DNA of 64,000 nt from Cryomorphaceae bacterium (GTDB taxonomy: Bacteria > Bacteroidota > Bacteroidia > Flavobacteriales_D > Parvicellaceae). A program made the position numbers and the translations under genes. The notes beneath the pieces are model-generated. The model was not told the origin of the DNA and did not search any database. It worked only from the letters and a program-made list of their open reading frames with translations. How positions within the stretch are numbered: the first letter of the stretch is position 1; each line of letters starts with the position of its first letter. Shown piece by piece: positions 1-64,000 of this stretch. The stretch covers positions 1-64,000 of the forward strand of contig CAJJBV010000003.1 in the NCBI GenBank assembly GCA_905182525.1, in the 5' to 3' direction.

Positions 1-1141
1 CACATAATGAGGCCATTGACTGAAAACCCATAGATCCATTAGGTGCGCCATGAAAAAAAGAAGTAGAATAACCTTCTTTTAATAATAAAGTACCGATCCC
101 CTCCATATTATTTGTACAATATTTAGAAAGGGCGAAATGTAAAGTAGTATTTGGAATACTTGCAAAAACTGACGGCATAACATCTATAGATTTTCTGCCA
201 TTTGAGAATGAATTGTAGGAGCTGTAACTTACATTAATTAAAGAGTCTAAAAATGGGGTATAAGAATAATTTTCATTGTATGCTCCGTAATATTCTGTAG
301 CCATACTTTCCAAAATAATTACAACAATATTTTTTTTAGAAAAATCCAAATTATTAGGGTAATAATTGGTATTGTATATATTTAAAATTTCATCCTCATT
401 AAAATATTCCTTTTTCTTAAGATCTTTTTTATTTATGGTACGAATTAAAGAAAAAGGGGTGTTAATTATTAAAGCAATTTCGTTAGGACTATTGGCATAT
501 TTCCCAGCATTACTTATTGTAATAGGTCTATTTTTATAAACAAAAGAACCTCTACAGACAAAAATAGAAAAGGTAAAAAATAATAATGCAACGCTACTAG
601 CTAATAAAACACTTTTTAAATTATGGCGGCTTTTACTTTCGTCTATTAAAGTTGATTTAAAAATATAATTAAGAATTAATATTAAAACAATACCAATTGG
701 TATCACAAACCAATAGTCTAGGGCAATTTCCAAAACAAAAGACAATGGGTTTTTTTCGTTTGAGAATTCTTTTATTGAAGACATTGTAACTCTATTCTTA
801 CTAAAAGGATAATATAACGTATCGAAAATATTAACTATTAAACCAATGAAATTACAAAAGATAAAAATGAATTTTAATATCTTTTTGTAAACATCTTTTG
901 TCCTATAGTTTGAAGGAAATAGACTTAGAAGAATTAATAATAAATTGGTATAAATTATAGCTGAACCATCAAATTTCAAGCTTCCAATAAATATATTATT
1001 TATGTAAGAGCTAAGGTCAACAGATCTGAAATAGTCGATATTATAAAAATAATAAAATAGTCTAGAGATTTGATATAGGGCCATTATAGCCATTAATCTT
1101 ATGATTAACAATCCTAGGTTTTTAAGAATTAGCTTATTCAT
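1..1141 (-). CDS. LTA synthase family membrane sulfatase/phosphotransferase (3' end outside window)
   Basis: The first 380 residues are visible; the gene runs off the left edge. The N-terminal half has about five hydrophobic segments (near residues 10-30, 61-76, 88-105, 140-161 and 177-196). The start of an alkaline-phosphatase-fold domain follows. It has a metal-ligand motif VVIILESM (Glu278), a TPFLDSL motif, and NGRKS with Ser318 where LtaS-type enzymes keep their Thr/Ser nucleophile. Family members move phosphoglycerol or phosphoethanolamine-type groups at the outer face of the inner membrane. The true substrate in a Gram-negative Bacteroidota is unknown. The start ATG is at 1139-1141. 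The gene points the same way as the beta-helix gene upstream, 138 bases away. Family assignment is firm; function is inferred. Confidence 0.85.
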   Translation of the reverse strand, partial: MNKLILKNLGLLIIRLMAIMALYQISRLFYYFYNIDYFRSVDLSSYINNIFIGSLKFDGSAIIYTNLLLILLSLFPSNYRTKDVYKKILKFIFIFCNFIGLIVNIFDTLYYPFSKNRVTMSSIKEFSNEKNPLSFVLEIALDYWFVIPIGIVLILILNYIFKSTLIDESKSRHNLKSVLLASSVALLFFTFSIFVCRGSFVYKNRPITISNAGKYANSPNEIALIINTPFSLIRTINKKDLKKKEYFNEDEILNIYNTNYYPNNLDFSKKNIVVIILESMATEYYGAYNENYSYTPFLDSLINVSYSSYNSFSNGRKSIDVMPSVFASIPNTTLHFALSKYCTNNMEGIGTLLLKEGYSTSFFHGAPNGSMGFQSMASLC

Positions 1142-1279
1142 TTCTATTTTAGAATAATTTCAAATTCTGCTTCAAATAAACAATACAAAACAAGATATTT
1201 AATAGATGAGCTATTTATTAATTTATAGTTGTTTCTTATGTAGAGAATTTTAGTCAAATAATGAGAAGATAATGATTTA

Positions 1280-3048
1280 TTAATATTTAATTAATTTAAA
1301 GGACTTTAAAGAGCTCTCTAATTTAATGTTTACAATATAAATTCCATTTTTCCATTCTATATTATCAATTTTAAAAATTTTAGAAGAACTATAAATTTCT
1401 CTTCCGTAGAGATCAAAAACTGTAACTGACTCGATATTTTCACCTTCAATATTTAAATTGTTGTTAAATGGGTTTGGAAATACTTTAACTGGTTTATATT
1501 CATGAAAATTATCATTTGTAAAGTTTTGTCCACAAGAATTACTAAATATAGAATTATAGTTAAATCTATCTTTTGAGGGAATGCTAGATGAGCTTACCAA
1601 GTTTGGAAATCCTATACTTCCCCATTGATCAAATGGGATAAAATTAGGTAAACTATTATAAAAATAAGATGCCATAGAAATAGAATCGGATCCTAAAGAA
1701 TCAATATTTCCAAGAATATTATTTCCGTAAAGAATATGGTTAGTTCCTAGAATATTAAAAATGAAATTATTATAAGGTGGAGGTAAAGATGCATTTGTTA
1801 TTTCGTTGGCTATAAAATGTTGTCCCGGTGATTCTGTATCACTAAAAAAAACACCGTAACCTCTAGCTCTATTTCTAAAAAAAGTATTGTTAGGACCATT
1901 GGAAGCATGAGAATTATCAACGACTATATTTTCCACATCATTTCCTTCAAATAAGTTGGCATAAGGCCAATTTCCGTGGAGTACCATTTCACCTGAAGAA
2001 TTGGAAGGAACAAAAAATACTCCAGTCCAGTACGGGTCTTTAGAAAAATTGTAAGAAAAAATATTTCCGTTCGCTCCTGCTTGAAGGATCATAGAATGTC
2101 TTAAATGATTAAAAATATTATCCTCAACCAGACACTCGTTACTTGTGAAATTAAGCATGATTCCATAGGCCTTACCCCCACTACCATAATTGTGAGCATC
2201 ATGGAAATAACTTTTAGAAATTGATAAATTAGAGCTATACTCTGCATCTATATGAGCAAAATTACATTTGTCTGATTCTATTCCGGAAACCCAACAATTT
2301 GAAGCTCTACTAAACTTAATATTACTAACCTGGTTAGTAGATATATCTTCTCGAAGAATCTTAAAACATTCCAGTCCTACATTTTGTTTTATCAGGATTT
2401 TTTTAATGTATGGCTTAACAGTTGTATCATAATTCATTCTAAGATGAGAGTTTAATAAAATTCTATTATTAATTACTTGATTAATTTTCACAATTTGACC
2501 CACTGTGTTTAGGGCCCAAGCTGTTATTAATTAAATCACTGTCATCTTGAATTATTCTTATCCAATCGCCTGGAATAAAAAGAGAAGGATCATTTACAAT
2601 TATAGAATTACTGTCTTTATAAATATTCTGAATAATTGAAGTAGTATCATTACTTGGCAAACCAAAAACTTTTATAGCATGTCCATTACCATTTAAGTTA
2701 AATTTTAGAGTTGTGCTATCTGCACCCCTGCCTCTTAAAACAATATTTCCAGGCAAATTTATTGTTTGATTAAATAAAAATATTCCTGAAGGGAAATTTA
2801 ATATTACACCGGCAGCACCGGCACTTGAGAAAATATTGATAACTCTAGATAACAAACTATCATTGGAAATTATGCCATTGGAATATAGTCCGTAATTTGA
2901 TAGTTCAATAGGATTAAAATTTGCAGTAGTAGTATCATTTAATCCAAAGGAAGCTCCAATTATAATTTCTTTCATTAGGAATAATTTGAGAAAACGAAGA
3001 AAAAGACGAAAGTATAATTAGAAAAGAGCTGAGAGCTTTTAAAAACAT
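1280..3048 (-). CDS. T9SS-exported parallel beta-helix protein, pectate-lyase-like, frameshifted
   Basis: Read across three frames this is one gene of about 590 aa. The ATG at 3046-3048 gives a signal peptide (MFLKALSSFLIILSS...FSQ). A shift near 2960 leads into a pectate-lyase-superfamily start with LNFPSGIFLFNQTINLPG and VLRGRGADSTTL. A second shift near 2505 leads into asparagine-rich right-handed beta-helix turns. The C-terminus (1280-1480) is a type A T9SS sorting domain, with VFPNPFNNNLNIE, VTVFDLYGREIY and NGIYIVNI. The product should be exported across the outer membrane and anchored or released. Both shifts look like single-base losses or gains, so this may be an error rather than a true pseudogene. 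Polysaccharide binding or cleavage is only inferred from the fold; no catalytic residues were confirmed. Confidence 0.8.
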
Positions 3049-3064
3049 ATATTAAATATTCTTA

Positions 3065-3541
3065 TTATTTAGATAGTATCTTCTTGAAATTTCTTAGCTC
3101 ATTATTAGCTTCTATTTTAGAATAATATTTATTAGATAATTTAGTTCCGGTTCTTTTATTTTTTAAAATATAAAAGGAAGTGTCGCTATTAGAACTTTTA
3201 GAAACTATCCAATAGTTTGGATTATTTTCCAGTTTAAACCTAGAGATCTTTTTCTTAACTTTTTTAGTTACAACAGGCTTTGGCTTATTGATTTGAACTG
3301 TGTCAATTTTTGAAATAGAATCAGTATTTAATATGGAATCGCTTAATATCAAAGTGTCATCTGGAATTGTATCAGAAAATGAACTTATTTCAATTGTCTC
3401 TTTTGTTGATTTTGATTTGTTTTTACTTAAAAATACTGCTGCAATTATACATATCCCAATTAAAACAACTAATTTAATTATGTTGCTTTTATTAGTTTTA
3501 GGTTTTAATTCCGGAGTTAATTCTTTTTTTTCTTCTGACAT
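3065..3541 (-). CDS. small single-pass membrane protein, function unknown
   Basis: This 158-aa protein has a charged cytoplasmic N-terminus, one membrane segment at about residues 24-40 (KLVVLIGICIIAAVFL), a Ser/Asp-rich linker, a basic stretch (KPVVTKKVKKK) and a small C-terminal domain. That domain contains NYWIVSKSSNSDTSFYILK and an ANNELRNFKK helix, which resembles half of a SPOR-like fold but is too diverged to call. It lies just upstream of the beta-helix gene and downstream of mazG-like/dtd/rsgA on the same strand, so it may belong to that transcription unit. I do not recognise a specific family. Confidence 0.6.
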   Translation of the reverse strand: MSEEKKELTPELKPKTNKSNIIKLVVLIGICIIAAVFLSKNKSKSTKETIEISSFSDTIPDDTLILSDSILNTDSISKIDTVQINKPKPVVTKKVKKKISRFKLENNPNYWIVSKSSNSDTSFYILKNKRTGTKLSNKYYSKIEANNELRNFKKILSK

Positions 3542-3574
3542 AATAATAAATATCCGCTAAATTCTTAAGGAAAA

Positions 3575-3913
3575 TTAATTATTGATCTTCTTGTTTTCAA
3601 CGTGTCGTTGTGCATCTCTTGATGTTTTTTTTGCAATGTTTTTAATGATTGCCTCTTCTAAATCTATTCCTGTCTGATTAGCCAAACAAATTAAAACAAA
3701 AATTACATCTGCTAATTCGTCTGCTAAATCTAGATTTTCATCAGATTTTTTATTGCTTTGTTCTCCAAATTTCCTTGCTATAATTCTTGCTACTTCTCCA
3801 ACTTCTTCAGTTAGTATAGCCATGTTAGTCAATTCATTAAAATATCTTACACCAACAGTTTGAATCCAATCATCGACCATTTTTTGTGCTTTTTTTATAG
3901 TGATTTCTTCCAT
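3575..3913 (-). CDS. MazG-like nucleotide pyrophosphohydrolase
   Basis: The 112-aa protein begins at the ATG at 3911-3913. A longer in-frame start would run into dtd and is rejected because homology begins at MEEITIKKAQ. The all-alpha NTP pyrophosphohydrolase signature is present: EEVGEVARIIARK, then a second acidic motif DLADELADVIFVLICLAN. Together these make the EExxE...ExxD metal site. Such enzymes hydrolyse (d)NTPs to NMP and pyrophosphate as house-cleaning. The gene follows the dtd stop after a single base, so translational coupling is likely. The same mazG-like/dtd/rsgA order is familiar in Bacteroidota. Confidence 0.85.
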   Translation of the reverse strand: MEEITIKKAQKMVDDWIQTVGVRYFNELTNMAILTEEVGEVARIIARKFGEQSNKKSDENLDLADELADVIFVLICLANQTGIDLEEAIIKNIAKKTSRDAQRHVENKKINN

Positions 3914-3914
3914 T

Positions 3915-4367
3915 TTATTCTTTTTTCTTACTGTCAATAGTGATTGTAAGTGGACCATTATTGATTAATTCCACATCCATCAATTCTCCAAAAACTCCAC
4001 ATTTTATTTTCTTTTCTAAAGATTTTTCTAACTCTTTTATTGTGATATTATACATTTGATTTGCCTCAGCAGGGTTTAGAGAATTAATAAAAGAAGGCCT
4101 ATTTCCTTTTTTGGTAGAAGCATGTAAAGTAAATTGACTTACCAGTAAAATATCACCATCTGTATCTTTTAAAGATAGATTCATTTTATTGTTGTGATCA
4201 TTAAATATTCTCAGATTGATAATTTTATTTACCAACCAGGTTATGTCTTCAATAGTATCGTCTAATTCATATCCAACAAGAATCATTAATCCATATTTTA
4301 TTTCGCTAATAATTTGATTGTTGACTTTAACCGATGCTCTTTTTACTTTTTGAATAACGACTCTCAT
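3915..4367 (-). CDS. dtd: D-aminoacyl-tRNA deacylase
   Basis: The protein has 150 aa, the normal length for Dtd. It begins MRVVIQKVKRASV and carries both diagnostic motifs: SQFTLHA near residue 78 and the cross-subunit NNGPLTI motif near residue 137. It removes D-amino acids (and glycine from tRNA-Ala) from mischarged tRNAs in the cytoplasm, acting as a dimer. Its start overlaps the rsgA stop by four bases (ATGA type) and its stop lies one base from the mazG-like start, so rsgA-dtd-mazG is probably one operon. Confidence 0.95.
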   Translation of the reverse strand: MRVVIQKVKRASVKVNNQIISEIKYGLMILVGYELDDTIEDITWLVNKIINLRIFNDHNNKMNLSLKDTDGDILLVSQFTLHASTKKGNRPSFINSLNPAEANQMYNITIKELEKSLEKKIKCGVFGELMDVELINNGPLTITIDSKKKE

Positions 4368-5305
4368 TGGTAATTATTTTTTCTATAACTAGAATCTTCA
4401 TCTTCCAAAAACATAGCTAAGTAACTTTGGTATCTTGAAACGGAGAAATTATTATTATTTAATTGCTCTAGGACAACACATCCTGGTTCTTTAATGTGTT
4501 TACAATTATGAAATTTACAATTCTTTAAGACCTTTAACATCTCTGGGAAAAATCTTGATAATTCGTTTTTATTTAAATCTACTAATCCAAAACCTTTTAT
4601 TCCGGGTGTGTCAATTATTTGAGTTTTATCATCATAATCAAACATTTCAGCAAAAGTTGTTGTGTGTTTACCAGTATTATGAGTTGAGGAAATTTCTCCA
4701 ATTTTTAAGTCTAATTCGGGGATTATCTTATTTATTAAGGTAGACTTCCCTGCACCACTATTTCCTGAAATTAAAACAGTTTTATTTTTTATTTTTCTTT
4801 CAAATTCTTGAATTCCGATATTTTCTAAGACTGACATTCTTAAAGTGTCATAACCAGCATTACTATACGATTTTTCAAAAGTTTCTAGCTTTATTAATGC
4901 CTTAGAATCATAAACTTCAATTTTATTAAAAACAATAACAAGAGGTATTTTATAAGCCTCTGCCGTTACAGTAAATCTATCGATAAACCCAGGTGAGGTA
5001 AGAGGATTTATAACTGTAACAACTAAAACAGCTAAATCTAGATTAGAGGCAATAATATGTGCTTCTTTTGAAAGGTTTACTGATTTTCTTATTATATAAT
5101 TTTTTCTAGGATAAATATTTTTTATTACCACTTCATCATTAGAGTTTAATAATAAATCAACCTCATCTCCTACGGAAATAGGATTGGTTGTTTTGATTGA
5201 CAAGTTTCTAAACTTACCCTGAATTCGTGCCTTAACAAAGTTTCCTGAATCTAATTTCACATCATACCAACTGCCTGTAGATCTATATACTTTTCCTTTT
5301 TGCAT
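4364..5305 (-). CDS. rsgA: ribosome small-subunit-dependent GTPase A
   Basis: The 313-aa protein has the circularly permuted GTPase order. An N-terminal OB fold comes first, then NKIE (G4, about 127-130), the P-loop GNSGAGKST (181-189), the switch region with KHTTT, and DTPG (232-235). A C-terminal zinc knuckle follows, with Cys263, Cys268, His270 and Cys276 (KNCKFHNCKH...PGC). RsgA helps late maturation of the 30S subunit. It is divergent from gldA across a 90-base AT-rich gap that must hold both promoters. Confidence 0.95.
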   Translation of the reverse strand: MQKGKVYRSTGSWYDVKLDSGNFVKARIQGKFRNLSIKTTNPISVGDEVDLLLNSNDEVVIKNIYPRKNYIIRKSVNLSKEAHIIASNLDLAVLVVTVINPLTSPGFIDRFTVTAEAYKIPLVIVFNKIEVYDSKALIKLETFEKSYSNAGYDTLRMSVLENIGIQEFERKIKNKTVLISGNSGAGKSTLINKIIPELDLKIGEISSTHNTGKHTTTFAEMFDYDDKTQIIDTPGIKGFGLVDLNKNELSRFFPEMLKVLKNCKFHNCKHIKEPGCVVLEQLNNNNFSVSRYQSYLAMFLEDEDSSYRKNNYQ

Positions 5306-5395
5306 TGCATAAATTTACAATAGAATGATTTCCCTTTCATAAAATTTAGATTTTTATCTAGTTAAGGAGTATTTTAGCTGCATATTTTATGTGAA

Positions 5396-6304
5396 ATGAG
5401 TATAGAAGTTCAAAAATTAAGTAAAAAATATCAAGAGCAACTTGCTATTAATGAAATTAGTTTTAAAGTTAATTCAGGAGAAATAGTAGGTTTTCTGGGG
5501 CCTAATGGGGCTGGAAAGTCTACGACAATGAAAATAATTTCTTGTTTTATTAAACCAACAAGTGGAGATGTGCTTGTAGATGGGGTTTCTATTCATAAAG
5601 ATGAACTTAGCGTGAAAAGTAAAATTGGTTATTTGCCAGAGCATAATCCATTATACGAAGATATGTACGTAAGAGAATCTATTTCGTTTATCGCTCAAAT
5701 GCACAAGATAAAAAACATTAAAGTTGCAGTTCAAGGGGTAATAGAAAAAGTAGGTTTAGTCAAAGAAGCTCATAAAAAAATTGGACAACTTTCTAAAGGT
5801 TATAAGCAAAGAGTAGGAATTGCTCAAGCAATAGTTCATGACCCTAAAGTTTTAATTTTAGATGAACCAACAAGTGGGTTAGACCCAAACCAATTAGAAG
5901 ATATAAGAGCTTTAATAAAAGAACTTGGAAAAAACAAAACAGTAATTCTTTCTACTCATATTATGCAAGAAGTAGAATCTATATGTGATAGAATTGTAGT
6001 AATTAAAAATGGAAGTATAGTAGCTGATAGAAATCTTGAGCAAAACTCAAATACTCTAAATAATATAAAAGAGCAAATTGTCTCTGTTGAGTTTGAAAAT
6101 GAAATTTCTATTAATCAATTAAAAAAAGATTTACCTAAAATAAAAATTGAAAAAAAAGAAAACAAATTTTTATTTTATTATGATGGTAACGAAGATTTAA
6201 GGAAATTAATTTCTTCCTTTGCCCAAAAAAATGAAATATTAATACTAGAAATCAAAAAACATTCGGATAAGCTAGAGGACCTTTTCAAAAAATTAACTAA
6301 ATAA
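5396..6304 (+). CDS. gldA: gliding-motility ABC transporter ATP-binding protein GldA
   Basis: The 302-aa protein has Walker A GPNGAGKST (35-43), a signature LSKGYKQR, Walker B VLILDEPTSGLDP and the H-loop STHIMQEVE. IGYLPEHNPLYEDMYVRE is very typical of GldA rather than of general ABC-2 exporters. In Flavobacterium johnsoniae GldA works with membrane proteins GldF and GldG, and it is needed for gliding. No gldF or gldG lies in this window, as in F. johnsoniae where gldA is separate. The C-terminal 80 residues are the usual variable GldA tail. Confidence 0.88.
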   Translation: MSIEVQKLSKKYQEQLAINEISFKVNSGEIVGFLGPNGAGKSTTMKIISCFIKPTSGDVLVDGVSIHKDELSVKSKIGYLPEHNPLYEDMYVRESISFIAQMHKIKNIKVAVQGVIEKVGLVKEAHKKIGQLSKGYKQRVGIAQAIVHDPKVLILDEPTSGLDPNQLEDIRALIKELGKNKTVILSTHIMQEVESICDRIVVIKNGSIVADRNLEQNSNTLNNIKEQIVSVEFENEISINQLKKDLPKIKIEKKENKFLFYYDGNEDLRKLISSFAQKNEILILEIKKHSDKLEDLFKKLTK

Positions 6305-6405
6305 ACTAATTTCAAAATAGTTTTTTTACATTTACATAGTATCACTTTATAGAGTGCGATAATTAAAAAATCTATTAAATTTATACTGAAAAATCATATT
6401 TAAAA

Positions 6406-7659
6406 ATGGCATATTTATTTACATCTGAATCTGTATCCGAAGGACACCCTGACAAAGTAGCTGACCAAATATCAGATGCTTTAATTGATAATTTTTTAGC
6501 TTTTGATGCGTCTTCAAAAGTTGCCTGTGAAACCTTGGTTACTACAGGTCAAGTTATTTTAGCTGGCGAAGTAAAGTCTAAAGCCTATTTAGATGTTCAA
6601 AAAATAGCCAGAGATGTAATCAACAAAATAGGATATACAAAAAGCGAATATATGTTTGACGGTAATTCCTGTGGTGTAATGTCAGCCATACATGAACAAT
6701 CGCCAGATATTAATCAAGGTGTAGAAAGATCTAATGATGAAGACCAAGGTGCTGGAGATCAAGGAATGATGTTTGGTTATGCAACTAATGAAACTGAAAG
6801 TTTCATGCCACTTCCCTTGGAAATTTCCCATATACTTTTAAAGGAATTAGCCGCTTTAAGAAAAGAGGGTATTCAAATGAGTTATTTAAGACCAGATTCT
6901 AAATCTCAAGTAACAATTGAGTATGATGATGATAATAATCCATTTAAAATTGACGCTATTGTTGTTTCAACTCAACATGACGATTTTGATACAGAACCAA
7001 AGATGTTAGCCAAGATAAAAGATGATGTTATTAATATTTTAATTCCAAGAGTTAAAAAATTATTACCATCTAATATTCAAAAGCTTTTTAATGAAAATAT
7101 TAATTACCATGTTAATCCTACTGGGATTTTCGTAATTGGTGGCCCTCATGGAGATACTGGACTTACAGGCAGAAAAATTATTGTAGACACATATGGTGGT
7201 AAAGGAGCACATGGAGGAGGTGCTTTTTCTGGAAAAGATCCTAGTAAAGTTGATAGATCAGCTGCTTATGCAACTAGGCATATTGCTAAAAATCTTGTAG
7301 CTGCCGGAGTAGCTGATGAAATCCTAGTTCAGGTTGCGTATGCTATTGGAGTAGCTGACCCTGTTGGACTTTATGTAAATACCTATGACACCTCTAAAGT
7401 AAATATTAGTGATGGTGAAATCGCAAGTTTAATAAGTGAGATTTTTGATATGAGGCCTCATGCAATTGAAAAAAGATTCAATTTAAGAAGTCCAATTTAT
7501 TCTGAGACTGCTGCTTATGGACATATGGGAAGAAATCCAGAAAAAATTACTAAAAAGTTTACTTCTGCAGATGGTAATAAAATAAATATTGAAGTGGAGT
7601 TATTTCCTTGGGAGAAATTAGACTATATCGAAAAAGTGAAAGCTAGTTTCAATATCTAA
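6406..7659 (+). CDS. metK: S-adenosylmethionine synthetase
   Basis: The 417-aa protein is of normal length. It has the ATP-binding [13 protein letters not shown] near the N-terminus, the metal/phosphate loops [10 protein letters not shown] and [14 protein letters not shown], and the P-loop-like [19 protein letters not shown]. It makes SAM from methionine and ATP, which supplies MiaB in this window among others. The 101-base gap upstream contains no SAM riboswitch that I can recognise. It converges with der, with only four bases between the stops. Confidence 0.97.
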
Positions 7660-7663
7660 TTTT

Positions 7664-8968
7664 TTACTTCTTTTTAAAAACAATTCTTATTGGAACTCCT
7701 TTTAGATTAAATGATTTTCTGAGTTGATTCTCCAAATACCTTTTATAAGGATCTTTTATATATTGAGGTAAATTACAAAAGAAAGCAAATACTGGTGAAT
7801 ATATTGGAAGCTGAGTAATATATTTTATTTTAACATATTTCCCTTTAATAGCCGGTGGTGGATTTTTTTCAATTGCGGCTAACATCACTTCATTTAATTT
7901 AGATGTAGGTATTTTTTGCTTTCTATTTTCAAAGACCTCCATTGCGGATTCTAATGCTTTGTGTATTCTTTGTTTATTAAGTGCAGAAATAAATAAAATT
8001 GGTAAATCTGTAAAAGGAGCAATTTTGGAAATTATCTCATCTTCATATTCTTTCAGGGTAGCAGTTTCTTTTTCAACAGTGTCCCATTTATTAATTAATA
8101 AAACTACACCTTTCTTATTTCTTTCAATAACGGAAAATATACTTAAGTCTTGTTTTTGAATTCCATGATTTGCATCAATCATAAATAAACAAACATCACA
8201 GTCCTCGATAGCTCTTATAGCCCTCATAACTGAGTAAAACTCAATATCTTCGTGAACCTTACTTTTTTTTCTAATTCCAGCTGTATCTACAAGTGTTAAA
8301 TCAAAACCAAAAGCATTGAAATGAGTATCGACTGCGTCTCTTGTTGTTCCTGAAATATCGGTAACAATATTTCTATCCTCGCCAAGTAAAGCGTTTGTTA
8401 ATGATGACTTACCAACATTGGGTTTACCAACAATAGCTATTCTAGGAATTTCTGTTGGTTTGGGTTCCTTTTCATCATAGAGTAGTTCAGCTAAGTGATC
8501 AAGCATTTCACCAGTACCTGAGCCGTTTATAGCACTTAAACCAAAAATATGTTCTAAGCCAAATTGATAAAATTCAAATGTACTATTGATTCTTTCATTA
8601 TTGTCAACTTTATTTACAACTACAATAATAGGTTTTTTAGAATTTCTTAAAACTTTAGCAACTGATTCATCTAAATCGGTAATCCCTGTTTCAACATCAA
8701 CTACAAAAATAATTACTGTAGCCTCATCAATTGCAATTTTAACTTGCCTTCTAATTTCACCTTCAAATATATCATCTGAACCAGAAACATAGCCTCCAGT
8801 ATCAATAACTGAAAATTGCTTTCCGTTCCATTCTGATTTTCCATAATGTCGATCTCTTGTAACGCCACTAACTTCTTTGACTATTGCCCTTCTTCCGCCA
8901 ATTAATTTGTTAAATAATGTCGATTTTCCAACATTGGGTCTTCCTACAATTGCTACTATATTACTCAA
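7664..8968 (-). CDS. der: ribosome biogenesis GTPase Der (EngA)
   Basis: The 434-aa protein has the tandem G-domain layout unique to Der. The first domain has [17 protein letters not shown] and NKVDN; the second has [20 protein letters not shown] and NKWD. A C-terminal KH-like domain follows ([15 protein letters not shown]...PPxIRIVFKK-type end). Der acts in 50S maturation. Its ATG overlaps the era stop by four bases, so era-der are co-transcribed and probably coupled. Confidence 0.97.
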
Positions 8969-9840
8969 TACCCATATTTTTTAAGTTTCCCTTCTTTATC
9001 TCTCCAGTCTTTATCTACTTTAACAAATAAATCCAAATATACTTTTTTAGAAATAAAGGATTCAATGTCAATTCTAGCTTCAGTACCTAATTTTTTAATT
9101 TTCTTACCCTGATGACCAATTACTATAGACTTCTGACTAGTTCTAGAAACCATTATATTTGCTCTAATCTTTACAATCTTTTCTTCATCTTTATATTCCT
9201 CAACAACTACTTCACAAGAATAAGGAACTTCTTTTTGGTAAATCAACAGTATTTTCTCTCTAATAATTTCTGAGACAAAAAACCTCATGCTTTTATTTGT
9301 TAATTGGTCCTTATCAAAATAAGGAGGATTTTCAGGAAGCCATTCTAAAATTTTTGGCAAAATGAAATTAATACTCATTTTATGCAACGCAGATATGGGA
9401 AGGATTTGTGCATTTGGTAATTTTAATTTCCATTGACTAACTATTGCTTCTAATGTTTTTTGGTTAGACAAATCTATTTTATTTAAAAGCAATAAAGTAG
9501 GAACCTTTATATTATTGATTTGCACTAACCTTTCTTCCATTTTATTAGGATCTTCATATATATCTGTTACCATCAAAATTACATCAGCATCTTTTAATGC
9601 TTCAGAAACAAATTTCATCATATTCTGGTGCAATCTATATGCGGGATTTATTATTCCCGGAGTGTCAGAAAATACTATTTGATAATCGTCTTCATTGACC
9701 ATTCCCATTATTCTATGACGAGTGGTTTGCATTTTCGAAGTTATAATAGACAGTTTTTCACCTACTAATTGATTCATTAGAGTTGATTTTCCAACATTTG
9801 GACTACCTATTATATTAACAAAACCAGATTTATGCGACAT
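8965..9840 (-). CDS. era: GTPase Era
   Basis: The 291-aa protein starts at the ATG at 9838-9840 ([20 protein letters not shown]). An upstream in-frame start would extend across the tRNA gene on the other strand and is rejected. G motifs are [15 protein letters not shown] and NKIDL. The KH domain near the C-terminus has [18 protein letters not shown]. Era binds 16S rRNA and is involved in 30S assembly. It forms an operon with der by a four-base overlap. Confidence 0.97.
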
Positions 9841-9887
9841 TTTACAGATATTAATTTGCAATAATAGAAAAAAAATTAACTTTGTCC

Positions 9888-9960
<73 letters not shown>

Positions 9961-9968
9961 CTACTTAA

Positions 9969-9997
9969 AGACGCTTTATTTAAAGCGTCTTTTTTTT
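9969..9997 (+). terminator. Rho-independent terminator of the tRNA gene
   Basis: A perfect 10-bp stem (AGACGCTTTA / TAAAGCGTCT) with a two-base loop is followed by seven T. There is no T-tract on the other side, so it serves only the plus-strand tRNA transcript. Confidence 0.93.
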
Positions 9998-9998
9998 A

Positions 9999-12560
9999 TT
10001 AATACTTTTTTATTAAGTATAGTGCAGATACAGGAATTCTCTTCTCAACACCCATTATAAAACAGTCAGAAAAGCCTACATCTTTAATAATTTTATTAAC
10101 GATTTTAACATCTGATAGATTCTTATACCTACCAAGCATATATAAATCATAATTTAATCTTTTGTCCTTTATAATGTGAAATTCGTTCCCATAATTATTA
10201 TTTATAAACTCTAAAGTTTCATCATTCATAACTTCTCTAAATGCACCTACTTGAACTGTATAATAATGAGTTAGCTTCCTCGCCTCATTCTTAGTTAGAG
10301 AAGCGACTCGATTTGTATCTATGGCAATTAAAGAATTCATAATCATCTGCTTAGCATTGTCATTTTTATTACTTAGCTTTTTACTGTTAACATTTGCTAC
10401 AATCTTCTTTTTAACCCCTTGTTCTAAAATATTAATTTCCATAAAATCGAATTCTGTTCCCTCAGGCATATTTTCAAGCTTATAAAAATACTCACCTGAT
10501 GTAGGTATATAGTTAAAAGAAAACCATCATCGGTTTTTTCTGCAGTTGAAAGAATATTCCCATCTTCATCAACAATTACTAGATTAGCTAAATCAGCTTC
10601 AGCAGTAGATAGCTTTTTAAAATTAAAAACATAGTCTTTGTCTTCAACATCAGCTTTAATTTTCTTTTGAATTCCTTCTTGATCAACAATATTAATTTCC
10701 ATGAAATCAAAGTCTGTTCCTTCTGGCATATTTTCAAGCTTATAAGAATATTCACCTGATGTTGGTATGTAGCTAAAAGAAAAGCCATCGTTAGTTTTTT
10801 TCGCAGTTGACAAAACGTTTCCATCTTCATCAACAATTACTAAATTTACCATCTCAGATTCTTCAATAGACAGTTTTTCAAAACTAAAAACATAGTCTTT
10901 TACTTCTTGTTCAAAGGTCAATGAAAGATCATCAAAATCGTCATTTTCAAAATGAGGAGTATACTTATAAATATTATTAATCCTGTGATAAACAGTTCTA
11001 ATAGTTTGTTCTTGGTCTTCAAAATCATAAGCAACTTCAAAACTTTCGTCGGATAATGTGGAATCTCCATTTACTAAACTATAATGGTATTCATGATCGT
11101 CAGGTATATGTTTAAAAACATATACTCCATCTTTTGGAACGCCAACTGAAAGCACTTGATTTTCATTATTTATAATTAGTAATTTAGCCTCATTATCATT
11201 CACTGTATTTAACCTTGTAAACATATAGAACTCTTTATTTTTAGATAAATGAGCTAGGATCATTTTCTTTTTATCGTCCTGTAAAAATGAAATCTCTAAA
11301 TACTCTGCATTAACTCCTTCAGGCAAGTTTTCAATCTTAAAAAAATAATTTCCCGATGATGGTAAATAATTAAAAATGAATCCATTTTTATCTTTCATTG
11401 CTTGATATACTACATTTCCATACTCATCTACAAGAAATAACTTTACTAGATCTTTTTCTTGATCACTAATTTGTTGGAAATTGAATGTCATAGAATCAGC
11501 TAGAACTAATGTGTCTGGTTTAGCATTTCTCAGAGCTAGCAATGGAGCCCAATATTCTAATGGGCACCCACTATATTTTTTGGGACCATATAATTCAGGA
11601 CAAGTATCTTTTTTATTGATGACTCCATCTATATCATTATCTACAAATTCTTTTGATGGGTGTAAGGGAAATCGATAGCCAACAGTGATTTCATTATTAT
11701 TTCCAACAAATCCAGAAAGTGCTGAAATATTTACCTCGTGACTATATAGTAAATAAAATTTATTGTATTGTATACCTCCAATAACAGAAAGAGCAGTTTG
11801 GTTTCTATAAGTAAAGCCTAATGTATAAGAACTTTTATAATTTGCTAATAAGGATAAATCTAGTTGCGATTGATTACTTGATGTTAATTTCCTGTAAACT
11901 ATTAATGGTTCAACATGTAGTAAATCATTAATTGTAAAATCATACTGCGCAATAAATCTTAATTCTCTAGCTAATTTGTTATAAGGCACCATTTTGAGAT
12001 TCTTCAGAAACCTTACTTTCTCTAATATTATTTATAGAAATCCCTGTTTTAAATCTTTTAAGAAAATACTTTATTCCTATTGTTCCATCAAAAGCAGATT
12101 TTCCAACATTACCAGTATTTAATGCAGGATCATTAGCTTGAAAAACATTTACAGAGCTAAAATCTGTGGAAAATTGATTAAAGATTAACCCTCCACCTAA
12201 TGTGAAATGTGCCCATTGAGAAAAGTGAAAGTCGTGAGAATAATTAAGCTGCCCAACAGTTTGACTAAAAGCACCACCTTGGGAAAGACTGTAAATACTT
12301 CCTGCTAAATTACTAGAAGCATCTAAAATATAATAGCCACTTGCAGAAAAAAATTGAGGACTGTTTTTGAAATCTGCCCATTGTCTTCTGTAGCTCATAT
12401 AAAAAGGATTATAATTTTTTCCACCTGTAAAAGCAGGATTTATTAAATATTCTTGAATAAAATAATGGTTCCTAACTGCTGTTTGTTGAGACCATGCAGA
12501 TGAAAATATTAAAGTAAATACTAAAGCAATTAAGCTATGATATATAATAGTTATTTTCAA
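9999..12560 (-). CDS. PorP/SprF-family outer-membrane barrel fused to a periplasmic repeat region and SPOR domain (two frameshifts)
   Basis: Three overlapping frames give one protein of about 850 aa. The N-terminus has a signal peptide ending SAWSQ. The first 300 residues are a PorP/SprF barrel (YFIQEYLINPAFTGG, YRRQWADFKNSPQ). A shift near 11985 separates its last strands (VPYNKLARELRF, VGYRFPL). A thrombospondin-3-like linker follows (DNDIDGVINKKDTCPE...GCP), as in OmpA-type proteins. Four or so repeats of about 95 aa come next, with LVIVDEDGNVLSTA, IPTSGEYSYKLENMPEGT and DFMEINI; a lost T near 10517 shifts the last one. The end is SPOR-like (10047-10268, YYTVQVGAF...). It starts at TTG immediately after the adhesin stop (TAATTG), so it is probably coupled to it. 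By analogy with SprF it should serve export of the adhesin. Confidence 0.8.
10047..10268 (-). other. SPOR-like peptidoglycan-binding domain
   Basis: About 74 residues with YYTVQVGAFREV, then YDLYMLGRYKN, then a helix and a final beta strand (GFSDCFIMG) match the two-halved SPOR pattern. SPOR domains bind denuded glycan strands, so the C-terminus of this outer-membrane protein should sit in the periplasm. Confidence 0.7.
10480..11450 (-). repeat. tandem ~95-aa periplasmic repeats in the SprF-like protein
   Basis: At least three similar units repeat the order FxFxxLS...LVIVDEDGN(V/I)LSTA, KTxDGFxFxYIPTSGEYxYKLENMPEGTxFDFMEINI. The two C-terminal copies are nearly identical at DNA level. More diverged units lie upstream (VKLFLVDEYGNVVYQAM, LPSSGNYFFKIENLPEG). 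They look like beta-sandwich spacers between the barrel and the SPOR domain. Confidence 0.75.
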
Positions 12561-12995
12561 TTAGTAAGTAATAATTAAAGCACCTGTCAATGGTGAAACA
12601 TTTAAATTATTGGGGTCTAATATTATATGATAATAGTAATCTGATGCCGGTAGGGCTTGTCCATCACTAAATGTAGCAGGCCAAGGTTGGAAATCACCAT
12701 CATTACTAGTGTTATGTTCAAAAATTATTTGTCCTTGAATATTGAATACTTTAATTGTAGCATTAGGATAATTATTAACTCCTAAAATATCCCAAGTATC
12801 ATTAATTCCATCTGCATTTGGAGTCACAGCAGTAGGAACAAAAATTTGAAAATTACCTTCAACTGTAATGGTGGATGTATCACTACATGATAAGCTGTCA
12901 TAAATAGTTAAAAAATAGCTTCCAGAGTTTAAATAAAATTGATGAAGTTGATCATCAATATCTCCAAGACCATCTATATCCCAATCGTATTTAGT
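12561..12995 (-). CDS. adhesin segment 12: gliding-type (type B) T9SS C-terminal domain
   Basis: The last 144 residues contain a closing strand set (SGSYFLTIYDSLSCSDTSTIT) and the CHU_C/gliding_CTERM domain: FVPTAVTPNADGINDTWDI, IKVFNIQGQIIFE, LPASDYYYHI and LTGALIITY. Type B CTDs are exported by T9SS with help from a PorP/SprF-family partner, and such a gene begins at the next codon. The reading frame is clean from 12995 to the TAA at 12561-12563. Confidence 0.92.
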   Translation of the reverse strand, partial: TKYDWDIDGLGDIDDQLHQFYLNSGSYFLTIYDSLSCSDTSTITVEGNFQIFVPTAVTPNADGINDTWDILGVNNYPNATIKVFNIQGQIIFEHNTSNDGDFQPWPATFSDGQALPASDYYYHIILDPNNLNVSPLTGALIITY

Positions 12996-15323
12996 AAGGT
13001 TCTTGACAAGGTTCTAAGCCTCCACAGTCTTCCCATGGTGTTCCTCCAGAAATATAAACCATTATAGTAGCATCATTTCCATAAATTACTGACGTAGTTG
13101 TGTAAGAAATAACAGGGTTTTCAGTGACTTCGATATATGTTGTATCTAAATTCCTACATCCATTAGAATCAATTCCAGTTAATATATAAAATGAAGAATA
13201 GTCTAGGTGATAATAGTTCGCCATCAAATAACCATTGTCCCATAAATATGTTTGGGCACCAGATCCAAATAATTGAATTTCTTCTCCTAAACACAAGGTA
13301 GTATCTTCTGGTGCTTTAATATTAGGCAAATCAAATAGATCAATAATAGTTGTGTCATTTCTAAGCACCCATTAGAATCAGAAACTGTAAGTATATACTC
13401 AGATGATATATTTGGATAAAAAGTTATACCGTCTAAAACTCCTGAGGACCAGGTTGGATTGAGACCTACTACCATTAAGAATTGCTGAATCTCCAGTACA
13501 TAAAACTTGATTAACACCAGCATCTACTGAAAGAATAATTAAGTCTATTTGAATAGTATCATAGTTAACACATGAATTTAAGTTAGTCCCAGAAACAACA
13601 TATTTGTTAGATACGCTTGGAACAAATGGAATTCCATCTATCACATTATTAGTCCAATTATAAGAAAGGGCATTTCCAGTTGCAGAAAGTATAATTGAAT
13701 CAAACAAACAAATTGAGGTGTCATTTCCAGCATTTATAATAGGAGCATCATAAACTTGAGCGAAAACCGAATCAGTTTTTTGACATTGATTACCATTGAT
13801 AACACTTACAATATACCATTGGCTTGAGTCTGGAATAATATTAGAATTATTATTAAACCCTCCAGTCCAATTATAAATAACTCCTCCCTGAGCTTTTAGG
13901 TAATTGCGTCTCCATAACATACTGGTGAAATACTATCAATACTAATATTTGGAAGACTATTTACTGTAATTATAATACTATCATTATTAGAACAGCCGTT
14001 AGAATCAACTCCATTTAAATAAAAAGTAGAAGTTTGGTTTAATGATAGATAGATGCTGTCATATATATTTAAAACAGGGTGAGACCAATTCAAACTATCA
14101 GCTCCAAAGCCAATTAATTGAATAGAATCTTCTAGACAAATATCTTGATTTAACCCTGCATCTACATTTGGCAAACTAAGAACAGTTATTAAAGTAGTGT
14201 CAATACTTATAGCAGCCAAAGTATTTGTCAGTTGAGCAATGTAGGTGGTTGTAGAATCAACTGTAAATGATTGCCCGTCTATAACTCCGTTATTCCATGT
14301 AACAGTGCCCGTACCTAAAGCATTTAAAGTTATTGATTCTCCATAACAAATGGTGGTATTAGATCCTGCAGACAACGGAGAACTGAAATTTATAGTTAAA
14401 TCCAAGGTAGCTATACTATCGCATCCAGCTGATTGTTTGCAAAGTATCAACATAAATTCCAGTAGAATTAAAAGTAATTCCATTCCAAGCATATTCATTA
14501 CATGCAACTTGACTTTCATTGGAAGTCTTACTATTATTTATTGTTAGATACAGAGAAACTACACTATCACAGCCATTAATAGATTGTAAAGTATCTACAT
14601 AAATCCCACTTGAATTGTAAATATTTCCGTTCCATACTATACTATCGCAAGCCGAATCTTATTTCAGAGTTAAATGTTGAATTATAAATAGTTATTTCCA
14701 TTGTTACAATGCTATCTGCACCATTTATTGTAGCTAAAGTATCGATATAAGATCCTGAATTGGTATAAATATTTCCATTCCACTCCGCGCTATCACAACC
14801 AAATAAACTATCAGATGAAAATAGAGTATAGAAAATTGTTAAGTCAAGTGTTACTAGACTATCACAACCAGTAATATTTTGAAGAGTATCTAAATATGTG
14901 CCCGAAGAATCATATAAATTTCCATTCCAAGTTAACACGTCATACCGCTATTAATGTGTCAAAACTTAAATTACTACTATTAATTGTAAGGTTCCATAGA
15001 AACTATACTATCACATCCATTTATGGTTGACAATGTATCTATATATATCTCCAGTAGATGTATATATATTTCCATTCCACTCAGCACTATCACACTACAA
15101 CCAAACTATCATTCCAGTAACATACGTTGTAATTTATAGTCAAATCCATTATTAGTATACTATCACAGCCGCTTATAGTTGTGGATAGACGTATCTACGT
15201 ATATTCCACTCGATGTATATATATTTCCATTCCACTCTGCGCTATCACACTCAAACCAAGTTACTAATCTATTCAATACCGAATTGTGCTAATGGTTAAA
15301 TTGTCATATCCATGGTAACTATG
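12996..15323 (-). other. adhesin segment 11: diverged 49-aa repeats and Ig-like modules, heavily frameshifted
   Basis: No frame stays open for long, but all three together give coherent protein. The diverged 49-aa repeats come first (open pieces 14642-14938 and 13896-14519), then Ig-like modules (VDAGLNQDICLEDSIQL, INAGNDTSICLFDSIIL, APEDTTLCLGEEIQLFGSG; open pieces 13399-13920 and 12991-13368). Shifts fall near 15180, 15000, 14660, 14440, 13910, 13460 and 13370. This is part of the giant gene, not separate genes. Confidence 0.7.
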
Positions 15324-16620
15324 CTATCGCAGCCGCTTAATGGTTGATAACGTATCTATATATGACCCTGTTGATGTATATATATTTCCATTCCACTCAG
15401 CACTATCACAAGATGTTAAAAAATCAGAATTTGTGGTGCTATAGTTGATTTTTATATCCATTGACACCACACTGTCGCAACCACTTAATGTCTGAAGAGT
15501 ATCTACTACAATTCCACTCGTGTAAATATATATTTCCATTCCACTCCGCGCTATCACAACCAATAAACTATCTATTCCAGTTGTACTGTAGTATATTGTC
15601 ATATCCATGGTAACTATACTATCACAGCCATTAATTGTGGATAATGTATCTATATATATTCCAGTTGATGTATATATATTTCCATTCCACTCAGCGCTAT
15701 CACACTCAAACAAACTATCTATTCCCGTTGTGCTATAGTAAATTGTCATATCCATGGTAACTATACTATCGCAGCCATTAATGGTAGATAACGTATCTAT
15801 GTATATTCCAGTTGATGTATATATATTTCCATTCCACTCAGCACTATCACAAGCAAATAAACTATCTATTCCAGTGGCACTATTATATATAGTTATATCC
15901 ATGGTCACCACACTATCACAACCACTAATAGTAGATAGCGTATCTAGATATATTCCAGTTGATGTATATATATTTCCATTCCACTCAGCACTATCACACT
16001 CAAATAAACTATCTATTCCAGTGGCACTATTATATATAGTTATATCCATGGTCACCACACTATCACAACCACTAATAGTAGATAGCGTATCTACAAATAT
16101 TCCAGTTGATGTATATATATTTCCATTCCACTCCGCGCTATCACACTCAAATAAACTGTCTAACCCAGTAGCACTATAGTAAATGGTCATATCCATGGTA
16201 ACTATACTATCGCAGCCATTAATGGTAGAACGAATCATAATAAATACCGCTTTGCGTGTAAGTAATACCGTTGTTCCAAGTCATACTATCGCAAGCAGTA
16301 ATACTTTCCTCAATATAGAAGCTGTTATTAATAGTCATGTACATTGTAACTATACTATCACATCCGTTTATAGTTTGTAAAGAGTCTACATAATTACCGG
16401 TGGATTTAGTATATAAATTTCCGTTCCAAATAGCGCTGTCACAAGCAACCAAACTATCTATTGTTGCAATAGAGTTGTGAACGGTTAAGTTTAGTGTCAC
16501 TACACTATCACAACCCAATGCATTGGAAAGAGTATCGTAGTATATTCCACTATTAGTAATATTATTTCCAGCAAAGAACATACTATCGCAAACCTCAGTG
16601 TCTATTACCAAAGCAGAAGT
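14450..16620 (-). repeat. array of about fifteen 147-bp (49-aa) Cys-containing repeats
   Basis: Units read S(A/T)TGIDSLFxCDSAEWNG, NIYTSTGIYxDTLSTI, then (N/S)GCDSIVTMDMTIYY. Between 15600 and 16200 the spacing is exactly 147 bp and copies are almost identical. Outer copies (14480-15300, 16260-16600) are more diverged. Each unit has two Cys followed by DS, which suggests a disulfide per unit. Frameshifts are densest here. Confidence 0.9.
15324..16238 (-). CDS. adhesin segment 10: 49-aa repeat core
   Basis: The 304-residue open stretch covers six repeat units. One unit reads VVIARSGMEIYIYTSG, which is the normal CDSAEWNGNIYTSG unit out of phase between two compensating shifts near 15573 and 15535. 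The stretch ends at a further shift near 15335 (STIKRLR in place of STINGCDS). Confidence 0.7.
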   Translation of the reverse strand: MIRSTINGCDSIVTMDMTIYYSATGLDSLFECDSAEWNGNIYTSTGIFVDTLSTISGCDSVVTMDITIYNSATGIDSLFECDSAEWNGNIYTSTGIYLDTLSTISGCDSVVTMDITIYNSATGIDSLFACDSAEWNGNIYTSTGIYIDTLSTINGCDSIVTMDMTIYYSTTGIDSLFECDSAEWNGNIYTSTGIYIDTLSTINGCDSIVTMDMTIYYSTTGIDSLLVVIARSGMEIYIYTSGIVVDTLQTLSGCDSVVSMDIKINYSTTNSDFLTSCDSAEWNGNIYTSTGSYIDTLSTIKRLR

Positions 16621-19600
16621 TGAAAGAACAGTTACAGTAACACTATCTTGACAAGAGTTAATGCCGTTATTAACCGACACATAATAGGTTGTAGTAACTG
16701 TTGGGGTTGGGCTAATAGTAGCCGTAGTTTCACCCGTAGACCAAATGTAAGTTACATTGTTAGAAGAATTAGAAATTATTGGAGAACTAAAGTTAACAAC
16801 TGGCCCTTGAGCAGCATAGCCATAACCCATATCCATTCTAGTTCCGTCAGGATCTTGGTCTTCAGGATCGTTTTGCCATAATATTCCATTACCATTTAAA
16901 TCTGGGTTACCAGCATCAACACCTGGTGAACCTGGAACTAATCTATAATCTCCGTTAGCGGAGTCTACAAATTGAGGAGCTAAGCTTATATTGTTATTTC
17001 CATTGTTAAGCTGACCAAAAGTATTATTTATAATTAAATTATCATTTTGATCAATATTAGAATAATCAATTGTTAATTGATTAAAACTTGATGGGCTACT
17101 GTTCCAAAAATCAACAACATTAGTATTGTTAACAAATATTGAGTTTATAAAAATATTACCTAAAGAATTTAATAGACGAATAGAAGAAAAATTGTTAATA
17201 AAAACTGCATTGCTAATGGTAGCAGAGTCATTATAATCTATATGAATTCCTATATGATTCCCTACAAATAAATTATTAAACCCTATTGTACTCATTAATG
17301 TTGGTTGATAGCCGCTAGGGAAATTATTATAAAATTTACAATTTGAAACACTTCCACCATAAATACCTCCTACATAATCTGCTGCAGAATTATTTCTGAT
17401 TACACAGTCAGTTATAAATGTATTATCAGAAGCTTTTATTCCAGCAGCTCTAGAATAAATATTAGTTGGTATAATATTGTTTTGAACAATAGAATTTAAA
17501 ATATAAATTTCATCTTGGCCATAACAATAAATTCCTCCTCCGTAGAGTGTAGTTCCTTCTAATGTGCCAGTTCCATTTTGAATGGTAAACCCATTTATTA
17601 CAGAATTTCCATTCATCGTAACCACACTACCATTTTGATTGCCATCTATTATGGTAGTTTCTCTATTTTCTCCCAATAAGTAAATGCTTTTACTATTGTA
17701 ATTAATATTTTCTACATAAGTACCATTACTTACATAAATGGTATCGCCATTTACAGAGGCATCTATTGCTGACTGGATAGTAGCATATTCACTTGGTACC
17801 AAATGCATACTTTGGGTAACACTGAATGCTGGAATATTACTTGTAGCTTCTAGTGTAATGGACTCTCCCAAACAAATGCTAGTGTCGTTTTGAACAATGT
17901 CTAAATTCAGAATATCTACTAGTACATTGTCCGAAGCAGTACAACCGTTAGCATCTGTTACAGTAACGGAATACGTCCCGCTATTAACTGCATAAATTTG
18001 CTGGGTGTTTTGTCCGTTACTCCAAGCATATAAGTTGTACCCCAATCCTGCATCTACTAAAATACTATCTACATTACAAGTCACAATAGTATCAGGTGAT
18101 AAATTTAATATTGGAAGATCATTTACTGTGATTTTAACACTGTCTTTATTTAAACAGCCATACTGATTTAAAGCAGTTGCCTCATAATCCTTTGTAGTTG
18201 TTGGAAAGAAACTCACACCATTAGTTACTCCTTGATCCCAAGAATAAGTATCGTTACCTGAAATATTAAGGGTTATAGAATCTCCAATACAAATATTTTT
18301 ATCAGCTCCAGCATCTAAAGCTGGTATTGGTAATACATATATCTGAATTGAATCCGAACTCAAACATTCGTTGGAGTCTGTAACGGTAAGTGTAAATAAA
18401 GTATTAACATTAACATTTACTATTGGGGCATGTACGGAATCAGACGACAACCCTGTATTTGGAGTCCATTTAAAAGAATAATTAGGGTTAGTTGAATTAA
18501 ATCCTAAAGAAGGGTAAATGGATGTACTTTGTCCCAAACAAACTGAATCTTGAGTAGAAGTATTAGCTAAACTAAAAGAGGCTGAGTTATTAATAGTTAA
18601 ATCTAAAGTTACAATACTATCACAACCATTGATAGTAGTTAAAGTATCGGTGGCTGTATTGTTACTAGCAGTATAAGTAATGCCATCTATCCAGGTGAAA
18701 GTATCACATTCTTTTTGAACATCAACGACATTAATTTCAGCAGGTTCTGTAATGGTTGCTGTGTCTATTGCAGAACATCCATTGTCATCTGTTACTGTTA
18801 CTATATAATTGCCAGCTGCTAAATTATAAGCAGTATCGGTAGTTTGGCCATTGTCCCAAGCGTAGCTATAAGGTACAGTTCCACCAGCTGCGGTTACATA
18901 AGTTTGGCCATCGTTTCCGCTGTTGCAACTTACACTTAAACTATTTGCAGAACCTAAATCAATAGCCATAATAAATGGTAAGCCATTTGCCCCAACATCG
19001 TCCCAGAATCCGATTCCTCCATAATTGAAACAACCATAGTTTTGGATACCTGAATTATTTGGCTCATTAGCTGCCCAATTGCTGTAAGAAAGTGGTGAGC
19101 CATCAATCCATTTCCAAGCACCAGCAGGTTCAGAATAGTTGGGGTCATTTAAATCTTGGTACATTCCTATCCAACATATTGCTATGGTTACACTAGTGAA
19201 ATATGCATTATCATTTGCATTTTGAATAATTACTAAATCTCCATTATTAGCTTGTGCTTTTGCTCTGGCATCTGTCCAAGATAAAGGGTCAGAATGATAA
19301 TAAATAAATTGATTATTGTATTCTCCAGCAAATGTAAAATCTGGGATATTATCTGGCTCTTGAACTGATGCTGTCAATAATGTTGGCTCTTCTATGGTAA
19401 TACTTCCAGTTTCGTTGCAATTGTTATTATCGGTTACAGTTACAGAATAAGGTCCAGCTGCTAAATTAGTAGCAGTTGCAGTTGTTTGGGCTAAAATATC
19501 GTTCCATAAGTAAGTATAATTTGGTGTGCCGCCAGTTACTGTTGCAGTAGCTGTTCCATTGCTTCCACCATTACAACTAACACTATCGGAATCAAAATTT

Positions 19601-20361
19601 AAGATAAGTGGTGAGGATATTGTAACAGTTATAGTGTCACTATCTTTACAACCATTCCCATCAGTTACAGTCACATCATAGTCTCCAGTATTAATTACTG
19701 GAAAAATCTGGTTAGTTGTTTTGTCGCTCCATGAATAATTGAATCCACTTCCAGCATCTAAAGTAAAAGTTGTGTTGGCACAAATTGTGGTATCGTTTCC
19801 TAACTCTACAATTGGAGAATTATTAATTATTAAGTTTAATGTGACTAAACTATCGCAGCCTCCCTTTGTAGGTAACATATAGGTAGCAGTATTATTACTG
19901 GCAGAATAAGTAATACCATCTATCCAAGTTAAAGTATCACAAGCTACTTGAACATCTGTTGCAGCATTATTGTAGTTAACTGTTAATTCTAAAGTAACAA
20001 TGCTATCACAGCCATTGGTAGCTATTAGTGTATCGGTAGCAGAATTATTACTAGCAGTGTAAATATTTCCATCTATCCAGGTGTAAGAATCACATGCAAA
20101 CTGAACATCTTTTCCTATAATTACATTAGGCTCAGTTATTGTAGATACATCTGAAGCTGTACATCCGTTAGAATCTGTAATGGTAACTGAATAATTTCCA
20201 GGTGCTAAATTAATGGCAGTATCTGTTGTTTGTGACAAAGCATCGTTCCATAAATAGTTATAAGGAAGCGTACCACCTGCTCCAGTTACATAAGTTTGTC
20301 CATTACTTCCGCCATTACAGGTTACACTTAGTATATCGGCAGCGCTTTTGTCTAGTTGCAT
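16219..20361 (-). CDS. adhesin segment 9: SprB repeats, C-type lectin 2, Ig-like modules, beta-helix, first 49-aa repeats
   Basis: This is the longest open stretch, 1,380 residues. It has SprB repeats (VTCNGGSNGQTYVTGAGG; VSCNGGSNGTATATVTGG; VSCNSGNDGQTYVTAAGG) each ending in SVTVTDxNGC. A second C-type lectin (18950-19335) has WIGMYQDLNDPN, EPNNSG and FWDD. Ig-like modules, a parallel beta-helix (16800-17810) and three copies of the Cys-rich 49-aa repeat follow. SprB repeats are the namesake module of the F. johnsoniae gliding adhesin. A shift near 16232 ends the frame. Confidence 0.8.
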   Translation of the reverse strand: MQLDKSAADILSVTCNGGSNGQTYVTGAGGTLPYNYLWNDALSQTTDTAINLAPGNYSVTITDSNGCTASDVSTITEPNVIIGKDVQFACDSYTWIDGNIYTASNNSATDTLIATNGCDSIVTLELTVNYNNAATDVQVACDTLTWIDGITYSASNNTATYMLPTKGGCDSLVTLNLIINNSPIVELGNDTTICANTTFTLDAGSGFNYSWSDKTTNQIFPVINTGDYDVTVTDGNGCKDSDTITVTISSPLILNFDSDSVSCNGGSNGTATATVTGGTPNYTYLWNDILAQTTATATNLAAGPYSVTVTDNNNCNETGSITIEEPTLLTASVQEPDNIPDFTFAGEYNNQFIYYHSDPLSWTDARAKAQANNGDLVIIQNANDNAYFTSVTIAICWIGMYQDLNDPNYSEPAGAWKWIDGSPLSYSNWAANEPNNSGIQNYGCFNYGGIGFWDDVGANGLPFIMAIDLGSANSLSVSCNSGNDGQTYVTAAGGTVPYSYAWDNGQTTDTAYNLAAGNYIVTVTDDNGCSAIDTATITEPAEINVVDVQKECDTFTWIDGITYTASNNTATDTLTTINGCDSIVTLDLTINNSASFSLANTSTQDSVCLGQSTSIYPSLGFNSTNPNYSFKWTPNTGLSSDSVHAPIVNVNVNTLFTLTVTDSNECLSSDSIQIYVLPIPALDAGADKNICIGDSITLNISGNDTYSWDQGVTNGVSFFPTTTKDYEATALNQYGCLNKDSVKITVNDLPILNLSPDTIVTCNVDSILVDAGLGYNLYAWSNGQNTQQIYAVNSGTYSVTVTDANGCTASDNVLVDILNLDIVQNDTSICLGESITLEATSNIPAFSVTQSMHLVPSEYATIQSAIDASVNGDTIYVSNGTYVENINYNSKSIYLLGENRETTIIDGNQNGSVVTMNGNSVINGFTIQNGTGTLEGTTLYGGGIYCYGQDEIYILNSIVQNNIIPTNIYSRAAGIKASDNTFITDCVIRNNSAADYVGGIYGGSVSNCKFYNNFPSGYQPTLMSTIGFNNLFVGNHIGIHIDYNDSATISNAVFINNFSSIRLLNSLGNIFINSIFVNNTNVVDFWNSSPSSFNQLTIDYSNIDQNDNLIINNTFGQLNNGNNNISLAPQFVDSANGDYRLVPGSPGVDAGNPDLNGNGILWQNDPEDQDPDGTRMDMGYGYAAQGPVVNFSSPIISNSSNNVTYIWSTGETTATISPTPTVTTTYYVSVNNGINSCQDSVTVTVLSTSALVIDTEVCDSMFFAGNNITNSGIYYDTLSNALGCDSVVTLNLTVHNSIATIDSLVACDSAIWNGNLYTKSTGNYVDSLQTINGCDSIVTMYMTINNSFYIEESITACDSMTWNNGITYTQSGIYYDSFYH
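16800..17810 (-). other. parallel beta-helix domain inside the adhesin
   Basis: About 330 residues begin VPSEYATIQSAIDASVNGDTI and YVSNGTYVENINY, then IYLLGENRETTIIDGNQNG and GFTIQNGTG. Asn-rich turns follow, then the closing NGDYRLVPGSPGVDAGNPD and DQDPDGTRMDMGYG. This is the pectin-methylesterase-like/right-handed helix plus cap seen in many T9SS proteins. No catalytic site is apparent. Confidence 0.82.
18950..19335 (-). other. C-type lectin-like domain 2
   Basis: The domain has FAGEYNNQFIYYHSDPLSW, DARAKAQANNGDLVII, CWIGMYQDLNDPNYSEP, SNWAANEPNNSG, and a terminal GFWDDVGANGLPFIMAIDLG. EPN and WDD fit a calcium-dependent sugar site. It is a diverged paralogue of the domain at 20385-20745. 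Confidence 0.82.
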
Positions 20362-20782
20362 TGTCCGAACTGGAATGATTGGAACTTAATGGTAAATCAT
20401 TCCAGACATGATTCCCATCCTGTAAAATGCCCATAATCTTCGGTCGCGTCCAACATTTATTTGGTTCCCCACTATTCCAATTTTCAAAAGTAAGAGGCGT
20501 TCCATCTACCCATTTCCAACCGCCAGATGGTTCAGAATAATTAGGGTCGTTAACATCTTGGTATAAGCCAATCCAACTATTAGAATTTAAAATAGAAGCA
20601 TAATGAGATTGCTTTTGAGCGTTATTTATTACCAATAAATCTCCTCCGTTATTTAAACATTTTTGTCTGGCATCTAGCCAATTAAGTCCAGCATTGTGAT
20701 AATAGATATAATGATTTTGATATTCCCCTATGTAGGTAAAGTCTGCAAACTGAGGCGGCTGTTGAGTGGTTGCAGAAAGCAA
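20315..20782 (-). CDS. adhesin segment 8: C-type lectin-like domain 1
   Basis: About 120 residues match CLECT: FTYIGEYQNHYIYYHNAG, LNWLDARQKCLNNGGDLLVI, WIGLYQDVNDPNYSEPSGGW, W(V)DGTPLTFENWNSGEPN and a late WNDL. The EPN plus WND pair is the calcium and mannose-type sugar site of true C-type lectins. A frameshift near 20380 cuts the last strand before the SprB repeat. Confidence 0.8.
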   Translation of the reverse strand: MLSATTQQPPQFADFTYIGEYQNHYIYYHNAGLNWLDARQKCLNNGGDLLVINNAQKQSHYASILNSNSWIGLYQDVNDPNYSEPSGGWKWVDGTPLTFENWNSGEPNKCWTRPKIMGILQDGNHVWNDLPLSSNHSSSDNATRQKRCRYTKCNL

Positions 20783-22616
20783 AGCTGGTTCGCTTATGGT
20801 TACAGTTCCCTGTAGACTGGCAATTGTTATTTGCAGTGACAGTTACTGAATAATTTCCTGGAGATAAGTTACTGGCAGTTGCTGTAGTTTGGCCATCGCT
20901 CCATAAATAACTATTTGTAGAATTCCCGCCTACAACAGTGGCTGTTCCATCATTATGTCCATTACATGTTACATTAGTTCCAGAAACTGTAACTACTAAA
21001 GAAGGAGCTATATTTACAGTTATATTATCAGTAGCAGAACATCCGTTATCATCGGTTACAGTTACATCATAGATTCCTGATGTAGTTGCTGTTAAAGTTT
21101 GGTTGGTAGAATTATCGCTCCAAAGGAAAGTATCTCCACTACCAGGGTTTAGCACTATAGAACCATTGTTACATATGGTGGTATCGTTTCCTAAGTCAAT
21201 TACTGGAAGAGCATCAACAGTTACTGTTACAATATCTTGGCAAGTAGTACTTCCACTAGTTACATCTAAAGTATAGGTAGTTGTAGCACTTGGAGAAACT
21301 GTAACTGAAGAAGTAGTTTCGTTATTTGGAGACCACAAATATTGAGCATTATTTTGATTAATAGCATTTAGAGTTATAATATCTCCCTCACAAATACTAG
21401 TGTCACTTTGGACAATTTCACCAACTAAAAGATCTAAGTGTACAGAATCTTGAGCAGTACATCCATTGGCATCAGTTCCAGTAACTGTATAGGTAGCACT
21501 ATTGCTTACTAAAAGTGTTTGATTGGTAGAACCATCATTCCATAAATAAGATGCAAAGCCAGTTCCAGCATCTAATGTTTGAGAAGAATTGTCACAAATT
21601 AGTAAAGTATCATCTCCAAGGTTTAAGGTAGGTGCAGAATGAATGGTAATATTTAAAGGTTGTGGGCAGGCTGTTGATGTTGGAGAGTTAAATATTCTTA
21701 CATGTCCAGCATTTGATCCATTTCCATCGTTAGTCGGAGCTCCAATAGCCAATCTATCTCCAGCAGCATTCATAGAAACAGAGTAGCCACTTTCGTCACT
21801 AGCTGCTTCACCATCAATATCAGCTCCTAATTGTGTCCAAGCAGTTCCATTCCAATCGTATATTCTTACATGACCAGCATTTGATCCATTTCCATCGTTA
21901 GTCCGAGCTCCAATAGCCAATCTATCTCCAGCAGCATTCATAGAAACAGAGTAGCCACTTTCGTCACTAGCTGCTTCACCATCAATATCAGCTCCTAATT
22001 GTGTCCAAGCAGTTCCATTCCAATCGTATATTCTCACATGACCAGCATTTGATCCATTTCCATCGTTACTCCAAGCTCCAATAGCCAATCTATCTCCAGC
22101 AGCATTCATAGAAACAGAGCCACTTGCGTCACCAGCTCCTTCACCATCAATATCATTACCTAATTGTAACCAAGCAGTTCCATTCCAATCGTAAATCCTA
22201 ACATGACCAGAACCAGCACTTGATCCATTTCCATCGTTACTCAGAGCTCCAATAGCCAATCTATCTCCAGCAGCATTCATAGAAACAGAGTAGCCACTTG
22301 CGTCACCAGCTGCTTCACCATCAATGTCAGCTCCTAATTGTGTCCAAGCAGTTCCATTCCAATCGTATATTCTTACATGACCAGCATTTGATCCATTTCC
22401 ATCGTTATTCAGAGCTCCAATAGCCAATCTATCTCCAGCAGCATTCATAGAAACAGACCATCCACTTACGTCACCAGCTGCTTCACCATCAATGTCAGTT
22501 CCTAATTGTATCCAAGCAGTTCCATTCCAGTCGTATATTCTCACATGACCAGCATTTGATCCATTTCCATCGTTATTCCGAGCTCCAATAGCCAATCTAT
22601 CTCCAGCAGCATTCAT
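20682..22616 (-). CDS. adhesin segment 7: FG-GAP array B remainder, Ig-like modules, SprB repeat
   Basis: The 644-residue stretch carries six FG-GAP units, then Ig-like modules (LNLGDDTLLICDN, CQDIVTVTVDALPVIDLGNDT, YLWSPNNETTSSVTVSPSATTTYTL). A SprB repeat follows (VTCNGHNDGTATVVGGNSTNSYLWSDG... split here; NLSPGNYSVTV). A shift near 20812 leads into the first C-type lectin. Confidence 0.75.
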   Translation of the reverse strand: MNAAGDRLAIGARNNDGNGSNAGHVRIYDWNGTAWIQLGTDIDGEAAGDVSGWSVSMNAAGDRLAIGALNNDGNGSNAGHVRIYDWNGTAWTQLGADIDGEAAGDASGYSVSMNAAGDRLAIGALSNDGNGSSAGSGHVRIYDWNGTAWLQLGNDIDGEGAGDASGSVSMNAAGDRLAIGAWSNDGNGSNAGHVRIYDWNGTAWTQLGADIDGEAASDESGYSVSMNAAGDRLAIGARTNDGNGSNAGHVRIYDWNGTAWTQLGADIDGEAASDESGYSVSMNAAGDRLAIGAPTNDGNGSNAGHVRIFNSPTSTACPQPLNITIHSAPTLNLGDDTLLICDNSSQTLDAGTGFASYLWNDGSTNQTLLVSNSATYTVTGTDANGCTAQDSVHLDLLVGEIVQSDTSICEGDIITLNAINQNNAQYLWSPNNETTSSVTVSPSATTTYTLDVTSGSTTCQDIVTVTVDALPVIDLGNDTTICNNGSIVLNPGSGDTFLWSDNSTNQTLTATTSGIYDVTVTDDNGCSATDNITVNIAPSLVVTVSGTNVTCNGHNDGTATVVGGNSTNSYLWSDGQTTATASNLSPGNYSVTVTANNNCQSTGNCNHKRTSFAFCNHSTAASVCRLYLHRGISKSLYLLSQCWT

Positions 22617-23290
22617 AGAAACAGACTATCCACTTTCGTCACCAGCTGCTTCACCATCAATATCATGTCCTAATTGTATCCAAGCAGTTCCATTCCAATC
22701 GTATATTCTTACATGACCAGCATTTGATCCATTTCCATCATTATTCCGAGCTCCAATAGCCAATCTATCTCCAGCAGCATTCATAGAAACAGACCTTCCA
22801 CTTTCGTCACCAGCTGCTTCACCATCAATATCTTGACCTATCTGCTGGAAATTTCCTGAGCTCGCTATCGTATAAGTCACTTGATAATTTCCTGCTATTG
22901 CTGTAGATAAATCTATTTGTCCCGTTGAGGCATCTATCGTTAAACCTCCAGTAGTACTAAACGTACCACCCGAAGCACCTGTAATAGTAGCCACTGGATT
23001 GGTAGTACCTAAACAAAACTCTGTATCACCACCATAATTAAAGTCTGTACTAGGAGTGGTAATAGTCACATCTTGCGTAGAAGTAGCCGAACAATTTGCA
23101 CCAGGTGTCGAATAAGTAATAGTATAAGTTCCTGGTGTAGAAGCATCTAGATCCACTTGTCCAGTTGAAGAATTAATTGATAATCCAGCTGTTGAACTAA
23201 ATACTCCTCCAATAGTTCCACTTATTATTGGAGTTGGGTTAACTGGGTTAGGATCTGAATCATCCGCACAATAACTACTGCCCGAATAAG
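21375..23290 (-). repeat. internal duplication, copy B (about 1.9 kb)
   Basis: This is the partner of the segment at 25105-27020, offset by about 3.73 kb in direct orientation. In copy B the frame is intact at two places where copy A has an extra base (near 26600 and 25232). Confidence 0.9.
21695..22850 (-). repeat. FG-GAP array B, seven units
   Basis: Seven units of the same 56-aa FG-GAP repeat are spaced 168 bp, with one in-frame 171-bp unit that contains a two-residue insertion (SSAGSGHVRIYDW) and a one-residue loss (GSVSMN). The array is near-identical to array A 3.7 kb away and sits between the same flanking modules. Confidence 0.92.
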
Positions 23291-25112
23291 CAAAAGTGGC
23301 ATCTTCTTGTGGGTTTACTGTTACTGTTACCATGTCTGTAGCGCTACATCCATTAGGACCAGAAATATTTGTATTCTCTAGTGTTGTTATTAAAAATGGA
23401 TAGTCTCTAACAAAACTCTGATTTAATCCATCTATATCGTAAGCCTGACCACCAGTATATTCATCATTACCACTACTAACACTATGTAATCTAGAATAAA
23501 TTCCAACACCAGATCCAGATACAAACTCAATAACATACCTTGTGTTTGCTGTTAATGTTAATGTACTATCAAATATGAACTTTGAAGATGGAGCTTGATA
23601 ATTAGTATTTAAAATAGAAGGGTTGGAAGCAGTAGCTAGAATAGTGCCAGTTACCGCATGATTGGTTCCTGTTTCTACATCATTAACATATGTTCTAATA
23701 TTTAAAATAGATCCAGCAATACCATTAGCTAATTGCGCCCCAGATGATCCTCCAATTGCATTTGTTGTTATCGATAATAGAAGAGCATTCGATGAACCTG
23801 TTGTAAAACTTTGACCTTGGAAATTACCACTAGTACCATTCGATGTTTCAAATTGATTTCCAATAGTTGCAATCGTTCCAAAAGGTTCTGTAGCAGTTAA
23901 AACGTAATTAGCAGTAGATGGTGGCGTAAATGGTTCGCCATCTAAAACACCATTATCCCAAATATATGTGATTGCTCCAGATCCAGTTAAAGTAACATCA
24001 GATCCAGCACAAACAGTTTGATCAGCTCCTGCACTTATTATTGGAGGATCTTTAATTGTTACGTTTTGCGTAGAAGTAACCGAACAATTTGCACCAGGTG
24101 TAGTATAAGTAATAGTATAAGTTCCTGGTGTAGAAGCATCTAAATCTATTAAACCAGTGGCTGCAACAATATTTAAACCTGCCGAATTGGCTGTGAACAT
24201 ACCACCCGAAGTTCCCGAAATCGTTGGTGATGGGTCTGAATCGTCCGAACAATAAATTGAGTTTGAATATGCAAAAGTGGCGTCTTCTTGTGGATTTACA
24301 GTTACAGTTACAATATCTTGGCAAGTAGTACTTCCACTAGTTACATCTAAAGTATAAATTGTTGTAGCACTTGGAGATACTGTTATTGAAGAAGTAGTTT
24401 GGTTAGTTGGTGACCAATTGTAGGAATAGTCTGGTGGACTTGAATAAAGATTAGAAATTTCTTGTGTAGTTAAAGCCCTATTCCAATAGCCCAGTTCATC
24501 CATGTATCCGCTAAACAAATACCAGTGTCCATTTCCCATATGGAGTTCTCCAAATGTTAAGTCAGATGAAGAACTATTCATTTGAAAATTAAGCACTTGT
24601 TCTCCAACATTTACTCCGTCTATAAAGTGTCTTAGTGTAGTTCCATCATAGGAAATTACAATATGTTTCCACTCATTGTAATTAATTGAAACAGAAGCAA
24701 AAGTATTTGAATTACTTCCATCAAGCATGTTAGTACTTAGCGTCCCATCATAATCAATCTGATGTCTAAAAACAGACGTTCCGTTTCCGTTCCATCTTCC
24801 CATTATGGTATGTGGTCTATTAGCAAAAGAACCGGGCTTTGTTTTTAAATACACCCAACTAGACATGGTGAAAGCATTATTATTTCCAATTGATGGGTTA
24901 GAAACCACTATTCTATCTTGTGCACTTCCCCAACCTCCGTTAGCATTTACTTGAAAATGAAAAGCACTGTTGTTATTTCCAAATCTATCACTTGTTAAAG
25001 TTGCTCCATTAACAGTTCCATTATTTCCATTACCACTTTCATCATTGGCATTGCCGTCAAAAGACCAAAATCCCACTTTACCATTTTCTAAATCTAAGGA
25101 ACTCAACACCAA
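22626..25112 (-). CDS. adhesin segment 6: LamG domain, Ig-like modules and first FG-GAP unit of array B
   Basis: The 828-residue stretch begins with a LamG_3-type domain (24438-25079; VGFWSFDGNANDESGNGN, EWKHIVISYDG, MDELGYWNRALTTQEIS). Ig-like modules and a choice-of-anchor-like beta domain follow (NQFETSNGTSGNFQGQSFTTGS, VIEFVSGSGVGIYSR). Two more Ig-like modules lead into FG-GAP units. It ends at an in-frame TAG at 22626-22628, where sister units have TGG or TAC. Reading continues in the same frame beyond it. Confidence 0.75.
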   Translation of the reverse strand: MVLSSLDLENGKVGFWSFDGNANDESGNGNNGTVNGATLTSDRFGNNNSAFHFQVNANGGWGSAQDRIVVSNPSIGNNNAFTMSSWVYLKTKPGSFANRPHTIMGRWNGNGTSVFRHQIDYDGTLSTNMLDGSNSNTFASVSINYNEWKHIVISYDGTTLRHFIDGVNVGEQVLNFQMNSSSSDLTFGELHMGNGHWYLFSGYMDELGYWNRALTTQEISNLYSSPPDYSYNWSPTNQTTSSITVSPSATTIYTLDVTSGSTTCQDIVTVTVNPQEDATFAYSNSIYCSDDSDPSPTISGTSGGMFTANSAGLNIVAATGLIDLDASTPGTYTITYTTPGANCSVTSTQNVTIKDPPIISAGADQTVCAGSDVTLTGSGAITYIWDNGVLDGEPFTPPSTANYVLTATEPFGTIATIGNQFETSNGTSGNFQGQSFTTGSSNALLLSITTNAIGGSSGAQLANGIAGSILNIRTYVNDVETGTNHAVTGTILATASNPSILNTNYQAPSSKFIFDSTLTLTANTRYVIEFVSGSGVGIYSRLHSVSSGNDEYTGGQAYDIDGLNQSFVRDYPFLITTLENTNISGPNGCSATDMVTVTVNPQEDATFAYSGSSYCADDSDPNPVNPTPIISGTIGGVFSSTAGLSINSSTGQVDLDASTPGTYTITYSTPGANCSATSTQDVTITTPSTDFNYGGDTEFCLGTTNPVATITGASGGTFSTTGGLTIDASTGQIDLSTAIAGNYQVTYTIASSGNFQQIGQDIDGEAAGDESGRSVSMNAAGDRLAIGARNNDGNGSNAGHVRIYDWNGTAWIQLGHDIDGEAAGDESG

Positions 25113-25131
25113 ACTATCTCCCTCACAAATA

Positions 25132-26091
25132 CTAGTGTCGCTTTGGACAATTTCTCCTACTAAAAGGTCTAAGTGTACAGAATCTTGAGCAGTACATCCA
25201 TTGGCATCGGTTCCAGTAACTGTATAGGTAGCAGCTATTGCTTACTAAAAGTGTTTGATTGGTAGAACCATCATTCCATAAGTAAGAAGCAAAGCCAGTT
25301 CCAGCATCTAATGTTTGGGAAGTATTGTCACAAATTAGTAAAGTATCATCTCCAAGGTTTAAGTTAGGTGCAGCATGAATGGTAATATTTAAAGGTTGTG
25401 GGCAGGCTGTTGATGTTGGAGAGTTAAATATTCTTACATGTCCAGCATTTGATCCATTTCCATCGTTATTCATAGCTCCAATAGCCAATCTATCTCCAGC
25501 AGCATTCATAGAAACAGAAGATCCACTTAAGTCATTAGCTGCTTCACCATCAATGTCAGCTCCTATTTGTATCCAAGCAGTTCCATTCCAGTCGTAAATT
25601 CTTACATGACCAGCATTTGATCCATTTCCATCGTTAGTCCGAGCTCCAATAGCCAATCTATCTCCAGCAGCATTCATAGAAACAGAGTAGCCACTTTCGT
25701 CACCAGCTGCTTCACCATCAATGTCAGTTCCTAATTGTGTCCAAGCAGTTCCATTCCAATCGTATATTCTCACATGACCAGCATTTGATCCATTTCCATC
25801 GTTATTCCGAGCTCCAATAGCCAATCTATCTCCAGCAGCATTCATAGAAACAGAGTAGCCACTTTGGTCACTAGCTGCTTCACCATCAATATCAGTTCCT
25901 AATTGTGTCCAAGCAGTTCCATTCCAATCATATATTCTCACATGACCAGCAATTGATCCATTTCCATCGTTAGTCGGAGCTCCAATAGCCAATCTATCTC
26001 CAGCAGCATTCATAGAAACAGAGTAGCCACTTTCGTCACCAGCTGCTTCACCATCAATATCAGCTCCTAATTGTAGTCCAAGCAGTTCCAT
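25132..26091 (-). CDS. adhesin segment 5: second part of FG-GAP array A and Ig-like module
   Basis: The 319-residue open stretch holds four FG-GAP units, then FNSPTSTACPQPLNITIH and an Ig-like module (LNLGDDTLLICDNTSQTLDAG, YLWNDGSTNQTLLVSN). An extra G near 25232, absent from the matching copy at 21500, throws the end out of frame. The three upstream units (26060-26518) are open in another frame. Confidence 0.75.
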   Translation of the reverse strand: MELLGLQLGADIDGEAAGDESGYSVSMNAAGDRLAIGAPTNDGNGSIAGHVRIYDWNGTAWTQLGTDIDGEAASDQSGYSVSMNAAGDRLAIGARNNDGNGSNAGHVRIYDWNGTAWTQLGTDIDGEAAGDESGYSVSMNAAGDRLAIGARTNDGNGSNAGHVRIYDWNGTAWIQIGADIDGEAANDLSGSSVSMNAAGDRLAIGAMNNDGNGSNAGHVRIFNSPTSTACPQPLNITIHAAPNLNLGDDTLLICDNTSQTLDAGTGFASYLWNDGSTNQTLLVSNSCYLYSYWNRCQWMYCSRFCTLRPFSRRNCPKRH

Positions 26092-26590
26092 TCCAATCGT
26101 ATATTCTTACATGACCAGCATTTGATCCATTTCCATCGTTATTCCGAGCTCCAATAGCCAATCTATCTCCAGCAGCATTCATAGAAACAGACCTTCCACT
26201 TTCGTCACCAGCTGCTTCACCATCAATGTCAGTTCCTAATTGTATCCAAGCAGTTCCATTCCAATCATATATTCTCACATGACCAGCATTTGTTCCATTT
26301 CCATCGTTATTCCGAGCTCCAATAGCCAATCTATCTCCAGCAGCATTCATAGAAACAGACCATCCACTTTCGTCACCAGCTGCTTCACCATCAATATCAG
26401 CTCCTAATTGTATCCAAGCAGTTCCATTCCAATCATAAATTCTTACATGACCAGCATTTGATCCATTTCCATCATTATTCCGAGCTCCAATAGCCAATCT
26501 ATCTCCAGCTGCATTCATAGAAACAGACCTTCCACTTTCGTCACCAGCTGCTTCACCATCAATATCTTGACCTATCTGCTGGAAATTTCC
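25432..26590 (-). repeat. FG-GAP array A, seven 168-bp units
   Basis: Seven units of 56 aa (MNAAGDRLAIGA, NDGNGSNAGHVRIYDW, NGTAWxQLGxDIDGEAAGDESG) are spaced exactly 168 bp, except one of 169 where an extra A near 26075 shifts the frame. This is the FG-GAP_2-type beta-propeller repeat; seven blades would close one integrin-alpha-like propeller. Confidence 0.92.
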
Positions 26591-28985
26591 TGAGCTCGCT
26601 ACTCGTATAAGTCACTTGATAATTTCCTGCTATTGCTGTAGATAAATCTATTTGTCCCGTTGAGGCATCTATCGTTAAACCTCCAGTAGCACTAAACGTA
26701 CCACCCGAAGCACCTGTAATAGTAGCCACTGGATTGGTAGTACCTAAACAAAACTCTGTATCACCACCATAATTAAAGTCTGTACTAGGCGCGGTAATAG
26801 TCACATCTTGCGTAGAAGTAGCCGAACAATTTGCACCAGGTGTCGAATAAGTAATGGTATAAGTTCCTGGTGTAGAAGCATCTAAATCTATTAAACCAGT
26901 GGCTGCAATAATATTTAATCCTGCCGAATTGGCTGTGAACGTACCACCCGAAGTTCCAGAAATCGTTGGTGATGGGTCTGAATCGTCCGCACAATAACTT
27001 GAGTTTGAATATGCAAAAGTGGCGTCTTCTTGTGGATTTACTGTTACTACTACATCGTCAGTTGCTGTACAATTATTGGCACTAGTACCAGTTACTGTGT
27101 AAGTATTTGTTGTTGTTGGTATAAAGGCAACGCCGTCTGAAACTCCATTATTCCAAGTATAACTATTATTTACATTGTTCAAGACCCATTGAACTTCGAT
27201 ATATAATCTTTTCCTTGTACCAACACAAGGGTCTCCAAAAACACCATTACTAGCTGAAATAGTTACATTATTTTGACCTATTAATAATCCCTCAGCTACT
27301 GATTGAGAAGTATTAGAATGGCAAGATCCTACAGAAAAGTTTCCACAACTTCCAGTAGGCAATCCATAACTTGCAAAAACTACATTAGTAAATACCGCTC
27401 CCAATGGGGCAGTTAAAGTGGCTGGATTATCTTCATCGGCAGTAGCGCAAATTGTACCATGTGAATTAGCTCCATTTAAAGTTACAGAATTACCCTCACA
27501 AATAATTTGATCAAATCCTGCAGATACATCAACAGTTTCCTGTGAAATATTTATTTGATCGTCGGCTGTACAATTATTACCATCGGTTATAGTAACCGAA
27601 TAAATTCCAAAAGTTGATACATCTAAAGTTTGATTGGTAGAATTATCGGACCATAAATAGCTATAACCGCTACCTGCGTCTAAAGTTTGAGTTGCCCCCT
27701 GGCAAACAGTGAGGTCAGCTCCTAGGTCTACAGTTGGAGAAGTTGTAATAGTCACATCTTGGTTAGAAGTAGCAGAACAATTTGCACCAGGTGTCGAATA
27801 AGTAATTGTATAAGTTCCTGGTGTAGAAGCATCTAAATCTATTAAACCAGTGGCTGCAATAATATTTAATCCTGCCGAATTGGCTGTGAACGTACCACCC
27901 GCAGTTCCAGAAATCGTTGGTGATGGATCCGAATCGTCCGAACAATAACTTGAGTTTGAATATGCAAAAGTGGCATCTTCTTGTGGATTTACTGTTAAAT
28001 CAACATCATCCGTTGTCAAACATGTCCCAGTCCCATAACTATAGGTAAACGTATACACACCCACTGTACTTACCGTGTATTGACCACCAACTGTTATCCC
28101 ATTACCACTCCACAATCCTGTACCACTTAATCCATTATTAGGACTGTTGCTACCCGTAAATATAATCGTACCTGTATCTATACACACATCGATATCTAGT
28201 CCCGCATTCGCATCCGATGGCGCTACAACCGTAGCTGTTATATCATTCGTATTTACACAACCATTAACATCTGTATAAGTGTAAGTTAATAAAAACACAC
28301 CTAATCCATTCGGGGTATAAACTCCTGCACTCGTTACATGACTACCACTCCATAATCCACCACTGGGACTACCGCTTAAGTTAACAGGTATTGACTGATC
28401 ACACTCCGTAATATCTGAACCCGAATTCACCACAGGTAACCCGTTTACCGTTATATCCCTTGTATCACTATTTACACAACTGTTCCCATCCGTATAAGTG
28501 TACGTCAACGTATGCATTCCAACAACTACTGAACTAGGATCAAAATCCCCTCCAATACTTACTCCACTTCCACTCCATACTCCTCCCAATGGACTCCCTA
28601 ACAAGGTCTGCACACCAGCATCTATGCAAAACGATACATCCAAACCAGCATCTACCACAGGCAACGGATTTACTGTTAAATCAACATCATCTGTTGCAGT
28701 ACAACCATTAGCACCAATTCCTGTAACAGTATAAGTTTTAGCAAAGCTTAGTTGTGAGATTTTGACATTTGAAAGTCCATTCCAATTTGCATTATCAAAA
28801 AGTTGAATGCCAACTAATCCCGTATTTAAATTTCTAAACTCCCATTTATTAATACCAGAAGTTGTTAAACATTCTATATAGTATTGTTTTGAAGAATTAG
28901 CAATATTCATAAAAGCTGCTGAATGATTACCTACAGCATAATTCGCAGTTGTAAAGGTTGAAGTTTGAGGATTCCAAAGTCGCAT
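26559..28985 (-). CDS. adhesin segment 4: Ig-like modules with an embedded SUEL-type lectin
   Basis: The 808-residue open stretch contains a run of T9SS-adhesin Ig-like modules of about 80 aa (VDAGLDVSFC, SGSPSGGLWSGS, YTYTDxNGCVN) and the repeated ATFAYSNSSYC(S/A)DDSDPSPTISG module. A SUEL-type lectin is inserted between two strands of one Ig-like module. It ends in the module that leads into FG-GAP array A, where a single extra C near 26600 shifts the frame. The lead-in at 28986-29287 (SGSGAGTYSWDNGVTDG, NGYGYVKFTYDDGT) is in another frame, joined near 29037. Confidence 0.75.
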   Translation of the reverse strand: MRLWNPQTSTFTTANYAVGNHSAAFMNIANSSKQYYIECLTTSGINKWEFRNLNTGLVGIQLFDNANWNGLSNVKISQLSFAKTYTVTGIGANGCTATDDVDLTVNPLPVVDAGLDVSFCIDAGVQTLLGSPLGGVWSGSGVSIGGDFDPSSVVVGMHTLTYTYTDGNSCVNSDTRDITVNGLPVVNSGSDITECDQSIPVNLSGSPSGGLWSGSHVTSAGVYTPNGLGVFLLTYTYTDVNGCVNTNDITATVVAPSDANAGLDIDVCIDTGTIIFTGSNSPNNGLSGTGLWSGNGITVGGQYTVSTVGVYTFTYSYGTGTCLTTDDVDLTVNPQEDATFAYSNSSYCSDDSDPSPTISGTAGGTFTANSAGLNIIAATGLIDLDASTPGTYTITYSTPGANCSATSNQDVTITTSPTVDLGADLTVCQGATQTLDAGSGYSYLWSDNSTNQTLDVSTFGIYSVTITDGNNCTADDQINISQETVDVSAGFDQIICEGNSVTLNGANSHGTICATADEDNPATLTAPLGAVFTNVVFASYGLPTGSCGNFSVGSCHSNTSQSVAEGLLIGQNNVTISASNGVFGDPCVGTRKRLYIEVQWVLNNVNNSYTWNNGVSDGVAFIPTTTNTYTVTGTSANNCTATDDVVVTVNPQEDATFAYSNSSYCADDSDPSPTISGTSGGTFTANSAGLNIIAATGLIDLDASTPGTYTITYSTPGANCSATSTQDVTITAPSTDFNYGGDTEFCLGTTNPVATITGASGGTFSATGGLTIDASTGQIDLSTAIAGNYQVTYTSSELRKFPADRSRY
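27186..27463 (-). other. SUEL-type galactose/rhamnose-binding lectin domain
   Basis: About 92 residues carry the family order: an early Cys (GTICATADED), VVFASYGLPTGSC, GSCHSNTSQ, then the diagnostic FGDPCVGTRKRLYIEVQW. In sea-urchin egg lectin and fish rhamnose-binding lectins the matching motif is DPCxGTxKYLxVxY. The Cys pattern is conserved. Sugar specificity is inferred from the family only. Confidence 0.75.
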
Positions 28986-29287
28986 TCCTCCATTTCCCCA
29001 AAATCTAAATTCATCTACAGTACCGTCATCGTAGGTGAACTTTCACATACCCATATCCGTTTTGGTTAACATCACTATGATTAATTATTAAGGAAACTAG
29101 TTCAGAAGAATTAACAGCAACATTCTTTGTGGTATTATTTACGTTAGTTGGTCCCCAGGGCAAATCAGAAGCTCCACTATTCATCGATGGTATAAATGCT
29201 ACTCCATCTGTTACACCATTGTCCCATGAATAAGTTCCAGCTCCAGAACCACTTAAAGTTACATTACTTCCTTGACATACTGTTTGA

Positions 29288-30403
29288 TCATTGCCAGCAG
29301 AAACTAGTTGGGGAGTTTACAGTAACTGTAACATTATCTGTCGCTTGACATCCGTTTAATGCAGTTCCTGTTAGTGTATAAGTTGTTGTGGAATTAGGTT
29401 GTATAGTTATTGAAGATGTTGTTTCACCTGCAGGTGACCAAATATAATTAACAGGAGTTGCACCATTATAAATTGCTTGTATTTCTTGATTTGTTAAAGC
29501 TCTATTCCAGATACCTATATCATCTAATTTGCCCTTAAACCATTCATTACTATATCTTGAGCCAATACAAAGATTACCAGTTGAGGCTAAATTGAAGGAA
29601 CCAATAGTAGAATTAGCATCTAAAACTCCGTTTATATAAATACTCATCTGATTATTATCAATGATGCAAACGAAATGATCCCACTGATTTGAAATAAAGC
29701 TATTTGACCAAAGTTCACGATAGCCTCCACCTTTAGCTACAGCCCAATTATATTTATTATTTTGATTCTCTTGCAATAAAAACCCTTCATTAGAACTTGG
29801 TTGATTAGTAATTATTCCGTTCCATTCTCCAGTATTATTATCATTTTTAACCCATATAGAAACCGAAACAGAAGTATTTATACTAGATATAGCAGATGCT
29901 AAGATATTATCATTGATTCCATCAAAATAATAAGCAGAGTTTGCATTATTAAATCTGTCTGTAGTTAAAACTGAACCACTTACAGTGCCATTGTTGGTAT
30001 TGCCGCTATTATCATTTGCATTACCATTGAATGGGTAATAGACTAGAAGTCCATTATTTAGATTAGAATTTGTCCCTAAAGTAACTTGGCTTCCTTGACA
30101 TACTGTTTGATCATTGCCAGCAGAAACAGTTGGTGAGTCATTTACTGTAATATACCCAGTTTTGGTTTCAGTATTACTATTTCCAGAAGCAGTTATAGTT
30201 AGGCTTACATTATAAGTTCCAGAATTAGCATAAGCATGCGTTGGGTTTTGCAATGTTGAGTTGGTACCATCGCCAAAGTCCCAGCTCCAAGAAGTTGGAT
30301 TTCCGGTAGAAGCATCTGTAAAAGTTACTGTTGCACCCTCACAAACTGTAGTAACATCTGCTGAAAAATCTGCATCTAAGTTGCAATCGTTACTAAAACT
30401 CAT
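29288..30403 (-). CDS. adhesin segment 3: PKD domain and LamG (concanavalin-like) domain
   Basis: The 371-residue open stretch holds a PKD domain (about 30140-30373; WSWDFGDGTNST, NPTHAYANSGTYNVSLTI) and an Ig-like start (SAGNDQTVCQG). A LamG_3-type domain follows (29462-30055; LVYYPFNGNANDNSGN, WNHF-like QWDHFVCII, LDDIGIWNRALTNQEI). The end is a short Ig-like strand set. The frame breaks near 29310 in a C-run. PKD spacers and LamG domains are typical of extracellular glycan-contacting proteins. Confidence 0.8.
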   Translation of the reverse strand: MSFSNDCNLDADFSADVTTVCEGATVTFTDASTGNPTSWSWDFGDGTNSTLQNPTHAYANSGTYNVSLTITASGNSNTETKTGYITVNDSPTVSAGNDQTVCQGSQVTLGTNSNLNNGLLVYYPFNGNANDNSGNTNNGTVSGSVLTTDRFNNANSAYYFDGINDNILASAISSINTSVSVSIWVKNDNNTGEWNGIITNQPSSNEGFLLQENQNNKYNWAVAKGGGYRELWSNSFISNQWDHFVCIIDNNQMSIYINGVLDANSTIGSFNLASTGNLCIGSRYSNEWFKGKLDDIGIWNRALTNQEIQAIYNGATPVNYIWSPAGETTSSITIQPNSTTTYTLTGTALNGCQATDNVTVTVNSPTSFCWQ

Positions 30404-31312
30404 GTGAGAATTAATACTACTATTTGCAGTAGTCCAATTCGTAGTTGCCCAAGTAGCATCGTCTACAGAAATACAATTAGATTTGGATTATTACTTGCTT
30501 GAAATATGGACATGGAGGTATTGTTTCCAGTTCTAACATCTAAATTTGAAAGTTGATTATTTTGACAAAAAAGTTCATTAAGATTAGGCATATTACTAAC
30601 TGTCAATGAGGTAAGTTGATTTGAAGAGCTGAAAGCCTAATTAGTCCATTGTTATTGCTTAAATTTAAAGCTGATAATTGGTTGTTATCACAATAAAAAT
30701 AATTTAATGATGTGTTATTTGTTAAATCTAAAGAAGTAAGTTGATTGCTTTCGCAACGTAGAAACGTTAAATTAATATTTTGGGTTAAGTCTAAAGAAAT
30801 TAGTTGGTTACTTTGACATTGAAGGGTAATTAGTCCAGTATTCCACGTTAAATCTAAAGTTGTTATTAGATTATTTTGGCAGTCTAAACTTACTAAAGAA
30901 GTATTTTGGGTAACATCTAAACTGGTAATTTGATTAGTCGTAACATTTGAGTGTTGCCAAAGACGAAATCGCTGAAACGTCTAACGAGCTCAATTGATTA
31001 TCATAGCAATTTAAAAGCGTAAGTGAAGTAAAATCTTCGATTCCAGTTAAATCTGCAATATTTTGGTTTTGAAGGTTTATTCTAATTACCCCACTTATAT
31101 TGGCTGTAGTTACCAAATCGTTATTCGCAATTCCATCACCCATAGAATTGGCATCTCCTACACTTACTACACCACCCGCAGCAGTATGTGTTTCTAAATA
31201 TGCCTCAAAATTATCATCTGGAACAGTTGTTGTTGGCGGGCTATATCCTGTCCAAGAAATATCATCAATAATAACTTGTTTAGATGTAATATTAAAATCT
31301 CAATAACTAATA
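30404..31312 (-). other. adhesin segment 2: leucine-rich repeats
   Basis: Read across frames, this stretch gives DDNFEAYLETH, then LTGIEDFTSLTLLNCYDNQLSSLDVS and six or more further units of about 21-23 aa of the form LTSLDLTxNTxLxxLxCxxNQ. It closes with NPNLNCISVDDATWATTNW, the usual cap of Bacteroidota LRR surface proteins. Frames shift near 30945, 30637 and 30483. No single open frame covers the stretch. Confidence 0.8.
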
Positions 31313-31760
31313 TCACCAGAAACATTTATACCCTGAAACTGTAAATACATGTTCGCTAAAGTCATCAAAAGGAGTTGAAGTACCTTTTGAAACTCCATTT
31401 ATAAACAGTTCTACTTGTCTATTTCCACCGCCCGTAAATCCTTTATAAAGTTTAATAGAAAAATCGCTCACTCCACCAGTAATTGTCGAAGAAGTAATTT
31501 TACTACCACTAGCCGACCTTCTTAACATAAGAGCTGGTAAAGAAATCCCAGAATTATTAGCATCACCGATTGGCATTTCTTGAAGCAATATAAGTCCAAG
31601 AAATTGAAGAATTTCCAACGAAAACTCCATTAGTGTAACTAGCTGTAGCATTTGAATTGGTGAAATCCTCTAGACCTGGAGGTGACTGAGAATAAATATT
31701 CAACCCTAAAAAAAGGAAAATATATAATAATATGTAATTTGAAAATTTACTCAAAATCAA
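31313..31760 (-). CDS. adhesin segment 1: signal peptide and N-terminal domain
   Basis: The signal peptide is followed by SPPGLEDFTNSNATASYTNGVFVGNSSISW and, after a shift near 31575, by DANNSGISLPALMLRRSASGSKITS and a GGVSDFSIKLYKGFTGGG...VELFINGVSKG beta region. This arrangement is common at the N-terminus of Bacteroidota secreted proteins and nucleases, and it resembles a carbohydrate-binding-like jelly roll. Two more shifts near 31335 and 31303 separate it from the LRR. Confidence 0.6.
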
Positions 31761-31993
31761 CTTCTAAAAATTTATAATATATAGTTAACATATAAATATA
31801 CTATTAACAGAGAAATTAAGTTGCATTTTTAAAGAGTTATTTGCTTATTAGTTGACTAAAGAAGAGTTTTAATGGATAAAAGCAGCTTTTAAGCAGATAA
31901 ATATTAATTAAAAAGATGTGACAAGGAAGCTTCTAAAGTTAATTTTTAATAAAATAAACATGTAAATAAATAGTTAAATTTATACGATAATAA
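31761..31993. promoter_or_regulatory. divergent intergenic region between adhesin and GH43-like gene
   Basis: The 233 very AT-rich bases hold the promoters of two divergent genes. I see no convincing TAnnTTTG box or inverted repeat. Confidence 0.4.
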
Positions 31994-33655
31994 ATGAACT
32001 ATTTTTTTAAAATACTGCTATTTTTAGTTTTTTGTAATGCTAATATTTACTGTGCATTTTCCCAATTATCAAAGTTCTCTAATCCAATAATAAAGGGGGG
32101 GGCTTCCAGCCCTTCAATTTGCAAAACAGGTGAAGATTTTTATATTGTAAATTCTTCTTTTGATTATTTTCCAGCATTGCCTATTCACCATAGTAAAGAC
32201 CTTGCAAATTGGACTTTAATAAGCCATGGAATTAATAAAAAAAAACAGTTTTCAGAAAAAATAAACTTACTAAATAGTAATTTAAATAGTGGCATTCAAA
32301 ACCCAACAATACGTTACCATAATGGGAAATTTTACATTGTAGCTAACTCCAAAAATACAAGCAAAACTAAACTAACATCCCAAAATATAAACTTTGTAAT
32401 TAGCGCCAAAAGTCCAAAAGGACCTTGGTCAAACCCTATAATTATAGAAGATTTAAAAGCTGATAAAATAGATTTGTTTTTTGATAATAATAAGGTGTTT
32501 GTTTCATATTCTGAAGGTGCAAAATCAAGCAACATAAGTAGCCTTTGGTTGCAAGAACTAGACTCTACAACCTTTCAATTAATTGGTGAAAGAAATTTAT
32601 TATGGACAACTTCTTCTCTTATAAACAATGTGGAAAATTCACATATTTATAAAAAAGACAGTGGCTATCTATTATTAATAAATTTTATAGACTCTAGCAA
32701 CTATAGATCTTCAAAAATTTACAATTGCAAAAATCTTAATTGTCCATTTAAAAATAGCGTTGAGATTTATAATTCTAATAACCCTTTAAAAAAATGGATG
32801 AGTGACTTTAGAAATACCGATATGGTAGAAATTTCCAATAATCGTTTGGTTTTAGTTGGTGACGGAATACGAAATAAAGATAATAACCATTCAAATATGG
32901 GAAAAGAAACTTTTATTACCTCTTTAGAAAATGACACTACACAAAACTCGAATAATCTAAGTTTTGAAATTCAAAAAAAACAGTCTTACTTTTTACCAAT
33001 TAATGATTTAGAATACAAGCCACCTACTTTAAAATATGAATTTTATGATAATAAACTAGATATTAACTGGGTTCATAGAAAAGAAAAACTAGCAAATAGT
33101 TACGATTTAATTACTGAAAATGGATTTCTTAAAATGAATTACCTCTCCGAGGTTATTAACAAAAATACTGGTTATAATTTTATTGGTTTAAAACAAAGAG
33201 AAAACAACTTTGAAGTATCTACCACCATGGTTTTTAACCCTATTCAAAATGGAGAAGAAGCAGGACTTTGTATGATTCAAAAAGATGACAATTATATCCT
33301 TTTTGATGTGAAACGAGAAGACAATGAAAATGTTTTACAATTAGTAATAAACCCCAAAAATAAAAATGCCATTTTAAAAAAAGATTTAGTAATGAGAAAA
33401 TTCAAAAACCATATCGAGCTAAAGATTAGTTCCGATAACGGAATTCAACAATATTATTACAGATTCCAATCCAACGAATTATGGAAACTTTTTGAAACTT
33501 CTTCAAGTGAAATTGTACTATCAGAGGGAAATACAGCTTCATGTTTTGGGTTGTACGCTACTTCTAACGGAACTAAAAGTAGTAACTTTGCAAAGTTTGA
33601 TTTGTTTAAAATTATTTACCTTAACAGTCCCATTCTACTAAAAAAACATGAGTGA
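31994..33655 (+). CDS. GH43-like secreted protein with C-terminal beta-sandwich, probably catalytically dead
   Basis: The 553-aa protein has a signal peptide (to about residue 23, CAFSQ). It follows the GH43 beta-xylosidase pattern: FSNPIIKGGASSPSI, then NSSFDYFPALPIHHSKDLANW, NPTIRYHNGKFYIV, and SHIYKKDSGYLLL. A GH43_C2-like domain follows from about residue 350 (FEVSTTMVFNPIQNGEEAGLCMIQKDDNY). The N-terminal ADPS motif with the general-base Asp reads SSPS here, and WAP before TIRY reads QNP. A Glu just before SHIY is kept. The protein is therefore likely a glycan-binding relative or a diverged enzyme. It is divergent from the giant adhesin and just upstream of an aldehyde dehydrogenase. There is no T9SS sorting domain at its end. 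Confidence 0.75.
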   Translation: MNYFFKILLFLVFCNANIYCAFSQLSKFSNPIIKGGASSPSICKTGEDFYIVNSSFDYFPALPIHHSKDLANWTLISHGINKKKQFSEKINLLNSNLNSGIQNPTIRYHNGKFYIVANSKNTSKTKLTSQNINFVISAKSPKGPWSNPIIIEDLKADKIDLFFDNNKVFVSYSEGAKSSNISSLWLQELDSTTFQLIGERNLLWTTSSLINNVENSHIYKKDSGYLLLINFIDSSNYRSSKIYNCKNLNCPFKNSVEIYNSNNPLKKWMSDFRNTDMVEISNNRLVLVGDGIRNKDNNHSNMGKETFITSLENDTTQNSNNLSFEIQKKQSYFLPINDLEYKPPTLKYEFYDNKLDINWVHRKEKLANSYDLITENGFLKMNYLSEVINKNTGYNFIGLKQRENNFEVSTTMVFNPIQNGEEAGLCMIQKDDNYILFDVKREDNENVLQLVINPKNKNAILKKDLVMRKFKNHIELKISSDNGIQQYYYRFQSNELWKLFETSSSEIVLSEGNTASCFGLYATSNGTKSSNFAKFDLFKIIYLNSPILLKKHE

Positions 33656-33703
33656 AATATTTCACAAAATTTTATAAAACTTTAGAACTTTATAATATCA
33701 TTA

Positions 33704-35125
33704 ATGACAAACAAAACTGAAATAAAACGAATATTTAACTTGCAGTCAAAAGCAAGTAATGTTTTAAGTTTAAGAAATTCTTCTTATAAAGAAAGGGTAG
33801 AAAAAATTAAAAGCATTAGAACCTTTATTTCAAATGATGCCAATCATAAAAAAATAGCAGACGCACTTTACAAAGACCTTAAAAAATCGAACGAAGAAGT
33901 AATAAGTACAGAAATCACTCCTACCCTTTTAAATATTAAACAGGTTTTAAAAAATTTAAAACAATGGATGAAAGACGAACATGTTCCTTCCCCACTAACT
34001 ATGGTAGGCACGTCATCTTATATTAAATATGAGTCTAAGGGAAATATTCTTTTAATTTCTCCATGGAATTATCCAATATTTTTATCGTTATACCCATTAA
34101 TTTATGCAATTGCTTCTGGAAACTCGGTAATATTAAAACCTTCTGAAATTTCTACACATTCTTCCAAAGTGATTAAAAATATTATTCAAACACTCTTTAA
34201 AGAAAATGAAGTAGCTGTTATTGAAGGATCTGTTGAAGAATCTACTGAGTTACTAAAGCTACCATTTAACCATATTCATTTTACAGGAAGTCCTAGAGTA
34301 GGAAAAATAGTAATGGAAGCTGCTGCAAAAAACTTGTCTGGTATTACTCTAGAATTAGGTGGCAAATCTCCTGTAATAGTGGATGGAACTGGAAATATTA
34401 AAAATATTGCTCAAAAAATAGCTTGGGCCAAAACTCTAAATTGTGGCCAAACTTGTATTGCTCCCGACTTTGCATTATTAAAAAAAGAAAATCTACAAGA
34501 TTTTATCACCCATTTTAAAAATTCAGTAGCACAGTTCTATAATGTAAGTAATCAAGGAATTGAAAAATCTAGCGACTACGGAAGAATAGTAGATGATATT
34601 AATTTTAAGAGAATTGATGCTATTTTAAAAGATGCTGTTAAAAAAGGAGCAAAAATAGAAACTGGTGGAGAAATCAATAGCAAGGAAAAATTTATGTCCC
34701 CTACTTTATTGTCTAATGTAAGTCAAGATATGCTGGTAATGCAAGAGGAAATATTTGGCCCAATTTTACCAGTCATTACTTTTGAAAACAATAGTGATGT
34801 CATTGAACTATTTCAGAAAATGCCCTCTCCACTTGCAATTTATATTATGAGCAGTAATAAGAAAAATATTAAATACTTTATGGACAATACTGTTTCTGGT
34901 GGAGTGTGTATAAACGAGTTAATGCTAACTGTAGTAAACCCAAATCTCCCCTTTGGTGGTGTTAATAATAGCGGAATTGGGAAGTCTGGAGGCAAGCATA
35001 GTTTTAATGATTTTTCAAACGAAAAAGGAGTAGTTAAAAAGAATTTTGGAAACTTTCTTAAGTTGGTGTATCCCCCATTTAAAAAAAGTATTTTTAAATA
35101 CTTTAAACATATTGTAAAAATATAA
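33704..35125 (+). CDS. aldehyde dehydrogenase (ALDH3-like)
   Basis: The 473-aa protein is of ALDH3 class length. It has ISPWNYPIFLSLYPLIYAIASGN, the cofactor loop FTGSPRVGKIVMEAAAK, the base LELGGKSPV, the catalytic Cys in LNCGQTCIAPD, EEIFGPILPV and PFGGVNNSGIG. It oxidises aldehydes to acids with NAD(P)+. ALDH3 members often take medium- or long-chain aldehydes, but the substrate is not known here. The stop overlaps the start of the next gene (TAATG). Confidence 0.92.
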   Translation: MTNKTEIKRIFNLQSKASNVLSLRNSSYKERVEKIKSIRTFISNDANHKKIADALYKDLKKSNEEVISTEITPTLLNIKQVLKNLKQWMKDEHVPSPLTMVGTSSYIKYESKGNILLISPWNYPIFLSLYPLIYAIASGNSVILKPSEISTHSSKVIKNIIQTLFKENEVAVIEGSVEESTELLKLPFNHIHFTGSPRVGKIVMEAAAKNLSGITLELGGKSPVIVDGTGNIKNIAQKIAWAKTLNCGQTCIAPDFALLKKENLQDFITHFKNSVAQFYNVSNQGIEKSSDYGRIVDDINFKRIDAILKDAVKKGAKIETGGEINSKEKFMSPTLLSNVSQDMLVMQEEIFGPILPVITFENNSDVIELFQKMPSPLAIYIMSSNKKNIKYFMDNTVSGGVCINELMLTVVNPNLPFGGVNNSGIGKSGGKHSFNDFSNEKGVVKKNFGNFLKLVYPPFKKSIFKYFKHIVKI

Positions 35126-35536
35126 TGTTTCAGAATTATAAATTCTACTCGCTCGTTGGGATATTTTCAATCCTTTTCTTTTTTTCCAAATGTCAAGAAA
35201 AAAACAATGTTAAAACAGTTGTAAACCCATGTCATTGTAATGACTTAATCTACGATGAACTTTACAATCACTTTTTTATTGAGGAAAGAACCAATCCTTA
35301 TACTGGTAAATGTCAAGAATATTTTAAAAATGGAAAAGTAAGTCTTGAAAAAGAATTTGTCGATGGTAAATTAGACGGTAAAATGATCACCTACCGAAAA
35401 AGCTGGGAAAGTAATATCAATTGTAGAGTTAAAATTAAATTTTATCGACGGGAAAACTATTTTTTACGACAAAATGGGAAATGATAGTCTTGTACAGTAC
35501 TATAAAAGAGGGGAGCTAATTGCCGATGGACATTAA
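35125..35536 (+). CDS. small lipoprotein with MORN-like repeats, one frameshift
   Basis: The start overlaps the aldehyde dehydrogenase stop. A lipobox (LFFFSKC) gives a lipoprotein signal peptide. TGKCQEYFKNGKVSLEKEF and VDGKLDGKMITY are MORN/antitoxin-YwqK-like units. An extra C near 35394 shifts the frame. In the other frame the repeat continues as KAGKVISIVELKLNF, IDGKTIFYDKMGND and LVQYYKRGELIADGH, and ends at TAA 35534-35536. Without the shift the product is about 137 aa. Its 3' end overlaps the convergent ABC-F gene by about 20 bases. Function is unknown. Confidence 0.7.
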
Positions 35537-37372
35537 TGCCTCAAAATTTTGCTCAATCTCTGTTTTTATTTTTTTAATCTCCGCTTGAAGCTCTTTCAAT
35601 TTTTCAGAATCATTAGTTTCATAAAGCTTAAACTCTAAGCTAGTTTGTTTTTCTTCCAAAGATGTAATTTTCCTTTCTAAAGATTTTTGCTGATTCTGGT
35701 TTTTTTTATTTTTTTTAACTGGTTTATCAAATTGTTTTTTTGGCTCTTTTATTTCGTTAGCTATGCCTCCATAATAGCTATTTATAAACTGTGTAACTGG
35801 TTCGTGATACACTTTAATAGTTTTATCTTTAATGAAATAAACCCTGTCTGTGAGGCCGTCCAAAAAACCTCTATCATGAGATACTAATAATAATGTTCCT
35901 GGGTAACTGGCTAATGCATCTTTTAATATTTCTTTAGAAAACATATCTAAATGGTTAGTGGGTTCATCCAGTACTAAAAAATTATTTGGCTGTAAAAGAA
36001 GTTTGCAAAGAGACAATCTAGTTTTTTCACCCCCTGAAAGTACTTGAACTTTTTTCTCTGTGTCATCACCAGAAAATAAAAAAGAACCCAATATTTGGCG
36101 AATATTTTTTCGTACCTCACCAACAGCTACATCATCTATAGTTTGAAAAACTGTTTTTTTAGGATCTAATTTATGAGCCTCATCCTGAGCAAAATAACCC
36201 ATCATTACCTTATGACCTAAATCTATACTGCCTTTAAAATCAATGTCTTTAACTATACTTTTAATAAAAGTAGATTTACCCATTCCATTTTTACCAATTA
36301 AGGCTATTTTCTCTCCTCTAGAAATTGATAAATCTACGCTAGAAAAAATTTGTTTATCTCCATAATCTTTTTGTAAACCTGAAATTTTAAGCGTCTCTTT
36401 TCCTGAGTGAGATGGTTCTGGGAATTGAAACTTGATGCTATCTTTCTCTAACTGATCAATTTCTATATCTTCAATTTTATCTAGTTTTTTAATCAATGAT
36501 TGAGCAAAAGCAGCCTTATTTTTTTTAGCTCTAAACTTATTAATTAGCTCCTGGGTGTGCTTCACCATCTTTTCTTGATTCTTCTTTGCTGCAATTTGAG
36601 TTATAATTTCTTCCTCTCTTAATTCTAAATATTTAGAATAATTAGATTTATAATCATATAATTTACTATTTGCCAACTCAATAGTTCTGTTGGTAATATT
36701 ATCTAAAAAAGTCTTGTCGTGAGAGATTAATAGTATAATACCTACATAATTCTTTAAGTAACTTTCCAGCCATTGAATGGACTCAATATCTAAATGATTA
36801 GTGGGCTCATCTAGTAATATAACATTAGGTTTTTGTATTAAGAGCTTAGCTAGTTCTACTCTCATTTTCCATCCCCCAGAAAAACTTGAGTAAGCTTGAC
36901 TGAGTTCATTTTGTTCAAAACCTAAGCCTTTTAAAATTAATTCTGCATCCTTTAACTGGTTGTCTCCATCTAGTAGTGACAATTGTTCATTAAGATCAGA
37001 AAGTTCTGTTAAAAGCTTTAAATAGCTTTCAGATTCATAATCTGTTCTTGTTGTAATTTCTAAATTGATCTCATCAAGCCTATGATTAATAGATAATAGT
37101 TGCTTATTAGCCATAAGAACCTCATTCAATATTTCCTCTTTAGAGTTTACATTTATTTCTTGAGGTAAATACCCAATACTTAGTGAGTTGGTAGTATTAA
37201 TAGTTCCAGAATTTGGCTTTTGTTCTCCGGTAATTAATTTGAGCATGGTTGATTTACCAGCACCATTTTTACCTACAACACCAATTTTATCTTTTGGATT
37301 GATTTGAAAAGAGATGTTTTTATACAAATCTCTTCCTCCAAAACTAACTGTAATATTTGTTAAATTAAGCAT
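35516..37372 (-). CDS. ABC-F family ATPase
   Basis: The protein has 618 aa when started at the ATG at 37370-37372 (MLNLTNITVSFGGRDLYKN); a longer start would cross a terminator hairpin. It has two ABC domains with no membrane segments: GKNGAGKST, FSGGWKMR and ILLDEPTNHLDIE, then GKNGMGKST, LSGGEKTR and LVLDEPTNHLDM. An arm and linker lie between them, and a C-terminal coiled coil (KSLERKITSLEEKQ) ends the protein. ABC-F proteins act on the ribosome E site as translation factors or antibiotic-resistance proteins. This one resembles the housekeeping YbiT/Uup-like group. It is downstream of gldN, separated by a terminator. Confidence 0.9.
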   Translation of the reverse strand: MLNLTNITVSFGGRDLYKNISFQINPKDKIGVVGKNGAGKSTMLKLITGEQKPNSGTINTTNSLSIGYLPQEINVNSKEEILNEVLMANKQLLSINHRLDEINLEITTRTDYESESYLKLLTELSDLNEQLSLLDGDNQLKDAELILKGLGFEQNELSQAYSSFSGGWKMRVELAKLLIQKPNVILLDEPTNHLDIESIQWLESYLKNYVGIILLISHDKTFLDNITNRTIELANSKLYDYKSNYSKYLELREEEIITQIAAKKNQEKMVKHTQELINKFRAKKNKAAFAQSLIKKLDKIEDIEIDQLEKDSIKFQFPEPSHSGKETLKISGLQKDYGDKQIFSSVDLSISRGEKIALIGKNGMGKSTFIKSIVKDIDFKGSIDLGHKVMMGYFAQDEAHKLDPKKTVFQTIDDVAVGEVRKNIRQILGSFLFSGDDTEKKVQVLSGGEKTRLSLCKLLLQPNNFLVLDEPTNHLDMFSKEILKDALASYPGTLLLVSHDRGFLDGLTDRVYFIKDKTIKVYHEPVTQFINSYYGGIANEIKEPKKQFDKPVKKNKKNQNQQKSLERKITSLEEKQTSLEFKLYETNDSEKLKELQAEIKKIKTEIEQNFEALMSIGN

Positions 37373-37396
37373 AAAAAAAGCCCTTAAAAAAGGGCT
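37373..37396 (-). terminator. terminator after gldN, abutting the ABC-F start codon
   Basis: A 7-bp stem (AGCCCTT/AAGGGCT) with a TTTT loop is followed by a T-run that runs directly into the ATG of the ABC-F gene. It should end the por/gld transcript. A TATATTTG element (37397-37404) that fits the Bacteroidota TAnnTTTG box lies right before it. Confidence 0.82.
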
Positions 37397-37455
37397 CAAA
37401 TATATTAAATATTAGGACTTAGAAATGCCACAAATCGTGTTCGAATGTGAAAATT

Positions 37456-38355
37456 TCATTTCTTATTTTTTCTGATTGTAATAAAGCATCTAAGTCCATC
37501 CCAATTAGGAGAAACAGCTCTATCGTATACGTTACTCTCTTTTTTTACAAATGAAGAAAATTGTCTTTTCCAAAAGAAATCATCAAAGCTCATTCTCTGT
37601 GCATCATTAGCGTCATTATAAACAAAGAAGTTTTGGAAAACATATCTACACTCAGGGAAATATAACCAAAATAGATTTTTAAGTCCATCAACTTCAGTTG
37701 TTACTGGGTTTCTAGAGTAAACTACGGGCGAAATTCCAATGATACGTACATCAAGCATAGACCTTTGTTTGTCAAAAAACCAATCTTCTTTAAGATCATA
37801 TCTAATTATATCTCTACTTGTGTATGGTTCTACAACATCAATCTTAATATTCTCACCATCTGCATCTACGGCTGGCTCTTGATTTCCTAATTCATCGGTT
37901 TCAATTGAATCTCTAGTAGTTTCAGTACCAAACATAATTTCTAGCTCTTTTTTAAATTTCGGATCTTCAAGGTTTCCATTTTCAGGCTTTAAAGGGAACC
38001 TAAATTTATCATCTAAATCAATTCCATGTAAATCATAAAGTGTTAAAGAACCTTGGTTAGCACCATACTTAATAACATCAAATAAAGAAATTCTGTCATT
38101 TTGAGGCTCTAAAGGGTAATATAATTTATGATTCATTTTTTCTCTTAAATCTATTACTCTCCAAATACGTTTTGACCACATTACGTCAGCTTCTCTTAAA
38201 TGAACATAAGAAACTACTCTTTTTGTAGGTATGTGCTCTTGAATGTAAACTCCATCTAGAACACTAGACTCTAAGCTTATACCAGAACCTGGTAACTGGG
38301 CAAAAGATGTTGAAACAATTGAGAAAAATATAAATATGTAAATAAATTTTTTCAT
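37456..38355 (-). CDS. gldN: T9SS component GldN
   Basis: The 299-aa protein has a signal peptide ending SFAQ, followed by GldN-type sequence: LDGVYIQEHIPTKRVVSYVHLREADVMWSKR (split region), IWRVIDLREKMN, FDVIKYGA, and the C-terminal region with DMLDVRIIGISPV-like MLDVRIIGISPV and FFVYND. GldN/PorN is periplasmic and forms the rings with the lipoprotein GldK, linking the outer membrane to the GldLM motor. It is last in the cluster, two bases after gldM. Confidence 0.95.
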   Translation of the reverse strand: MKKFIYIFIFFSIVSTSFAQLPGSGISLESSVLDGVYIQEHIPTKRVVSYVHLREADVMWSKRIWRVIDLREKMNHKLYYPLEPQNDRISLFDVIKYGANQGSLTLYDLHGIDLDDKFRFPLKPENGNLEDPKFKKELEIMFGTETTRDSIETDELGNQEPAVDADGENIKIDVVEPYTSRDIIRYDLKEDWFFDKQRSMLDVRIIGISPVVYSRNPVTTEVDGLKNLFWLYFPECRYVFQNFFVYNDANDAQRMSFDDFFWKRQFSSFVKKESNVYDRAVSPNWDGLRCFITIRKNKK

Positions 38356-38357
38356 GA

Positions 38358-40367
38358 TTATATAAGTTTAATTACGATACCACCATCAAGTTGTGAAATT
38401 TTACCACCAGGCCCCTTAACTTTGACCATTGTAAAAGTTAGATTTCCACCCTTAGGTATTTTTTTAATCGCAGCTTTCATAAGACCTGTTAATCTATTGT
38501 TAGTTGATTTGTAAGTTATAGGAGAACCATTTTTCGTAGTATACATTGAAAAGCTAACTACCTGATAAGGTACATCAAGTGGACTTTCACCAAGTTTTGC
38601 TGTTATAGAAGAATAACTAGTTGCATTAACTTTTTTGAGTCTTCCACCAGATTTATTTGCGAAATAAGCGGTTGGTTTAGGTAAAGGGAATATTCTAAAT
38701 GTCTCATTTGCTAATTCAACATTCTTGCCATTATCATCAATTGCTGAAACGATAAGTTTAGCAGTTTTAGATTTAGTACCTGATACTTTAGCAGTATAAA
38801 AACCTTTGCTATCAGGACCACTAACAGAACATCCTCTACCAGAAAGTCTAATAGCTTCGGGCTTATATCCTGAAGCAGAAACCTTAATTCTATTACTCCA
38901 ATTCATATATAAAACCTGTAAATCTGCAGCAGAAATAGCTGCGTTTGGTGCACCAACAGAATAATTAAATTTCCAAGGTTTCCACTTTTTAACGCCCTTT
39001 TCTTTAATTGCAATAAAACCTGATAAAACATGGTCACCAACAGATCCAGATATTTTTACACTCTGCCCTGCTCTACCTTTAAAGGTTTGCATTGATTCAA
39101 TATCTTGAGTGGATTCAGATTTTGTCATCTGAGTAGAATCATCAACCCAATATTTCAATTCCATTGCTTCAGAAGAATCATAAGCAGCTATCATAACCTT
39201 TAAACCTAATGAATCTCCCTGGTTTATATAACTGGTCGCAGAAAATGCTAAAGGATCAATCTTGTTAAAGTTAAAAGATTGAACCTTAACTCTTGAAGCC
39301 ACCAACTGCGAAGCTAGTGTTTGAACTTGTAATATATCTGATCTAACAGATGTCATTACTGCAGTTGCAGCAACAATAGGGGCATGATCAAATTGACCAA
39401 AAATCCATGGATATTCTTCTCCATGATTCATTACTTTTTTAGGAATGGTCATCCTTACATAAATATTTTTAACAGTTTCAGCGTCTTTTGGATCTAATTT
39501 ATTTTCTTTTATCTCAAATTCAATTATCGAATCAACTATTGCTTCAAAAGCTTTCCTGTCACCTTCTGTAATTAAAAAATCTGGGTCTTCAATTAAAGTT
39601 GTATCAAATTTATATTGGTAAACAATTCCACCTTCCAAGGTATCACTAGGATGATTTGCAATTAAGGCGATTAAACCGTTTCTGTAATGATGAAGATTAT
39701 CCATAAGATGAACACCTTCTGGTGCAATAGATTCAAAATTTTCACCAGCTAATAACCTTGTTGGAGTGTCGTAATCATCTTTTTTCATGTAACCCGACAA
39801 GTCACGAATATGAATATATCCCTCATCGTCAATATGGAAAAGTGGGTTGTGATAATCATCAGTTTCTGAATTAACACCATGTAATTCATGATGTTCATCG
39901 ACTGCAATAATACCTAACTCGTTGACTTTTTTTACAAGAGCTTTAAGTTTTGTTTTTGACTCAACATCATCACTAATTATTGCTTCTTCTATATCCTTAA
40001 ATTCGGAGAATTCGGTGTTTTTATCACCAGCTGAAATTAAGAGATATAAATTTCTTTTTACGACGTCATTACATATGTGTCTTGTTAGTTCAACAATTTC
40101 ATCATTCGTATTCTTATGAAATTCAACTCTTTCTAACTCATCGGGTGGAGCTCCAGTAGCTTTTAATGTTGCTAATTTCGTGTCTAATTCTCCTGAAAGA
40201 TTTGTATTAAAAGACTCTACTTGTTCAATACTACTTTCTAATTTATTGTTTAGAGTAATAAATGCATTAATAATTTCCTTAGATACATTCATGGCAAGAA
40301 GAGCCATTAGTACTAAGTACATTAAACCAATCATTTTTTGTCTTGGCGTTTCTTTACCTCCACCCAT
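38358..40367 (-). CDS. gldM: T9SS motor subunit GldM (long form)
   Basis: It starts MGGGKETPRQKMIGLMYLVL, the hallmark of GldM, with one membrane helix at about residues 12-30. A long periplasmic part of beta domains follows and ends GPGGKISQLDGGIVIKLI. GldL and GldM form the proton-driven rotary motor of T9SS and gliding. At 669 aa it is about 150 aa longer than F. johnsoniae GldM or P. gingivalis PorM (just over 510). The excess seems to lie in the first half (about residues 60-330), where an Asp/Glu-rich stretch occurs (EDPDFLITEGDRKAFEAIV). Confidence 0.95.
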   Translation of the reverse strand: MGGGKETPRQKMIGLMYLVLMALLAMNVSKEIINAFITLNNKLESSIEQVESFNTNLSGELDTKLATLKATGAPPDELERVEFHKNTNDEIVELTRHICNDVVKRNLYLLISAGDKNTEFSEFKDIEEAIISDDVESKTKLKALVKKVNELGIIAVDEHHELHGVNSETDDYHNPLFHIDDEGYIHIRDLSGYMKKDDYDTPTRLLAGENFESIAPEGVHLMDNLHHYRNGLIALIANHPSDTLEGGIVYQYKFDTTLIEDPDFLITEGDRKAFEAIVDSIIEFEIKENKLDPKDAETVKNIYVRMTIPKKVMNHGEEYPWIFGQFDHAPIVAATAVMTSVRSDILQVQTLASQLVASRVKVQSFNFNKIDPLAFSATSYINQGDSLGLKVMIAAYDSSEAMELKYWVDDSTQMTKSESTQDIESMQTFKGRAGQSVKISGSVGDHVLSGFIAIKEKGVKKWKPWKFNYSVGAPNAAISAADLQVLYMNWSNRIKVSASGYKPEAIRLSGRGCSVSGPDSKGFYTAKVSGTKSKTAKLIVSAIDDNGKNVELANETFRIFPLPKPTAYFANKSGGRLKKVNATSYSSITAKLGESPLDVPYQVVSFSMYTTKNGSPITYKSTNNRLTGLMKAAIKKIPKGGNLTFTMVKVKGPGGKISQLDGGIVIKLI

Positions 40368-40399
40368 AATTTAATTTTTTTTTATTAATTAACAATAAA

Positions 40400-41212
40400 T
40401 TATTTATTCATATTCATAGCTGAAAGCATATTTCCGTAGACAGAATTTAAAGCAGCTAAGTTAGAGGTTAAGTCAGACATAGTTTCTTTATACTTTTTAG
40501 TATCATCAACAGAAGATTGTAAATTACTCACAATATTTGTTATACCTGTTGACATTTCTTCACTAGCTTTTGAAAGTGCTGAAACATCTTCTAATTGCAT
40601 TTCATATAGATTATTAAGTTGAGTAAGATTTCCTGAAACTTTATCTAACTGGTCTCCAAAATTAGAATTACCTGAAGATGTAGCGGTAATCTCAGTAATG
40701 GATATTGCAGCTTTGTCATATGCATTAGATAATTCACCTACTTTATTAGTTGCTCCTTTTAAATTATCGATATAATCATTGGTAGCATCAGAAGCAGAAC
40801 CAATATCACTTAATTTATTAGCATTTTCACTAAGATTTTTCATTCCTGAACCTAAACTTTCAATTAATTCTGGTTCTATTTTAGCTTTTGCAAGCATGTT
40901 GTCTAGTTGTTCGACTACGGATTCATTTGAAGCAGCTGGTAAATTATCAGTAGAAGTATTTTCAGAATGTCCTAAAGCCAATTCTGGATAGGCTATAGTC
41001 CAATCAATTTCTTCATGCAATGGTTCGTGTGCTGATAACATAAATATTACAGCTTCAACTCCTAATCCAGCAATAAGCATTATTCCCGCACCAGGCCAGT
41101 GTTGTATTTTAAACATCGCACCAATGATAACAATTGCACCACCGTACCCATAAACAAATTTCATACCTGTTTTAAACTTGGTACTTTCAAAAAAACTCTC
41201 TCCTGAACTCAT
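40400..41212 (-). CDS. gldL: T9SS motor subunit GldL
   Basis: The 270-aa protein has two inner-membrane helices near the N-terminus (KFVYGYGGAIVIIGAMFKIQHWPG and GIMLIAGLGVEAVIFMLSA), with the conserved Glu in the second helix that takes part in proton flow. A cytoplasmic coiled-coil-rich tail follows. It is the stator of the T9SS motor around the GldM helices. It lies between gldK and gldM, 32 bases from gldM. Confidence 0.95.
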   Translation of the reverse strand: MSSGESFFESTKFKTGMKFVYGYGGAIVIIGAMFKIQHWPGAGIMLIAGLGVEAVIFMLSAHEPLHEEIDWTIAYPELALGHSENTSTDNLPAASNESVVEQLDNMLAKAKIEPELIESLGSGMKNLSENANKLSDIGSASDATNDYIDNLKGATNKVGELSNAYDKAAISITEITATSSGNSNFGDQLDKVSGNLTQLNNLYEMQLEDVSALSKASEEMSTGITNIVSNLQSSVDDTKKYKETMSDLTSNLAALNSVYGNMLSAMNMNK

Positions 41213-41251
41213 AATTTTAATTTATATATTTATTGCTTATTAATTTTTTTA

Positions 41252-42747
41252 CTAAAAATCACCTTCTTTATTTTGGCCACCTCTGCCTAGGTAGTTCATA
41301 ACACTTCTGAAACCAATGTAACTTTTTGCTGTATCTTGATATTCATAAGTTCTTGTACCGTTTTGAAGGTAATATCCTATGTCTTTCCAGGAACCTCCTC
41401 TAACTACCTTTCTTTTCATTGACGGGGGATCATGGTCAAGAGCATTGTAAGTATATTCAGTATTCATATCATGGCCAAAATCATAAGAAGATGCATCATA
41501 AGCAGTTCTACACCATTCAGCGACATTACCAGCCATGCAATACAAACCATAATCATTTGGGTGGTAAGAACTTACTTTTACAGTATTAAAGCCACCATCT
41601 TCCATATATCTTCCTCTAATTGGCTTAAAGTTGCCCAAAAAACACCCTCTGGAATTCCTCGCATATGGACCTCCCCATGGGTAAGGGTTGTTATCCATGC
41701 CTCCCCTTGCTGAATATTCCCATTCTGTTTCACTTGGTAGTCTAAAGTCTTGGACAAATGATTCATAGTTAGAAGCTCTATAATGCATTCAATAATTGCG
41801 TTCTCCAAACATTAAATGCGTTACATTGTTGCCAGGTAACGCCTACTACTGGGTAATCATCATAAGCAGGATGCCAGAAATACATATTGGTCATATATTC
41901 ATTATTAGAATATGTAAAATCATGAATCCAACATAAAGTATCTGGATATACATTTATAATTTCTTTGATAATAAACCTTGAACGGTCTTCATGTCCTCTA
42001 ATAGCATTATTTTGACCTTTACTATTTCTAAATCCTAAATCTCTATCCCTTCCGCTTGTCTGACCAGGATCAACTGGAAAAGCAACATCAGGATTCTTCA
42101 TTTTAATTCTATGGTCTGTAGCTACTTGAGCTGCAGAGTTTGAAAGTCTTTTAATTAAAGGCCTACCTTTTTTGGCTGCTTCTTGCAAATCGATCCAATA
42201 ATATTCAAACATCAATTCTCTAGTATCAATTTCTTTCCTATTATAAAATCTTTCACTTTGGCTTAGAAACATTTTAGCTAACGGAACTGCATATTCCTCG
42301 TTTTGGCCTTTTTCAGGATTAAAAGAATTGTACCTAAATCTTTCATTCCAATTAAGAGCCCACTCGGATTGGTCTCTTTCAGATAAGATCATCATCATAG
42401 GTTGGAATAAGAAATAAATCGGGAAACTCCTCACCTAAAATTCTCCTAGCAATAGAATCTTTCACCCAATTTACAAACTGACGATATTCATTATTTGTTA
42501 TTTCTGTTTGGTCCATATAAAAGGCTGCAACTGAAACAGTTTTAGTTTCATTGCTATGATTATTAGGAACATCTTGATCACTTTGGCCCATATTAAAAGC
42601 ACCTGCTGGAACATATAACATACCGTAGGGATCAGTTTGAAACCACATTGGTCTATTTGGAGCACCAGTAAGCTGACCATTACTAGATTGTGTAGTACAG
42701 CTAGACACTAACATAACGATTAAAAAGAAATTTAATATATTTTTCAT
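41252..42747 (-). CDS. gldK: T9SS ring lipoprotein GldK, read in three frames
   Basis: The start is the ATG at 42745-42747 (MKNILNFFLIVMLVSSC), a lipoprotein signal with the lipid Cys at residue 17. The protein then follows the GldK/SUMF1 (formylglycine-generating-enzyme-like) pattern: MDQTEITNNEYRQFVNWV, VGVTWQQCNAFNVWR, DFRLPSETEWEYSARGG, GLYCMAGNVAEWC and VVRGGSWKD. Frames shift near 42395 (in a GATGATGAT run) and near 41785 (one extra T). Together they give about 497 aa, a normal GldK. Because gldLMN and porP are intact and GldK is needed for T9SS, sequencing error is more likely than true loss. GldK forms the outer-membrane ring with GldN. Confidence 0.9.
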
Positions 42748-42832
42748 TGTAAAAATTTTTGTCTTCAATCTTCCAGATGTATATGACATCAGGAACATTT
42801 ATAACGTTAAAAGTTTTAAATAGTTTCATGTT

Positions 42833-43777
42833 TTATAAAAATCGAGGGTTTTTCGATTTCTCAACATTCATAGGTTTAGCTATTCTAAAACAATAATTTA
42901 ACATCAAATCGTGTGAACCATTACTATATTTTCCAATGACGCTAGTAGTAATACCGTAGGCGTATCCAACCTTTAAAATACTACCATCAGAAAATGGATG
43001 TTGATAACCAAACATTGGAGCAATTTCGTCACCAATTCTGTAAGAAATTCCTCCCCATATCATATTTTTATAAAGTGCGTTAATATTAATATCCATAATT
43101 GAAGATGAGCCATCAGATTTGATCAAAATATTTGGCCTTAACTCGATATCTGCGTTTAAATCGTAATTAAATCCTGATGTAATCCAATAATGATGAACAT
43201 TTTGGATATTTAAATTTTTAACATTGAAACTTCCTAAATGTGTTGTGGATAGTCCGAAATATAGTTGTTTGGTTTTATAAAACAAACCAATATTAATATC
43301 GGGAACAGTTCCGCTATTCCCACCAACATCTTTTATAGTTGGGTCACTAATGTCACCAGCTGCTGAAGAAGTTCCGGAAGGGGTAATCCATTGATCTTCA
43401 AAACTTTTTTGAAAAACACCTACACTTGCACCTATACCTAAACGACCTGAACCGATAGGTAAGTGATAAGAATAACTTAAACGAGCAATATTGTTTTTTT
43501 CAAAACCTAATTGATCAGAAATATAAGTAAGGCCCAATCCGCCCCGTACAATTTCTACCGGCGACTGAACATTTATTAAAGCTGTTTGAGGACTACCCGT
43601 GAATCCAGACCACTGTTGCCTACCTATCATAGTAATACAAATATCGTTATGCATACCTGCAGATCCAGGGTTAAATGATAAATTATCAAACATATAATGT
43701 GTTATTTGATAATCTTGCTGAGCAATTGAATTACCACAGAAGGTAAAAGCAATAAAGTATATTATAAATTTCTTCAT
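42833..43777 (-). CDS. porP: T9SS outer-membrane protein PorP (PorP/SprF family)
   Basis: The 314-aa protein has a signal peptide ending NSIAQ. It then has the family motif QDYQITHYMFDNLSFNPGSAG, GRQQWSGFTGSPQT and an aromatic-rich beta-barrel ending in VGYAYGI and SHDLMLNYCF. It is first in a porP-gldK-gldL-gldM-gldN order, as in porPKLMN of Porphyromonas gingivalis. PorP-family proteins bind the T9SS motor side and help export or anchor substrates. It is about 85 bases upstream of gldK. Confidence 0.9.
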   Translation of the reverse strand: MKKFIIYFIAFTFCGNSIAQQDYQITHYMFDNLSFNPGSAGMHNDICITMIGRQQWSGFTGSPQTALINVQSPVEIVRGGLGLTYISDQLGFEKNNIARLSYSYHLPIGSGRLGIGASVGVFQKSFEDQWITPSGTSSAAGDISDPTIKDVGGNSGTVPDINIGLFYKTKQLYFGLSTTHLGSFNVKNLNIQNVHHYWITSGFNYDLNADIELRPNILIKSDGSSSIMDININALYKNMIWGGISYRIGDEIAPMFGYQHPFSDGSILKVGYAYGITTSVIGKYSNGSHDLMLNYCFRIAKPMNVEKSKNPRFL

Positions 43778-43882
43778 TTATTTATTTGGCTATCAATTAA
43801 TTAACATTTAAAATTCAAGTGTTTTATTAATTGCTAAAAACGAAAATACAAAAATTAGTGTGTAAATATAATAAATTATTAA

Positions 43883-45031
43883 CTAATTTAACTTCCTGTA
43901 AGTCTTCCACCACAAATCAGGTATTATTCCATTTTGAGCAATTACGTAATCATTGCGGTTACATGGAATCAAATGATGACGTTCAAATTTAAAATCTTTT
44001 GTAGGTGGATATGGAACCTCTAACCACCATCTATTTGATTTTATACTCTTATGAAATATTAGATTATGGTTAGTGTCTTCGTGATAAACTGAGTATTTAA
44101 TTAAATCCTTTTTGGATCCAATAGGATAATCTTTCTTTCTTTCTGAAAACCCAAGAATTAAAAAAAATACCAGCTGAGCAACTAATTCACTATCTACATT
44201 TTTTAATTCACCAGTTTTTAAATTGTAAAAACCAACGCTAGAAATTTTATCACTTAAACCAGCATATTTAATCATTTGACACATCTCATTTCCGAAAAAC
44301 CCATTAGGATGCTTACTTTGAGCGCTACTAAATTCTGAATTTCTTAAAGAAGATAAATCAACACTTAGAATGTCAGTATTTCTTAAAATGGGCTCAGATT
44401 TTTCAATTGAACCTTGAAGCTCTCCTAGCCTTATATAATCAAAAAAAAGATCATCAAAAAATCTTAAATCATCCGAGCTAATATAAAATTGCTGACATCC
44501 TAAAATTGAAAAATTAAATAGTAAATTGGACTTATGAAGTAATAAATGGTTTATAAAATTATCAGATGAAATTTCTGACTCTTCGTTGAGAATAACATCA
44601 AAACGATTATCAATACAAGTTAAATTAACTGGTAATTCTAATTTTTCGTATCCTGAATAATTAGGGAAAGTTAAATCCTGAGAACCACCTAAAATAATTA
44701 ACAGTTTTCCTTTTTTTTGAACTTCAAAAGTAATTTCTTTAATAGCTGCATAGGTGTCTTTTAATTCAGCACCTGATTCGAGAATTCCAAGGTCAGAAAT
44801 CTTTAGAGAGCCTTCCCAATTAAAATTATAAAGCTTTTTTCTAATATTAAAATGGTCAAAGTCTTCATTTCTGATTATTGAAGACCCTTTATTTTCATTA
44901 ATAGACAAAAACACTATATCTGAATTTTCCCAGTCTGGAAAATCGTTGATATAACAATCAATTACAGACCCGATTGTATTTTTAGAAACCTCGATTTTTT
45001 GAGTTGGTTTGAAATAAATTTCAAGATCCAT
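43883..45031 (-). CDS. arginase/formimidoylglutamase-fold protein lacking metal ligands
   Basis: The 382-aa protein aligns with the arginase/agmatinase/formimidoylglutamase fold: LLIILGGSQDLTFPNY at the GGDHS position, CIDNRFD at DxHxD, and ILSVDLSSLRNSE at SxDxDxxDP. The His and several Asp ligands that hold the two Mn ions are replaced (Q, R, S), so hydrolase activity is unlikely. The gene starts immediately at the topA stop side (45031/45032) and precedes porP. The topA-(formimidoylglutamase-like)-gld order is, as far as I recall, seen in other flavobacteria, which hints at a non-enzymatic role. The name formimidoylglutamase used in databases is probably misleading here. Confidence 0.75.
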   Translation of the reverse strand: MDLEIYFKPTQKIEVSKNTIGSVIDCYINDFPDWENSDIVFLSINENKGSSIIRNEDFDHFNIRKKLYNFNWEGSLKISDLGILESGAELKDTYAAIKEITFEVQKKGKLLIILGGSQDLTFPNYSGYEKLELPVNLTCIDNRFDVILNEESEISSDNFINHLLLHKSNLLFNFSILGCQQFYISSDDLRFFDDLFFDYIRLGELQGSIEKSEPILRNTDILSVDLSSLRNSEFSSAQSKHPNGFFGNEMCQMIKYAGLSDKISSVGFYNLKTGELKNVDSELVAQLVFFLILGFSERKKDYPIGSKKDLIKYSVYHEDTNHNLIFHKSIKSNRWWLEVPYPPTKDFKFERHHLIPCNRNDYVIAQNGIIPDLWWKTYRKLN

Positions 45032-47461
45032 CTATTTGGTTTTTAGAAAGTTTTTTGCTTCTTCCAAAGTAATTTTAGAAGGATCTTTGGAGGCTGCTAG
45101 CTGTTTTTTCTTTTTGCCAGAAACAACAAAGAATTTTCCCCACCTACCTTTTTGAACAGACACACCGTCATTTTCCCAATTCTGTATTACTTTTTCAATT
45201 TCTTTTTTCTTTTTTTCTTCGATTAATTGTGAGATATCTTCAAATGTAAGATTGTCAAAATCATACTTTTTATTTACATTAATAAATAACTCATTCCATT
45301 TTATAAACGGACCAAACCTACCCGTTCCTTTAGATACTGGAAGATTTTCATATTCTGCTACAGGTGCATTGGCCTTTCTTTTATCATCTATTAGCGAAAT
45401 GGCACTATTTAGCAAAACTTCATCGGGCTCAATTCCTTTTGGAATAGAAACGTTTTCAGTGCCAAACTGAATGTAGGGTCCAAACCTTCCAACTTTAATA
45501 GACACATCCAAATCTTCATGCTGACCAAGTAATTTAGGATAATCAAATAATTTTAAAGCTTCTTCTAGGCTTATAGTTTTAATGTGTTGCCCTTCTTTTA
45601 AACTTGCAAATTTTGGTTTTTTAGTTTCATCTGCTGTGTCTCCGATTTGAGCAATCGGACCGTACTTCCCAAGCTTTACAAACAATGGTTCACCACTCGC
45701 AGGGTCTTTGCCTAAAAGTCTTTCTCCGTTGGCTCTTTCTGCATTCTCTTTAGTATGCTCTATAGTTTTATGGAAAGGGGAATAGAAACTGGATAACATA
45801 TCTGTCCACAATAATTCTCCTTTGGCAACTGAGTCCAATTCTTTTTCAATATCAGCAGTGAAATTATAATCCATTATATTTTTAAAATGCTCTACTAAAA
45901 ATTCATTAACGACTTCACCAGTGGTTGTTGGAAATAACTTTTTCCTGTCTGCTCCGAAATTTTCATTTAAATCAATTTCATCAATAGAATTTTTAATTAA
46001 AGTTAATTTTTTAATTAATCTAGATTTCCCATCTAAATCCTTATTTTCAACATATCCTCTGTCTTGAATTGTCTTTATTGTTGGAGCATAAGTTGATGGT
46101 CTGCCGATACCCAACTCTTCTAACTTTTTAACTAATGAAGCCTCTGTATATCTTGCTGGGGGTCTTGAAAATTTCTGAGTAGCTGATATTTCATTACAGT
46201 CTAATTTTTCACCTTTAGAAACATCCGGAAGCTCATCACTCTTATCGTCTGAAGTTTGTAGTTTATATAGTTTTAAAAACCCATCAAATTTTATTACTTC
46301 TCCAATAGTATTAAAGTTTTGTTTTTGCCCCTGATAACCTATTTCTATAGTTGTACGTTCAATCTCAGCATCACTCATTTGAGAAGCCATTGTTTTTTTC
46401 CAAATCAAGGAATATAATTTATCTTCTGGCGATCCGTCACCAATAGAGCTAATTGAAAAATTAGATGGTCTAATAGCCTCATGTGCTTCTTGTGCAGATT
46501 TGTTTTTGTTTTGATATTTTCTTGGGTTACAGTAATTAGAACCGTAGTCTTTTTCAATTTGTTTTTGGATTGAAGTCATCGCGTCCATAGAAAGACTTAC
46601 GGAATCAGTTCTCATATAAGTTATTCTTCCAGATTCATATAATCTTTGAGCTACAGACATAGTCCTAGAAACATTAAAACCTAAAACTCTACTAGCTTCT
46701 TGCTGAAGAGTTGAAGTAATAAATGGAGCTGAAGGTGTTCTTTTACCAGGTTTTTGAGAAATATTATTAACCAAAAACTCTTTATTTTTAGAGGATTCTA
46801 AAAAACTTTTTGCTTCCAAAAAAGTTGAAAAATTAGATGGTAATTCTGCTTTAAAAGCAACTCCCTTAGATTCAAACTCTGCAACAACTTTAAATGTACC
46901 TATCGGTTGGTGATTTATAATTTTATTTTCTCTTTCTACAATTAATTTTACAGTAACAGATTGAACTCTACCGGCTGAAAGGCTTGGTCTGATTTTTCTC
47001 CATAAAACAGGCGATAATTCAAAACCAACTATTCTATCAAGAATTCTTCTAGCTTGTTGTGAATTTACTAAATCTTCGTTAATAACTCTTGGAGATTCAA
47101 CGGCTTTAAGAACTGCTTTTTTAGTGATTTCATTGAACGTTATTCTTTTTGTGTTTTTGACATCTAAATTTAGTGCGTGGAGCAAATGCCATGATATGGC
47201 TTCCCCTTCTCGATCCTCATCCGTTGCTAACCAAACTGTTTTACACTTTTTAGCTATACTTAAAAGTTCATTTACAACTTTTTTCTTTTCTTGTGGGACA
47301 ACATATGTTGGTGCAAAGTTATTTTCAATATCAATGGGATCTCCTTTTCTAGGCAATTCTCTAATATGCCCATAACAAGACTTTACTACAAAATCGCTTC
47401 CTAAAAAACCTTCAATAGTTTTTGCTTTAGCGGGGGACTCTACAATTACAAGATTATTCAT
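45032..47461 (-). CDS. topA: DNA topoisomerase I
   Basis: The 809-aa protein is of normal length. It has the TOPRIM domain (IVESPAKAKTIE at 5-16, WLATDEDREGEAISWHL), ARRILDRIVGFELSP, and the catalytic Tyr in GRITYMRTDS. C-terminal topoisomerase repeats are of the KVGRFGPYIQFG and KGTGRFGPFIKW type. It relaxes negative supercoils by single-strand passage. It is divergent from miaB and directly followed by the arginase-fold gene. Confidence 0.97.
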   Translation of the reverse strand: MNNLVIVESPAKAKTIEGFLGSDFVVKSCYGHIRELPRKGDPIDIENNFAPTYVVPQEKKKVVNELLSIAKKCKTVWLATDEDREGEAISWHLLHALNLDVKNTKRITFNEITKKAVLKAVESPRVINEDLVNSQQARRILDRIVGFELSPVLWRKIRPSLSAGRVQSVTVKLIVERENKIINHQPIGTFKVVAEFESKGVAFKAELPSNFSTFLEAKSFLESSKNKEFLVNNISQKPGKRTPSAPFITSTLQQEASRVLGFNVSRTMSVAQRLYESGRITYMRTDSVSLSMDAMTSIQKQIEKDYGSNYCNPRKYQNKNKSAQEAHEAIRPSNFSISSIGDGSPEDKLYSLIWKKTMASQMSDAEIERTTIEIGYQGQKQNFNTIGEVIKFDGFLKLYKLQTSDDKSDELPDVSKGEKLDCNEISATQKFSRPPARYTEASLVKKLEELGIGRPSTYAPTIKTIQDRGYVENKDLDGKSRLIKKLTLIKNSIDEIDLNENFGADRKKLFPTTTGEVVNEFLVEHFKNIMDYNFTADIEKELDSVAKGELLWTDMLSSFYSPFHKTIEHTKENAERANGERLLGKDPASGEPLFVKLGKYGPIAQIGDTADETKKPKFASLKEGQHIKTISLEEALKLFDYPKLLGQHEDLDVSIKVGRFGPYIQFGTENVSIPKGIEPDEVLLNSAISLIDDKRKANAPVAEYENLPVSKGTGRFGPFIKWNELFINVNKKYDFDNLTFEDISQLIEEKKKKEIEKVIQNWENDGVSVQKGRWGKFFVVSGKKKKQLAASKDPSKITLEEAKNFLKTK

Positions 47462-47642
47462 ATAAAAACTTATTTATTACACTGAAAAGTGTTACAAAGA
47501 AATAAAAATATAATTGACTGAACAATTCGGTTAAAGAAATGATTTATAAATTATCACAATTATTATTTTTTAATATTATTTAACACTGTCATAATGGCAG
47601 TTAGTAGATTTGAATTATCTTTGTGAAATATTTATACGAAAT

Positions 47643-49055
47643 ATGGATGAAATCATTTTAGAAAAAAGACAAGTTAATTCTATATTAAAATCTAATTTGA
47701 GTTTAAATACTAAAAAACTTTACATAGAGAGTTATGGTTGCCAAATGAACTTTTCTGATAGTGAAATAGTAGCATCTATTCTAGACAAAAACGGTTATAA
47801 AACCACTAGAAATTTAGAAGAATCAGACTTAATCCTACTTAATACCTGCTCAATAAGAGAGAAAGCAGAATTTACGGTCAGAAACAGATTGAAATCATTT
47901 AAAAAGCTAAAAAAACAAAACCCAAAACTAATAGTTGGTGTACTTGGTTGTATGGCCGAAAGGATGAAAGAATCTTTACTAGAAGAAGAAAAACTAGTTG
48001 ACTTAGTGGTTGGACCTGACGCCTACCGTGATTTACCAAATCTGTTAGAAGAAGTTGAAGGAGGACAAAAAAGCGTTAATGTTTTATTGTCAAGAGAAGA
48101 AACATATGCTGAAATTAGTCCAGTAAGACTTGATAATAAAGGGGTTTCTGGATTTATTTCAATTATGAGAGGTTGTGACAATATGTGCTCATTTTGTGTT
48201 GTTCCATTCACTAGGGGAAGAGAAAGAAGCAGGAGTCCACTAACTATAGTTGCAGAGGCAAGGGAGTTGTATAGTCAAGGTTATAAGGAAGTAACTTTAT
48301 TAGGACAAAATGTTGACAGCTATAGATGGAATATTAACAAAAAGGGAGAGAAAATAGATCCCAATACTTCAACCACAATTTTTTATGAATTATTAGAAAA
48401 AGTTGCGCATGTTGCTAATGATTTAAGAGTTAGATTTTCCACATCTCACCCAAAAGATATGACTAATGAAGTAATTCATGTTATCAAAAAATATAAAAAC
48501 ATATGTAACTATATTCATTTGCCTGTTCAATCAGGAAGTTCAAATATTTTAAAAAAAATGAATAGAGGATATACTAAAGAGTGGTACCTAAATAGAATAA
48601 AAGCTATTAGAGAAATAATTCCAGACTGTGCTATTTCTACTGATATAATTACAGGTTTTTGTGGAGAAACTGACAAAGACTTTAATGAGACATTAGACCT
48701 TATGAATAAAGTTAAATTCGACTTCTCCTATATGTTCTTTTATTCTGAAAGGCCTAAAACTTTAGCAGAAAGAAAATTTACAGACGATATTCCAACAGAA
48801 ATTAAAAAGTCTAGACTTCAAAAAGTAATTGATCTTCAGAAGATTCATTCGATTGAAAATAATGAATCATCTATTGGTAAAATAATGGAAGTTTTAGTTG
48901 AAGGAACATCTAAAAAATCCCCGCTTGAATATAGTGGTCGAAATGACGAAAATTACAAAGTTGTTTTTCCAAAAGAAAATTCAAAAATAGGAACTTATGT
49001 AAACGTGAAAATTGAAAGATGTACTTCGGCAACATTGATTGGAAAAATAGTATAA
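47643..49055 (+). CDS. miaB: tRNA-2-methylthio-N6-dimethylallyladenosine synthase MiaB
   Basis: The protein has 470 aa from the ATG at 47643 ([10 protein letters not shown]); an 11-residue longer start is possible but begins in the promoter region. The UPF0004 domain has [24 protein letters not shown] and GCMAER. The radical-SAM cluster motif is [19 protein letters not shown]-terminal TRAM domain follows. It methylthiolates i6A37 in tRNAs that read UNN codons, using SAM. It is the first gene of a co-directional run to secG, with a two-base gap to the next gene. Confidence 0.95.
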
Positions 49056-49056
49056 A

Positions 49057-50310
49057 ATGAATCTACAAACAGTAAAAAATAGATTTGGAATAATTGGTAA
49101 TTCTGACGCCTTAAATAGGGCTCTAGATGTTGCTGTTCAAGTGGCACCTACTGATATTACAGTTTTAATCACTGGAGAAAGTGGAACTGGAAAAGAAAAT
49201 ATGCCAAAAATTATTCATAATTACAGTTCAAGAAAACACCACGAATACATAGCCGTCAATTGCGGAGCAATCCCAGAAGGAACTATAGACTCAGAATTGT
49301 TTGGTCATGAAAAAGGTGCTTTTACAGGTGCGACAGATAATAGAAAAGGATACTTTGAGGTTGCTGACGGAGGAACTATTTTTTTAGATGAAGTCGCTGA
49401 ATTACCCCTGCCAACTCAAGTTAGACTTTTGCGAGTGTTGGAAACTGGAGAATTTATTAAAGTAGGTGCTTCTAAAGTAAAAAAGACAGACGTTAGAATT
49501 ATTGCAGCAACTAATGAAAATGTACAAAGTGCAATCAAAAAAGGTAAATTTAGGGAAGATTTATTTTATAGATTAAGTACTGTTCCTATTTTTTTAGAAC
49601 CTTTAAGAGAAAGGAAAGATGATATTCATTTATTATTTAGGAAATTTTCATCTGATTTTGCTGAAAAATATCGAATGCCTGGAATTAGGCTTGATCAAGA
49701 AGCAGTTAAAATTTTAGAAAAATATTTATGGCCTGGAAATATTAGACAGCTTAAAAATGTTGCAGAACAAATATCGGTTATTGAAAAATCTAGATCGGTA
49801 AATAAACTGATTTTAAGTAAATACTTGCCCGATATTGATTCTGACAGAAACCTCCCAATGGTCATCGATGGAAAAAAAGAAAGTGACCATTTTTCAGAAA
49901 GAGATATACTCTATAAAGTTCTTTTTGAAATGAAGCAGGATGTAATAGAAATGAAAAGAGTTATTGTCGATTTATTGAATAATAATAATCTTTCAAATAA
50001 TGAAAAAACTGCGTTAATTACTAAATTAAGTTCAGTTTCTAATGATGAAAAACAAAGCTTTCAAAGTGAGGTTGGTCAAACTATAGATTACAACGAAAAA
50101 GTTGAAAATAGTGAATCTCCATCTTACAATATATCATTTCAAGAAAGCGTTGAAATTGAAGAATCATTATCTCTTGAAGAAAGAGAGAAGGAACTTATAC
50201 AAAAGGCATTAAAAAAACATAACGGAAGAAGAAAAAATGCTGCTAAAGAATTGGGTATTTCTGAAAGGACATTATATAGAAAAATCAAAGAATTTGAAAT
50301 TCTAAAGTAA
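49057..50310 (+). CDS. sigma-54-dependent transcriptional activator without receiver domain
   Basis: The 417-aa protein begins almost directly with the AAA+ domain: GESGTGKE (about 40-47), the sigma-54 contact loop GAFTGA, FLDEVAELP, RIIAATNE and the arginine finger FREDLFYRLS. A variable linker of about 100 residues precedes a Fis-type helix-turn-helix (KKHNGRRKNAAKELGISERTLYRK split; residues 385-415). It should activate sigma-54 promoters by ATP-driven remodelling. There is no phosphorylation or ligand domain at the N-terminus, so its signal is unknown. It is conserved between miaB and lptE in Bacteroidota. Confidence 0.93.
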   Translation: MNLQTVKNRFGIIGNSDALNRALDVAVQVAPTDITVLITGESGTGKENMPKIIHNYSSRKHHEYIAVNCGAIPEGTIDSELFGHEKGAFTGATDNRKGYFEVADGGTIFLDEVAELPLPTQVRLLRVLETGEFIKVGASKVKKTDVRIIAATNENVQSAIKKGKFREDLFYRLSTVPIFLEPLRERKDDIHLLFRKFSSDFAEKYRMPGIRLDQEAVKILEKYLWPGNIRQLKNVAEQISVIEKSRSVNKLILSKYLPDIDSDRNLPMVIDGKKESDHFSERDILYKVLFEMKQDVIEMKRVIVDLLNNNNLSNNEKTALITKLSSVSNDEKQSFQSEVGQTIDYNEKVENSESPSYNISFQESVEIEESLSLEEREKELIQKALKKHNGRRKNAAKELGISERTLYRKIKEFEILK

Positions 50311-50829
50311 ATGAATCAACTGAAAATTATAATACTAAGTTTGATATTAACAGCATGTTCCTTTCCTCAGTTTAGTTTCAAGTCTGGCGGATCTGAAACT
50401 AAAGAGATTGATGCTGAAACAGTACAAGTAGATTATTTTGACAATAAAAGCGCAATTGGAGGGCCTTTTCTTGGAGCATCATTTACAGAAAGTCTTAGAG
50501 ATATAATGCAGGCTCAAACCAAGCTAAACTTGGTAGCTAAGAACGGAGATTTACAGGTATCTGGGATTATTAAAAATTATCTAATCTCACCTGTTAATAT
50601 ACAGGCAGGGAGTGAGAGTGCTGCTCAAAACAGACTTAAAATGTCAGTTTCTGTAGATACCTATTATAAAAAAAACGATTCTATTGGTCTTAATAAAAGT
50701 TTGTTTAGCGCATTTGTTGATTATAATGCGTCATCTGACTTCACTAATGTTGAAGAAGAATTGGTAGAAAATTTAAACTATCAAATTACTCAAGATATTT
50801 TTGATAAGATTTTTGGTGGAGAATGGTAG
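50311..50829 (+). CDS. lptE: LptE-family outer-membrane lipoprotein
   Basis: The 172-aa protein has a lipobox (LILTACSF, Cys16). The LptE-like domain contains VDYFDNKSAIGGPFLGASFTE, TKLNLVAKNGDLQVSGII and YQITQDIFDKIFGG, typical of Bacteroidota LptE (lipopolysaccharide assembly family). It should plug and support the LptD barrel. The start follows the activator stop directly, and its end overlaps the next gene by seven bases. Confidence 0.85.
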   Translation: MNQLKIIILSLILTACSFPQFSFKSGGSETKEIDAETVQVDYFDNKSAIGGPFLGASFTESLRDIMQAQTKLNLVAKNGDLQVSGIIKNYLISPVNIQAGSESAAQNRLKMSVSVDTYYKKNDSIGLNKSLFSAFVDYNASSDFTNVEEELVENLNYQITQDIFDKIFGGEW

Positions 50830-51584
50830 AGATTTCTTTAAAAAATATCAGCGAGGTAATTATTTCACCTAAAAAAGTATCTGAAAAAGATCTTAGAAAT
50901 ATTTTTGATTTAACTTTAAAGTATTCCTTTTCTGGTATTTGTTTTCTTTTTTTAGCAAGAGTTTTAAATTCTCAAAAAAGAATAGGGTTTGAACAAGTAC
51001 TAAACAGCACAGCTCTCAGAATTGCTAACAGGTCATTACTTTATGATTGTATCCATAATGAAAAAAAAATAAAAACTAATCTTAAAGTTGAATTTGAAGA
51101 TAATATTTCTATTGAGAAAAATATTGATTTAAATGAATTAGAAAAAAATATATATGGAAGTTTAATTCAAAATCAATTAATAAATGAACTAGAAGAACAA
51201 GTTGACAACGAAAAAGAAGAAAATGAAGAAAAAAATAGTGACCTAAATGAAAATAAAAAAATGCCATTTGAAAAATGGCTTTCTGGAACTGAAACTTTTA
51301 AATACGAAGAAAAAGAAAGGCATATTGATTCAATAATTAGAAATTTAAATGAAAGAAAAATTTCAAATGAGAAAAAGAATTTTTACTCGTCCTCTGTTGC
51401 TGCTAAAAAAAGCATCAAAGAAAATAATGAGATGAATACTGAAACACTTGCTGAAATTTATTTAAAACAAGGAAACTACCCTAGAGCAATTGAAATCTAT
51501 GAGCATTTGATGTTGTCTAATCCAGAAAAAAAACTTTTCTTTGCAAGCCGAATAAATTTTATTAAACTGAAAACTCAATTATAA
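50823..51584 (+). CDS. TPR-containing protein of unknown function
   Basis: The 253-aa protein has no signal peptide. It is strongly charged, with a Glu/Lys/Asn-rich middle (residues 115-150) that is probably disordered or coiled. One clear tetratricopeptide unit lies at the end (ETLAEIYLKQGNYPRAIEIYEHLMLSNPE split at 205-235). It overlaps lptE and is one base before secG, and the same kind of gene sits here in related genomes. A role in envelope or secretion assembly is only suggested by location. Confidence 0.75.
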   Translation: MVEISLKNISEVIISPKKVSEKDLRNIFDLTLKYSFSGICFLFLARVLNSQKRIGFEQVLNSTALRIANRSLLYDCIHNEKKIKTNLKVEFEDNISIEKNIDLNELEKNIYGSLIQNQLINELEEQVDNEKEENEEKNSDLNENKKMPFEKWLSGTETFKYEEKERHIDSIIRNLNERKISNEKKNFYSSSVAAKKSIKENNEMNTETLAEIYLKQGNYPRAIEIYEHLMLSNPEKKLFFASRINFIKLKTQL

Positions 51585-51585
51585 C

Positions 51586-51906
51586 ATGGCTACTTTATTA
51601 ATGATTCTATCTACTATTGTTGCAATTTTGTTAATTGCTATAGTTCTGTTACAAAATTCCAAAGGAGGAGGGCTTGACTCTTCATTTGGTAATGTAAATC
51701 AACTTGGCGGTGTAGCACAATCAACAGAGACAATTGAAAAAGCGACATGGACATTAGCTGCGGTAATGGGTTTCTTGAGCTTACTTGCTGCATTTAATTT
51801 TGGAAGTGGTGAAAATGAAATTTCAACAGATATTGATAAAAATGAAGGAATAAGTTTACCCTCAAGTACAGATCCTGTAAATTTGCCCAATGATATGACC
51901 AAGTAA
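51586..51906 (+). CDS. secG: preprotein translocase subunit SecG
   Basis: The 106-aa protein has two membrane helices (LLMILSTIVAILLIAIVLLQ and TWTLAAVMGFLSLLAAFNFG). Between them is the conserved SecG loop QNSKGGGLDSSFG...GGVAQSTE. It is an accessory subunit of SecYEG. It ends the miaB-secG run, and groES follows after 119 bases. Confidence 0.93.
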   Translation: MATLLMILSTIVAILLIAIVLLQNSKGGGLDSSFGNVNQLGGVAQSTETIEKATWTLAAVMGFLSLLAAFNFGSGENEISTDIDKNEGISLPSSTDPVNLPNDMTK

Positions 51907-52025
51907 TTAGTGTCATGATGTCATTTTAATCTTTTCCTTAGGTCAAATTGTCAATGATTATATTTTAAAATTCTTATGGCACAAAATGTGTACATAAATA
52001 ACCATTAAACTTAAAAAGATAAATA
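51907..52025 (+). promoter_or_regulatory. groESL promoter region
   Basis: The 119-base gap holds no CIRCE inverted repeat. It does contain TGGCACAAAATGTGTACA at about 51978-51995, which has a good -24-like half (TGGCAC) but a poor -12 half (GTGTA instead of TTGCA). The element is weak, and the assignment as a sigma-54-type promoter is tentative. Confidence 0.35.
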
Positions 52026-52304
52026 ATGTCTATAAATGTAAAACCACTAGCTGATAGAGTAATTATTGAACCTTCACCTGCAGAAGAAAAAACTACAGGA
52101 GGAATTATAATACCTGACACAGCTAAAGAAAAACCAAAAAAAGGTAAAGTAATTGCTGCTGGAAGCGGAAAAAAAGATGAGCCTGTTACAGTCAAAGAAG
52201 GTGATACTGTACTTTATGGTCAGTACAGTGGAACTGAAATAAAAATTGATGGAAACGATTATCTTATTATGAGAGAAAGTGACATTTTTGCAATTGTTAA
52301 ATAA
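52026..52304 (+). CDS. groES: co-chaperonin GroES
   Basis: The 92-aa protein has [19 protein letters not shown], the mobile loop [18 protein letters not shown], and a C-terminal [17 protein letters not shown]. It forms the heptameric lid of GroEL. It is 15 bases upstream of groEL and co-transcribed. Confidence 0.97.
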
Positions 52305-53960
<1,656 letters not shown>

Positions 53961-53982
53961 AATTTAATATTAAATTATGATT

Positions 53983-54014
53983 AAAAAAGTCCATAGTAAA
54001 ATATGGACTTTTTT
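53983..54014. terminator. bidirectional terminator between groEL and acs
   Basis: A 13-bp stem (AAAAAAGTCCATA / TATGGACTTTTTT) with a six-base loop has T-tracts on both strands. It ends groESL on the plus strand, and on the minus strand it overlaps the acs stop codon. Confidence 0.93.
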
Positions 54015-55906
54015 TATGTTGAATTTTTGATTATCTGATCAATTACTAAAGGATCAAGCAAGGTTGATGTATCTCCTAAATTTGAGGTTTCTCCTTCGGC
54101 AATTTTTCTCAATATTCTTCTCATTATTTTACCCGACCTAGTTTTAGGAAGTCCAGTGACAAATTGTATTTTATCTGGTTTAGCAATTGAGCCAATTTCC
54201 TTTACAACAGTCTCTAAAATCTGCATTCTAAGTTCATCTACAGAAGTTGAGTTTTTTTCTAAAATTATATAAGCATAAATACCTTGCCCTTTAATTTTAT
54301 GAGGATACCCTACTACAGCGCTTTCAATTACTAAAGGATGCTCATTAATTCCATTTTCTACTTCTGCCGTTCCCATTCTGTGACCAGAAACATTAATAAC
54401 GTCATCAACTCTACCAGTAATTCTATAAAAACCATCATTATCTCTTTTACAGCCGTCGCCTGTAAAATATTTTCCAGGATAAATTGAAAAATACACATTT
54501 TTACACCTTTTATGATCTCCATAAATAGTTCTTATCATACTAGGCCAAGGAAATTTTATACATAAATTGCCCTCAACCCCATTTCCGGAAATTTCATCAC
54601 CATTTTCATCAACTAAACACGGCTGAATGCCTGGGAGAGGAAGCGTTGCATAAGTAGGTTTTGTCTTTGTTATATGAGAAAGTGGTGAAATTAAAATCCC
54701 ACCTGTTTCTGTTTGCCACCACGTATCTACGATTGAACAATTTTCATTGCCAATATTTTTATTGTACCAGTGCCAAGCTTCTTCATTAATAGGCTCCCCT
54801 ACACTACCAAGTGTCTTTAAAGAACTTAAATTATACTTTTTAGGATAACTTGTTCCATAAGCTTGTAATGCTCTAATTGCAGTTGGAGCAGTATAAAAGA
54901 TATTCACTCGATACTTTTCACATATTTCCCAAAAACGACCTGGATCAGGAAAAGTAGGCACACCTTCAAACATTACAGAAGTTGATCCAGAAAGCAAAGG
55001 ACCATAGACAATGTAAGTATGTCCTGTAATCCAGCCAATGTCAGCAGTACACCAATAAATATCATTTTCATTGTATTGAAATACATTTCTAAAACTGTAC
55101 TCAGCGTAAACCATATATCCTCCACAATTATGTTGGACTCCCTTGGGCTTACCAGTAGATCCCGACGTATATAATATAAATAATGGGTCTTCAGAATCCA
55201 TTTCAGTGGCAGTAAGAAAATCACTTACTTTTAAAACTTCATCATGCCACCAAAAATCTCTATCTGATTTCATAGAAATTTCTTCACCGGTTCTTTTAAA
55301 TACAATACAACTTTCAATGGTTTTACAAAAAACTAAAGCTTGATCAGCGATTTCTTTTAAACAAATTTGCTTATTACCTCGATAAGAACCGTCAGTTGTA
55401 ATCAAAATATTACATGAAGAGTCATTGATTCTATCGGCAAGTGATTTAGCTGAGAAACCTGCAAATACAACAGAATGGATTGCCCCAATTCTGGCACATG
55501 CTAAAGTAGCAATTGTAAGCTCTGGTATCATAGGCATATACAAGCAGATTCTATCCCCTTTCTTTGCTCCATGATTTAATAATACGTTTGCAAATTCACA
55601 TACCTTTTTGTGCAATTCTGAGTAAGTGATTTTAACCGAAGAATCATTTGGATCATTCGGTTCCCAAAGGATTGCAACTTTATCACCATTGGATTTCAAA
55701 TGTCTATCTAAACAATTTTCTGTAATATTTAATTTTCCACCAATAAACCATTCTATAATAGGTGACTCGAAGTCCCAATTTAAAACCTTATTCCATTTTG
55801 ATCTCCACTGAAAAGTTGAAGCTTTTTCGGCCCAAAAAAGTTCAGGATTATCTAAGCTTTTTTTGTATTCATTTTTATATTCTGAAAAACTATCAATTTT
55901 TTTCAT
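54014..55906 (-). CDS. acs: acetyl-CoA synthetase
   Basis: The 630-aa protein belongs to the adenylate-forming family. It has FAGFSAKSLADRI, the P-loop LYTSGSTGKPKGVQH, DTWWQTETGG, FTGDGCKRDNDGFYRITGR, DDVINVSGHR and the C-terminal acetylatable Lys in KTRSGKIMRR. It converts acetate, ATP and CoA to acetyl-CoA. It is downstream of the porin gene in the same direction. Confidence 0.97.
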   Translation of the reverse strand: MKKIDSFSEYKNEYKKSLDNPELFWAEKASTFQWRSKWNKVLNWDFESPIIEWFIGGKLNITENCLDRHLKSNGDKVAILWEPNDPNDSSVKITYSELHKKVCEFANVLLNHGAKKGDRICLYMPMIPELTIATLACARIGAIHSVVFAGFSAKSLADRINDSSCNILITTDGSYRGNKQICLKEIADQALVFCKTIESCIVFKRTGEEISMKSDRDFWWHDEVLKVSDFLTATEMDSEDPLFILYTSGSTGKPKGVQHNCGGYMVYAEYSFRNVFQYNENDIYWCTADIGWITGHTYIVYGPLLSGSTSVMFEGVPTFPDPGRFWEICEKYRVNIFYTAPTAIRALQAYGTSYPKKYNLSSLKTLGSVGEPINEEAWHWYNKNIGNENCSIVDTWWQTETGGILISPLSHITKTKPTYATLPLPGIQPCLVDENGDEISGNGVEGNLCIKFPWPSMIRTIYGDHKRCKNVYFSIYPGKYFTGDGCKRDNDGFYRITGRVDDVINVSGHRMGTAEVENGINEHPLVIESAVVGYPHKIKGQGIYAYIILEKNSTSVDELRMQILETVVKEIGSIAKPDKIQFVTGLPKTRSGKIMRRILRKIAEGETSNLGDTSTLLDPLVIDQIIKNST

Positions 55907-55946
55907 TTTAATTTTTTAATCAAAATAAGCAAAATATTTAATACAA

Positions 55947-57695
55947 TTAATTTAAGAATGTCCATCTAAGACCAAATTTAAAAAGTCTATCTGGAGAAGG
56001 AAAATGTAATGCTGAAAAATAGTTATAACCCATTAATCCTGAATTTAAATGGGATAACATAAAAAAGATAGTAACAGTCTTAATACTAGTTTTTGCTATA
56101 AAATCTACCATGACATAAGCGGGCTGAGAATTCTGATTGCTAATTGTAAATTGATTTAATTCAGATGAATAAGAGGGCAAAAAATAACTGCCAAAAAATT
56201 TAGCGTTAAGTCCCAAATCTAATTTTAAATTACCAACACTGTTTCCTAAAAGATAGTTAAACTTAAATTGCCCTACCCACTCAGGCAACTGAAAAATATT
56301 TGCCCCGCCCTGATATTGATAAATGATTTCAGAAAATAAACTGTATTTCTTCTTGGAAATAGTATGGTTTAAAGACGTTTGAATAACCTGAGAAGAAGAA
56401 TTAAATTGTTCTGGAATTGAATAATTAACTAAATAAATTGGTTTGTCAATCTTGCTAAATTGTGCTTTTAGTGAAAGTGCATTAGAGGATATTTCTGCTG
56501 ATGCATTCCAAAACATAATATCATTAAAGTTATTATTGTTCCATATATGATGATTACTTTTATAATTATTTATTTCAAATACTGGTTTAAATCTATTAAA
56601 ATCAGCTAAGAGTTTTAATTCCTTGTTTTTAAAAATCTTTTTATTGTATAAAAAATTAAAAGCAGAATTATTTTTTTTGTAACCATATGGAAAATAGACT
56701 AACCCTAGATTTAAAGAACTTTTATTAGTTATTTTGGAATAATTTAAATTTAAAGATTGGTTAGTCAACAAAGTGTCAATACTATGATTTTTTTGGAATA
56801 TAAATTCTGATCTCCAACCTGAGTTAAGAGAATGATAAGTCGAGTCCTCATTGTAAGTAAAAATATAATTGATAGTTGATGATATATTCTCAATTATCAA
56901 AGAGTCATAGGTGACTTCGGAGCTATCAAAATTATATAGAAATAATTCTGAGTTTAAACTGTCGAAATAAAGCCTGGAACTTCTTTGTATAGAATTATTA
57001 AAAAGAATTTTATTAGTTGTTTTTGGAATCAGAGAGTCTATGTCTTTATTTTTAAAAGTCCAGCTTTGATTTAGAAATAATTTTAAAAGCTTATTAGTAG
57101 AATAAGAATCTTGCATATTTACGTTTAAAACTTTTCTGTTACTTTCAAAAGAATTTGGATGAGTAAATGAAGAATCATTACTCAGCCCTCCATTTAATTG
57201 ATTATATATCTTATGCCTTTTAATACCAAAAAATAATTTATAAGTTGAATCAGCTTTTTGGTTCATATAATGAATCTGCAAAAAATTATTATTTGTTGAT
57301 TGGTTAAGGTAATAACCTTCATGAGTCCTTTTTAGAAATGAAATGGCGTAATATGATTTATTAGAGATCGATTGATTATGATATAATGCTAAGTTTTGTT
57401 CTAATTCTGGACCTAAGATATATTGCGCATCTACAGTTGGAACTTTATTTTTAATAATAGGCATGTTTGGCATTTCATTATAAAACATAAAATGACTGTC
57501 GTAAATAGAGAATAAATTTTTGTTGAATTTTAAAGACCTTACCCTGCTTCCTGGACCTCCAAAAGATAAATTATAAATATTAGAGTCTTCAAGCAAGGAT
57601 AGTTGATTCCATACAGTAGGTCGAAAAATAGAATCATTAATACAGTAAAAAGTACCAAAAATAGAAATAAAGAAAATTGTGATACATTTTTTCAT
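55947..57695 (-). CDS. putative outer-membrane porin (Porin_10-like)
   Basis: The 582-aa protein has a signal peptide (MKKCITIFFISIFGTFYC). It has a typical Bacteroidota putative-porin start (TVWNQLSLLEDSNIYNLSFGGPGS near residue 28), then many short amphipathic beta strands rich in aromatic and Asn/Ser residues. It ends PDRLFKFGLRWTFLN, a usual final strand. A channel role is inferred. It sits between DUF3467 and acs, and a terminator separates it from the rpoBC unit. Confidence 0.78.
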   Translation of the reverse strand: MKKCITIFFISIFGTFYCINDSIFRPTVWNQLSLLEDSNIYNLSFGGPGSRVRSLKFNKNLFSIYDSHFMFYNEMPNMPIIKNKVPTVDAQYILGPELEQNLALYHNQSISNKSYYAISFLKRTHEGYYLNQSTNNNFLQIHYMNQKADSTYKLFFGIKRHKIYNQLNGGLSNDSSFTHPNSFESNRKVLNVNMQDSYSTNKLLKLFLNQSWTFKNKDIDSLIPKTTNKILFNNSIQRSSRLYFDSLNSELFLYNFDSSEVTYDSLIIENISSTINYIFTYNEDSTYHSLNSGWRSEFIFQKNHSIDTLLTNQSLNLNYSKITNKSSLNLGLVYFPYGYKKNNSAFNFLYNKKIFKNKELKLLADFNRFKPVFEINNYKSNHHIWNNNNFNDIMFWNASAEISSNALSLKAQFSKIDKPIYLVNYSIPEQFNSSSQVIQTSLNHTISKKKYSLFSEIIYQYQGGANIFQLPEWVGQFKFNYLLGNSVGNLKLDLGLNAKFFGSYFLPSYSSELNQFTISNQNSQPAYVMVDFIAKTSIKTVTIFFMLSHLNSGLMGYNYFSALHFPSPDRLFKFGLRWTFLN

Positions 57696-57710
57696 ATTTA
57701 GTGAAAATAT

Positions 57711-57744
57711 AAAAAAAGGTCATTACTATTATGAAATGACCTTT
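57711..57744 (-). terminator. terminator of the rpoB-rpoC-DUF3467 unit
   Basis: On the minus strand a 10-bp stem AAAGGTCATT/AATGACCTTT with a 10-base loop is followed by a T-run, 19 bases after the DUF3467 stop. Confidence 0.9.
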
Positions 57745-57762
57745 AAAGCGTAAAGAAAAATT

Positions 57763-58077
57763 CTAAGCCTGGGTTGTTGGACCACCAAAATTCAATGGAA
57801 TTGTGGAAATCTGATCTGACTCTTTTATCTTACCATGTGATTTTTCATACTTAGATAAATTGTCTGAAAGTGCACGGTGAAGTTTTTTTGCATGCTCTGG
57901 GGTCATTACAATTCTAGACTTAACTTTCCCCTTAGGAACACCTGGCATTATTCTTATATAATCAACTATGAATTCAGATGAAGAATGAGTAATAATAGCT
58001 AAATTAGAATAAATACCTTCTGCAATTTCTTCAGAAAGTTCAATGTTTATTCCTTGTGGTTTTTTTTCTTCTGACAT
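57763..58077 (-). CDS. DUF3467 domain protein
   Basis: The 104-aa protein has INIELSEEIAEGIYSNLAIITHSSSEFIVDY, RIMPGVPKGKVKSRIVMTPEHAKKLHRAL (split), the full DUF3467 pattern. It lies three bases after rpoC, as in other Bacteroidota. Function is unknown. No catalytic residues stand out. Confidence 0.88.
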   Translation of the reverse strand: MSEEKKPQGINIELSEEIAEGIYSNLAIITHSSSEFIVDYIRIMPGVPKGKVKSRIVMTPEHAKKLHRALSDNLSKYEKSHGKIKESDQISTIPLNFGGPTTQA

Positions 58078-58080
58078 AAA

Positions 58081-61000
58081 TCAACCCTCAATTTTATCTT
58101 CTACAATTTTTTCTTCTTTATTAGTCATTCTGTTTAAATCATCTACAGAACCTACTAATAAATCTCTAAATTTTTTCATTCCAGTACCAGCAGGTATTCT
58201 ATGTCCAACAATAACATTTTCTTTTAACCCAAGCATGTGATCAACTTTTCCACTGACCGCTGCTTGATTTAAAACCTTTGTTGTTTCTTGGAATGAGGCA
58301 GCTGAGATAAAACTATCTGTATGTAATGAAGCTTTAGTTATACCCTGTAATAATGGTTCAGCAGTAGCAGTTAAAGCATCTCTAGAGTCAACTAGTTTTA
58401 AATCATTTCTCTTAAGTGCTGAATTCTCATCTCTTAATCTTCTTACTGAAACAATTTGGCCAGCTTTTAACTCTTTAGATTCTCCTGCATCAGATATTAC
58501 TTTTTTACCAAAAATCTTATCATTCTCTAGCATGAACTCCCACTTATTTACTGCAGTATTCTCCAAGAATTTAGTATCGCCGGCTTCATTAATTTGGACT
58601 TTCTTCATCATTTGTCTAACAATAACTTCAAAATGCTTGTCATTAATTTTCACGCCCTGTAACCTGTAGACTTCTTGAATTTCATTAACAATATATTCTT
58701 GCACTGCTGTAGGGCCCTTAATTGATAGAATATCTTTAGGAGTTATAGCACCATCAGAAAGGGTTTGTCCAGCCTTTACAAAATCATTTTCCTGAACTAA
58801 AATATGTCTAGAAAGTGGTATTAAATATTTTTTAATCTCTCCTGTTCTAGCTTCAATGACAACTTCTCTATTACCTCGCTTTATTCTGCCATAAGATGCA
58901 ACACCATCAATTTCTGAAACCACTGCTGGATTTGAGGGGTTTCTAGCCTCAAACATTTCAGTAACTCTAGGAAGACCACCCGTAATATCACCTGATTTCC
59001 CAGATTTTCTTGGGATTTTAACCATTATATTACCTGATTTAATTTTATCCCCATCTTTAACAATAATATGAGCATCAACAGGAAGGTTGTAAGATTTAAG
59101 TTCATTTCCAGTTTTATCTAAAACAGAAATTGTTGGAATCATTTTCTTATCTCTATTTTCTTTAATTACAATTTCCGTAAAACCAGTTTGTTCATCAACC
59201 TCTTCTCTGTAAGTTACACCTTCAGATAAATTATTGAATTTTAAAGATCCATCGAATTCTGAAATAATTACTGCATTATAAGGATCCCACTTACAAATAA
59301 CATCCCCTTTTTTAAGTTTGTCTTTATCAGCAACTAATATTTTAGATCCGTAAGGAATATTAGCAGTCATAGATATATTTTTTGACTTATCAGTAATCTT
59401 TAATTCTCCAGCTCTTCCAATAACAATATTTTCAATTTCACCGTCATCACTAATTCGTTCTATTGTTCTTAGCTCTTCAATATCGATAACCCCATCTGTT
59501 TTAGCAGAAATTGAAGCTTGATCTGCAATATTTGAAGCAGTACCTCCAACGTGAAATGTTCTTAGCGTTAATTGAGTACCCGGTTCTCCAATAGACTGAG
59601 CTGCAATTACACCAACAGCTTCACCTTTTTGAACTATTTTACCTCTAGCAAGATTTCTGCCATAGCATTTTACACAAACTCCTCTTGTTAATTCACAAGT
59701 TAAAACAGATCTAATCTCTACTTCGTCAATTCCAGCATCTTCAATTTCGTTAGCAAGATCTTCATTGATCTCTTCACCTTCAGAAACTATAATTTCTAAT
59801 GAAGTTGGATGAACAATATCAAATAAGGCTACTCTTCCAAGTATTCTGTCATATAGATTTTCAACTATTTCATCGCTCTTTTTAAGTGCGCTAATTGTTA
59901 GACCTCTAAGTGTACCACAATCGGGATGATTTATTACTACATCTTGAGCAACATCAACTAATCTTCTAGTTAAATAACCTGCATCAGCAGTTTTAAGAGC
60001 TGTATCGGCTAATCCTTTTCTAGCTCCGTGAGTAGAAATAAAATATTCTAGAATTGATAGGCCTTCCTTGAAGTTAGATAAAATTGGATTTTCAATAATA
60101 TCTTGACCTCCAGATGCTCCAGACTTTTGTGGTTTTGCCATCAATCCTCTCATTCCAGATAATTGACGAATTTGTTCTTTAGATCCCCTAGCACCGGAAT
60201 CCATCATCATATAGATAGAGTTAAATCCTTGTTGATCGGCTTTTAACTTTTCCATTAGAGTATTAGTTAATCTTGAATTAGTGTGTGTCCATATATCAAT
60301 GATCTGGTTGTACCTTTCATTGTTGGTTATTAGACCCATGTTGTAATTCATCTTAACTTCATCCACTTCTTTTCTAGCTTTTTCTATAAGAATATCTTTT
60401 TCTTTAGGAACAACAACATCTGAAAGAATAAAAGACAAACCACCTTTAAATGACATTTGATATCCCAAATCCTTAATATCATCTAAAAATTTAGCAGTAT
60501 TTGGAACACCAGATATTTTGATAATTCTAGTGATGATATCTCTAAGGGCTTTTTTAGTTAAAAGTTCATTGATATAACCTGCTTCTCTTGGAACTAACTC
60601 ATTAAAGATTACTCTACCTGTAGTTGTCTCAATAATTTCTAAAACGTCCTCACCATTTCTATAATTATTTATTTTAACCTTAATTGGAGCATGAAGATCT
60701 AACTTCTTCTCATTGTAAGCGATTTTAACTTCTTCTGGAGAATAGAAAGTCATCCCCTCACCTTTAACAACGTGATCGTCCGTTGATGTTCTTATTTTAG
60801 TTATGTAATAAAGTCCTAAAACCATATCCTGTGAAGGAACTGTAATCGGAGCTCCATTCGCTGGATTTAAAATATTATGAGAAGCTAAAATTAATAACTG
60901 GGCTTCCAAAATAGCAGCGTTTCCTAAAGGAACATGAACTGCCATTTGATCACCATCAAAATCAGCATTGAAGGCAGTACAAACCAACGGATGCAGCTGA

Positions 61001-62391
61001 ATAGCTTTACCCTCAATTAATTTAGGTTGAAATGCTTGAATTCCCAATCTGTGCAAGGTGGGTGCTCTGTTCAATAAGACCGGATGACCTTTTAATACAT
61101 TTTCGAGGATATCCCATACAACTGGTTCTTTTTTATCAACTATTTTCTTTGCAGATTTAACAGTTTTAACGATTCCTCTTTCAATCATTTTTCTAATAAT
61201 GAAAGGCTTGAATAACTCTGCAGCCATACCCTTAGGAAGTCCACATTCATGTAATTTCAAAGTTGGTCCTACTACAATTACGGATCTTGCAGAATAATCA
61301 ACTCTTTTACCAAGAAGATTTTGTCTAAATCGACCTTGTTTTCCCTTTAAACTATCTGAAAGAGATTTTAATGGCCTATTTTTATCTGTTTTTACAGCAC
61401 TTGATTTTCTTGAATTATCAAAAAGTGAATCTACAGATTCTTGAAGCATTCTTTTTTCATTTCTTAAAATTACTTCCGGAGCCTTGATTTCTATCAATCT
61501 CTTTAATCGGTTATTTCTGATTATAACTCTTCTGTATAAATCATTTAGATCTGACGTTGCAAATCTACCACCATCTAAAGGAACTAAAGGTCTTAAGTCT
61601 GGTGGAATAACAGGGACAACTTTTACAATCATCCATTCAGGTCTGTTTTCAATTCTACTATTTGCATCTCGAAAAGACTCTATAACTTGCAATCTTTTTA
61701 GTGCTTCATTTTTACGCTGTTGAGAAGTTTCATTATTAGCCTGATGTCTTAACTCGTAGGACTTGGCATCTAAATCTTCTCTTCCTAACAAATCATGTAA
61801 TGCTTCAGCACCCATTTTTGCAATGAATTTATTTGGATCTGAATCTTCTAAATATTGGTTTTCTTTAGGAAGAGCTTCAAGGATATCTAAATATTCTTCT
61901 TCAGTAAGGAAATCTAATTTCTTAAGGGGTTCACTTTCAGAATTAAGGGTTTCACCAGCTTGGATAACAACATATCTTTCATAATAAATAATCTGATCCA
62001 ATTTTTTTGTTGGAAGACCAAGTAAATAACCTATTTTATTAGGAAGAGATCTGAAATACCAAATGTGAGCAACTGGAACAACTAAAGCAATGTGTCCCAT
62101 TCTTTCTCTTCTAACCTTTTTCTCAGTAACCTCAACACCACATCTGTCACAAACAATACCTTTGTAACGGATTCTTTTATACTTACCACAATGACACTCA
62201 TAATCCTTAACTGGTCCAAAAATTCTTTCACAAAACAAACCATCTCTCTCCGGTTTATATGTCCTGTAATTAATGGTTTCAGGCTTTAAAACCTCTCCAT
62301 GAGATCTTTCTAATATAGACTCTGGTGAAGCTAAGCTGATTGTAATTTTAGTAAAATCACTGTTGAATTTTTTATCTTTTCTAAAAGCCAT
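58081..62391 (-). CDS. rpoC: DNA-directed RNA polymerase subunit beta'
   Basis: The 1,436-aa protein is full length. It has the N-terminal zinc site (CHCGKYKR...CDRCGVEVT), the catalytic [15 protein letters not shown], the bridge-helix and trigger-loop region ([22 protein letters not shown]), and the second zinc site [11 protein letters not shown]. It is 25 bases downstream of rpoB and co-transcribed. Confidence 0.98.
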
Positions 62392-62416
62392 TTTTTTTAT
62401 TTATATATTATGAGTA

Positions 62417-64000
62417 TTAATCTAAATCTATATTTAATCCTAAACCTTGTAATTCATTAAGCAATACGTTAAATGATTCAGGAATTCCAGGTTTAGGTAA
62501 GTTTTTACCTTTTACAATATTTTCATAGGCTTTTGCTCTACCTTGAACATCATCTGACTTAACGGTTAATATTTCCTGTAGAACATTTGAAGCACCATAA
62601 GCCTCTAAAGCCCAAACTTCCATTTCACCAAATCTTTGACCTCCAAACTGAGCTTTTCCTCCAAGTGGCTGCTGAGTAATTAATGAATAAGGTCCTATAG
62701 ATCTTGCATGCATTTTATCATCTACCATATGGCTTAATTTAAGCATGTAAATTATTCCCACAGTAGCTGGCTGATCAAATCTATCTCCGGTTCCACCATC
62801 ATAAAGATAAGTTTTGCCGTTTCTAGGAATACCAGCTTCATCTGAATACTTATCGATATCAGCTAGTGAAGCGCCATCAAAAATTGGAGTTGAAAATTTA
62901 AGATCTAGTTTTTGTCCTGCCCAAGCTAATACAGTTTCATAAATCTGACCTAGATTCATCCTGGAAGGTACACCTAAAGGGTTAAGTACTATATCAACTG
63001 GTGTTCCATCTTCAAGGAATGGCATATCTTCTTCTCTTACTATTCGAGCAACAATCCCTTTGTTACCGTGTCGCCCTGCCATTTTATCACCTACTTTTAA
63101 TTTTCTTTTTTTAGCTAAGTAAACTTTAGCCATTTGAATAATTCCGTTAGGTAATTCGTCTCCAACTACAATTTGAAACTTTTTACGTTTATAATCACCA
63201 ATAAGCTCAGTTGCCTTTAGATTATAATTATGTAAAGTCGTATCAACTAAGTAGTTTATTTCTTCATCTTTAGTCCAGTTTTTAGAATTAATGTGAATAA
63301 AATCTATTGATTTTAAAGTTTTCTCTGTAAACTTCACACCTTTCTTAATCACTTGTTCTTTGAAAACGTTTATTACTCCTTCGGATTTTTTAGTTCCTAA
63401 AATAGATAGTAACTTTTCTATTAACGAAGACTTAAGCTCAGCTTGTTTCATGACTTCTTCAGCATCCAATTGCTCAACAATAGGCTTGTCAGCTGCTTTT
63501 GATTTACGATCTTTTATTGCTTTAGAAAATAATTTTTTGTCAATTACAACTCCAGTTACAGAAGGTGAAACTTTTAATGATGCATCTTTAACATCTCCAG
63601 CCTTGTCGCCAAAAATTGCTCTAAGCAACTTCTCTTCTGGAGTAGGATCACTTTCTCCTTTAGGGGTTATTTTACCAATTAAAATGTCTCCCTCTTTAAC
63701 TTCAGCTCCAACCCTTATAATTCCATTTTCATCTAAGTCTTTAGTAGCTTCTTCACTAACATTTGGAATATCAGATGTAAGTTCCTCTAAACCTCTTTTA
63801 GTATCTCTTACATCTAAACTGTACTCGTCAACATGAACACTAGTAAAAATATCATCTTTAACAACTTTTTCAGAAATAACTATTGCATCTTCAAAATTAT
63901 AACCTTTCCAAGGCATGAATGCCACTTTTAAGTTTTGACCTAGAGCTAATTCACCATTATCGGTACCATAACCTTCTACAAGAACTTGACCTTTTTTAAC
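62417..64000 (-). CDS. rpoB: DNA-directed RNA polymerase subunit beta, C-terminal part (5' end outside window)
   Basis: The last 527 residues are visible and open to the window edge ([21 protein letters not shown] at the edge). It has [50 protein letters not shown], and the end [24 protein letters not shown] with [16 protein letters not shown]. This is the standard C-terminal half of RpoB with the beta-flap and clamp. Confidence 0.98.

Follow-up and report, generated by a model that had tools for sequence, protein, structure and literature searches.

The gene at 43883-45031 of the window (by which we mean the whole stretch of 64,000 nucleotides that was analysed) belongs to a family of arginase-fold proteins in which none of the 121 full-length members keeps the full two-metal site. 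The reading to which we lean, with somewhat better than even confidence, is that the product is a metal-free pseudo-ureohydrolase which acts in the cytosol as a binding or scaffold protein and performs a housekeeping task in Bacteroidia. Alignments and structural models together indicate that the fold was kept, that the two-metal site was dismantled in every full-length member examined and that a C-terminal domain was fixed; comparison of genomes indicates in turn that nearly all of the class sample has the gene, and that strong purifying selection maintains it where SprA is missing. The sampled class, which we take to be Bacteroidia, was deduced from the records of four named relatives and from general taxonomy; these records (Flavobacteriales, Crocinitomicaceae and Bacteroidetes MAGs) hold close relatives that are 71-76% identical. 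The features concerned are the following.

45032-47461, minus strand: topA, DNA topoisomerase I, the conserved upstream neighbour
43883-45031, minus strand: the pseudo-arginase gene, 382 aa plus stop, gap to topA zero
44135-44986, minus strand: arginase/formiminoglutamase-fold core, residues 16-299 (AlphaFold2 model and VIA match)
44675-44689, minus strand: motif 1, GGSQD, residues 115-119, with Q118 at the first His ligand position
44597-44611, minus strand: motif 2, DNRFD, residues 141-145, with D141 and D145 kept and R143 at the second His position
44345-44365, minus strand: motif 3, SVDLSSL, residues 223-229, with D225 kept and S227 at the last Asp position
43886-44134, minus strand: C-terminal extension, residues 300-382, four strands and two helices, missing from canonical relatives
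44024-44032, minus strand: RWW motif, residues 334-336, with W335 and W336 in 121/121 members
43889-43921, minus strand: PDLWWKTYRKL tail, residues 371-381, with P371 in 120/121 and W374 in 119/121
42833-43777, minus strand: porP/sprF (TIGR03519, 217 bits), the conserved downstream neighbour
37456-42798, minus strand: gldK (broken here), gldL, gldM and gldN, motor and ring genes of the type IX secretion system (T9SS), downstream

The pseudo-arginase gene is one intact ORF and the single match within its own genome. Its ATG begins where topA ends, and porP/sprF lies 105 bases past the gene, followed by gldK, gldL, gldM and gldN, in agreement with the neighbours that the earlier note had named (topA at zero gap, porP on the other side). 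In the window, gldK (41252-42798, minus strand) is split into three ORFs in three frames, of 139, 218 and 178 aa, and in seven relatives it is a single ORF of 502-533 aa; either a genuine frameshift or a fault of the assembly may account for the break.

By fold and by Pfam match the protein is a member of the arginase/ureohydrolase superfamily. The Pfam Arginase model (PF00491) gives 22.4 bits (E 9.9e-5) for a threshold of 22 bits, and 21.4 bits, just under that threshold, in the genome scan. The AlphaFold2 model, for which a 35-sequence alignment was the input, has a mean pLDDT of 89.9 and a pTM of 0.91. Its top VIA match is the Trypanosoma cruzi formiminoglutamase (Z 34.4 over 276 residues, 2.3 A), the best chain of Bacillus subtilis HutG scores Z 31.4, and the 50 superfamily entries among the matches listed lie at Z 25-34. 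These two proteins (PDB 2a0m and 4mxr for the T. cruzi enzyme, 3m1r and 1xfk for HutG) share the core fold with the pseudo-arginase and are also its nearest solved relatives by sequence profile, and their matches cover residues ~15-300 only. Judged from the profile match and the predicted structure, the likeness to the arginase fold is not a matter of chance. The T. cruzi enzyme and HutG are metalloenzymes, whereas the pseudo-arginase is without three of the six ligands and has an extra C-terminal domain. In a tree of the core, rooted on one canonical sequence and made of 68 family tips (61 of the 121 and the seven very divergent members described below) with 22 canonical relatives, the family, divergent members included, forms one group free of canonical sequences, with a modest support of 0.79.

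The sole NCBIfam match of the protein is HutG, a histidine-degradation enzyme (TIGR01227), with 35.2 bits against an equivalog cut-off of 229.15 bits. The two-Mn site of HutG, made of two His and four Asp, is incomplete here, with Q118, R143 and S227 in the places of His, His and Asp, and no histidine-degradation genes are seen among the adjacent genes of the window, which are topA, porP and the gld genes instead. The name formimidoylglutamase, or that of any other active ureohydrolase, was therefore rejected on score (35 versus 229 bits) and on ligands, and the earlier caution against it was well placed.

The state of the metal site was followed in 154 distinct arginase-like ORFs collected from the fetched loci: 121 full-length family members (at least 230 bits and at least 350 aa), 22 relatives that we grouped as canonical (20 loci of one set plus L069 and L070), seven very divergent members, and four partial sequences (fragments or incomplete copies) that were not counted. 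The ligand positions, which in the numbering of rat arginase we take to be H101, D124, H126, D128, D232 and D234, were transferred to the family by way of the alignment and of a PDB match. At position 118, 103 of the 121 members have Gln and nine have His, while canonical relatives have His (20/22) or Asn (2/22). D141 is present in all 121 and D145 in 111; between them, at position 143, His is found in four members and Lys or Arg in 70. D225 is kept in 118, and Asp at 227 occurs in none of the 121 versus all 22 of the canonical relatives. Summed over the six Mn ligands, four are kept in 12 members, three in 100, two in six and one in three, and canonical relatives have six (18 sequences) or five (four sequences). 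The substitutions at the ligand sites recur across the family, and a Glu, for which we take arginase E277 to be the reference residue, is kept in 69/121. The earlier note had seen the motifs GGSQD, DNRFD and SVDLSSL in a kept arginase fold, had proposed a retained pseudoenzyme and had suggested an alignment of the ligands as a check. The motifs are exact in the window protein, the fold stands on the scores given above, and the alignment separates 121 members with at most four ligands from 22 canonical relatives with five or six; this comparison of sequences bears out the pseudoenzyme reading throughout the class sample.

Among the very divergent members, three of the seven have Asp at 227, most other ligands being gone there. 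The two copies of family f16 (L157 and L158) have one metal-site residue left, that same Asp, and a partly lost RWW motif (LWY); despite this divergence they still adjoin topA. Hydrolase activity would have been lost, since loss of the ligands argues against it. The old metal pocket may be filled by side chains instead, because Lys or Arg so often takes the second His position, beside kept Asp residues. Three sequences with Arg at 118 together with Asn at both 145 and 225 would fit such a pocket, balanced by side chains and free of metal.

What the core lost in ligands is accompanied by what the family has of its own. Past position 310, every one of the 121 members has at least 59 residues, versus 0-5 in the 22 canonical relatives. 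Modelled alone, this extension of ~80 residues has a pLDDT of 78.7 and forms the strands and helices listed above. Pfam has no family for it in the window member and scattered weak ones elsewhere, a PDB sequence search returned nothing convincing, and Foldseek found no match to the model below E 1; the best VIA match, a putative adenylate cyclase at Z 4.9, is not a confident one. This want of matches is no evidence of a new fold. W335 is found in all seven very divergent members too, where most core ligand positions have changed. Among 247 genomes drawn from across the phylum, matches beyond the class end by position 324 of the 389 of the model, before the RWW tail. Residues fixed in the family and rare or absent in canonical relatives occur in core and tail alike; they include D92, T93, R201, G203, E213, P214, R217, Y256, G267, F326, K328, S329, R334, W335, W336, P356, C357, Y362, P371 and W374. 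Because so many positions specific to the family are fixed, the pseudo-arginase is not a decayed protein. The idea that the tail is better conserved than the core was dropped, the mean majority fractions hardly differing (0.594 versus 0.576). A partner or ligand would be bound through the family-specific surface, made of R201, E213-P214-x-x-R217, RWW and the PDxWW tail, and this would probably take place in the cytosol, no signal peptide being seen by eye.

The distribution of the gene was studied in a class sample of 296 genomes, each at least 95% complete. With cut-offs of E 1e-15 for the pseudo-arginase and E 1e-10 for SprA, and in raw counts that ignore shared ancestry, the former is present in 279 genomes and the latter in 289: both occur in 276, SprA only in 13, the pseudo-arginase only in three and neither in four. 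At the cut-off of E 1e-15 very divergent copies are possibly missed among the 17 negatives. One of these, G042, may be a gap, since its genus mates G052 and G058 have the gene. Of the 13 genomes with SprA and without the pseudo-arginase, 12 have GldL. The pseudo-arginase-only genomes are G061 and G477, of the same genus, and G348. The missing SprA and GldL of the latter are probably assembly gaps, because it is 95% complete and has 150 scored matches to T9SS sorting tails; it should not be counted as SprA-negative.

The genus of G061 is the place where the link with T9SS could be broken. Its 40 genomes all have the pseudo-arginase, while 11 have SprA and 37 have GldL; all 29 SprA-negative genomes thus keep the gene, 26 of them with GldL and three without. 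The three GldL-negative genomes, all of them among the SprA-negatives, are G477, G580 and G585 (99%, 85% and 95% complete). G477 also has no GldK above the family cut-off and a single sorting-tail match, versus 6 and 9 in two relatives from its family; G061 is without SprA, but has GldL and GldK above the cut-off. On the gene tree of the genus, in which 10 of 43 nodes have a support below 0.8, SprA changes state at least four times, or six if only losses are allowed. Close pairs of SprA-negative genomes (n=36, dS 0.05-1.2), which are not independent of one another, have a median dN/dS of 0.027, and the pseudo-arginase is under strong purifying selection in these genomes; only one SprA-positive pair is close enough (dN/dS 0.058), so that the figures show constraint rather than allowing a comparison. 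The median root-to-tip distance is 0.373 for the 11 SprA-positive genomes and 0.422 for the 26 SprA-negative ones with GldL. The three genomes without SprA and GldL (0.426, 0.486 and 0.521) are within the range of the others, 0.353-0.593, and above the SprA-positive median. The 26 genomes that carry the GldL motor protein without the SprA translocon are an observation in their own right: the GldL match is weaker and mostly covers part of the model in the 11 SprA-positive genomes, and it is full-length in 23 of these 26. The motor may have another use in this genus.

The pseudo-arginase does not track SprA, and a strict T9SS component, which had looked strong as the main reading on the class-wide counts (276/279), was given up when this genus broke the link. 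The earlier note had suggested that the protein may help T9SS or gliding. A dedicated role there is poorly supported overall and finds no support in the pattern of presence and absence, with 13 of 289 SprA-positive genomes lacking the gene and 29 of 29 SprA-negative genomes of one genus keeping it: the pseudo-arginase neither always accompanies SprA nor disappears with it. The case against a link with the GldL motor is weaker than the case against one with the SprA translocon, because 26 of the 29 SprA-negative genomes have GldL; a GldL link is made less likely but may still hold, because just three genomes bear on it.

It is gene order that keeps a T9SS role alive as a rival. In a set of 98 genomes from 46 families, where counts are lower bounds because some loci stop at contig ends, topA, the most common neighbour, immediately precedes the gene on the same strand in at least 69 genomes (37 families), and gld or porP genes follow it within 6 kb, again on the same strand, in at least 62 (35 families). 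Both flanks, that is the order topA-pseudoarginase-porP-gldKLMN, are found in at least 57 genomes and 32 families, and neither in 24 genomes. Besides topA, the commonest neighbours are T9SS genes, so the pseudo-arginase is indeed encoded with them. Of the gene-order check proposed earlier, the expected wide conservation was thus observed; absence of the gene from genomes without T9SS was not, inasmuch as SprA-negative genomes keep it. One further result favours the T9SS idea. In three of five f18 genomes (G121, G215 and G219) and in the one f92 genome examined (G349), the pseudo-arginase is tail to tail with murF and near gldJ; a porU relative is present at the relocated locus in all three f18 genomes, and G121 and G215 also have a porP relative there. 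NCBIfam named murF, gldJ and porP in G121, porU in G215 and gldJ in G349, the others being recognized by similarity. Of the hints at a T9SS role that remain, this placement is the best one, and it counts against the housekeeping reading; it may stand for one relocation event if the two families are related. The f18 copies (L160, L161 and L162) are very divergent, with an eroded core and W335 kept, and the f92 copy (L147) is typical. Other neighbours of relocated copies (NAD-epimerase in f14, NqrF in f19) are confined to one or two families, and no common partner emerges among them.

Taken together, the shared locus, the murF/gldJ placement and the presence of SprA in nearly all class genomes that have the gene would suit an accessory protein that serves the T9SS or gliding motor from the cytosol, for example by binding GldL or GldM on their cytosolic side or by helping assembly. 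We consider this unlikely, although it is the alternative that fares best, in view of the 13 SprA-positive genomes that do without the gene (12 of them with the motor protein GldL) and of the SprA-negative ones in which it persists, including three without GldL where its root-to-tip distance is within the range of the others. Under the housekeeping reading, the place between topA and the gld genes would be an inherited gene order and no proof of a T9SS role. A wider order, secG-lptE-regulator-miaB / topA-pseudoarginase-porP-gldKLMN, recurs widely (lptE, secG and regulator being our own, putative names for ORFs of the window), which suggests a stable ancestral region.

That same stability bears on a second alternative, that the protein is a partner of TopA, made in step with topoisomerase I and binding or regulating it through the C-terminal domain. 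The frequency with which topA directly precedes the gene speaks for it, as do 12 genomes in which the gene adjoins topA but a search downstream met no gld or porP gene (three of these loci end at a contig end); the 12 include both fetched f16 genomes, where the protein is very divergent. But topA was not found within ~8 kb in the fetched genomes of f14, f15, f18, f19, f20, f84 and f92, where the gene has another location, and the order shared with miaB, secG and other genes points to a stretch of chromosome that is stable in general. We regard such a partnership as improbable.

We are equally sceptical of an active enzyme that would use a reduced, one-metal site for a different reaction. Binding of one metal is conceivable, the residues of one site being partly kept in most members: the positions of the first Mn site (118, 141, 145 and 225) are largely conserved, with Gln or His at 118 in 112/121 and the three Asp residues at the frequencies given above, and the T. 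cruzi formiminoglutamase, the nearest fold match, which was solved with Mn, has Asn at the first His ligand position. Against this stand the loss of the last Asp ligand in 121/121 and of the second His in 117/121, the sequences that combine Arg118 with Asn145 and Asn225 and would suit a metal-free pocket, and the seven very divergent members, which lost most of the remaining ligands and kept W335.

Proteins of the arginase family without a full metal site have precedents. Hai et al. reportedly described, in 2015, an arginase-like protein of Trypanosoma brucei without the binuclear manganese cluster; to our knowledge, nothing like it is on record class-wide in bacteria. This protein is trypanosomal, whereas the pseudo-arginase is bacterial, with signature residues of its own and an added domain. 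The review PMC10820115 has the T. brucei protein as one with an arginase fold, no metal cluster and no activity. The closest analogy is MetCb (also MfmB), which according to the relevant part of PMC11271267 is the metal-free arginase-family subunit of a Ni-dependent metformin hydrolase, is needed by MetCa, and functions by binding protein, a lengthened C-terminal loop forming part of the interface; the same part of that source has pseudo-ureohydrolases known from few cases, mostly without a function. Neither MetCb nor the pseudo-arginase has a full metal site, and by analogy a binder role may be proposed for the latter.

The likeness would end there, because the ureohydrolase with which MetCb pairs is active and is encoded by an adjacent gene. 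No catalytic ureohydrolase gene adjoins the pseudo-arginase in the window, and a search of its own genome (G000, 96.4% complete) with PF00491 at E 0.001 found the pseudo-arginase itself as the sole match, so that no catalytic partner is visible there. A canonical PF00491 protein is present in only one (G007) of the 11 genomes of its genus, several of which are incomplete. Hence the idea of a subunit without catalysis of its own that works together with an active ureohydrolase, in the manner of MetCb, is rejected for this genome and falls as a general explanation, and we consider it very improbable in spite of the precedent and of the further PF00491 proteins carried by most other relatives searched. 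The open-licence PMC literature yielded no paper on the pseudo-arginase family; in its searchable portions, 'type IX secretion' and 'arginase' co-occur in one paper, on Prevotella genomes, and the accessible part of PMC12635249 has no mention of arginase or of related words.

We thus come back to the metal-free binding or scaffold protein. A more pointed form of this proposal, to which we would give slightly less than an even chance, is that of an unnamed, near-universal housekeeping protein of Bacteroidia in which a dead arginase fold is joined to a new C-terminal domain and which is required for a basic cell process, perhaps one connected with TopA or with envelope building, independently of both ureohydrolysis and T9SS. 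What emerges is a class-wide pseudo-ureohydrolase (279/296 genomes) that has an extra domain and fixed residues of its own and is encoded next to gliding and secretion motor genes. Its persistence where SprA has been lost shifts the question of its role away from T9SS and towards general cell biology.
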